Assembly: GCA_019115045.1 (NCBI GenBank)
Contig: DXEI01000080.1
Location: 1-36,787 of the forward strand
Source: Candidatus Gemmiger excrementipullorum
GTDB lineage: Bacteria > Bacillota > Clostridia > Oscillospirales > Ruminococcaceae
DNA: 36,787 nucleotides
Direction of reading: 5' to 3'
Shown here: positions 1-36,787 of the stretch, in pieces
Numbering within the stretch: the stretch's first letter is position 1
Layout of the letters: each line of letters opens with the position of its first letter
Notes under the pieces: generated by a model
What the model was told of the DNA's origin: nothing
The model's database searches: none
Seen by the model: only the letters and a program-made list of their open reading frames with translations
Translations under genes and position numbers: made by a program

Positions 1-158
1 GTGGCGGGGTTGGAGTTGATGAGCACCGTCTCGACGCCCTCGCTTTTGAGCGCGCGGCAGGCCTGCGTGCCGGAGTAGTCGAACTCTGCCGCCTGGCCGA
101 TGATGATGGGGCCGGAACCGATGACCAGCACCTTTTTGATACTGGGATCCTTAGGCAT
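1..158 (-). CDS. carB: carbamoyl-phosphate synthase large subunit, N-terminal fragment (runs off window)
   Basis: Reverse complement translates [53 protein letters not shown], the CarB N-terminus; start overlaps carA stop by 8 nt. Confidence 0.92.
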
Positions 159-1281
159 CGTTGGTCACTCCCTTCGCAGCCAGCATGCGGCTGATGAATT
201 CGTCAAACAGGAACTCGGTGTCCTTGGGGCCGCCGTTGGCCTCGGGGTGGAACTGCACGGTGAAGCAGTTCCACTTGTGGTAGTCGATGCCCTCGCAGGT
301 GCCGTCGTTGGCGTTTGTGTAGCTGACGGCGCCGACGCCGGCGGGCAGGGTATCCCCCACCACCGCGTAGCCGTGGTTCTGGCTGGTGATGAAGGTGCGC
401 CGGCCGCTGACATGGCTGACCGGCTGGTTGGCGCCGCGGTGGCCGTACTTGAGCTTGGTCGTCTGGGCGCCGGCCGCCAGCGCCGTGAGCTGGTGGCCCA
501 GGCAGATGCCGAACGCCGGGATGCCGGTGTCGAGCATCTGGGCGATGTTGCGGATGATCTCGACGTTCTCGGCCGGGTCGCCGGGGCCGTTGGAGAGCAT
601 GAGCCCGTCCGGGGCCAGCGCCGCCAGCTCGGCGGGCGTGGTGCCGCCGGGCAGCACCGTGACGCGGCAGCCGCGCTTTTGCAGGCAGCGCACGATGTTG
701 TTTTTGCAGCCCAGGTCCAGCAGCGCCACATGCAGCGGCGCATCGCCCCAGGCGCCGGGGGCCGTCGGCTCAAACGTCTGCGGCGCGCGGCAGGTCACCG
801 AGGCGACGGCCTCGGTGACGGCGTAGGCCTGGATCTGGGGCAGCAGCGCCGCGGTCTTTTCCGGCTCGGCCGCGGGGTCAAACTCCGTCGTGATGGCGCC
901 GTTCATGACGCCGCTCTCGCGCAGCGTGCGCGTCAGGCTGCGGGTATCGATGCCCTCGATGCCGATGACGCCCTGCTTTTTTAAGAAGGCGTCCAGCGTT
1001 TCCTCGCTGCGGAAGTTGGAGGGCGTCTTGCACGCCTCGCGCACGATGTAGCCGCGCGCCCAGACCTTGCCGCTCTCGACATCCTCGTGGTTCATGCCGT
1101 AGTTGCCGATAAGCGGGTAGGTCTGCGTGATGATCTGCCCGTAGTAGCTGGGGTCGGTCAGCGTTTCCTCAAAGCCGACCATGCCGGTGGCGAACACCAC
1201 CTCGCCGATGGTCGTGCCGGGGCAGCCGATGCTCTGCCCACGGAACACGCGGCCGTTTGCCAATATCAGATATGCCTGCAT
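151..1281 (-). CDS. carA: carbamoyl-phosphate synthase small subunit (glutamine amidotransferase)
   Basis: 376-aa ORF with [15 protein letters not shown] (class I amidotransferase) and [19 protein letters not shown] motifs. Confidence 0.97.
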
Positions 1282-1307
1282 AGATCAAAAACTCCCTGTT
1301 TTGCACA

Positions 1308-1904
1308 TCAAAGGGTCTGTTTGGCGGCTTCCTTCATTTTGCGGCTGCCCAGGTGGACCAGCGGCAGCTTGCCCTCTTTGCACAGGGGGCATTCCTCCGG
1401 CACGTAGTTGGGCAGGTCCAGCTTGAGGGCGCTGGCCACGATGGGGATCGGGGACGGGGCCTCGGCGCGGGTGCGGTCGACGACGCAGGCGATGCCCAGG
1501 CAGACGCCGCCCGCCTCCTCAATGACGCGCTTGGTCTCCAGGCTGGAGACGCCGGTGGTGACGACGTCCTCGGCAATGATGCAGCGCTGGCCCGGCTCGA
1601 TCTTGAAACGCTTGAGGGTCATGACGTTGTCGACGCGCTCGGTAAAAATGGCGCGCTTGCCCAGCTGGCGGCCCAGCTCATACGCATAGACGATGCCGCC
1701 CATGGCCGGGCCGACAACGACGTCGACGTCCAGCGCTTTGAGTTTTTCGGCGACCGGGGCCATGACCTCGGCGCATTTGTCGGGGTACTGCTGCAAAAAG
1801 GCCATCTGGCAGTACGCGCCGGAATGCCGGCCCGACGACAGCAGAAAATGCCCTTCCAAAAAGGCTTCACATTCCTTCAAAACTTCGATCGCTTCTCTTG
1901 CCAT
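1308..1904 (-). CDS. pyrE: orotate phosphoribosyltransferase
   Basis: MAREAIEVLKECEAFLEGHFLLSSGRHSGAYCQ...; PRPP motif CIIAEDVVTTGVSS; AGGAGG upstream of ATG 1904. The longer track ORF (to 2369) is an unsupported N-terminal extension. Confidence 0.95.
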   Translation of the reverse strand: MAREAIEVLKECEAFLEGHFLLSSGRHSGAYCQMAFLQQYPDKCAEVMAPVAEKLKALDVDVVVGPAMGGIVYAYELGRQLGKRAIFTERVDNVMTLKRFKIEPGQRCIIAEDVVTTGVSSLETKRVIEEAGGVCLGIACVVDRTRAEAPSPIPIVASALKLDLPNYVPEECPLCKEGKLPLVHLGSRKMKEAAKQTL

Positions 1905-1934
1905 GGTACGTTCCTCCTGTATGTTCTTGCTGGT

Positions 1935-1963
1935 ATCGTAGCATATTTTGTATATTATTACAA
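1935..1963 (-). promoter_or_regulatory. candidate internal promoter upstream of pyrE-carA-carB
   Basis: Minus strand TTGTAA-N17-TACGAT in an AT-rich intergenic island between pyrD and pyrE. Confidence 0.5.
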
Positions 1964-1973
1964 GTTTCTTGTA
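1948..1973. promoter_or_regulatory. operator-like overlapping palindromes TTGTA-N6-TACAA and TACAAG-TTT-CTTGTA
   Basis: Plus strand TTGTATATTATTACAA (1948-1963) overlapping TACAAGTTTCTTGTA (1959-1973); covers the candidate -35. Confidence 0.5.
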
Positions 1974-1984
1974 TATAAATTCGC

Positions 1985-2893
1985 TCAGGCGCGGGCGCAG
2001 CCGCGGATCTCGTCCAGAGTGGCCACGCCGTGGGCGTCCATCCAGGCACCGATCTCCTGCGTGATGCGCACGCAGGCCTGCGGGTCCAGGAAGTTGGCCG
2101 TGCCCACCTGCACCGCCGCCGCGCCGGCCATGATAAATTCCATCGCGTCGCGCCCGGTCAGGATGCCGCCCAGCCCCACGACGGGGATCTGCACGGCCCC
2201 CACGGCCTGCCAGACCATGCGCAGCGCGATGGGCCGCACCGCCGGGCCGGAAAGCCCCGCAAAGGTGTTGTTGAACACCGGGCGGCGCTGTTCGAGGTCG
2301 ATGGCACAGGCCTGGAAGGTGTTGCACAGGCTGATGGCGTCGGCACCGGCAGCCTCGACGGCCTTGCACATCTCGGGGATGCTCTCAGCCTGGGGGCTGA
2401 GCTTGACGACGAGCGGCACTGTGCAGACCTTGCGCACGGCGCTGACGACCTCGCTGGCATCCGCCGCGCGGATACCGAACGCAAGGCCGCCCTGCTTGAC
2501 GTTGGGGCAGCTGATGTTGAGTTCCAAAAAGTCGATGCCGGCCGCGCAGAGCATCTGCACGCCCTCGACGTTTTCCTCGATGGTATGGCCGCCGAGGTTG
2601 GCCCACACCGTGGTGCCGCAGCGGCGCATGGCGGGCAGTTCATTGTCGATAAAATGCTGCACGCCGGGGTTTTGCAGGCCGATGGAGTTCATCAGGCCGG
2701 CGGGGGTCTCATACAGGCGCTCGCCCTCGTTGCCGGGCTGGCCATGCAGCGTCAGCCCCTTGCCGGAGATGCCGCCCAGCAGGCGCAGGTCCTCGATCTC
2801 GGCATACTCCGGCCCAAAGCCGAAGGTGCCGGAGGCCGCGATGACCGGGCCGGCCAGCCGCTTGCCGAGAAGATCTACATGCAGGTCCGCCAT
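1985..2893 (-). CDS. pyrD: dihydroorotate dehydrogenase (class 1B catalytic subunit)
   Basis: MADLHVDLLGKRLAGPVIAASGTFGFG...NISCPNVKQGG...GGILTGRDAMEFIMAGAAAVQVGTA; adjacent to pyrK. Confidence 0.95.
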   Translation of the reverse strand: MADLHVDLLGKRLAGPVIAASGTFGFGPEYAEIEDLRLLGGISGKGLTLHGQPGNEGERLYETPAGLMNSIGLQNPGVQHFIDNELPAMRRCGTTVWANLGGHTIEENVEGVQMLCAAGIDFLELNISCPNVKQGGLAFGIRAADASEVVSAVRKVCTVPLVVKLSPQAESIPEMCKAVEAAGADAISLCNTFQACAIDLEQRRPVFNNTFAGLSGPAVRPIALRMVWQAVGAVQIPVVGLGGILTGRDAMEFIMAGAAAVQVGTANFLDPQACVRITQEIGAWMDAHGVATLDEIRGCARA

Positions 2894-3663
2894 CAGTCAA
2901 ACACCTCCTCGGCTGCAAACACGGGGCCGTCCTTGCAGACGGTCTTGGGGCCCACCTTGGTGTGGCAGGTGCAGCCCAGGCAGGCGCCCAGGCCGCAGGC
3001 CATCTTCTTTTCCAGGCTGGCCAGGCAGGGTTTGCCGGCCGCTGCGCAGAGCTTGGCCACGCCGCGCATCATGACCATGGGGCCGCAGGTCAGCACGATG
3101 TCATAGCGGGCGGCGTCCAGCAGGTCGGTGACGAGGCCATGGTGGCCCTGCGCGCCGGAATCGGTCGCCAGGTGAATGGTGTGGCACCAGGGCACAAAAG
3201 CTTCCAGCCCATAGGGCTCGTCGCGAAATCCCGCGTAGAGGTCCGCCCGCACGCCGGCGCGGCAGAGCTGTTTGCACAGCAGCAGCAGCGGCGCAGTGCC
3301 GATGCCGCCGCCCACGACGGCGATGCGCTTGTACCGCTGCGCCAGCGCGGCGGCGTCAAAGCCGTTGCCGCACGGGCCGGTGACGGTCAGCACATCGCCG
3401 GGGCGCAGCGCCGCCAGCTTGTGCGTGCCTTCGCCTTTGAGCTGGTACAAAAAGGTCAGCGCGCCGGTCTGGCCGTCAAAATCATGGACGCTGATGGGGC
3501 GCGAGAGCACCGGCGTCGCTTCCGGCGCCCAGGCGCGCAGCATATAGAACTGCCCGGCGTGGGGTTCGTGGCGGGGGTCCTGCCACTGCACGACGAGGCG
3601 GCGGATGTCGGGCGCGGGCGCGTCCTGCGCCAGCACCTGTAACTTACAGCTTATCGCATTCAC
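2893..3663 (-). CDS. pyrK: dihydroorotate dehydrogenase electron transfer subunit
   Basis: Ferredoxin-reductase-like ORF with GGGIGTAPLLLLCKQL and C-terminal Cys cluster CGLGACLGCTCHTKVG...VCKDGPVF. GTG start at 3663 is my choice (MNAISCKLQVLAQ); overlaps the pyrF 3' end. Confidence 0.9.
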   Translation of the reverse strand: MNAISCKLQVLAQDAPAPDIRRLVVQWQDPRHEPHAGQFYMLRAWAPEATPVLSRPISVHDFDGQTGALTFLYQLKGEGTHKLAALRPGDVLTVTGPCGNGFDAAALAQRYKRIAVVGGGIGTAPLLLLCKQLCRAGVRADLYAGFRDEPYGLEAFVPWCHTIHLATDSGAQGHHGLVTDLLDAARYDIVLTCGPMVMMRGVAKLCAAAGKPCLASLEKKMACGLGACLGCTCHTKVGPKTVCKDGPVFAAEEVFD

Positions 3664-4513
3664 CCTGGATATCCTCCCGCATGCGCACGCATTCGTTGTA
3701 GGCGGCCTCGTCAAAGGCGACGCCGGGCTGTTTTTTCCACGCCAGCAAAATGCCGCGGCTGGAGTTGACGACGCCGCCGTTGCCCTTGGTCAGGTACTGG
3801 GCGATGTCGGCCGCTTTGCCGCCCTGCGCGCCGTACCCCGGGATGAGGAAGAAGGTGTTTTTGTAGGCGGCGCGGATGGCGGTGGCTTCCTCGGTATGGG
3901 TGCCGCCGATGACCAGCCCGATGCTGGAGTAACCGTGTTCGCCCCTATAGTCCTTGCCCAGGGCCGTCAGGCTGTCGCCCACCAGGTCGTAGACGTGGCG
4001 GCCGTCGGCCAGAGTCTGGTACTCAAAGTCCTTCGCGCCGGGGTTGGAGGTACGGCACAGCACGAACACGCCCTTGCCCCGCTCTTTGCAGTACGGCAGG
4101 TAGGGGCTGATGGAATCCAGCCCCATGTAGGGCGCCAGCGTGATGAGGTCGGCCTCAAAATCGCCGGTGAAGTGTGCCTTGGCGTACATCTCGGCCGTTT
4201 TGGCGATGTCGCCGCGCTTGATGTCGGCAATGACCGGCAGGCCGGTGGCGCGCGCCAGGCGCAGCGTCTCGGCATAGGCGCGCAGGCCGTCGAGGCCCAG
4301 CGACTCATAGTAGGCGATCTGCACTTTGTAGCAGCCCGCCACGCCCTTGGTGGCGTCGATCAGCGCGCGGTTGAAGGCGACGACGTTCTCCCCCGCCGTC
4401 TTGGCGGCGTCGGTCGCGGGCAGGTAGCTCAGTTCGGTGTCCAGGCCCACGCACACAGGGCCGTTGGCGGCCACGCTCTCGTACAGTTTGTCCATGTTGG
4501 TCAGCATGTTCAT
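3644..4513 (-). CDS. pyrF: orotidine 5'-phosphate decarboxylase (type 2)
   Basis: CVGLDTELSYLP...VIADIKRGDIAKTAEMYAKAHF...FLIPGYGAQGG...NSSRGILLAW. Confidence 0.95.
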   Translation of the reverse strand: MNMLTNMDKLYESVAANGPVCVGLDTELSYLPATDAAKTAGENVVAFNRALIDATKGVAGCYKVQIAYYESLGLDGLRAYAETLRLARATGLPVIADIKRGDIAKTAEMYAKAHFTGDFEADLITLAPYMGLDSISPYLPYCKERGKGVFVLCRTSNPGAKDFEYQTLADGRHVYDLVGDSLTALGKDYRGEHGYSSIGLVIGGTHTEEATAIRAAYKNTFFLIPGYGAQGGKAADIAQYLTKGNGGVVNSSRGILLAWKKQPGVAFDEAAYNECVRMREDIQGECDKL

Positions 4514-4528
4514 TCCCCCGTTTTGCTG

Positions 4529-5719
4529 TTATTCTTCGATCTGAAAGGTCACGGTACCGCCCTTGATGGTGGTGACGACTTTGCCGTACAAATACGCGCC
4601 GTCGTACGGGCAGTTTTTGCTTTTGCTGTGCAGTTCGGCGGCGTCCACCTGGTACAGATGGTCAAGGTCGACCAGCACCACGTCGGCGTCGTAGCCCGGG
4701 GCCAGCAGGCCCTTGCGGCCGGCCAGGCCCAGCACGGCGGCGGGGCCGGCGCTCATCAAAAAGCTCAGCAGTTCCAGCGGCAGGCGCTGCTCGCGGCAGA
4801 GCTTGGTGTAGCAGACGCCGAACGCCGTCTCCAGCCCCACCATGCCGGCGGCGCCTTTCTCTTTATCCTCGGCCGTGTGGGGCGCGTGGTCGGTGCCGAT
4901 GCAGGTCACGGTGCCGTCCTGGATGGCCTCGATGAGCGCCGTGACGTCCTCCGCCTTGCGGATGGGCGGGTTGACTTTGTATTGCAGGCGGCTGTCGTCG
5001 AACCAGAGGTGGTGCGGCGTGACCTCGCAGCTGACGCGCGCGCCGCGCAGGCGGCTGCGGCGCACCGTGTCGACGGCTTCTTTAGTGGAGACGTGGCACA
5101 TGTGCAGCCGGGTGCCGTAGTATTCGGCCAGGTGGCAGTTGCGCACCGTCTCGATGTTTTCGGCCAGGCGGTAGTCCCAGGGGCTGATCTCGCGGTCTTC
5201 GGCATGGGACATCACGGTCAGGCCGCGCTCCGTCGCGATGGCGAACACCCGCGCCATGACGGCGTTGTTCATGACGCCGTTGCCGTCCTCGGTGATGAAC
5301 TTGACGTCGTCAGGCAGCGTGAGCAGGTGGTCGATGGTCTTGCCGTCGAAGTCTTGGGTGATGGACACCGTCTGGTTGGCGTCGCACAGGCCGATGCGTT
5401 TGGCTTCGTCCTGCACGGCGTGCGCGATCTCGGCCGAGGAGCAGACCGGTTTGGTGTTGGGCATCAGGTTGACGAAGGTGTACCCGCCCGCGGCCGCCGC
5501 GGCGGAGCCGGTGGCGACATCCTCTTTATACTCAAAGCCGGGCGTGCGCCAGTGGCAGTGGGTGTCGATAAACGCGGGCAGCACCGTGCGGCCTTTGGCG
5601 TCGAGCACTTCCTCCCCTTGTGGCGTCAGCAGCCCCGTGCCGACGGCGGCGATCTTGCCGCCGCGCAGCCAGAGTTCGATGGGGTTGCCGGCGCAGTCTT
5701 TCGCGTTGCGGATCAGCAT
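4529..5719 (-). CDS. pyrC: dihydroorotase
   Basis: MLIRNAKDCAGNPIELWLRGGKIAAVG...FIDTHCHWRTPGFEYKED...TDHAPHTAEDKEKG...; AGGAGG upstream of ATG 5719. Confidence 0.95.
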   Translation of the reverse strand: MLIRNAKDCAGNPIELWLRGGKIAAVGTGLLTPQGEEVLDAKGRTVLPAFIDTHCHWRTPGFEYKEDVATGSAAAAAGGYTFVNLMPNTKPVCSSAEIAHAVQDEAKRIGLCDANQTVSITQDFDGKTIDHLLTLPDDVKFITEDGNGVMNNAVMARVFAIATERGLTVMSHAEDREISPWDYRLAENIETVRNCHLAEYYGTRLHMCHVSTKEAVDTVRRSRLRGARVSCEVTPHHLWFDDSRLQYKVNPPIRKAEDVTALIEAIQDGTVTCIGTDHAPHTAEDKEKGAAGMVGLETAFGVCYTKLCREQRLPLELLSFLMSAGPAAVLGLAGRKGLLAPGYDADVVLVDLDHLYQVDAAELHSKSKNCPYDGAYLYGKVVTTIKGGTVTFQIEE

Positions 5720-5771
5720 GGCCAGACCTCCTGTTTGCAGATGGACCCGCCGCGCAAAACGGCGCGCGGGC

Positions 5772-5802
5772 AAAAAAAAACTTTTCCCAAAAAGGGAAAA
5801 GT
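5772..5802 (-). terminator. intrinsic terminator/attenuator in the pyr operon leader
   Basis: Minus strand ACTTTTCCC-TTTTT-GGGAAAAGT (9-bp stem, 5-nt loop) followed by a T run, upstream of pyrC. Confidence 0.85.
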
Positions 5803-5879
5803 CAAAAAACGGTACCCTGTGCAGTGCCAGGAAAGAACACCCCACCGTACATTTTAAAGCTGGTCCCACAGCCCGGCAT
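5802..5879 (-). CDS. putative 25-aa pyr operon leader peptide MPGCGTSFKMYGGVFFPGTAQGTVF
   Basis: AAGGGGAGG about 8 nt before ATG (5877-5879); open to TGA (5802-5804), which touches the first base of a terminator stem; lies between a strong promoter and pyrC. Confidence 0.5.
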   Translation of the reverse strand: MPGCGTSFKMYGGVFFPGTAQGTVF

Positions 5880-5912
5880 GGCGGCGCCCCTCCCCTTACA
5901 CAGATTTTACTT

Positions 5913-5941
5913 ATTGTACCATGCCGCGCGGCGGGTGTCAA
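5913..5941 (-). promoter_or_regulatory. sigma-A promoter of the pyr operon
   Basis: Minus strand TTGACA-N17-TACAAT (-35 at 5936-5941, -10 at 5913-5918). Confidence 0.85.
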
Positions 5942-6047
5942 TGCGGCGCGCACCGTTGCCCTGCAAGGGATTTTATGGATTTTTGCGCCGACTTTTGGAC
6001 AATTTGCCAAGGCGGCCGCCTGCCGGGCCGGCGCGCCGGGCGGGGCG

Positions 6048-6076
6048 TTGCCTTTTGCGCGCGGGTGTGCTACACT
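6048..6076 (+). promoter_or_regulatory. promoter of cysE
   Basis: TTGCCT-N17-TACACT, 45 nt upstream of ATG 6122. Confidence 0.7.
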
Positions 6077-6121
6077 GGTAGTGTATTTTTCGACTTTACT
6101 GCAACAGAGAGGCGGTCCCCC

Positions 6122-6781
6122 ATGGGCCTTTGGGAAGATGCAAAAAATATCCGGGACAAAGACCCGGCGGCGCGCAACGTGGCCGAGGTCATTTTGCTGT
6201 ACCCCGGTTTCCACGCGCTGTTCACCCACCGCATCGCGCACTTTTTGTACAACCGAAAGCTGTTCTTTCTGGCGCGGCTCGTCAGCCAGCTTTCGCGCCA
6301 TCTGACCGGCATCGAGATCCACCCCGGCGCCAAGATCGGCCGCAAGCTGTTCATTGACCACGGCATGGGCATCGTGTTTGGCGAGACGACCGAGATCGGC
6401 GACAACTGTACGATCTACCACGGCGTGACGCTGGGCGGCACCGGCAAAGATACCGGCAAGCGCCACCCCACGCTGGGCGACAACGTACTGATCGGCGCGG
6501 GGGCCAAGGTGCTGGGGCCGGTGTACATTGGCGACAATGTGCGCGTGGGCGCCGGCAGCGTGGTGCTGAAAAACCTGCCCGCCAACGCCACTGCCGTGGG
6601 CGTGCCGGCCGAGGTCGTGCGCGTGGGCAATATCAAGTGCTGCCCGGCCGACGACCTGGACCAGCAGGCGCTGCCCGATATCGTCAGCATCCGCATTTCG
6701 GAGCTGGAAGCCCGCCTGAGCCGCATGGAGGCCAAGGCCCAGGGCGAGTACCCGCCCGACAAGCCGCAGCCCCCGCAATAG
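6122..6781 (+). CDS. cysE: serine O-acetyltransferase
   Basis: Left-handed beta-helix hexapeptide protein: IEIHPGAKIGRKLFIDHGMGIVFGETTEIGDNCTIYHGVTLGGTGKDTGKRHPTLGDNV. Confidence 0.93.
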   Translation: MGLWEDAKNIRDKDPAARNVAEVILLYPGFHALFTHRIAHFLYNRKLFFLARLVSQLSRHLTGIEIHPGAKIGRKLFIDHGMGIVFGETTEIGDNCTIYHGVTLGGTGKDTGKRHPTLGDNVLIGAGAKVLGPVYIGDNVRVGAGSVVLKNLPANATAVGVPAEVVRVGNIKCCPADDLDQQALPDIVSIRISELEARLSRMEAKAQGEYPPDKPQPPQ

Positions 6782-6796
6782 AAATGTATCCTGCCC

Positions 6797-6846
6797 AAAC
6801 AGCGCCCCGCCGCCGCGGATCATTCCGCGGCGGCGGGGCGCTGTTT
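6797..6846. terminator. bidirectional terminator between convergent cysE and yitT-like genes
   Basis: Perfect inverted repeat AAACAGCGCCCCGCCGCCGCGGA-TCAT-TCCGCGGCGGCGGGGCGCTGTTT (23+4+23). Confidence 0.8.
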
Positions 6847-7718
6847 CAGCGGCGCGGCTCTTCGCTTTTGCCCAGTTCCAGGCGGCGGAAGCCCTCGCCC
6901 TGCACTTCGTTGGATTGCAGCATGACGATAAAGCAGCCGGGGTCCAGCGTGCGCACGGCGTGCTCGATCTCATAGAGCTGCTTGTTGGAGCAGGCGCACA
7001 GCACGACGTCCTTGGGCTGGCCGGCGTAGCCGCCGCGCCCCTGCAAAATGGTGGAACCGCGGTCGGCCACACGGTCGATCTCATCGCAGACCGACTTGCC
7101 GTCGTCGGTGACGATCATCGCCAGCATCGAGGAGGAGAAACCGAACATCATCTTGTTGATGACCGCCGCCACCAAAAAGTTGAACAGCAGGCCGTAGATG
7201 ATGGAGTCAACGTCCCGGAACACCGCGCCGTTGAGCAGAATGACTGCCAGCGCCGCGCCGAACGTGAGGTTGCCGAACGGCAGGTAGGGGTGTTTGGCCT
7301 TGATGGCCATCGTGACGAAATCCAAGCCGCCGGTGCTGGAGTTCTGCATATAGATCAGCGCGTCGCCGATGCCGCACACCACGCCGCCGCACAGCGTTGC
7401 CAGCAGGCGGTCGCCGCGGTATTCGGGCAGAAGGGGCAGCAGATAGTCGGTAAAGACGGCGAACAGCACCATGCAGCGCACGCTGCGCAGGAAAAACGCC
7501 CGCCCCAGCAGCTTGTAGCTGAACAGGATGATGGGGATGTTGATGAGCACGTTGCTGAGGCCCATGGGCACGTCGAACAGGCGGTAGAGGATGGCCGACA
7601 GGCCGGCGACGCCGGTGACCGGTACCTCGGCCGCGACGGCAAAGCTGTAGATGCCGGCCGCCGAGACAAAGCAGCCCAGCACTTCCAGCAGCAGGTTGAC
7701 GGTCTTGTTCTGGGTCAT
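6846..7718 (-). CDS. YitT family membrane protein (DUF161/DUF2179-type)
   Basis: Multi-TM N-terminus (GVAGLSAILYRLF..., STGGLDFVTMAIKAKH) plus soluble C-terminal domain typical of YitT; GGAGGGGG upstream of ATG 7718. Confidence 0.85.
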   Translation of the reverse strand: MTQNKTVNLLLEVLGCFVSAAGIYSFAVAAEVPVTGVAGLSAILYRLFDVPMGLSNVLINIPIILFSYKLLGRAFFLRSVRCMVLFAVFTDYLLPLLPEYRGDRLLATLCGGVVCGIGDALIYMQNSSTGGLDFVTMAIKAKHPYLPFGNLTFGAALAVILLNGAVFRDVDSIIYGLLFNFLVAAVINKMMFGFSSSMLAMIVTDDGKSVCDEIDRVADRGSTILQGRGGYAGQPKDVVLCACSNKQLYEIEHAVRTLDPGCFIVMLQSNEVQGEGFRRLELGKSEEPRR

Positions 7719-7742
7719 AGCAGCGCCCCCTCCCCAGGGCAA

Positions 7743-7777
7743 ACAAAAGGCCGGGGCATACCCTGATGCTCCCGGCC
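7743..7777 (-). terminator. terminator downstream of lipoprotein gene
   Basis: Minus strand GGCCGGGAGCAT-CAGGGT-ATGCCCCGGCC-TTTTGTTT. Confidence 0.75.
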
Positions 7778-7808
7778 AAGTGGTCCTTAGACGTTCTTTT
7801 ATGGTGTG

Positions 7809-8951
7809 TTACACAGTCTTTTTGATCTTGCCGGCGCTGTAGGTGTTCAGCGCGGCGTCATCCAGCGCGTGCTCCAGCGCAGCGCCGTCGGCATAGAACT
7901 GGTTTTGCAGTTCCTCGGCTTTCATGGCCGTCAGCAGGTCGTAGCGCTCGGCCAGTTCGGCGGGCGTATCGCTCTTGAGCGGGTCGACGCGGCGCGCGAC
8001 AAGCAGCGAGGTGCCCAGGTCGATGGTCGTCCAGCGGTTCATACCGGCGGCATCCAGCGGGTCGGTCAGGTCGTTGTAGCCCTCCCCGCCGTAGCTGGCC
8101 AGGGTATCGGGCGTAAACAGCTGCGCGCCCGCGTAGTACAAAGCCTGGGCGGCATCCTCCATCGTAGCGCCGATCAGCTCCATCGCCTGCGGCACATAGG
8201 TCTGGGCCGCAGCGTACACCGCCGTGCTGCCGGCGGTCTCGCCGGTCGCGGTCTCGTTCAGCTCGGCGGCGCAGTCGTCCGCCAGGGCCTGGATCTCGGC
8301 CCGCTGGTCATCATCCGCCATGGCGTAGGTGGTGTAGTCGACCAGCGGCAGCTCGATGCTCTCGATATAATAGCAGGAATCGTTGATATAGGCCGTGTAC
8401 TCGTCATCGGTGACCGGCTGCTGGCCGTCGGGGCCGTAGAGCAGCCGCTCGATGGCTTCGGCTTTCTGCGCGTTGAGCAGGAACGCTTCGAGGCTGGCCT
8501 GCCCGATGCCGTTGGCCGCGTAGAGGTCGCCGTTGGACGCCCACAGGCTGGCGGCGCTGTCGGCGGCTTCGGCCGTGGCGGCATCCTCCAGCGTGGCGCC
8601 GAGTTCCGCGAACTGCTTTTCGACGGCGGCGTAATACTCAAGGGCGCGCATCGTCAGCTGGCGGACGTACTCCTCGCCGGTAGCGGTGACTTCCTCGTCG
8701 CCGATGGTGCCGGTGCACTCAGCCTTGAGCACGGTCTTGACGTCGCTGGCCGTCTCACCGGTGGCAAGGTCCGCCAGGCCGGACGCCGTATTGTAGGCGT
8801 TGTACTGCGCCAGCAGGTAGATGCCGGCCGGGATGTCTACGCCGCCGATGCTGCCCACCGACGCAGGCGTGGAAAGGTTACAGCCCGCCAGCGCCAGCAG
8901 CATCGACGCCGCCAGGCCCAGGCTGAACAGTTTGGTTTTGATCGAACGCAT
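7809..8951 (-). CDS. secreted lipoprotein, possibly a diverged SurA/PrsA-like foldase N-domain protein
   Basis: Signal peptide and lipobox LLALAGCN; VGSIGGVDIPAGIYLLAQYNAYN resembles a foldase N-terminal segment; no obvious parvulin motif. Confidence 0.65.
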   Translation of the reverse strand: MRSIKTKLFSLGLAASMLLALAGCNLSTPASVGSIGGVDIPAGIYLLAQYNAYNTASGLADLATGETASDVKTVLKAECTGTIGDEEVTATGEEYVRQLTMRALEYYAAVEKQFAELGATLEDAATAEAADSAASLWASNGDLYAANGIGQASLEAFLLNAQKAEAIERLLYGPDGQQPVTDDEYTAYINDSCYYIESIELPLVDYTTYAMADDDQRAEIQALADDCAAELNETATGETAGSTAVYAAAQTYVPQAMELIGATMEDAAQALYYAGAQLFTPDTLASYGGEGYNDLTDPLDAAGMNRWTTIDLGTSLLVARRVDPLKSDTPAELAERYDLLTAMKAEELQNQFYADGAALEHALDDAALNTYSAGKIKKTV

Positions 8952-9037
8952 GTGATAAGCTCCCCTCTGCCGGGGGGTGCGGCAACGTGTGCGCCCCCCC
9001 TGAACACTTGTGCGGCCCAGGCCGCAACATAGAATGT

Positions 9038-9066
9038 ATTATACCGCGTTTGGCCGTGCATTGCAA
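9038..9066 (-). promoter_or_regulatory. promoter of the lipoprotein gene
   Basis: Minus strand TTGCAA-N17-TATAAT (-35 at 9061-9066, -10 at 9038-9043). Confidence 0.7.
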
Positions 9067-9089
9067 GCCCCGGCGCACCGTGCTATACT
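9061..9089 (+). promoter_or_regulatory. promoter of ung
   Basis: TTGCAA-N17-TATACT (-35 at 9061-9066, -10 at 9084-9089). Confidence 0.65.
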
Positions 9090-9125
9090 GGTAGGTGCTG
9101 AAAAAACTGTGAAAGTGTGAACGCC

Positions 9126-9824
9126 ATGCTGCTGCAAGACCAACTGGCCGCCCTGGCCGCCAGCGACTGGGCGCCGTTTTTGGCCGCCGAGTGCGCCAAG
9201 CCGTACTTTGCCGAACTGGACGCTTTTGTGAGCGAGGCGGCCGCCGCCCGCACCGTCTACCCCGCCCCGCAGGATATTTTTGCCGCGTTTGCCGCCTGCC
9301 CGGCGCGCGGCATCCGGGCGGTGATTTTGGGGCAGGACCCCTACCACGAACCCGGCCAGGCGATGGGGCTGGCGTTTTCGGTGCCGGACGGCTGCAAAAC
9401 ACCGCCGAGTCTGCGCAACATCCACAAAGAGCTGGAAACCGAGTTTGGCCCTGCGCCCGCGCCGCACAACGACCTGACCCCCTGGGCGCGGCAGGGCGTG
9501 CTGCTGCTGAACACCGTGCTGACGGTGGAAGCGGGCAAAGCCTTCTCCCACGCGGGGCACGGGTGGGAGACCTTTACCCACGCCGCGCTGGAATATACAG
9601 CCGCGCAGGCCGACACGCCGCTGGCCGCCGTGCTGTGGGGCAAGCCGGCGCAGCGCTATGCGCCGCTGTTCCGTGCCGCGGCCGCGCACCGGCCGGTGCT
9701 GGTGCTGGAATCCGCCCACCCCAGCCCGCTTTCGGCGTACCGCGGGTTCTTTGGCTCGGCGCCGTTTGGCAAGGTGAACGCCTTTTTGCGCCAGCACGGC
9801 CAGGCACCCATCGCCTGGCTGTAA
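9126..9824 (+). CDS. ung: uracil-DNA glycosylase (family 1); GTG 9117 is an alternative start
   Basis: VILGQDPYHEPGQAMGLAFSVP (GQDPYH motif) and LESAHPSPLSAYRGFFGS (HPSPLS motif). Confidence 0.95.
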   Translation: MLLQDQLAALAASDWAPFLAAECAKPYFAELDAFVSEAAAARTVYPAPQDIFAAFAACPARGIRAVILGQDPYHEPGQAMGLAFSVPDGCKTPPSLRNIHKELETEFGPAPAPHNDLTPWARQGVLLLNTVLTVEAGKAFSHAGHGWETFTHAALEYTAAQADTPLAAVLWGKPAQRYAPLFRAAAAHRPVLVLESAHPSPLSAYRGFFGSAPFGKVNAFLRQHGQAPIAWL

Positions 9825-9849
9825 GGCCCCGCCCCTGCCGTATACCCAG

Positions 9850-9892
9850 AACGCCCCGCCCCTGCGTATCTGCAGCGGCGGGGCGTTTTTTG
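9850..9892 (+). terminator. terminator downstream of ung
   Basis: ACGCCCCGCCCCTGC-GTATCT-GCAGCGGCGGGGCGT followed by TTTTT. Confidence 0.8.
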
Positions 9893-10007
9893 CCGGCAGC
9901 GGTTCCGGCAGCTGCCGTTAGCGCGAGTGTTTCATCGCATAGTACAAGATCATCCGCAGGGAGAGGCGCAGCACAAGGAACTACACATAGGGGCCTCCCC
10001 GCTTGCC

Positions 10008-11330
10008 TCAAAAGCGCTCGACGCCGCCGGGCGTCACGCGGGCATAGACCAGCGGCGGCAGGGCCGGTTGCTCGGCCCCGATGACAAGCCCGCCGCGGTA
10101 CATCTCTTCGGCCGCCGGGAACAGCGCCGGGTCGTCGGCGTACAGCGTGCAGATGGCGTCGCCGGGGCGCACGGCATCGCCGAGTTTTTTGTGCATGATG
10201 ATGCCGGCGGCAAAGTCGATGGCGTCCTCTTTGGTCAGGCGCCCCGCCCCCAGCAGCACGCTGGCGTTGCCGATCTTTTCGACGTCGTTTTTGACGATGT
10301 ACCCGGCCTGCGCGGCCGTGACGTCGTGGCTGTATTTTGCCTTGCGAAACCGCCCGGGGTCGTCCAGGCAGGCGACGTCGCCGCCCTGCGCCGCAAACAT
10401 CTGGCGGCACTTGGCAAAGGCGGAGCCGTCGGCCAGCACCCGCTGCGCCATGGCGCGGCAGGCGGCCTCGTCCCCTTTGCCGGCCAGCATCAGCATGTTG
10501 GCGGCCAGCTGCAGGCAGACTTCGGTCAGGTCGGCCGGGCCTTTGCCCTGCAAGACGGCCATGCTCTCGGCCACTTCCAGCGCGTTGCCGATGCTGCGGC
10601 CCAGCGGCTTGTCCATATCGGTGATGAGCGCCGCGACCTTGCGCCCGTGCGCCGTGCCGATGGCGACCATCTGGCGCGCAAGCTCGATGGCGTCGTCGAG
10701 CGTTTTCATAAACGCGCCGTCGCCCATCGTCACATCCAGCAGGATGGCGTCTGAGCCGGCGGCCAGTTTTTTGCTCATGATGGAGGACGCGATGAGCGGG
10801 ATGCAGCCCACCGTCGCCGTCACGTCGCGCAACGCGTACATCTTTTTGTCAGCCACGGCGATCTGCCCGCTCTGGCCGATGACCGCGATGCCGATTTCGT
10901 TGACCTGGCGGAAAAACTCCTCCTGCGTCAGGCTGGTGCGGGTGCCGGGCACGGCCTCCATCTTGTCGATGGTGCCGCCGGTATGGCCCAGGCCGCGGCC
11001 GCTCATTTTGGCGATCTTGACGCCGCAGGCCGCCACCACCGGCGCGATGACCAGCGTGGTTTTGTCGCCGACGCCGCCGGTGGAGTGTTTGTCCACCTTG
11101 ATGCCCGCAATGGCCGAGAGGTCTACCATCTCGCCCGAGCGGGCCATGACCTCAGTCAATGCCGCGGTCTCGGCATCCGCCATGCCGCGCAGGTAGATGG
11201 CCATCAGCAGCGCCGACATCTGGTAGTCAGGCACAGTGCCGGCCACATACCCGTTTACGGCAAAGGCCAGTTCTTCGCGGGTCAACGTGCCGCCGTCCCG
11301 TTTTTTGGCAATGATATCGTACATGCGCAT
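10008..11330 (-). CDS. pdp: pyrimidine-nucleoside / thymidine phosphorylase
   Basis: MRMYDIIAKKRDGGTLTREEL...KVDKHSTGGVGDKTTLVIAPVVAACG...SGRGLGHTGGTIDKMEAVPG; GGAGG upstream of ATG 11330. Confidence 0.95.
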   Translation of the reverse strand: MRMYDIIAKKRDGGTLTREELAFAVNGYVAGTVPDYQMSALLMAIYLRGMADAETAALTEVMARSGEMVDLSAIAGIKVDKHSTGGVGDKTTLVIAPVVAACGVKIAKMSGRGLGHTGGTIDKMEAVPGTRTSLTQEEFFRQVNEIGIAVIGQSGQIAVADKKMYALRDVTATVGCIPLIASSIMSKKLAAGSDAILLDVTMGDGAFMKTLDDAIELARQMVAIGTAHGRKVAALITDMDKPLGRSIGNALEVAESMAVLQGKGPADLTEVCLQLAANMLMLAGKGDEAACRAMAQRVLADGSAFAKCRQMFAAQGGDVACLDDPGRFRKAKYSHDVTAAQAGYIVKNDVEKIGNASVLLGAGRLTKEDAIDFAAGIIMHKKLGDAVRPGDAICTLYADDPALFPAAEEMYRGGLVIGAEQPALPPLVYARVTPGGVERF

Positions 11331-11364
11331 CGCAATGCGCCTCCTTTCCGGCGGGGACCGCCAA

Positions 11365-11412
11365 ACACAGAAATGCCGCCCGGGGACGGCATTTCTGTAC
11401 AAGTTTCTGTGT
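11365..11412. repeat. intergenic inverted repeats with two alternative pairings, between transporter permease gene and pdp
   Basis: ACAGAAATGCC (11367-11377)/GGCATTTCTGT (11388-11398); alternative ACACAGAAA (11365-11373)/TTTCTGTGT (11404-11412). Confidence 0.7.
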
Positions 11413-11423
11413 GGGCGGCGCCG

Positions 11424-12341
11424 TCAGCGGCTGCCCTTGTCGTAGGGGATGCCCTCGGCTTTGGGGGCCATGCTGTTTTTGCTGGTGAAGGCCAGAATGA
11501 CCATCGAGGCAATGAACGGCATCATGTTGTAGATGTTGGACGACCACCCCAGCTGCGAGAGCACGGTGGCGTCGGCAATGTTGGCCAGGCTCTTGAAGAC
11601 AGCAAAGAACATCGCCGCGCCAAAGATGTGCACAGGCTTCCACTGGCCGAAGATCATGACCGCCAGCGCCAGGAAACCGGTGCCGGCCACGCCGACCTCA
11701 AAGCTCCAGGTCTGCACGCTGGGGATGATATAAGCCAGGCCGCCGATGCCGCCCAGCAGGCCCGAGATCAGCACGCCGGCGTAGCGCATTTTGTAGACGT
11801 TGATGCCCACGGAATCCGCCGCCTGGGGGTGCTCGCCGCAGGCGCGCAGGCGCAGGCCAAAGCGCGTCTTGTACATGACGATGTAGCTGATGACGAGCAG
11901 CGCGATGCCCAGCGGGATGAAGATGTTGAGTTCAAGGTCGCCGATCTTGAACAGGAAGGCGCTGTTGGTGTAGCTGACCTTGGAGGAGGTGGAGCCGTTA
12001 TAATTCTTGGCCAGGATGACCGCCAGCGCCGTGGCCAGCATGTTGAGCGCTGTGCCGCCTATGGTTTGGTCGGCCTTTAGGTGTATGGAGGCAAACGCCA
12101 GCAGCAGCGCGTAGACCATGCCGGAAAGCGCCGCCACCAGCACCGAAAGCGTTACCACCAGCCAGGGCGCGGTGCCGGTGGGCAGCATGGCGACGGTGAG
12201 CACGCCGCCCAGGCCGCCGATGACCATGATGCCCTCGAGCGCGATGTTGATGATGCCGGAGTGTTCGCTGAACATGCCGCCCAGCGCCACCAGCATCAGC
12301 ACGATGCCGTACAGCAGCGTATATTTGATGAGTAACAGCAT
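11424..12341 (-). CDS. nucleoside-type ABC transporter permease (NupC/YufQ-like)
   Basis: Hydrophobic ORF with GGMFSEHSGIINIALEGIMVIGGLGG; adjacent to BMP, ATPase and second permease. Confidence 0.9.
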   Translation of the reverse strand: MLLLIKYTLLYGIVLMLVALGGMFSEHSGIINIALEGIMVIGGLGGVLTVAMLPTGTAPWLVVTLSVLVAALSGMVYALLLAFASIHLKADQTIGGTALNMLATALAVILAKNYNGSTSSKVSYTNSAFLFKIGDLELNIFIPLGIALLVISYIVMYKTRFGLRLRACGEHPQAADSVGINVYKMRYAGVLISGLLGGIGGLAYIIPSVQTWSFEVGVAGTGFLALAVMIFGQWKPVHIFGAAMFFAVFKSLANIADATVLSQLGWSSNIYNMMPFIASMVILAFTSKNSMAPKAEGIPYDKGSR

Positions 12342-12342
12342 A

Positions 12343-13479
12343 TCACTTGCCCTCCTTCCCGGCAGGTTTGCCCTTGCCCTGCATCCAGCGGCCGATAAGG
12401 CTGCGGAACAGCATGGCGAACGCGCACAGGTAGATGATGATGCCGGAGATCATATCGGCGATCTCGGCCGGGAAGTAGCGTGTGGGCAGGAAGGAACCGC
12501 CGATGGTGATGTGGGAGATGAACAGCGAGGAGAAGATGGTGCCGATGGGGTGCGAGGACGCCAGCAGCGCCGTGGCAATGCCGTTGAAGCCCATGGCCGG
12601 CAGCGTGGTGGTGTTGAGGGGGTTCCACTCGGCCCCGCCGGAAAGGTACAGCAGCCCCGCGCCGAAACCGGCCAATGCGCCGGCAATGGTCATCGAGAGG
12701 ATGATGTTCTTTTTCTCATTGATGCCGGCGTAGCGCGCGGCGTCCTTGTTGAGGCCGACGGCCTTGAGCTCATAGCCGAAGGTAGTCTTTTCCAGGATGA
12801 CCCAGATAAGGACGGCCACCGCGATGGCCAGGAAGATGGCGATGGTGTTGGAGGTGGTGCCGAACAGATCCGAGAGCCCGGCCGAGGGGATGACCGAGGA
12901 AGGCGAAGTGGAAGCCACCTTCCAGGTGCGGGTGTTGTTGGCGTCGTACATCACGCCGGAGCCGCGGCCATAGATGATCTCGCAGACGAGGTAGAGACCG
13001 ATCCAGTTGAACATGATGGAGGTGATGACCTCGTTGATGTTGAGGTAGGCCTTAAAGATGCCGGGGATGGCCCCCCACACAGCGCCGAACAGCGCCGACG
13101 CCAGCAGACAGATGAACCACGGCAGGTGCAGCACCAGCGCGCAGTACAACCCGCCGAAGGCGCCCAGCGTATACTGCCCGGCCGCACCGATGTTGAACAG
13201 ACCGGTCTTAAAGGCAAACGCCACCGAAAGGCCGGTCATGATGAGCGGCGCGCCGTTGACCAGCGTGCGGCCGACACCGTAGGGGAAGTCATAAAAACCG
13301 CCCTGGATGATGCGCACAAAGCCCTGGTCCCAGGCGTGTTCGGGGTTGATGATGAGCAGTACGATAAGGCCCACCAGCAACCCGATGAGGATGCACAGCA
13401 GCGCCGCCAGCACCGTGTTGACGCTTTGGCGCAGCCTGGCCTGTGCGTCAAGACTTTTGGCCGTTTTTTGCTTTGCCAT
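12343..13479 (-). CDS. nucleoside-type ABC transporter permease (NupB/YufP-like)
   Basis: Multi-TM ORF with [29 protein letters not shown]; tightly packed with the ATPase gene. Confidence 0.9.
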
Positions 13480-13482
13480 GGT

Positions 13483-15030
13483 TTACTGCGCCCCCTTTCC
13501 CTGTTTTTTGGCGCCTGCCATGTACAGGCCCAGTTCCTCGACCGTGGTGGTCTTGGGGTCAAACTCGCCGACGATCTCGCCCTCGTACATCACAAGGATG
13601 CGGTCGGAGAGGTTCATGACTTCGTCCAGTTCCAAACTGACGAGCAGCACGGCCGTGCCGCGGTCGCGCTCGGCCACGATCTGTTTGTGGATATACTCGA
13701 TCGCGCCGACGTCAAGGCCGCGGGTAGGCTGCACGGCTACCAGCAGCTTGGGGTCTTTGTCGATCTCGCGCGCGATGATGGCTTTTTGCTGGTTGCCGCC
13801 CGACATGCTGCGGGCAATGGTCACACTGCCCTGGCCGCTGCGCACGTCGTACTGTTCGATCAGCTTGTCGGCGTAGGCGCGCACCTCGCCCTGTTTGATG
13901 AAGCCGTGGTTTTGGAACGCGGGCTCCCAATAGCGCTGCAGAACAAGATTTTTCTCCAGCGTATAATCCAGCACCAGGCCGTGTTTGTGGCGGTCCTCCG
14001 GGATATGGCTCATGCCGTCTTTGGAGCGCTGGCGGATGGAGGCGTGGGTGATATCCTGCCCGCACAGCGTCAGAGAGCCGCCGGTGACTTTTTCCAGCCC
14101 CGTCAGGCCGTAGACCAGCTCGGTCTGGCCGTTGCCCTCGATGCCCGCCAGGCAGACGATCTCGCCGGCGTGCACGGTAAAGCTGACGTCGCGCACGGCG
14201 TCCTTTTTGTGTACGCGGCCCGGCACCTTGAGGTCCTTGACCTGCAGCACCGGCTCGCCTGGCTTGGCGGGGGCTTTTTCGACGGCAAACTGCACGTCGC
14301 GCCCGACCATCATGCGGGAGAGTTCCTCTTTGGTGGTCTTGGCGATCTCCACCGTGCCGATGCCCTTGCCCTTGCGCAGCACGGTGCAGCGGTCGGCCAC
14401 GGCCATGATCTCGTTGAGTTTGTGGGTGATGAACAGAATACTCTTGCCCTCTTTTTTGAACCCGCGCATGATCTCCATCAATTCGTCGATCTCCTGCGGG
14501 GTCAGCACGGCCGTGGGTTCGTCAAAGATCAGGATCTCGTTGTCGCGGTAGAGCATTTTCAGAATTTCCACGCGCTGCTGCATACCGACCGAGATATCGC
14601 TGATCAGCGCATCGGGGTCGACGCGCAGGCCGTATTTTTCCGAGAGTTCCACCACGCGCTTGCGGGCGGCGCTTTTTTGCAAAAAGCCCGCCTTGCAGGG
14701 CTCGACGCCCAGCATAATGTTGTCGAGCACGCTGAAACACTCGACCAGTTTAAAATGCTGGTGCACCATGCCGATGCCCAGCGCATTGGCGTCGTTGGGG
14801 TCCTTGATGCGGACCTCCTCGCCATTTTTTTTGATCGTGCCCTGTTCGGGCTGGTACAGACCGAACAGAACGCTCATCAGCGTGGATTTGCCCGCACCGT
14901 TTTCGCCCAGCAGGGCGTGTACCTCGCCGCGGCGCAGCTGCAGGGTGACATCATCGTTGGCCTTGATGCCGGGGAATTCCTTGGTGATGTGCAGCATTTC
15001 GATCACGAAATCCTCTGCCAATCCGCTCAC
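13483..15030 (-). CDS. ABC transporter ATP-binding protein, duplicated sugar/nucleoside-type (NupA/YufO-like)
   Basis: Walker [21 protein letters not shown], second half [36 protein letters not shown]. Exact start ambiguous (GTG 15030 versus a downstream TTG/GTG/ATG). Confidence 0.93.
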
Positions 15031-15056
15031 GCTCCTTTCTTGCTTCGATTAGACTT

Positions 15057-15085
15057 ATTATACAATTTTTTACCGGCTTTCACAA
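15057..15085 (-). promoter_or_regulatory. promoter of the nucleoside ABC transporter operon
   Basis: Minus strand TTGTGA-N17-TATAAT (-35 at 15080-15085, -10 at 15057-15062). Confidence 0.75.
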
Positions 15086-15113
15086 GTTATTTGGCCGATT
15101 TTTCTGGAACTGT

Positions 15114-15129
15114 TTGTACAAATGTACAA
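15114..15129. promoter_or_regulatory. operator-like palindrome TTGTACA-AA-TGTACAA
   Basis: Perfect 16-bp palindrome-like element upstream of the transporter -35; shares TTGTA-N6-TACAA with 1948-1963. Confidence 0.5.
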
Positions 15130-15158
15130 TGCGGCGGCCCCAGCCCCCAAATGGCAGC

Positions 15159-15191
15159 AAAAAGCGGGCGTCCGCTTGCGCGGACGCCCGC
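15159..15191 (-). terminator. terminator downstream of BMP lipoprotein gene
   Basis: Minus strand GCGGGCGTCCGC-GCAA-GCGGACGCCCGC-TTTTT. Confidence 0.85.
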
Positions 15192-15204
15192 CCGGGTGTG
15201 CAGA

Positions 15205-16389
15205 TCACTGCTGATAATCCACGGTGGTGAACTCGCTGACCGTGGGCTCGGTGTCGGAGCTGTTGCTGATGGTGACCTCGCCGGAGCGGATCTTCTCCAG
15301 CAGGGCGGTGTACTCGTCCTGGGTGAAGGTGGTGAAGCACCAGCTGGTCTCGGCGGTGGGCAGGCCGACATAGTCGCCTTCCTCCAGACCGTAGTTGCCG
15401 TTGGTGCCGCCGATGGTATCCCAGGTGCCGGCCGCCGCGTGGTCAAGCGCGTCGGTAACGGCCTCGCCCAGGCCCTTCATGGCGGAGGTCAGGAACGGGT
15501 TGTAGCTGTAAGCGCCGTCGGCCACGCCGTTTTCGCCAACGTAGTGCTGGTCAACGTCAACGCCGATGACCATGCCCTCGCTCTTGACGGCAGCCTCGAC
15601 CGCGCTGGTGTAAATGCCACCGCCGCAGGCGAAGACGACCTCGGTGCCGTTCTGGTACCAGCTCTCCATCTTGGCGGTGATGTTGGCATCGCCAAAGAAC
15701 TGGTTGCCGTACCAGTAGTTGATGCTGACGTTGGTGCCCAGCTCCTGCGCAGCGGCGTCAGCGCCCTGCACGAAGCCGTAGCCGTAACGGATAACGGCGG
15801 GCACAGCCTGGCCGCCCAGGAAGCCCAGCTGGGTGAAGCCGTCCTTGACGGCGGCGTAACCGGCCAGGTAGCCGGCCTGCTCCTCTTTAAAGGTGATGCA
15901 GTAGACGTTGGCGGGGATCTCCTCGGTGCCGATGTCGGCCGCGGTGATGTCCACGCCGACGAAGTTGACGTCGGGGTACTCGGTGGAGGCCCAGGCGATG
16001 GAGGAGCCGTACAGGTAGCCGACGCAGACGATGGTGTCGGCGCCGTCATTCACGGCGTTGCGGATCAGGGTCTGGCGATCCTCGTCCGAGGGATCGTCCG
16101 GCGGCAGGTAGTAGTCGGTGTCAACGCCGTTGGTCTCGCCGTAGGCGACGATGGCGTCCCAGCAGCCCTGGTTGAAGCTCTCGTCGTCGATGGTGCCGAC
16201 GTCGCAGACCTGCGCGATCTTGGCAATACCGGCGGAAGCCTCTTCGCCCACGGCCTCCTCGGCCGTAGCTTCGGTGCTGGTGCTCTCGGTCGCCGTGCTG
16301 TCAGCCGTGGAAGCCGCGTCGTTGCCGCCGCAGGCAGCCAGGGACAGCGCCATGCTGGCCGCCATGACCAGTGCAAGCAATTTCTTCAT
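15205..16389 (-). CDS. BMP-family (PnrA-like) nucleoside-binding lipoprotein
   Basis: Lipobox SLAACGG; VGTIDDESFNQGCWDAI (conserved BMP D-x-S-F-N-Q motif); FKEEQAGYLAGYAAV. Confidence 0.9.
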   Translation of the reverse strand: MKKLLALVMAASMALSLAACGGNDAASTADSTATESTSTEATAEEAVGEEASAGIAKIAQVCDVGTIDDESFNQGCWDAIVAYGETNGVDTDYYLPPDDPSDEDRQTLIRNAVNDGADTIVCVGYLYGSSIAWASTEYPDVNFVGVDITAADIGTEEIPANVYCITFKEEQAGYLAGYAAVKDGFTQLGFLGGQAVPAVIRYGYGFVQGADAAAQELGTNVSINYWYGNQFFGDANITAKMESWYQNGTEVVFACGGGIYTSAVEAAVKSEGMVIGVDVDQHYVGENGVADGAYSYNPFLTSAMKGLGEAVTDALDHAAAGTWDTIGGTNGNYGLEEGDYVGLPTAETSWCFTTFTQDEYTALLEKIRSGEVTISNSSDTEPTVSEFTTVDYQQ

Positions 16390-16419
16390 GGTTTTGTTCT
16401 CCTTTGTTCCAAAAAAGGT

Positions 16420-16444
16420 CCGGGCAGGGCGGTTCCCTGCCCGG
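16420..16444 (-). terminator. terminator-like hairpin at the 5' end of the BMP lipoprotein transcript
   Basis: Minus strand CCGGGCAGGG-AACCG-CCCTGCCCGG then ACCTTTTTT; lies between the -10 and the start codon. Confidence 0.6.
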
Positions 16445-16454
16445 TATAAATATC

Positions 16455-16483
16455 AGTATAGCCCATCTGCCCCGGTTTTGCAA
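16455..16483 (-). promoter_or_regulatory. promoter of BMP lipoprotein gene
   Basis: Minus strand TTGCAA-N17-TATACT. Confidence 0.65.
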
Positions 16484-16534
16484 TGAAAAATTCGACACAA
16501 TTCCATTACAAAACTTTGACAATTGTACAGCCGC

Positions 16535-17692
16535 TCAATTTTCCACAGTGACGGTGACCAGCGGCGTGTCGGGCAGTGTGTTCATATCGGCGTAGGCTTC
16601 CACCTCCAGCTCGCTGTTGCGCAGCTGCTCGTACAGGCGTTCGTAATCGTTTTGGGTAAAGTTGTTGAACCGCCAGGCAGAGCCTGCCAGCGCCACGCTG
16701 CCGTCGGTATAGCCCAGGCGCTCGGTCTGGCCGGCATCCTGCTGGCTCCAGGTGGAATTGCCCGAGAAGAATTTGTACAGCTGGCGCTGCACGGCGGCGT
16801 TGTAGCACTGGATGGCGCTGCCCAGCACCCGCTCGCCCAGGGCGTTCTGGTCCCAACCGGTGGCGAACGCCTTGGCGCCGGTCTGGTTGACGGCCTCCAG
16901 CGCGCTCTGCATCAGCGCATCGCCGTCGGCCAGGATCAGCCCGGTGCCGCCGTTGAACCAGTCGATCATGCGCTGGGTCACCACCGCCGGGTCGCCGATG
17001 TCGCCGGTATACCACACGCGCAGGGTCACGTTTTGGCCCTGGCGCTCGGCCGCGGCGTTGGCTCCCTGCAAAAAGCCGGTGCAGTACCGCACGATGCCGG
17101 GCAGCTCGTCGCGGCCCACAAAGCCCAGCGCGGTGTAGCCTTCGGCCACGGCCGCGTACCCGGCCAGGTAGCCGGCCTGCTCCTCGCGGAAGAGCACACA
17201 GTGGACGCTGGCCTCGGTGGCATAGCTGGTGTAATCCTCGCTGTGGGGCTCGTTGTCAAACAGCAGGTAGTGCACATTGGGGTAGTTGGCCTGGATGTTG
17301 AACAGCGCCTTGGCCATGGCCTCGCCGCGGCAGACGACCAGCGCCGCCCCGCTTTGGGCCGCGGCGCGCAGCGCGTCCTCGGCCGTGGCCAGGCTCGCAC
17401 CCTCGCCGTACAGGCAGGACTGCGCGGTATAGCCAAAGTTGGCGGCAAAGGTCTGGATGCCCTGCCACAGCAGCGCGTCGGGGCCGGACTCGATGCCGGC
17501 GGCGTCCGCCGCCAGCGCAATGGACGCCCCGCCGGGCAGCGGCACGGCGTCGTCCGCTGCCTGGTACACGTAGGAGGCATCGTCCAGCGGCACCGTAAAT
17601 GCGGCGGTCTCCGTCGTTTGCCCGCCCCGCCCGCAGGCCGCCAGGCTTACCAGCAGCGAAAGGCAGAGCAGCAGTGCGATGAGTTTTTTCAT
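16535..17692 (-). CDS. diverged BMP-family lipoprotein paralog
   Basis: Lipobox SLAACGR; FREEQAGYLAGYAAVAEGYTALGFVG parallels FKEEQAGYLAGYAAVKDGFTQLGFLG of the neighbour; canonical DxSFNQ motif not visible. Confidence 0.8.
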   Translation of the reverse strand: MKKLIALLLCLSLLVSLAACGRGGQTTETAAFTVPLDDASYVYQAADDAVPLPGGASIALAADAAGIESGPDALLWQGIQTFAANFGYTAQSCLYGEGASLATAEDALRAAAQSGAALVVCRGEAMAKALFNIQANYPNVHYLLFDNEPHSEDYTSYATEASVHCVLFREEQAGYLAGYAAVAEGYTALGFVGRDELPGIVRYCTGFLQGANAAAERQGQNVTLRVWYTGDIGDPAVVTQRMIDWFNGGTGLILADGDALMQSALEAVNQTGAKAFATGWDQNALGERVLGSAIQCYNAAVQRQLYKFFSGNSTWSQQDAGQTERLGYTDGSVALAGSAWRFNNFTQNDYERLYEQLRNSELEVEAYADMNTLPDTPLVTVTVEN

Positions 17693-17708
17693 GGGTAACG
17701 GGAACTCC

Positions 17709-18152
17709 TTACTTTGGGGATTCTGGTTCGGCGCTTTCCAGGTTGGCCGGGCCGAACCCGTAGGGCAGCAGCTCGCCCAGCGTCGTCACGATGTAATCGT
17801 CGGCGCTTTTGGCCATGATGACGGTCAGGCCGGGGCCGCCGAACTCATGCAGCGCCTGGCGGCAGACGCCGCACGGGCCGGTAACGAGGGTGTTGGTCTG
17901 GCCCTGCAGGCTGCCCACGATGGCGATGGCGGCAAACTGGCGCTCGCCCTCGCTGACGGCTTTGAACAGCGCCGTGCGCTCGGCGCAGTTGGTGGCGGTG
18001 TAGCCGGCGTTCTCGATGTTGCAGCCGGTATACACCTTACCGCCCGACGTCAGCAGCGCGGCCCCCACGTTAAAGTGGGAATACGGCGTGTAGGCGAACT
18101 TTTGGGCCGCAAAGGCGTCGCGGATCAGCGCCTGGATCTGTGCTTTTTCCAT
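17709..18152 (-). CDS. cdd: cytidine deaminase
   Basis: YTPYSHFNVGAALLTSGGKVYTGCNIENAGYTATNCAERTALFKAVSEG...GPCGVCRQAL zinc-binding motifs. Confidence 0.96.
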   Translation of the reverse strand: MEKAQIQALIRDAFAAQKFAYTPYSHFNVGAALLTSGGKVYTGCNIENAGYTATNCAERTALFKAVSEGERQFAAIAIVGSLQGQTNTLVTGPCGVCRQALHEFGGPGLTVIMAKSADDYIVTTLGELLPYGFGPANLESAEPESPK

Positions 18153-18153
18153 C

Positions 18154-18885
18154 TTACTTCTCCAGATACGCCGGGGCGCCCAGCGCCACCTGCATCATGG
18201 CGGTAAAGCTGGTCTGGCGCTGTTCGGGGGTGGTGATCTCAGGCGAGACGAAACTGTCGGAGATCGTCAGCAGGCAGGCGGCGCGCTTGCCCAGCACCCT
18301 GGCGTTGTGGAAGAGGGCAAAGCTCTCCATCTCGACGGCAAGGCAGCCTTTTTCGTCGCGCAGGCGCTCCCAGTAAGCCGGCTTGGCGTCGCTGGGCTGG
18401 CGGTAGAACACGTCGGAGGAGTGGATCACGCCCTCGATGAGGGGGATGCCCTGCGTGGCGGCGCTGGCGCGCAGCGCGTCGTTGAGGGCGGCGTCCGGCG
18501 TCTGGATGTCGTCGGTGCTGCCGCTTTGGGTGCGGGCGTAGCTGCTCTCAGAATAGGCGCCGGTGGCCAGCACGACGTCGAACAGCTTGGCTTTGCCGGT
18601 GTAGGAACCGGCCGAACCGACGCGGATGATGTTCTCGACGCCGTACTGGGTGTACAGTTCATAGGAATAGATGCCGATGGACGGCATGCCCATGCCGCTG
18701 CCCATGACGCTGACGGGGCGGCCCTGGTAAGTACCGGTGTAGCCGAGCATGCCGCGCACGTCGGTGACGAGGCGGGCGTCCTGCAAAAAGGTCTCGGCAA
18801 TGAACTGGGCGCGCAGCGGGTCGCCGGGCATGAGGACGGTCTTGGCAAAATCGCCGTTTTCGGCGCGGTTATGCGGGGTAGACAT
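18154..18885 (-). CDS. deoD: purine-nucleoside phosphorylase, DeoD type
   Basis: MSTPHNRAENGDFAKTVLMPGDPLRAQFIAETFL...MGSGMGMPSIGIYSYELY...RVGSAGSY...VEMESFALF...LTISDSF. Confidence 0.96.
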   Translation of the reverse strand: MSTPHNRAENGDFAKTVLMPGDPLRAQFIAETFLQDARLVTDVRGMLGYTGTYQGRPVSVMGSGMGMPSIGIYSYELYTQYGVENIIRVGSAGSYTGKAKLFDVVLATGAYSESSYARTQSGSTDDIQTPDAALNDALRASAATQGIPLIEGVIHSSDVFYRQPSDAKPAYWERLRDEKGCLAVEMESFALFHNARVLGKRAACLLTISDSFVSPEITTPEQRQTSFTAMMQVALGAPAYLEK

Positions 18886-18924
18886 AGTCACACGCTCCTT
18901 TATCATAGGTTTGTCCCTATAGTA

Positions 18925-18949
18925 TACCACATTTGGCAAGTTTGTGGTA
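18925..18949. promoter_or_regulatory. 25-bp inverted repeat in the divergent deoD / radical-SAM intergenic region
   Basis: TACCACA-N11-TGTGGTA; overlaps -10 candidates of both directions (AGTATA 18921-18926, TAAAAT 18948-18953). Confidence 0.55.
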
Positions 18950-18987
18950 AAATAGGGCTGAATTTTTTTGGGAAAGCCGGTGTTTGT

Positions 18988-19902
18988 ATGCCATTGCCGC
19001 ACCACTGCACGCTGTGCCCGCGCGCCTGCGGGGCCGACCGCGCCGCCGGGCAGGCCGGGTACTGCGGGGCCGACGGCCGGCTGCTCGTCGCGCGTGCCGC
19101 GCTGCACCACTGGGAGGAACCCTGCCTGAGCGGCAGCCCCGACGATGCGCGCGGCAGCGGCACGGTGTTTTTTACCCACTGCGCGCTGCGCTGCTGCTAC
19201 TGCCAGAACTACCCCATCAGCCAGCAGGGCGTGGGCAAGGCCATCACCGCCGCGCGCCTGGCAGAAATTTTCCTGCGCTTACAGCGCGACGGCGCGCGCA
19301 ACTTAAACCTGGTGACAGCCACCCAGTACCTGCCCTTTGTGGTGGAAGCCCTGGACGCCGCCAAAGCCGCCGGGCTGACGCTGCCGGTGGTGTACAACAC
19401 CGGCGGGTATGAGACGGTGGACTCCGTGCGCGCGCTGGCCGGGTATGTGGACGTGTGGCTGACCGACTTCAAGTACGCTTCCCCCGCGCTGGCGGCGCAG
19501 CTTTCGGCCGCGCCGGACTACCCCGCCGTGGCCGAGGCCGCCTTGCGGCAGATGCTTACGCAGACCGGCGCGCCCGTGTACGACGGCGCGGGCTTTTTGC
19601 AGCGCGGGGTCATTGTGCGGCACCTGGCGCTGCCCGGCCAGTGGCAGGACAGCCGCGCCGTGCTGCGCACGCTGGCCCGCTTGCGCCGCGAGACCGGCGT
19701 GCCCTTTGTGCCCAGCCTGATGAGCCAGTTTACCCCCTTTTACAAAGCCGCCGAGCACGGGCTGGGCCGGCGCATCACGACCTATGAATACCGCCGCGTC
19801 GTCGACGAGGCCATCCGCCTGGGCCTGACCGAGGGCTACATGCAGGAAAAAAGCAGCGCGCGGGAGGAGTACACCCCGCCCTTTGACCTGGAAGGCGTGT
19901 GA
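18988..19902 (+). CDS. radical SAM protein, PflA/PflX-like (COG1313-type)
   Basis: CTLCPRACGADRAAGQAGYCGADG N-terminal Cys cluster and radical SAM CxxxCxxC in FTHCALRCCYCQNYPISQQG. Confidence 0.9.
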   Translation: MPLPHHCTLCPRACGADRAAGQAGYCGADGRLLVARAALHHWEEPCLSGSPDDARGSGTVFFTHCALRCCYCQNYPISQQGVGKAITAARLAEIFLRLQRDGARNLNLVTATQYLPFVVEALDAAKAAGLTLPVVYNTGGYETVDSVRALAGYVDVWLTDFKYASPALAAQLSAAPDYPAVAEAALRQMLTQTGAPVYDGAGFLQRGVIVRHLALPGQWQDSRAVLRTLARLRRETGVPFVPSLMSQFTPFYKAAEHGLGRRITTYEYRRVVDEAIRLGLTEGYMQEKSSAREEYTPPFDLEGV

Positions 19903-19975
19903 CCGCCCCCGCGCAACATCCCCCTGCCCTGCCGCATACTATGCGCTAAGGGGGCAGCAGCCCGGCGCAGCTGCC

Positions 19976-20003
19976 GCCCCCTGTGGGGAAGGGGGCTTTT
20001 TTT
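19976..20003 (+). terminator. terminator hairpin overlapping the RBS of the GH25 gene
   Basis: GCCCCCT (19976-19982) / AGGGGGC (19990-19996) followed by TTTTTTT and then ATG 20004. Confidence 0.65.
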
Positions 20004-20876
20004 ATGGCTGTGTACCAGAACGGCATCGACGTGTCCCGCTACCAGGGCAGCGTCAACTGGGCGCAGGTGGCGGCGGCCGGCAAACAGTTTGCCATCGTGC
20101 GCATCGGCTCCAGCAACAGCGGCGGGCTGTATGTGGACCCGTACTTTTTGCAGAACGTAAGCGGCGCCCACGCGGCGGGGCTGCGCGTCGGCGCGTACTA
20201 TTATACCTACGCGCGTACGCAGAGCGCCGTGGCCGACGAGCTTTCGACATTTATGAATGTGCTGCAGGGCCTGCAGCTGGAATACCCGGTGTTTGTGGAC
20301 GTGGAGGATGCCAGCCTGACAGACCTGGGCCGCACCCGCCTGACCGGGCTGGTGCGCTACGCGATGGATATTTTGTACCAGCGCAAGTGGTACGGCGGGT
20401 GGTACAGCTATACCAACTATATCAACAGCTACCTCAACGCCGCCGAACTGGCCGACTACCCGCTGTGGGTGGCCGACTACCGCGCCAGCCTGGGCTACAG
20501 CGGGCGGTACGCGATGTGGCAGTACTCCGGCAGCGGCCGCGTGAACGGCATTGCCGGCGCGTGCGACCTGAACCGCAGCTACCGGGACTTTTTGCCCGAC
20601 ATCCGCGCCGGGGGCTTTAACAACTACGGCCCCGGCGGCCCGCTGATGCAGAACACCGACCGCTACACGCTGGTGGTGTTCAACGCCCGCACCGAGTATT
20701 TCTACACGCCCAATTTCAACGACGTCGTGGGCTACCTGCCGCTGGGGCGCTACCGCGTGACCCAGCGCAGCACCCAAAAGTACAACGGGTACGACTGGGT
20801 GATCTTTGACTACAACGGCGGGTCCTACTGGACGGCGCTGCTGGGCGACCGCAACCGGCTGGAGCGCAGCGCCTAG
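20004..20876 (+). CDS. GH25 family lysozyme (glycoside hydrolase)
   Basis: NGIDVSRYQGSVNWAQVAAAGKQFAIVRIG...YPVFVDVEDAS...YAMWQYSGSGRVNGIAGACDLNRSY; no N-terminal signal peptide. Confidence 0.88.
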   Translation: MAVYQNGIDVSRYQGSVNWAQVAAAGKQFAIVRIGSSNSGGLYVDPYFLQNVSGAHAAGLRVGAYYYTYARTQSAVADELSTFMNVLQGLQLEYPVFVDVEDASLTDLGRTRLTGLVRYAMDILYQRKWYGGWYSYTNYINSYLNAAELADYPLWVADYRASLGYSGRYAMWQYSGSGRVNGIAGACDLNRSYRDFLPDIRAGGFNNYGPGGPLMQNTDRYTLVVFNARTEYFYTPNFNDVVGYLPLGRYRVTQRSTQKYNGYDWVIFDYNGGSYWTALLGDRNRLERSA

Positions 20877-20890
20877 CGTGCAAAAAACGC

Positions 20891-20924
20891 TTGCATAACA
20901 ACCATACGTTGTGGTATAATGCAA
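20891..20924 (+). promoter_or_regulatory. promoter of the topoisomerase pair within a palindromic region
   Basis: TTGCAT (20891-20896)-N18-TATAAT (20915-20920); outer arms TTGCAT/ATGCAA plus inner ACAAC/GTTGT. Confidence 0.6.
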
Positions 20925-21020
20925 AGGATTTGACAAACATACGCGCTTTATGCTTAAATAATTTTGTATGCGCTATCAAAGAAACAGTACGCGGCCCGGC
21001 GCCGCAGGGGGACCCGACGC

Positions 21021-23000
21021 ATGGTAAAAAAGAAGCAGGAATACGGCAACGACAGCATCCGCCAGCTCAAAGGCGCCGACCGTGTGCGCAAGCGCCCGGC
21101 CGTCATCTTTGGTTCCGACGGCGTGGAGGGCTGCGCCCATTCCATTTTTGAGATCATCTCCAACTCCATCGACGAAGCGCGCGACGGCTACGGCAACCGC
21201 ATCAACGTCACGCTGTACCCCGACCACATCATCGAGGTCGAGGATTTTGGCCGCGGCATCCCGGTGGATTACAACAAGGCCGAGGAACGCTGGAACTGGG
21301 ACCTGGTGTTCTGCGAGCTGTACGCCGGCGGCAAATACGCCGAGGGCGGCGGCAACTATGACTTCAGCCTGGGTCTGAACGGCCTGGGCCTGTGCGCGAC
21401 GCAGTACGCCAGCGAGTGGATGACCGCCGACATCTACCGCGACGGGTTCCACTACCACCTCGATTTTAAAAAAGGCGAGAACGTCGGCGGCCTGCAAAAG
21501 CAGCCGTACACCGGCCGCCGCACGGGGTCGGTCATCCGCTGGCGGCCCGACACCGAGGTGTTCACCGACATCGCCGTGCCGGCGGAGTCGTTCCAGAACA
21601 TGCTGCGCCGCCAGGCCGTCGTCAACGACGGCGTGACGCTGGTGTTCACCGACAAATCCGGCAGCGAAGCGAAAAAGTACGAGTACCTGTACGAGCACGG
21701 CATCGCCGACTATGCCAACGAGCTGGTGGGCGACCAGGCGCTGACGCCGGTGCATTTCTGCGCCGGGTCCGCCAGCGGCCGCGACCGCGCCGACCAGCCC
21801 GACTACCAGGTCAAGATGAACGTGGCGTTCGCGTTTTCCAACACGGTGCAGGTGCTGGAATACTACCACAACTCCAGCTGGCTGGAACACGGCGGCAGCC
21901 CCGACCGCGCCGTGCGCACGGCGTTCGTCAACCAGATCAACGCCTGGCTGAAAAACAAGGGCCTGTACAAGAAAAACGAGAGCGCGATCACCTTCTCGGA
22001 CGTGCAGGACTGCCTGGTGCTGGTGTCGTCGAGTTTTTCCACCCGCACCAGCTACGAGAACCAGACCAAAAAGGCCATTACCAACAAGTTCGTGGCCCAG
22101 GCCATGACCGAGTTCCTCAAACATCAGCTGGAAGTCTATTTTGTTGAGCACCCCGACGAGGCCGAAAAAGCCTGCAAACAGGTGCTCATCAACAAGCAGA
22201 GCCGCGAGCACGCCGAAAAGGCGCGCATCTCCATCAAAAAGACGATGACCCAGCAGATGGACCTGGCCAACCGCGTGCAGAAGTTCGTCGACTGCCGCAC
22301 CAAGGACCCCGCCCGCCGGGAATTGTACATCGTGGAGGGCGACTCGGCCATGGGCGCGGTCAAGCAGAGCCGCGACTCGGAGTTCCAGGCCATCATGCCC
22401 ATCCGCGGCAAGATCCTCAACTGCCTGAAAGCCGACTACGCGCGCATCTTCAAGTCCGACATCATCACCGACCTCATCCGCGTGATGGGTTGCGGCGTCG
22501 AGCTGGGCGGCAGCCACAACAAGGACCTGGCCAACTTCAACCTGGAAAACCTGCGCTTTAACAAGGTAGTCATCTGTACCGACGCCGACGTCGACGGCTA
22601 CCAGATCCGCACGCTGGTGCTGACGATGCTGTACCGCCTGACCCCGACGCTGATCAACAAAGGGTACGTATACATCGCCGAGAGCCCGCTGTATGAGATC
22701 AACACCAAAAACAAGACCTACTTTGCCTACACCGAGCCGGAGAAAGCGGACATCCTGCGCCGCATCGAAGGGCAGAAATATACGATCCAGCGCTCGAAAG
22801 GTTTGGGTGAGAACGACCCCGAGATGATGTGGCTGACGACGATGAGCCCCGAGAGCCGCCGCCTGATCAAAGTGCTGCCCACCGACGCCGAGCGCACGGC
22901 GCAGGTGTTTGACCTGCTGCTGGGCGACAATTTGCAGGGCCGCAAAGAGCACATTGCCGAGCACGGCGCCGAATACCTGGACGATCTGGACGTAAGCTGA
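21021..23000 (+). CDS. type IIA DNA topoisomerase subunit B (ParE/GyrB-like, divergent)
   Basis: DSIRQLKGADRVRKRPAVIFG, SLGLNGLGLCATQYAS ATPase loop, YIVEGDSAMGAVKQSRD and CTDADVDGYQIRTL TOPRIM motifs. Confidence 0.88.
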   Translation: MVKKKQEYGNDSIRQLKGADRVRKRPAVIFGSDGVEGCAHSIFEIISNSIDEARDGYGNRINVTLYPDHIIEVEDFGRGIPVDYNKAEERWNWDLVFCELYAGGKYAEGGGNYDFSLGLNGLGLCATQYASEWMTADIYRDGFHYHLDFKKGENVGGLQKQPYTGRRTGSVIRWRPDTEVFTDIAVPAESFQNMLRRQAVVNDGVTLVFTDKSGSEAKKYEYLYEHGIADYANELVGDQALTPVHFCAGSASGRDRADQPDYQVKMNVAFAFSNTVQVLEYYHNSSWLEHGGSPDRAVRTAFVNQINAWLKNKGLYKKNESAITFSDVQDCLVLVSSSFSTRTSYENQTKKAITNKFVAQAMTEFLKHQLEVYFVEHPDEAEKACKQVLINKQSREHAEKARISIKKTMTQQMDLANRVQKFVDCRTKDPARRELYIVEGDSAMGAVKQSRDSEFQAIMPIRGKILNCLKADYARIFKSDIITDLIRVMGCGVELGGSHNKDLANFNLENLRFNKVVICTDADVDGYQIRTLVLTMLYRLTPTLINKGYVYIAESPLYEINTKNKTYFAYTEPEKADILRRIEGQKYTIQRSKGLGENDPEMMWLTTMSPESRRLIKVLPTDAERTAQVFDLLLGDNLQGRKEHIAEHGAEYLDDLDVS

Positions 23001-23014
23001 GGGAAAGAGAAGTT

Positions 23015-25258
23015 ATGGCAAGAAAACGCGAAAAAAAGACGGCCCCCGCCCGCCCGCAGCTGGGGGATAACGTAGAGATCCTTTCGGCCGGCGAAATTTT
23101 GGAGGCGCCCATCACCGAGACGCTGGAGACCAACTACATGCCCTATGCGATGAGCGTCATCGTCTCCCGCGCGCTGCCGGAGATCGACGGCTTCAAGCCC
23201 GCCCACCGCAAACTGCTGTACACGATGTACGGCATGGGCCTGCTGAAAGGCCCGCGCACCAAGAGCGCCAACATCGTGGGCAGCACGATGCACCTGAACC
23301 CCCACGGCGACGCCGCCATCTACGATACGATGGTGCGCATGGGGCGCTCCAACGAAAGTTTGCTGGTGCCCTACGTCGACTCCAAGGGCAACTTTGGCAA
23401 GGCGTACAGCCGCGATATGGCCTACGCCGCCGCCCGTTACACCGAGGCCCGCCTGGAACCGGTGTGCGAGGAGTTGTTCCGCGACATCGACAAGGACACC
23501 GTCGACTTTGTGCCCAACTACGACGGTACCACCACCGAGCCGACGCTGCTGCCGGTCACCTTCCCCACCATTTTGGCCAACAACACGCTGGGCATCGCCG
23601 TCGGCATGGCGTCCAACATCTGTTCGTTCAATGTGGGCGAGCTGTGCAACGCCACCATTGCGCTGATGAAAGACCCCGAGGCCGACCTGACCGAAATTTT
23701 GCCGGCGCCGGATTTTGTGGGCGGCGGGCAGATCTTGTACGACGCGGCCGAGATGGAAAACGTGCGCGAGCACGGCCGCGGCAGCGTGCGCGTGCGCGCG
23801 CAGTGGCGGTACGACAAAGCCAACCACTGCATCGACGTGACGCATATCCCCCCCACCACGACGGTGGAGGCGATCATGGACAAGATCACCGAGCTGGTCA
23901 AGCTGGGCAAGGTCCGCGAGATCAGCGATATGCGCGACGAGACCGACTTAAACGGCCTGAAGCTGACCATCGACCTCAAGCGCGGGCAGGACCCCGAAAA
24001 GCTGATGGCCCGCCTGTTCAAGGCCACCCCGCTGGAGGACAGCTTTGCCTGCAACTTCAACGTCCTGATCGCCGGGCAGCCGCGCGTGCTGGGCGTGCGC
24101 GAGATCTTGCTGGAGTGGGCGGCGTTCCGCGCCGAATGTGTGCGCCGCCGCACCTACCACGATCTGCAGGGCAAGCAGAAACGCCTGCACCTGCTGCAGG
24201 GCCTGCAGGCGATCTTGCTGGACATCGACAAGGCCATCGACATTGTGCGCAACACGGCCGAGGAAGCTGAGGTCGTGCCCAACCTGATGATCGGGTTCGG
24301 CATCGACGAAGCGCAGGCCGAGTATGTGGCCGAGATCAAGCTGCGCCACCTCAACCGCGAGTACATCCTCAAGCGCACGGCGGAGATCGAGGAGCTGGCC
24401 GACGCCATCGCCGACCTTGAGGACATCCTCAAGCGGCCGGCGCGCATCAACCGCATCATCATGGGCGAGCTGGGCGACGTCGCCAAAAAATACGGCCAGC
24501 CCCGCCGCTGCGAGATTTTGTACGAAGCGCCGGACGAGGACACCGGCGAGGAGGAGCAGCAGATCCCCGACTACCCGGTGCATCTGTTCTTTACGCGGGA
24601 CGGCTACTTTAAAAAGATCACACCGCAGAGCCTGCGCATGAGCGGCGAGCAGAAGCTGAAGGACGGCGACGAAGTGCTGTTTACCTGCGAGAGCACCAAC
24701 AGCGCCGAACTGCTGTTCTTTACCAACCTGCGGCAGGTCTACAAATCGCACGCATACGACTTTGCCGACAGCAAAGCCAGCGTGCTGGGCGACTACGTGG
24801 CTTCTGCCTTAGGCATGGACGACGGCGAGGTGCCGCTGTACATGGTGGTGACCGCCGACTACCGCGGCTGGATGCTGTTCTTCTTCCAGAACGGCAAGTG
24901 CGCCAAGATCCCGCTGCGCAGCTACGAGACCAAGCAGAACCGCCGCAAGCTGCTGAAAGCCTACAGCGACAAGGCCGAACTGGCCACCATGCGCTACCTG
25001 CCCGAGGAGACCGAGCTGGCCATTTTTACCACCAACAACCGCCTGCTGCTGGCCGGCAGCGCCCTGATCCCCGAGAAGGCGACGCGCGACAGCGCCGGCG
25101 TCAATGTGGTGACGCTGAAAAAGAACGCCCGCATCGCGCGGGTGACGCTTTCGGCCGGGCTGGAACTGGGCGAGGCGCACCGCTACCGCGTGCGCACGCT
25201 GCCGGCGGCCGGGGCCATCGTGCGCGCCGACGACCGCGCCGAACAGCTGACGCTGTGA
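23015..25258 (+). CDS. type IIA DNA topoisomerase subunit A (ParC/GyrA-like, divergent)
   Basis: YAMSVIVSRALPEIDGFKPAHRKLLYTM, NPHGDAAIYDTMVRM, AAARYTEARL (catalytic Tyr); no GyrA-box QRRGGKG seen. Confidence 0.88.
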   Translation: MARKREKKTAPARPQLGDNVEILSAGEILEAPITETLETNYMPYAMSVIVSRALPEIDGFKPAHRKLLYTMYGMGLLKGPRTKSANIVGSTMHLNPHGDAAIYDTMVRMGRSNESLLVPYVDSKGNFGKAYSRDMAYAAARYTEARLEPVCEELFRDIDKDTVDFVPNYDGTTTEPTLLPVTFPTILANNTLGIAVGMASNICSFNVGELCNATIALMKDPEADLTEILPAPDFVGGGQILYDAAEMENVREHGRGSVRVRAQWRYDKANHCIDVTHIPPTTTVEAIMDKITELVKLGKVREISDMRDETDLNGLKLTIDLKRGQDPEKLMARLFKATPLEDSFACNFNVLIAGQPRVLGVREILLEWAAFRAECVRRRTYHDLQGKQKRLHLLQGLQAILLDIDKAIDIVRNTAEEAEVVPNLMIGFGIDEAQAEYVAEIKLRHLNREYILKRTAEIEELADAIADLEDILKRPARINRIIMGELGDVAKKYGQPRRCEILYEAPDEDTGEEEQQIPDYPVHLFFTRDGYFKKITPQSLRMSGEQKLKDGDEVLFTCESTNSAELLFFTNLRQVYKSHAYDFADSKASVLGDYVASALGMDDGEVPLYMVVTADYRGWMLFFFQNGKCAKIPLRSYETKQNRRKLLKAYSDKAELATMRYLPEETELAIFTTNNRLLLAGSALIPEKATRDSAGVNVVTLKKNARIARVTLSAGLELGEAHRYRVRTLPAAGAIVRADDRAEQLTL

Positions 25259-25280
25259 TTTCTTCCGCCTTCTGCACAGA

Positions 25281-25328
25281 ACAGGAAAACGGACGTACTT
25301 TTTGATGGAAAGTACGTCCGTTTTCTGT
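25281..25328. terminator. bidirectional terminator between topoisomerase and methyltransferase genes
   Basis: ACAGgAAAACGGACGTACTTT...AAAGTACGTCCGTTTTCTGT inverted repeat with one extra base in the left arm. Confidence 0.85.
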
Positions 25329-25336
25329 TTGTCAGA

Positions 25337-26080
25337 TCAAAGCCCGGCGCCGTCCTTTTGGGCCGAGACCAGCAGCATCATCGGGCGGCGCATCTCGTCC
25401 CGCATACCGGGAATCTCCATCATGGACGCCGGCGGCTGCGGCTCCACCACCTGCCGCAGAACAAAGCCGTTGTTGAGCAGCGTGTTCAGATAGGTGGTCA
25501 GGGTGCGGTGGTATTTGACCACCGGCTCCCCCAGGAACACGGCGTCCCGCTGCCCCTCGTAGAAATAGCGGTCCACCGGGAAGTGGAGGATGCTGCCGTC
25601 GGTGTCGTAGTACCAGTCCTGGGAGCCGTAGGCCGTAAACACCGGGTGTTCGGCCGAAAACACCAGCCACCCGTCCGGCCGCAGCCAGCGGCGGATCTTC
25701 TGGATCAGCGCTTCATACTCCTTCACATAGTGGAAGGCCAGCGAACTGAGCACCACGTCAAAACTTTCCGGCGCAAAGTCCAGGTCCTCCATGGCGGCCT
25801 GACGGTAGGTCACCTGCGGGTGGGCGTTGCGCGTCCGGGCCACGGCCAGCATCTTTTGGGAAAGGTCCGTTCCCAGTACCGACGCCGCGCCGTGTTCGGC
25901 GGCATATCGGCAGTGCCAGCCGTAGCCGCAGCCCAGGTCCAGCACGTCCCGCCCCGCAAAGGGCGGCAGCATCTTTTCCAGCGCGGGCCATTCCCCCGCC
26001 CCCTGCAGCCCCTTTCGGGAACGGTCCATCTGGCTGTATTTTTCAAAAAAGCGTTCTTCGTCGTATTTGTTTTCTTTCAT
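25337..26080 (-). CDS. class I SAM-dependent methyltransferase
   Basis: DVLDLGCGYGWHCRYAAEHGAASVLGTDLSQKML...FDVVLSSLAFHYVKEYEALIQKIRRWLRPDGWLVFSAEHP. Confidence 0.87.
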   Translation of the reverse strand: MKENKYDEERFFEKYSQMDRSRKGLQGAGEWPALEKMLPPFAGRDVLDLGCGYGWHCRYAAEHGAASVLGTDLSQKMLAVARTRNAHPQVTYRQAAMEDLDFAPESFDVVLSSLAFHYVKEYEALIQKIRRWLRPDGWLVFSAEHPVFTAYGSQDWYYDTDGSILHFPVDRYFYEGQRDAVFLGEPVVKYHRTLTTYLNTLLNNGFVLRQVVEPQPPASMMEIPGMRDEMRRPMMLLVSAQKDGAGL

Positions 26081-26160
26081 AACAGGCCTCTCTCCCCTAC
26101 AGAACGGTCTTGCGTTTTCCGGCGGTTTGCGGGACGCGAACGCGCCCCTGCCGGACCGGC

Positions 26161-26206
26161 AAAAAAATCCCCTGCGGTTCCGGTCAGAGGCGCCGGGGCC
26201 GCAGGG
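26161..26206 (-). terminator. terminator downstream of phosphohexomutase gene
   Basis: Minus strand CCCTGCGG...CCGCAGGG followed by GATTTTTTT. Confidence 0.75.
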
Positions 26207-26225
26207 AACGGCAGGATCCGAAAAA

Positions 26226-27908
26226 TCAGGCCAGCAGCGGTTTGAGCGCGGCGGCCAGCTCGTCCTTTTTGGCCTGGGCTTCGGCCAGGTCCTTGCCTTT
26301 GGTGGTAAAGTAGGTCTTGATCTTGGGCTCGGTGCCGGAGGGGCGCACCACGACGGTGGCGCCGCTGGCCAGCGTGTAGATCAGCACGTTGGCGGCGGGC
26401 AGGCCGGTCTCCTCGGGCTTTTTGTAGTCGACGACCTTGACGACCGCGTCGCCGCCGAAGTCCTTGGGCGGGTTGGCACGCAGGTCGGCCATGATGTCGG
26501 CCATCTTGTCCATGCCGGACAGGCCCGGGAACTCAAAGCTGTCGACCTTGTTGAGGTAGCGGCCGTACTGGGCGTAGATGCGCTCGAGCTCCTCTTTGAT
26601 GGAGCTGCCCTTGGCACGGTAGTAGGCGGCCATCTCGCAGATCAGCATGCTGCCGATGATGGCGTCCTTGTCGCGCACATAGGGCCCGGCCAGGTAGCCG
26701 TAGCTTTCCTCAAAGCCAAAGATAAAGCGGTCGACCTCGCCGTCGGCTTCCAGTCTGGCGATCTGGTCGCCGATCCACTTGAAGCCGGTGAGGACATTGC
26801 GGCACTCGACGCCGTAATGCTCGGCCACTTTGTCGGCCAGCGGGGTGGAAACGATGGACTTGCACATGACGGGATTCTTCGGCATGGTGCCCTGCTCGAT
26901 ACGGCCGGCGCAGATGTAGTCCAGCAGCAGCACGCCGACTTCGTTGCCGGAGAGCAGCTCATAGCTGCCGTCCTTGCACTTGACGGCGATGCCCACACGG
27001 TCGGCGTCGGGGTCGGTGGCCAGCATCAGGTCGGCGCCGGATTTTTCGGCCAGTTCCAGGCCCAGGCGCAGCGCTTCAAAAATTTCGGGGTTGGGGTAGG
27101 GGCAGGTCGGGAAGTTGCCGTCGGGGTCCTTCTGCTCGGGCACGATGGTGATGTCGGTGATGCCGATCTCGCCCAGGACGGTGGTTACGGGCACGAGGCC
27201 GGAGCCGTTGAGCGGGCTGTACACGAGTTTGAGGCCGGCGGTCTTGCAGATGCCGGGGCGGATGGAGCGCGCTTCAATGGCGTCGTACAGCGCGCGGATG
27301 CAGTCGTCGCCGACGTACTCGATGAGGCCCTGGGCCAGGCCGTCCTCAAACGCAATGCGCTTGGCGCCGGTGAGCACATCGGTCTTTTGGATCTCGGCGT
27401 AGACGATGTCGGCGGCTTCGTCGGTCATTTGGCAGCCGTCGGGGCCGTAGGCCTTGTAGCCATTGTACTTGGCGGGGTTGTGGCTGGCCGTGACCATGAT
27501 GCCGGCGTTGCAGTGGTAGTAGCGCGTGGCAAACGAAAGCGCAGGCACCGGCATCAGCGCCTTGTAGATGCGCACATGCACGCCGTTGGCGGCCAGCACC
27601 TCGGCGGCCGTCTTGGCGAACAGATCCGATTTGATGCGGCTGTCGTAGCTGATGGCGACGGTCTGGGTGCCGCCCTGGGTCTTGACCCAGTTGGCCAGGC
27701 CCTGCGTGGCCTGGCGCACGACGTAGATGTTCATGCGGTTGGTACCGGCGCCGATGACGCCGCGCAGCCCGGCCGTGCCGAATTGGAGCGATACCGCAAA
27801 GCGGTCCTGGATGGCGGCGTCGTCCCCGCGGATGCTTTCCAGTTCCGGTTTGAGGTCGGCGTCGTCGAGGTCGGCGGCCAGCCAGCGTTCGTACATATCC
27901 TGATACAT
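26226..27908 (-). CDS. pgcA: alpha-phosphohexomutase (phosphoglucomutase/phosphomannomutase)
   Basis: FGTAGLRGVIGAGTNRMN, GIMVTASHNPAKYNGYKAYG (catalytic TASHNP), ATDPDADRVG metal site, VRPSGTEPKIK. Confidence 0.93.
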   Translation of the reverse strand: MYQDMYERWLAADLDDADLKPELESIRGDDAAIQDRFAVSLQFGTAGLRGVIGAGTNRMNIYVVRQATQGLANWVKTQGGTQTVAISYDSRIKSDLFAKTAAEVLAANGVHVRIYKALMPVPALSFATRYYHCNAGIMVTASHNPAKYNGYKAYGPDGCQMTDEAADIVYAEIQKTDVLTGAKRIAFEDGLAQGLIEYVGDDCIRALYDAIEARSIRPGICKTAGLKLVYSPLNGSGLVPVTTVLGEIGITDITIVPEQKDPDGNFPTCPYPNPEIFEALRLGLELAEKSGADLMLATDPDADRVGIAVKCKDGSYELLSGNEVGVLLLDYICAGRIEQGTMPKNPVMCKSIVSTPLADKVAEHYGVECRNVLTGFKWIGDQIARLEADGEVDRFIFGFEESYGYLAGPYVRDKDAIIGSMLICEMAAYYRAKGSSIKEELERIYAQYGRYLNKVDSFEFPGLSGMDKMADIMADLRANPPKDFGGDAVVKVVDYKKPEETGLPAANVLIYTLASGATVVVRPSGTEPKIKTYFTTKGKDLAEAQAKKDELAAALKPLLA

Positions 27909-27967
27909 AAGTTGACACCTGCACTTTCGATAGATGCTGTAGAGTCCAAGGGCTCCTCTATGTACTA

Positions 27968-27996
27968 AATATACCAACTCTTGGCGGCACTGTCAA
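27968..27996 (-). promoter_or_regulatory. promoter of phosphohexomutase gene
   Basis: Minus strand TTGACA-N17-TATATT. Confidence 0.8.
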
Positions 27997-28037
27997 ATGA
28001 TTTTTGGGCAAAATATACGGTTTTTGCCCTGCCCTGC

Positions 28038-28066
28038 TTGTGGAACGGCGCTTTGCGCGGTATACT
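28038..28066 (+). promoter_or_regulatory. promoter of comM/yifB
   Basis: TTGTGG-N17-TATACT upstream of ATG 28103. Confidence 0.7.
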
Positions 28067-28102
28067 GGTGGTAAAGTTTGATCCGGGCGGGAGGGGCGCG
28101 GT

Positions 28103-29626
28103 ATGTTTGCAAAAGTGACAAGCCTGGGCGTCACGGGGCTGGCGGGGTATCTGGTGCAGGTCGAGACCGATCTTTCGGGCGGGCTGCCGCAGTTCAACCT
28201 CGTCGGCCTGCCGGATTCCGCCGTCAAAGAGAGCAGCGAGCGCGTGCGCAGCGCCGTCAAAAACCTGCACTACCAGTGGCCGGCCAGCCGCATCACGGTC
28301 AACCTGGCCCCCGCCGACGTGCGCAAGACCGGCCCGGTGTACGACCTGCCGGTGTTCATTGGCATTTTGGCGGCGCAGGGCAAACTGCCCGCGGCGGGGC
28401 CGCAGCGCGCCTTTTTGGGCGAGCTGGGCCTGGACGGCGCGCTGCGCCCGGTAAGCGGCGTGCTGCCCATGGCGCTGGCCGCCGTGCAGCAGGGCGTGAC
28501 CGAGTTGTACGTACCGGCCGAGAACGCCGCCGAAGCCGCCGTGGCCGAAGGGCTGACCGTCTACCCGGCGCGCAGCGCGCAGGACGTGGTGCTGCACCTG
28601 TGCGGGGCCGAGCCCATCGCCCCTGCGCAGGCCGACGGCTACGATGAAAACGGCGTCTGGCTGGGGCCGGATATGGCCGACGTGCGCGGCCAGGGTGAAG
28701 CGCGCCGCGCGCTGGAAATAGCAGCTGCCGGCGGGCACAACCTGCTGCTGGTGGGCCCGCCGGGCACCGGCAAAAGCATGCTGGCCAAGCGGCTGCCGGG
28801 CATTCTGCCGCCGCTGACCTACGACGAAGCGCTGGAGACCAGCGCCATCTATTCGGTAGCCGGGCTGCTGCGCGGCGGGCTTGTCAAAACGCGGCCGTTC
28901 CGCAGCCCGCACCACAGCGTCAGCTCCACGGCGCTGGCCGGCGGCGGCACGGTGCCGCGCCCCGGCGAGATCAGCCTGGCGCACAACGGCGTGCTGTTTT
29001 TGGACGAATTGCCGGAATTTGCGCGCGACACGCTGGAAGTGCTGCGCCAGCCGCTGGAGGATGGCGCTGTGACGGTAAGCCGCGTGCACGGCACCGCCAC
29101 CTACCCCTGCAAATTTATGCTGGTGGCCGCCATGAACCCCTGCAAATGCGGGTACCTGGGCCACCCCACGCGGGAATGCACCTGCACGCCCAGCGCCATT
29201 GAGCAGTACCGCCGGCGCATCTCCGGCCCGCTTCTGGATCGCATCGACCTGCATGTGGAGGCCCTGCCGGTGGAATATGAGGACCTGGCCGCCGAACAGG
29301 GCGGCGAGCCCAGCGCCGCCGTGCGCGCCCGCGTGGTGGCGGCGCGCGCTTTGCAGCGGCAGCGCTACCACGCGCTGCCCGGCGTGCGCTGCAACGCCCA
29401 GCTGCCCGGCAGCGTGCTGCGGCAGTACTGCCGCATGACCCCGGCCGCCGAAAAGCTGCTGCGCGGCGCGTTTGAGCGCCTGGGCTACAGCGCCCGCGCC
29501 TACGACCGCATTTTGCGCGTGGCGCGCACCGCCGCCGACCTGGACGGCAGCGAGGTGCTGGACAGCGTGCATCTTTCGGAAGCGCTGCAATACCGCAGCC
29601 TGGACCGCAAGTTCGGCATCCGCTGA
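28103..29626 (+). CDS. comM: YifB/ComM family Mg-chelatase-like AAA+ ATPase
   Basis: LPQFNLVGLPDSAVKESSERVRSA, LVGPPGTGKSMLAKRLPGILPP, PFRSPHHSVS, NGVLFLDELPEF, AMNPCKCGYLGHPTRECTC. Confidence 0.95.
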   Translation: MFAKVTSLGVTGLAGYLVQVETDLSGGLPQFNLVGLPDSAVKESSERVRSAVKNLHYQWPASRITVNLAPADVRKTGPVYDLPVFIGILAAQGKLPAAGPQRAFLGELGLDGALRPVSGVLPMALAAVQQGVTELYVPAENAAEAAVAEGLTVYPARSAQDVVLHLCGAEPIAPAQADGYDENGVWLGPDMADVRGQGEARRALEIAAAGGHNLLLVGPPGTGKSMLAKRLPGILPPLTYDEALETSAIYSVAGLLRGGLVKTRPFRSPHHSVSSTALAGGGTVPRPGEISLAHNGVLFLDELPEFARDTLEVLRQPLEDGAVTVSRVHGTATYPCKFMLVAAMNPCKCGYLGHPTRECTCTPSAIEQYRRRISGPLLDRIDLHVEALPVEYEDLAAEQGGEPSAAVRARVVAARALQRQRYHALPGVRCNAQLPGSVLRQYCRMTPAAEKLLRGAFERLGYSARAYDRILRVARTAADLDGSEVLDSVHLSEALQYRSLDRKFGIR

Positions 29627-29642
29627 AGTTTCACACTAAGAA

Positions 29643-29683
29643 ATCGCCCCCGACCGGGCACGCTGCAGCCGGTCGGGGGCGAT
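29643..29683. terminator. bidirectional terminator between comM and glycosyltransferase
   Basis: ATCGCCCCCGACCGG (29643-29657)/CCGGTCGGGGGCGAT (29669-29683). Confidence 0.75.
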
Positions 29684-29692
29684 ATGTTTTGT

Positions 29693-30748
29693 TTATACCT
29701 GTTCCAGCACCTGCCACAGCGCCTGCGCGCTGGCCTGCCAGCTGTAGCGGGCCAGCAGTTCGCCGGCGTCGCGCTGCGGCGGGGTGACGTCGTCGACGTT
29801 GCCGGGGTTTGTTTCCAGGTCGATGTAGCCCGCGCAGCCGCCGTAGACTTCCCGCATGCAGGGGGTGTCGCTGACATAGATGCGCGGCGCGCCGCAGGCG
29901 ACGGCTTCCAGCGGGGGGATGCCGAACCCCTCGTACAGCGTGGGGAACAAAAACGCCTTGCAGTGGTGCATCAGGGCTTTGGCTTCGCCGTCCGAGACAT
30001 AGCCCAGGTAGACGACGTTGGGCAGCCCCGCCAGGCCCAGGCGCTTTGCCTCGCCCTGCAGGCTGCCGCCGCCGGCAATGGCGAACACGGCGTCCGGTTT
30101 GGCTTTGGCCGCGCGCAGCACCCAGGGGAAGTTTTTGTTTTTGAGCAGGTTGGCCATGCTGAAGTAATACTCGCCCCGGCGCAGCTGCGGCACTTTGGCA
30201 AAGATGCGCTCGTCGGCGGCGATGCGCTGCATCTGCTGCCAGGCGTTGTACACCACAAAGATGCGCTGCGGCGCCACGCCGTAGTACCGCGTGATCTCGC
30301 TTTTGGAAAACTGCGACACCGTGACGATGGCGTCGGCCACGGCGGCGATGCGCCGGTATTGCAGCCGGTGCCACAGCGCGCTGGCAAGGTCCCGCGGGGC
30401 GGTGTAAAAGTCCGGCCGGGCGCGGTAGCAGACGTCGTGCACGACGGCGACGCCGCGGAACCCGAACAGCGGGATGACGTTGCAGGTGGCCAGGCCGCGC
30501 GCGCCGCGCTGTTGCAAGTAGGCCGGATAGTCCAGCTGCTGCCAGGCCAGGCCGCGGCGCGTGCCGAAGGTGACCGTTTGGATGTTCTGGTAGACCGGCG
30601 CGCGCACGCCGGGCGGGGTGACGATCTCGACCCGGCCGGGCGGCACCAGCGCGTCGAGCGCCGAGAGCAGCTCAATGGAATAGCGCTGGATGCCGGAAAT
30701 GCGCTGGCCAAAAAAGGACCCGTCTACGGCCCATACGTCTGTGTTCAT
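29693..30748 (-). CDS. GT-B fold glycosyltransferase (GT4-like)
   Basis: SGIQRYSIELLSAL, VVHDVCYRARPDFYTAPR, VSQFSKSEI, KAFLFPTLYEGFGIPPLEAVACGAPRIYVSDTP. Confidence 0.88.
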   Translation of the reverse strand: MNTDVWAVDGSFFGQRISGIQRYSIELLSALDALVPPGRVEIVTPPGVRAPVYQNIQTVTFGTRRGLAWQQLDYPAYLQQRGARGLATCNVIPLFGFRGVAVVHDVCYRARPDFYTAPRDLASALWHRLQYRRIAAVADAIVTVSQFSKSEITRYYGVAPQRIFVVYNAWQQMQRIAADERIFAKVPQLRRGEYYFSMANLLKNKNFPWVLRAAKAKPDAVFAIAGGGSLQGEAKRLGLAGLPNVVYLGYVSDGEAKALMHHCKAFLFPTLYEGFGIPPLEAVACGAPRIYVSDTPCMREVYGGCAGYIDLETNPGNVDDVTPPQRDAGELLARYSWQASAQALWQVLEQV

Positions 30749-30787
30749 GGGGCGTTCCCCCTCCCCTGCTGGAAAATTATGCGGCGC

Positions 30788-32092
30788 TTACAGGCCCGCG
30801 TACTGTTGTTTGACGCGCAGGATGCGCGCGACGCTCTCGTTGAGGCGTTCCTCGCTGACGGTGCCGTTTTCGACGGCCGCCACGACGCCGTCGAACGCTT
30901 CGGTCAGGCCGTCGGGCATCAGCAGAATGTCGCAGCCGGCGTTCAGCGCCTGCACGGCGGCCTCGGCCGGGGCGTACTGTTCGGTGATGGCGCCCATCGC
31001 CAGCGAATCGGTCACCACCAGCACGTCCTCGCCCTGCAAGAGTTCGCCGCGCAGCAGCCCGGTGACGATGTGGTAAGACAGCGAAGCCGGCGTGTCGCCG
31101 TCCAGCGCTGGGGCGGCGATATGCCCCACCATGATGGCATGGGGGCCGATGCCGCCCTCCCCTTGCGTCGGCTGCATAAACGGCAGGAACTCGCACTGCA
31201 GCATTTCCTCTTTGGTGCGGTGGCTGTAGGCCAGGCCGCTGTGGCTGTCCTCGGCCGTATCGCCGTGGCCGGGGAAATGCTTGAGCGTGGGCAGGATGCC
31301 CTGCGCCTGCAGGCCCTGCGCCATCGCCCCGGCCATAGCAGCCGCCGTCGCGGCGTCCTGCGAGAACGCGCGCGTGCCGATGACGGTGTTGGCGGGGTTG
31401 GTGTAGACGTCGGCGTCGGGGGCGAAGTCCATCGTGAAGCCGTAGTCTTTCAAGTACGCGCCGATGGCAGCCCCCATCTCGCGCGCGGCTTCGGGGTCGC
31501 CGGTCTCACCGACGGCGGCCGCGCTCTCGTACCGGGGCAGGTCGAACGCCGGGTGGTTGGCCAGGCGGGCCACGGCGCCGCCCTCCTCATCGACTGAGAT
31601 CAGCAGCGGTATCTTGCTGGCCGCCTGCAGGTCGGCGTTGAACTGCGCGATCTGCTGCGGGCCGGTGATATTCTTGCCGAACTGGCAGATGCCGCCCACG
31701 GGGTAGTCCTGCAAAGTCTTTCGCATCGCATCGCTGAGGGCGGTCACGCCGTCGGCGTATTCGTCGTCGATCTCCTCCTGTGGGAGGGTAAGGTCGAGCG
31801 AATCCGGCCGGATCATAAACAGCTGGCCGACTTTTTCGCGCAGCGTCATCTGCTGCAGCAGCGCCGCCACGGGGTCGGCTTCCTCCGGCGCGGGTTCCGG
31901 CGCAGGGGTCTGTTCCTGCGCGGGGGCAGCCGTGGGGGCCGGTTCCGCCGGTCCCGATAAAGCAGGCGTTTCCGTCGCCGGCAGTTCGGGCTGCGGCGTC
32001 GGCTGGGCAGCGCCCGGGGCGGGCGTGCAGCCGCACAGCAGCGCCAGCGCCAGCAGGGCCGCCAGGCGGCCAAAACGTCGGTTCATTCTCAT
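30788..32092 (-). CDS. GH3 beta-N-acetylhexosaminidase-like lipoprotein (NagZ-like)
   Basis: Lipobox LALLCGCT, Pro/Ala/Thr-rich linker, KHFPGHGDTAEDSHSGLAYS and VVTDSLAMGAI motifs. Confidence 0.88.
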   Translation of the reverse strand: MRMNRRFGRLAALLALALLCGCTPAPGAAQPTPQPELPATETPALSGPAEPAPTAAPAQEQTPAPEPAPEEADPVAALLQQMTLREKVGQLFMIRPDSLDLTLPQEEIDDEYADGVTALSDAMRKTLQDYPVGGICQFGKNITGPQQIAQFNADLQAASKIPLLISVDEEGGAVARLANHPAFDLPRYESAAAVGETGDPEAAREMGAAIGAYLKDYGFTMDFAPDADVYTNPANTVIGTRAFSQDAATAAAMAGAMAQGLQAQGILPTLKHFPGHGDTAEDSHSGLAYSHRTKEEMLQCEFLPFMQPTQGEGGIGPHAIMVGHIAAPALDGDTPASLSYHIVTGLLRGELLQGEDVLVVTDSLAMGAITEQYAPAEAAVQALNAGCDILLMPDGLTEAFDGVVAAVENGTVSEERLNESVARILRVKQQYAGL

Positions 32093-32141
32093 ATAAGATT
32101 CCTTTTGTGCGCAGTCTTTGCTTTGTGGGGTCTGTTTTTGT

Positions 32142-32170
32142 ATTATAGCACGTGCAACCGGGCGGGGCAA
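32142..32170 (-). promoter_or_regulatory. promoter of nagZ-like gene
   Basis: Minus strand TTGCCC-N17-TATAAT. Confidence 0.65.
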
Positions 32171-32185
32171 GCCGCGCGGCACGCC

Positions 32186-32226
32186 AAAAGCCCCGCCTGA
32201 CGCCGGTTTGGCGCAAAGCGGGGCTT
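32186..32226 (-). terminator. terminator downstream of the Gld-like cluster
   Basis: Minus strand GCCCCGC...GCGGGGC followed by TTTT. Confidence 0.7.
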
Positions 32227-32239
32227 GGGTCTTTTGGGG

Positions 32240-33190
32240 TCAGTCTTCCGCGGCGGTCTCGGCGGTCGCCTCGGCGTCGTACAGGCTCTGTTTGGTCACG
32301 GCAAAGGCGTTTTTGTGGTCGGCGTTGACCTCGTACACGACGCTGGGGTCGCTGCTGGCCCGCAGGTAGCAGGCGCCGTCGTCCCCCGGCGTCTCGTTGC
32401 CGAAGCGCACCGTCAGCGCCGTGCCGTCGGTAAAGCTGAGCACCGCGACGACGTCGGGGTGCGTCAGCCCGTAGCCGCCGTCCTCCGGCGCGGTGATGGT
32501 CCACTCCGTCTGCAAATTGCACAGTGTGTTGGCCATTTTCTGCACAGCGTCCTGGTCCAGCGGGTAGTCCGGCTCACCGTCCAGCGTCCACTCGCCGTCG
32601 GTATGGGTAAAGGTCAGCGCGCCGACTTCCATCTCGGCCACATCGTCCGCCGTCTTGTCGGTCAGGGTCTGGGGCTCATAGAGGTCCCGCGGCGCTTTGC
32701 ACAGGCCGATGAGGTCGTCCTGCGGGATGGTGTACGCCGCGCCGGTCTCGTCGTAGAGATAGTGGATCTCGGCCACGTCGTTGGCGCAGTCCACCGTCAG
32801 CGTGCGGGTCGTCTCGCCGCCGGTCAGCGTAAAGATCATCAGCGGCGTTTCGCTGCGGGCCGGGATCTCGGCCAGTTCATCGCCCTGCAGCCGGCGGTCG
32901 GCCCGCAAGGCGGCGTATTGCTCCACCAGCGCGGCGACGTCTTCCTGATCCAGCGGCAGCGACGGGTCCGACGCCAGCCGCCAGGTCCCGCCGGAGCCTT
33001 TTTGCAGCGTGACTTCGACGTTTTCGCCGCTGTAGCTTACGGTGTCGAGCTCTGCGGCAGTCAAGGGGCACAGCGCGATGCCCGGCAGTTCTTCCTCCTC
33101 TGCCGCGCTGTGCAGCACCGCCAGCAGCACGGCCAGCAGCACCACCACCGCCGCCAGCAGCGCCAGCGGCAGCATCTTTTTGCGTGTCAT
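32240..33190 (-). CDS. DUF4340-like domain protein, membrane-anchored
   Basis: N-terminal TM helix; TWRLASDPSLPLDQEDVAALVEQYAALRADR and YPLDQDAVQKMANTLCNLQTE repeats typical of DUF4340; follows a GldG-like gene. Confidence 0.75.
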   Translation of the reverse strand: MTRKKMLPLALLAAVVVLLAVLLAVLHSAAEEEELPGIALCPLTAAELDTVSYSGENVEVTLQKGSGGTWRLASDPSLPLDQEDVAALVEQYAALRADRRLQGDELAEIPARSETPLMIFTLTGGETTRTLTVDCANDVAEIHYLYDETGAAYTIPQDDLIGLCKAPRDLYEPQTLTDKTADDVAEMEVGALTFTHTDGEWTLDGEPDYPLDQDAVQKMANTLCNLQTEWTITAPEDGGYGLTHPDVVAVLSFTDGTALTVRFGNETPGDDGACYLRASSDPSVVYEVNADHKNAFAVTKQSLYDAEATAETAAED

Positions 33191-33205
33191 AGCGTTTCCT
33201 TTCTG

Positions 33206-34618
33206 TTAACGGCGGCGGCGCACCAGGCAGACGACGGCGCCGGCGATCAGGCAGACGATGGGCAGCACAAAGACAAACAGCACGCCCAGGCCGATGATGG
33301 CCCCCGCCGGCACCGTGAGGGCAGCGGCGCTCATGCTCTTGGCGCTGATGACGGCGGTGGTCTGCTGGCCGTTGCACCAGTTGACGATGCTGCCCAGGAA
33401 CTGCGCGTTGCCGCCGGAGGTGCTCTGGTTGGCGGCCGTCTGCAGCGCGTTGGGGCAGTTGATCCACACCACGCGCGCGCCGGTGGCCTCATTTTCGGCG
33501 GCCGTTGCCACGGCGAAGCTGCCCACGGGGTCGGTGTCGGCCTTCTGCGCGGTCTCGGCCGTGGCGTAGTTTTCCAGCGAGTAGGCGTCCAGGCTGGTCG
33601 TCAGCAGGTCGGTGTGGGTGTAAGCACTGTCGTCCTGCGAGACGATGCCTTGCGCAATGGGCGTGTAGACCATCATGCCGGCGGTCATGCCGGCCAGGAT
33701 CTCGTTGGAAGCGACGTCGGGCAGCAGGTAGGTGGGAGACATGCCGTAGGGGTAGTGGTCACCGTCTGTCTCCACCAGCAGGCCGGGCTGGCGGGTCATG
33801 CCGCAGGAGGCCAGCACACCGTCGAGGTTGGGGGTCTCCAGCGTAAAGTCGGTCACGGCCAGCAGCTTGCCGCCGCCGTCCACATAGGCTTGCAGCAGCG
33901 CGGCTTCGTCGGCTGTCACATCGGCCAGCGGCGCGTTGATGAGCACGACGGACGCATCCGCCGGGATGGACCCGGCCGTGACGAGGTTGAGCGAATCCAC
34001 CGTGACGCCGGCGGCGTCCAGCGTCTCGAGGAAGTCGCTGCCCAGGGCGGTCTCGCCGTGGCCGGCGAGCTCATACAGCCGGTAGCTGGCCGTGCGGGTG
34101 ACCTTGGCCAGCGCCGAGGTCAGCGCGTTTTCGGCCCCAAAGCTGTACTGCTGGGTGCCGTAGTAATAGTAGGCCTCGATGTCCATGGCGTAGAGGTCGC
34201 CGTAATAACTCAGCACCTCGTACTTGTCGCCGCAGACAAGGACGACGCTGCCGGTGGACGCGCCGTCATACTGCTCGGCCAGCGTCGGGTAGAGCACGGG
34301 GTCGCGCTGCTGCCAGCTAAAGTGGCTGCTGGCACCGGCGTAGCGGTCCAAAAGGCGGGTGACGTTGGCGTCCTCCTCGCCCGAGATGGCCAGGTAATAC
34401 GCCTGCACGTCGGTATCCAGTTCCCCCAGCAGGTTTTGGGTCGTATCGCTCAAAGTGAACATACCGCTGGTGGAGATGTCATACTCGGTATACTGGCTGG
34501 GCAGCGCCCGCACCACCAGGTTGACGAGGATGACCGCCGCCAGCACCACCACCGCCAGCGCGGCGGCGTACAGGCCGTTGTGCAGCGTTTTTTTGCTGCT
34601 GTGTTGCGTTTTATCCAT
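33206..34618 (-). CDS. GldG-like ABC-associated protein
   Basis: N-terminal TM, YDISTSGMFTLSDTTQNLLGELDTDVQAYYL, C-terminal TM; follows ABC-2 permease. Confidence 0.8.
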   Translation of the reverse strand: MDKTQHSSKKTLHNGLYAAALAVVVLAAVILVNLVVRALPSQYTEYDISTSGMFTLSDTTQNLLGELDTDVQAYYLAISGEEDANVTRLLDRYAGASSHFSWQQRDPVLYPTLAEQYDGASTGSVVLVCGDKYEVLSYYGDLYAMDIEAYYYYGTQQYSFGAENALTSALAKVTRTASYRLYELAGHGETALGSDFLETLDAAGVTVDSLNLVTAGSIPADASVVLINAPLADVTADEAALLQAYVDGGGKLLAVTDFTLETPNLDGVLASCGMTRQPGLLVETDGDHYPYGMSPTYLLPDVASNEILAGMTAGMMVYTPIAQGIVSQDDSAYTHTDLLTTSLDAYSLENYATAETAQKADTDPVGSFAVATAAENEATGARVVWINCPNALQTAANQSTSGGNAQFLGSIVNWCNGQQTTAVISAKSMSAAALTVPAGAIIGLGVLFVFVLPIVCLIAGAVVCLVRRRR

Positions 34619-34633
34619 CGTTGCAGCCCCCTC

Positions 34634-35497
34634 TCAATGCCAGCGGCGGCGCTCGATGGCCTGCCCGGTGAGGAACAGGAACAGCGCGATGACCGAGAGA
34701 TAGTACACGACGGCCGAAAGGCTGAACATGCCGCCCACGACGCCATTGAACGGCGTGAACAGCGCCAGCGCCGACAATACACTGTCAAACGCCGTGAGCA
34801 GCCACGCCGGGCGCAGCAAAAACAGCACGATGAGCGCCGCGCCGCCGGCGCAGAACACCGTCAGGCCCGCGGCCAGGCTTTTGCACAGCACGCCGACGAG
34901 CACCGACGCAATGAGCAGCACGACGGCGAACACGATAAACGCCAGCAGGTTGCCGCTGGTGAACATCGTCTTGATGCCGTCCATCAGGTAGGCTACTAAC
35001 AGCGCGCCAAAGGTGGCCAGGTAGGCAAGGATCTGGTTTTCGGTCAAAGCCGAGATCCAGGTGCCCACGGCCAGGCAGGCCGCGCCCAGCAGCCAGTAGA
35101 CGAACAGCGCGCTGTACGCCGACACCAGCGAGACATCGCCGAACGCCGTGAGCAGCAGCGGCATGATGAGCGCCACCACGGTGGGCGCGGCAAAGATCAC
35201 GCACTCGGCCAGGAATTTGCCCAGCACGATGCCGGGGATGCTGACCGGGCTGGTGAGCAGCAGCTGGTCGGTTTTGTTGCGGCGTTCCTCGGCAAAGCTG
35301 CGCATGCTGATGGCTGGCAGCAAAAACAGTAAGATCATGGTGGTGGTGTACAGCACCATGGCAAAGTCCGACGAGGCGTACATCAAGTTGCGGTTGGCAA
35401 AGTACAGCCCCAGGAAAAACAGGCTGACCGCCGCCGTGACATAACCGATCATGCCGGTATAGTAGGCTTTGGTCTCGCGCTTAAAGATCGCTGCCAT
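34634..35497 (-). CDS. ABC-2 type permease (GldF-like)
   Basis: MAAIFKRETKAYYTGMIGYVTAAVSLFFLGLYF...MRSFAEERRNKTDQLLLTSPVSIPGIVLGKFLAE; 6-TM-like profile. Confidence 0.87.
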   Translation of the reverse strand: MAAIFKRETKAYYTGMIGYVTAAVSLFFLGLYFANRNLMYASSDFAMVLYTTTMILLFLLPAISMRSFAEERRNKTDQLLLTSPVSIPGIVLGKFLAECVIFAAPTVVALIMPLLLTAFGDVSLVSAYSALFVYWLLGAACLAVGTWISALTENQILAYLATFGALLVAYLMDGIKTMFTSGNLLAFIVFAVVLLIASVLVGVLCKSLAAGLTVFCAGGAALIVLFLLRPAWLLTAFDSVLSALALFTPFNGVVGGMFSLSAVVYYLSVIALFLFLTGQAIERRRWH

Positions 35498-36677
35498 GCG
35501 GTGCATCCCCTTTCTCTTGCATTGGTTCCGGCGTTGCCGGGGTATCTTGTTGCGCCGGGGCGGTTTCTTCGGCGGCGGCGGGCGCACTTTGCGCCGGGGC
35601 GCTGTCCTCTACAGCAGAGGCAGGGTTTTGCGCAGCCGGGGCCGTGGCGGGTGTTTCGGCGTCGTCCGGCGCAGGTTCTGTCGGGGCGGGCTCTTCGGCG
35701 GCAGGCGTTTGCGCCGCGTCCGCCTGCGGGGCGGGGTCGGCGGCGGGCGTTTCGGTCAGCTGCAGGAATACATCCTCCAGGCTCATGGTCTCGGCGCTCA
35801 AGGTCAGCACCGGGCAGCCGGCCTGGGCCAGCGCCAGCGACAGCGCGCCGCGCAGGTCGGTGCCGGCCTCGCTGACAGCGGTAAAGCTGACCTCGCCGCC
35901 TTTTTCGGCGGTAACGCGCAGGTCGCTGAGGCCCGGCACCGCCGCGGCGGCGGCCAGTACGGCCTCACGGCTGCCCTGCGCCGTGGCCGAGATGGTGCCC
36001 CTGGCGGCCAGGCGGCCGGCGAGTTCTTCCGGCGTGCCCTGCGCGATGAGTTTGCCGTGTGCGATGATGAGCACGCGGTCGCAGATGGCCTGCACCTCGC
36101 TGAGGATATGGCTGGACAGAATGACGGTGTGTGTCTTGCCCAGGTCGTGGATGAGGGCGCGGATCTCGATCATCTGCGCCGGGTCCAGGCCGACGGTCGG
36201 CTCGTCCAGGATGATGACCTTGGGCGCGCCCAGCAGCGCCGCCGCAATGCCGACGCGCTGGCGGTAGCCTTTGGACAGGTTGCGGATGAGCCGCCGCTCC
36301 ATGCCCTGCAGCCCGGCGCGGGCCGCGGCTTTTTCTACCGATGCAGCGCGGGCGACCTTTTTGCGCTCGCCCTTGAGCTCCGCCACAAACAGCAGGTATT
36401 CCTGCACGGTCATGTCCTGGTAGAGCGGCGGCTGTTCCGGCAGGTAACCGATGCACGCCTTGGCCTGCATCGGCTCGGCGGCGATGTCGTGCCCGTCCAC
36501 CTTCACGGTACCGGCCGTGGCCGACAGATACCCCGTGATGATGTTCATGGTGGTGGATTTGCCCGCGCCGTTGGGGCCCAGCAGGCCGTAGATGCAGCCA
36601 TCCTGCACGGTGAAGCTGATATCATCCACCGCGACGTGACCGCCGTAACGCTTTGTCAGATGTTCGACTTCGATCAA
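35481..36677 (-). CDS. ABC transporter ATP-binding protein (GldA-like) with long Pro/Ala-rich C-terminal tail
   Basis: GLLGPNGAGKSTTMNIITGYL, LSKGYRQRVGIAAALLGAPKVIILDEPTVGLDPAQ. TTG 36677 (LIEVEHLTKRYG) is the likely start, with GGGAGGG 9 nt upstream; longer ORF to 36731 possible. Confidence 0.9.
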   Translation of the reverse strand: MIEVEHLTKRYGGHVAVDDISFTVQDGCIYGLLGPNGAGKSTTMNIITGYLSATAGTVKVDGHDIAAEPMQAKACIGYLPEQPPLYQDMTVQEYLLFVAELKGERKKVARAASVEKAAARAGLQGMERRLIRNLSKGYRQRVGIAAALLGAPKVIILDEPTVGLDPAQMIEIRALIHDLGKTHTVILSSHILSEVQAICDRVLIIAHGKLIAQGTPEELAGRLAARGTISATAQGSREAVLAAAAAVPGLSDLRVTAEKGGEVSFTAVSEAGTDLRGALSLALAQAGCPVLTLSAETMSLEDVFLQLTETPAADPAPQADAAQTPAAEEPAPTEPAPDDAETPATAPAAQNPASAVEDSAPAQSAPAAAEETAPAQQDTPATPEPMQEKGDAPHGSDL

Positions 36678-36787
36678 AGTGGTACGCCCTCCCCTTTTCT
36701 TGTAAAGTGACCGCGGGCGCAACGCCCGCACCGGGGCAGGCTTGTCCCTGCACCGGCATACGGTTGTTATTATACCGGCAAATTGTG

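Follow-up and report, generated by a model that had tools for sequence, protein, structure and literature searches.

A short reading frame ending on a terminator stem marks a probable translation-dependent attenuator of the pyr operon in Gemmiger and related genera

In Gemmiger and its relatives, the pyrimidine operon is preceded by a short open reading frame (ORF) which, in nearly all of the leaders compared, ends at the first bases of an intrinsic terminator, and sequence comparison makes it likely that this leader is a translation-dependent transcription attenuator of the pyr operon, probably one that reads UTP through the speed of RNA polymerase (RNAP). Translation-coupled attenuation of pyrimidine genes is a textbook enterobacterial mechanism, and the Bacillota are expected to use PyrR for the control of their pyr genes. 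The leader described here lies in a window of 36,787 nt, that is, the whole stretch of DNA analysed, from Candidatus Gemmiger excrementipullorum (contig DXEI01000080.1).

Architecture of the leader and its operon

The first-pass annotation of this DNA had proposed a promoter, a Shine-Dalgarno (SD) sequence, a 25-codon ORF and a terminator whose stem begins at the TGA, and every one of these elements is present in its place on the minus strand (Table 1). The promoter, TTGACA-N17-TACAAT (5941-5913, minus strand), matches the consensus at 11 of 12 positions, and a scan of 2 kb gave no other sigma-70-like site, with 0.3 expected by chance. The base A5802 is used twice, as the A of the leader stop codon and as the first base of the terminator. 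Divergent from the leader lies a gene for serine O-acetyltransferase (cysE/epsC, 6122-6778, plus strand).

Table 1. Features of the pyr leader and operon in the window
Feature	Positions	Strand	Remarks
Promoter -35 hexamer TTGACA	5936..5941	-	region conserved within genus
Promoter -10 hexamer TACAAT	5913..5918	-	17-nt spacer; TG precedes hexamer
SD AAGGGGAGG of leader ORF	5889..5897	-	anti-SD duplex -11.1 kcal/mol
Leader ORF, 25 codons MPGCGTSFKMYGGVFFPGTAQGTVF + TGA	5802..5879	-	ATG 5879; TGA 5804-5802
RBS-sequestering long-range helix (predicted), 5' arm	5874..5904	-	holds SD and spacer up to start codon; MFE pairing, cognate-vs-swapped test
RBS-sequestering helix (predicted), 3' arm GGUGGGGUGUUCUUUCCU...CACAGG	5816..5847	-	within leader ORF; MFE pairing; counterpart arms in other genera
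U-rich stretch UUUUUUGACUUUUCCCUUUUU	5789..5809	-	last codons, stop, terminator 5' arm, loop; putative UTP-sensitive slow zone for RNAP
Intrinsic terminator ACTTTTCCC-TTTTT-GGGAAAAGT + T9	5772..5803	-	ACTTTTCCC 5802-5794; loop TTTTT; GGGAAAAGT 5788-5780; T9 5780-5772; motif scan of 85k genomes
pyrC, dihydroorotase	4529..5719	-	first gene after attenuator; TIGR00857, 309 bits vs cut-off 279
pyrF, orotidine-5'-phosphate decarboxylase	3644..4513	-	TIGR02127
pyrK, dihydroorotate dehydrogenase electron transfer subunit	2893..3663	-	NF000798
pyrD, dihydroorotate dehydrogenase	1985..2893	-	NF005574
pyrE, orotate phosphoribosyltransferase	1308..1904	-	TIGR01367
carA, carbamoyl phosphate synthase small subunit	151..1281	-	NF009475
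carB start, large subunit	1..158	-	cut by window edge; identified by translated start and place after carA

The genes behind the leader are arranged in the order pyrC-F-K-D-E-carA-carB, with the ATG of pyrC at 5719, so that the earlier description of a whole pyr operon stands for pyrC-F-K-D-E-carAB and does not extend to pyrB and pyrI, which the same genome carries on another contig (G000:C37:4031-4933), after a GntR-like gene and separated from it by a short gap. On that contig, no such leader was found upstream of pyrB, and aspartate transcarbamoylase, its pyrB standing directly after a GntR/UTRA-like regulator gene, may be regulated separately.

Given that there is no promoter-like site between the terminator and pyrC in the window, the operon can be reached by read-through alone, and given also how close the terminator stands to pyrC (mostly 16-78 nt from its start across leaders), the hairpin attenuates the operon by its geometry. 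An intrinsic terminator between the sole promoter and the pyrimidine genes is a feature of attenuators of the pyrBI/pyrE type.

Further into the operon, in the AT-rich gap between pyrD and pyrE (1935-1973, minus strand), TTGTAA(1963-1958)-N17-TACGAT(1940-1935) is a candidate internal promoter. The palindrome TACAAG-AAA-CTTGTA (1973-1959), which overlaps it, may be an operator, so that pyrE-carAB may be under a second control.

Conservation of the leader across genera

The leader DNA was matched in 33 of 35 genomes of the same genus. When 85k species genomes were scanned for the bare terminator motif, with a pattern that specified neither ORF nor stop codon, the exact motif was found in 60 stretches only, nearly all of them from Gemmiger, Faecalibacterium, Fournierella, Anaerofilum, Ruthenibacterium or unclassified relatives, with one clear outlier, a Bacteroidales contig (L088). 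Where the following gene could be read, it was essentially always pyrC, or pyrB and then pyrC, whichever heads the operon.

Together with the neighbours of family-wide PyrC, these matches provided 71 distinct pyr leaders, in each of which the ORF was taken from the start codon with the strongest SD. Of the 71 leaders, 67 have the stop codon of this ORF at offset 0 or +1 from the stem, and after clustering at 65% identity the register was held in 15 of 19 clusters (P about 7e-16), the null being shuffles that preserve the start and the stop-stem junction, with a chance of about 0.10 per cluster. The layout is therefore not a chance arrangement of the window, and the comparison of leaders that the first-pass annotation had proposed found the ORF, the ribosome-binding site (RBS) and the abutting terminator conserved jointly across genera, and the peptide not; the contrary pattern, a conserved hairpin with an ORF or RBS that is not conserved, did not occur. 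A reading frame equipped with an RBS and reaching the terminator is likewise a feature of the pyrBI/pyrE type.

The ORFs in register have 16-38 codons and use both TGA and TAA as stop codons, and the peptides of different genera are mostly unrelated, the residues encoded by the U tracts alone being held in common. In six groups of relatives, pN/pS was 0.60 in frame versus 1.02 and 1.00 out of frame, with frame 0 the lowest in all six, and this constraint, being specific to the frame, indicates that translation of the leader is selected and the peptide only weakly. It is thus the architecture of the leader, and not the peptide sequence, that the clade has conserved; these ORFs resemble small proteins to annotation pipelines, which they probably are not.

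Of the four divergent leaders, L056 has its stop 8 nt short of the stem, L055 and L058 have theirs within the hairpin, and in L066 it lies past the hairpin. L055, L058 and L066 resemble E. coli pyrL, in which the ORF also runs into or through the terminator, and their geometry suggests that the position of the stop has drifted or been reset.

Outside the clade, 20 genomes with a distant PyrC and no PyrR were scanned for the layout, and one weak candidate only was obtained, from a more distant genus (L150), where an ORF of 45 codons with a TTG start finishes precisely at a G+C-rich terminator, some 1.07 kb before pyrC; it may be regarded as a weak candidate for an independent case.

Two other observations concern the surroundings of the leader. 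In G. formicilis ATCC 27749 (L013, same as L118), a MITE-like inverted repeat of about 130 nt (GTAGGGGCGAAC...) lies between the terminator and pyrC. In Anaerofilum-like genomes (L051, L054, L060, L070, L078, L095 and L105), the first gene of the operon encodes, as a single polypeptide, a PyrB with a PyrI-like zinc domain (CxYC) at its C terminus, and this gene is preceded by the leader.

Predicted pairing of the ribosome-binding site with its own reading frame

In the MFE fold of the window leader, the SD, the spacer and the start codon pair with the middle of the ORF, and opening 5897-5877 was computed to cost about 18 kcal/mol. Other genera show this geometry too, with different sequences: for example, GAAAGGAGAACAAAC pairs with GUUUGUUCUUCUUUC in L054, GAAAGGAGAACAAUG with CAUUGGUUCUUCUUUC in its relative L105, where two pairs are compensated, and ACAGCAGAGGAGGCGUUU with AAACGCGCCUUUGCUGU in L060.

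Alignments of the SD regions made with MAFFT shift with the length of the spacer, for which reason a test of cognate versus swapped duplexes was used, on 35 leaders of less than 70% identity. The cognate duplexes between SD region and ORF had a mean of -22.5 kcal/mol, versus -18.4 for the swapped ones (z -7.4; 0 of 20000 permutations), and the flank after the SD was still significant when taken alone (34 of 20000). The controls gave z values of 0.4 for the pyrC/B start with its own body, -0.2 for the pyrC/B start with the leader body and -0.3 for the leader start with the pyrC body, and E. coli pyrL showed no helix signal (z +0.8). In most leaders, then, the pairing between SD and mid-ORF co-varies between genera. 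It is not universal, L014, L042, L045 and L056 being without extra closure, and within the Faecalibacterium group (A4), the most conserved one, whose sequences are too alike, RNAalifold found no double changes in 44 pairs.

The SD has a predicted openness of 0.51 while the RNA is nascent (to +24) and of 0.17 once the leader is complete, the value for codon-shuffled ORFs being 0.28. These folding predictions suggest that the helix acts as a kinetic gate, open to a ribosome until the downstream arm has been transcribed, and that translation of the leader is itself probably gated by the sequestered RBS, a point absent from the first-pass annotation. An RBS folded shut by its own ORF would be the new element of this system.

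The helix could alternatively be a transcription pause hairpin and no lock on the RBS, stalling RNAP in the U run before the stop and taking in the SD only through the shortness of the leader. In the window, the 3' end of the helix (5816) and the end of the U run (5804) lie about 12 nt apart, a spacing similar to that of pauses at hairpins. On the other hand, the loops are long (about 20-50 nt), the distances to the U run vary, and in the strong cases the complementarity takes in the SD and the spacer, which leaves this explanation unlikely.

U-rich RNA and the distance between stop codon and terminator

The end of the ORF is rich in U, as is the 5' arm of the hairpin, so that what had been noticed in one sequence is borne out across leaders. 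In 32 leaders, the final 12 nt of the ORF have a T fraction of 0.53, compared with 0.33 for codon-shuffled ORFs (paired t 8.9), and 18 of these leaders have a T4 run among the final 15 nt, where 7.0 would be expected. The T fraction of the terminator 5' arm is 0.42; for 27 other terminators on the same contigs, the stems of which are mostly G+C-rich, it is 0.16. Unlike these ordinary terminators, that of the pyr leader is conserved in sequence and is U-rich. As far as composition goes, U-rich RNA at or before the terminator is a further feature of the pyrBI/pyrE type, and in E. coli pyrL, which has a similar composition, RNAP pauses at low UTP (PMC10135430). Base composition and the content of the operon together point to UTP as the probable signal.

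Terminators placed close behind stop codons are a pattern associated with runaway transcription. The ordinary gene-end terminators of the window and of L067-L126 stand at a median of 9 nt after the stop, with 10 of 17 within 12 nt, and, given that ordinary gene ends here show it too, adjacency alone is weak evidence of coupling. Such adjacency is what would be expected, since the Bacillota are classed as "runaway" species, in which RNAP outpaces the ribosomes (PMC13323073), and it follows that coupling is not to be assumed here and must come from the slowing of RNAP. What counts as evidence is the exact 0/+1 register in the leader together with the obligatory read-through. In E. coli, the proximity of the ribosome almost fully represses a terminator that follows a stop codon by a few nt, and once the distance exceeds about 30 nt the terminator is fully active (PMC4824070).

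These same gene ends bring in the explanation that the terminator is constitutive and partial, i.e., that the ORF is a useful peptide gene, the terminator its ordinary 3' end, and read-through supplies pyrC at a fixed level. In favour of this account, terminators next to stop codons are normal here and the peptide is under weak purifying selection, but neither the sequence, the length (16-38 codons) nor the composition of the peptide is conserved between genera, the terminator is conserved and U-rich where ordinary ones are G+C-rich, and the leader unit stays with the first gene of the operon, be it pyrC or pyrB; such an arrangement is thus considered improbable.

Searches for PyrR, ligand-binding and antiterminator elements

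A further claim of the first-pass annotation, that there is no PyrR-like loop, agrees with the absence of the PyrR RNA (RF00515) from the window and from all 35 genus genomes, in a search that detected the B. subtilis control. No PyrR protein exceeded the cut-off in those 35 genomes, and a PyrR-dependent pyr attenuator was rejected, given that neither the RNA nor the pyrR gene is present. Across the family, PyrR was over the cut-off in 86 of 198 genomes, namely in none of the 31 with a leader-type PyrC and in 86 of the 167 others, an association whose formal value of 2.6e-9 concerns one clade and about one evolutionary event. The leader shares with the PyrR-dependent attenuators of Bacillus (RF00515) the attenuation of transcription in a pyr operon of the Bacillota and differs from them in lacking both the PyrR RNA and the protein.

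No Rfam family matched the leader, permissive thresholds included, and the only nucleotides conserved across genera are those of the SD, the start codon and the terminator; a riboswitch with a conserved aptamer does not agree with these observations. More generally, a small molecule or an RNA-binding protein might act on the leader RNA, in the manner of a riboswitch or of PyrR, with the ORF incidental or serving to tune the response, and both the long stable helix that encloses the SD and the U-rich and C-rich single-stranded tracts, as possible binding sites, would suit such a ligand. This is nevertheless a poor prospect, since the failure to match Rfam, the lack of other nucleotides conserved across genera and the absence of PyrR RNA and protein all speak against it, and the register of the ORF and its frame-specific constraint would be left unexplained.

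As for amino-acid leader-peptide attenuators (trp and his; for his in bacilli, PMC2965389), in which a leader peptide also controls a terminator, the ribosome would have to stall here at scarce codons, such as those of Phe. Phe is the commonest residue (119 of about 840 in 32 representative peptides), occurring in scattered U-rich tracts, and a leader ORF and a terminator are both present. The Phe residues, however, track the U tracts, and the product of the operon is pyrimidines. No upstream partner of the terminator 5' arm recurs, the predicted partner differing among clusters, which argues against an attenuator of the trp/his type, and while the terminators of amino-acid attenuators lie more than 20 bp past the leader gene (PMC4824070), the gap here is 0. 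Control by a scarce amino acid is accordingly very improbable.

Reiterative initiation as in pyrG, for which a GGGC start would be expected, was set aside, the start region being AAAAUCUG.

Comparison with known attenuators

The closest likeness is to pyrBI (pyrL) of E. coli and Salmonella, which has a short leader ORF, U-rich RNA prone to pausing, a pyrimidine operon, no regulatory protein and an intrinsic terminator that a ribosome can keep from forming (PMC10135430, PMC5021804). Both pyrL and the window ORF carry FFP encoded by a U tract, as checked in the sequences. On the other hand, pyrL spans its terminator, which is G+C-rich and not U-rich, ends just before pyrB and lacks the helix between SD and mid-ORF, and the target here is pyrC-F-K-D-E-carAB in the Bacillota. 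In E. coli rph-pyrE, a reading frame likewise stops a short way before the terminator, and the distance of its stop codon governs a UTP-modulated read-through (PMC2784333, citing Bonekamp 1984); there, the frame is that of a full enzyme gene, rph, and here it is a leader of 16-38 codons with its own, probably gated RBS. The action of the ribosome at the stop codon would be the pyrE/pyrBI principle and the loading window a new component. The leader probably works like pyrBI/pyrE, from which it is set apart by the geometry of its ORF, its gated RBS, the U-rich terminator, the operon that it controls and the phylum. No earlier description of such a leader was found in the literature searched, which lacked two standard reviews of pyr attenuation, and a prior report is possible.

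Proposed mechanism and its significance

From these features we infer a response to UTP, translation of the leader and antitermination by a ribosome at the UGA. With ample UTP, RNAP would cross the U-rich end of the ORF and the hairpin quickly, with no ribosome near, and the hairpin would form and terminate transcription. When UTP is low, RNAP would slow in the U tracts; a ribosome would then reach the stop codon and cover the hairpin's 5' arm, letting RNAP into pyrC.

A second control is likely to act in most leaders, where the pairing of the SD region with mid-ORF RNA would permit entry mainly before that arm is made, restricting translation to ribosomes that load early, within a window that would depend on the speed of RNAP. 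A fast polymerase (high UTP) would close the RBS and meet the U-rich hairpin unaccompanied, resulting in termination, and a slow one (low UTP) would let the ribosome load before the mid-ORF arm exists and arrive at the stop in time for read-through; the loading window could alternatively serve mainly to admit one ribosome per transcript. We put forward only tentatively, as a possibility somewhat short of even, the full two-step kinetic attenuator, which would measure RNAP speed via a ribosome-loading window, with the RBS sealed by downstream pyrimidine-rich coding RNA, and would replace PyrR in the Gemmiger/Faecalibacterium lineage.

If true, this two-step device would let members of a "runaway-transcription" phylum control transcription by translation, and the replacement of PyrR by an attenuator with its ORF on the terminator, in abundant gut commensals, would provide a natural and quantitative test of when ribosomes catch RNAP in Gram-positive bacteria.
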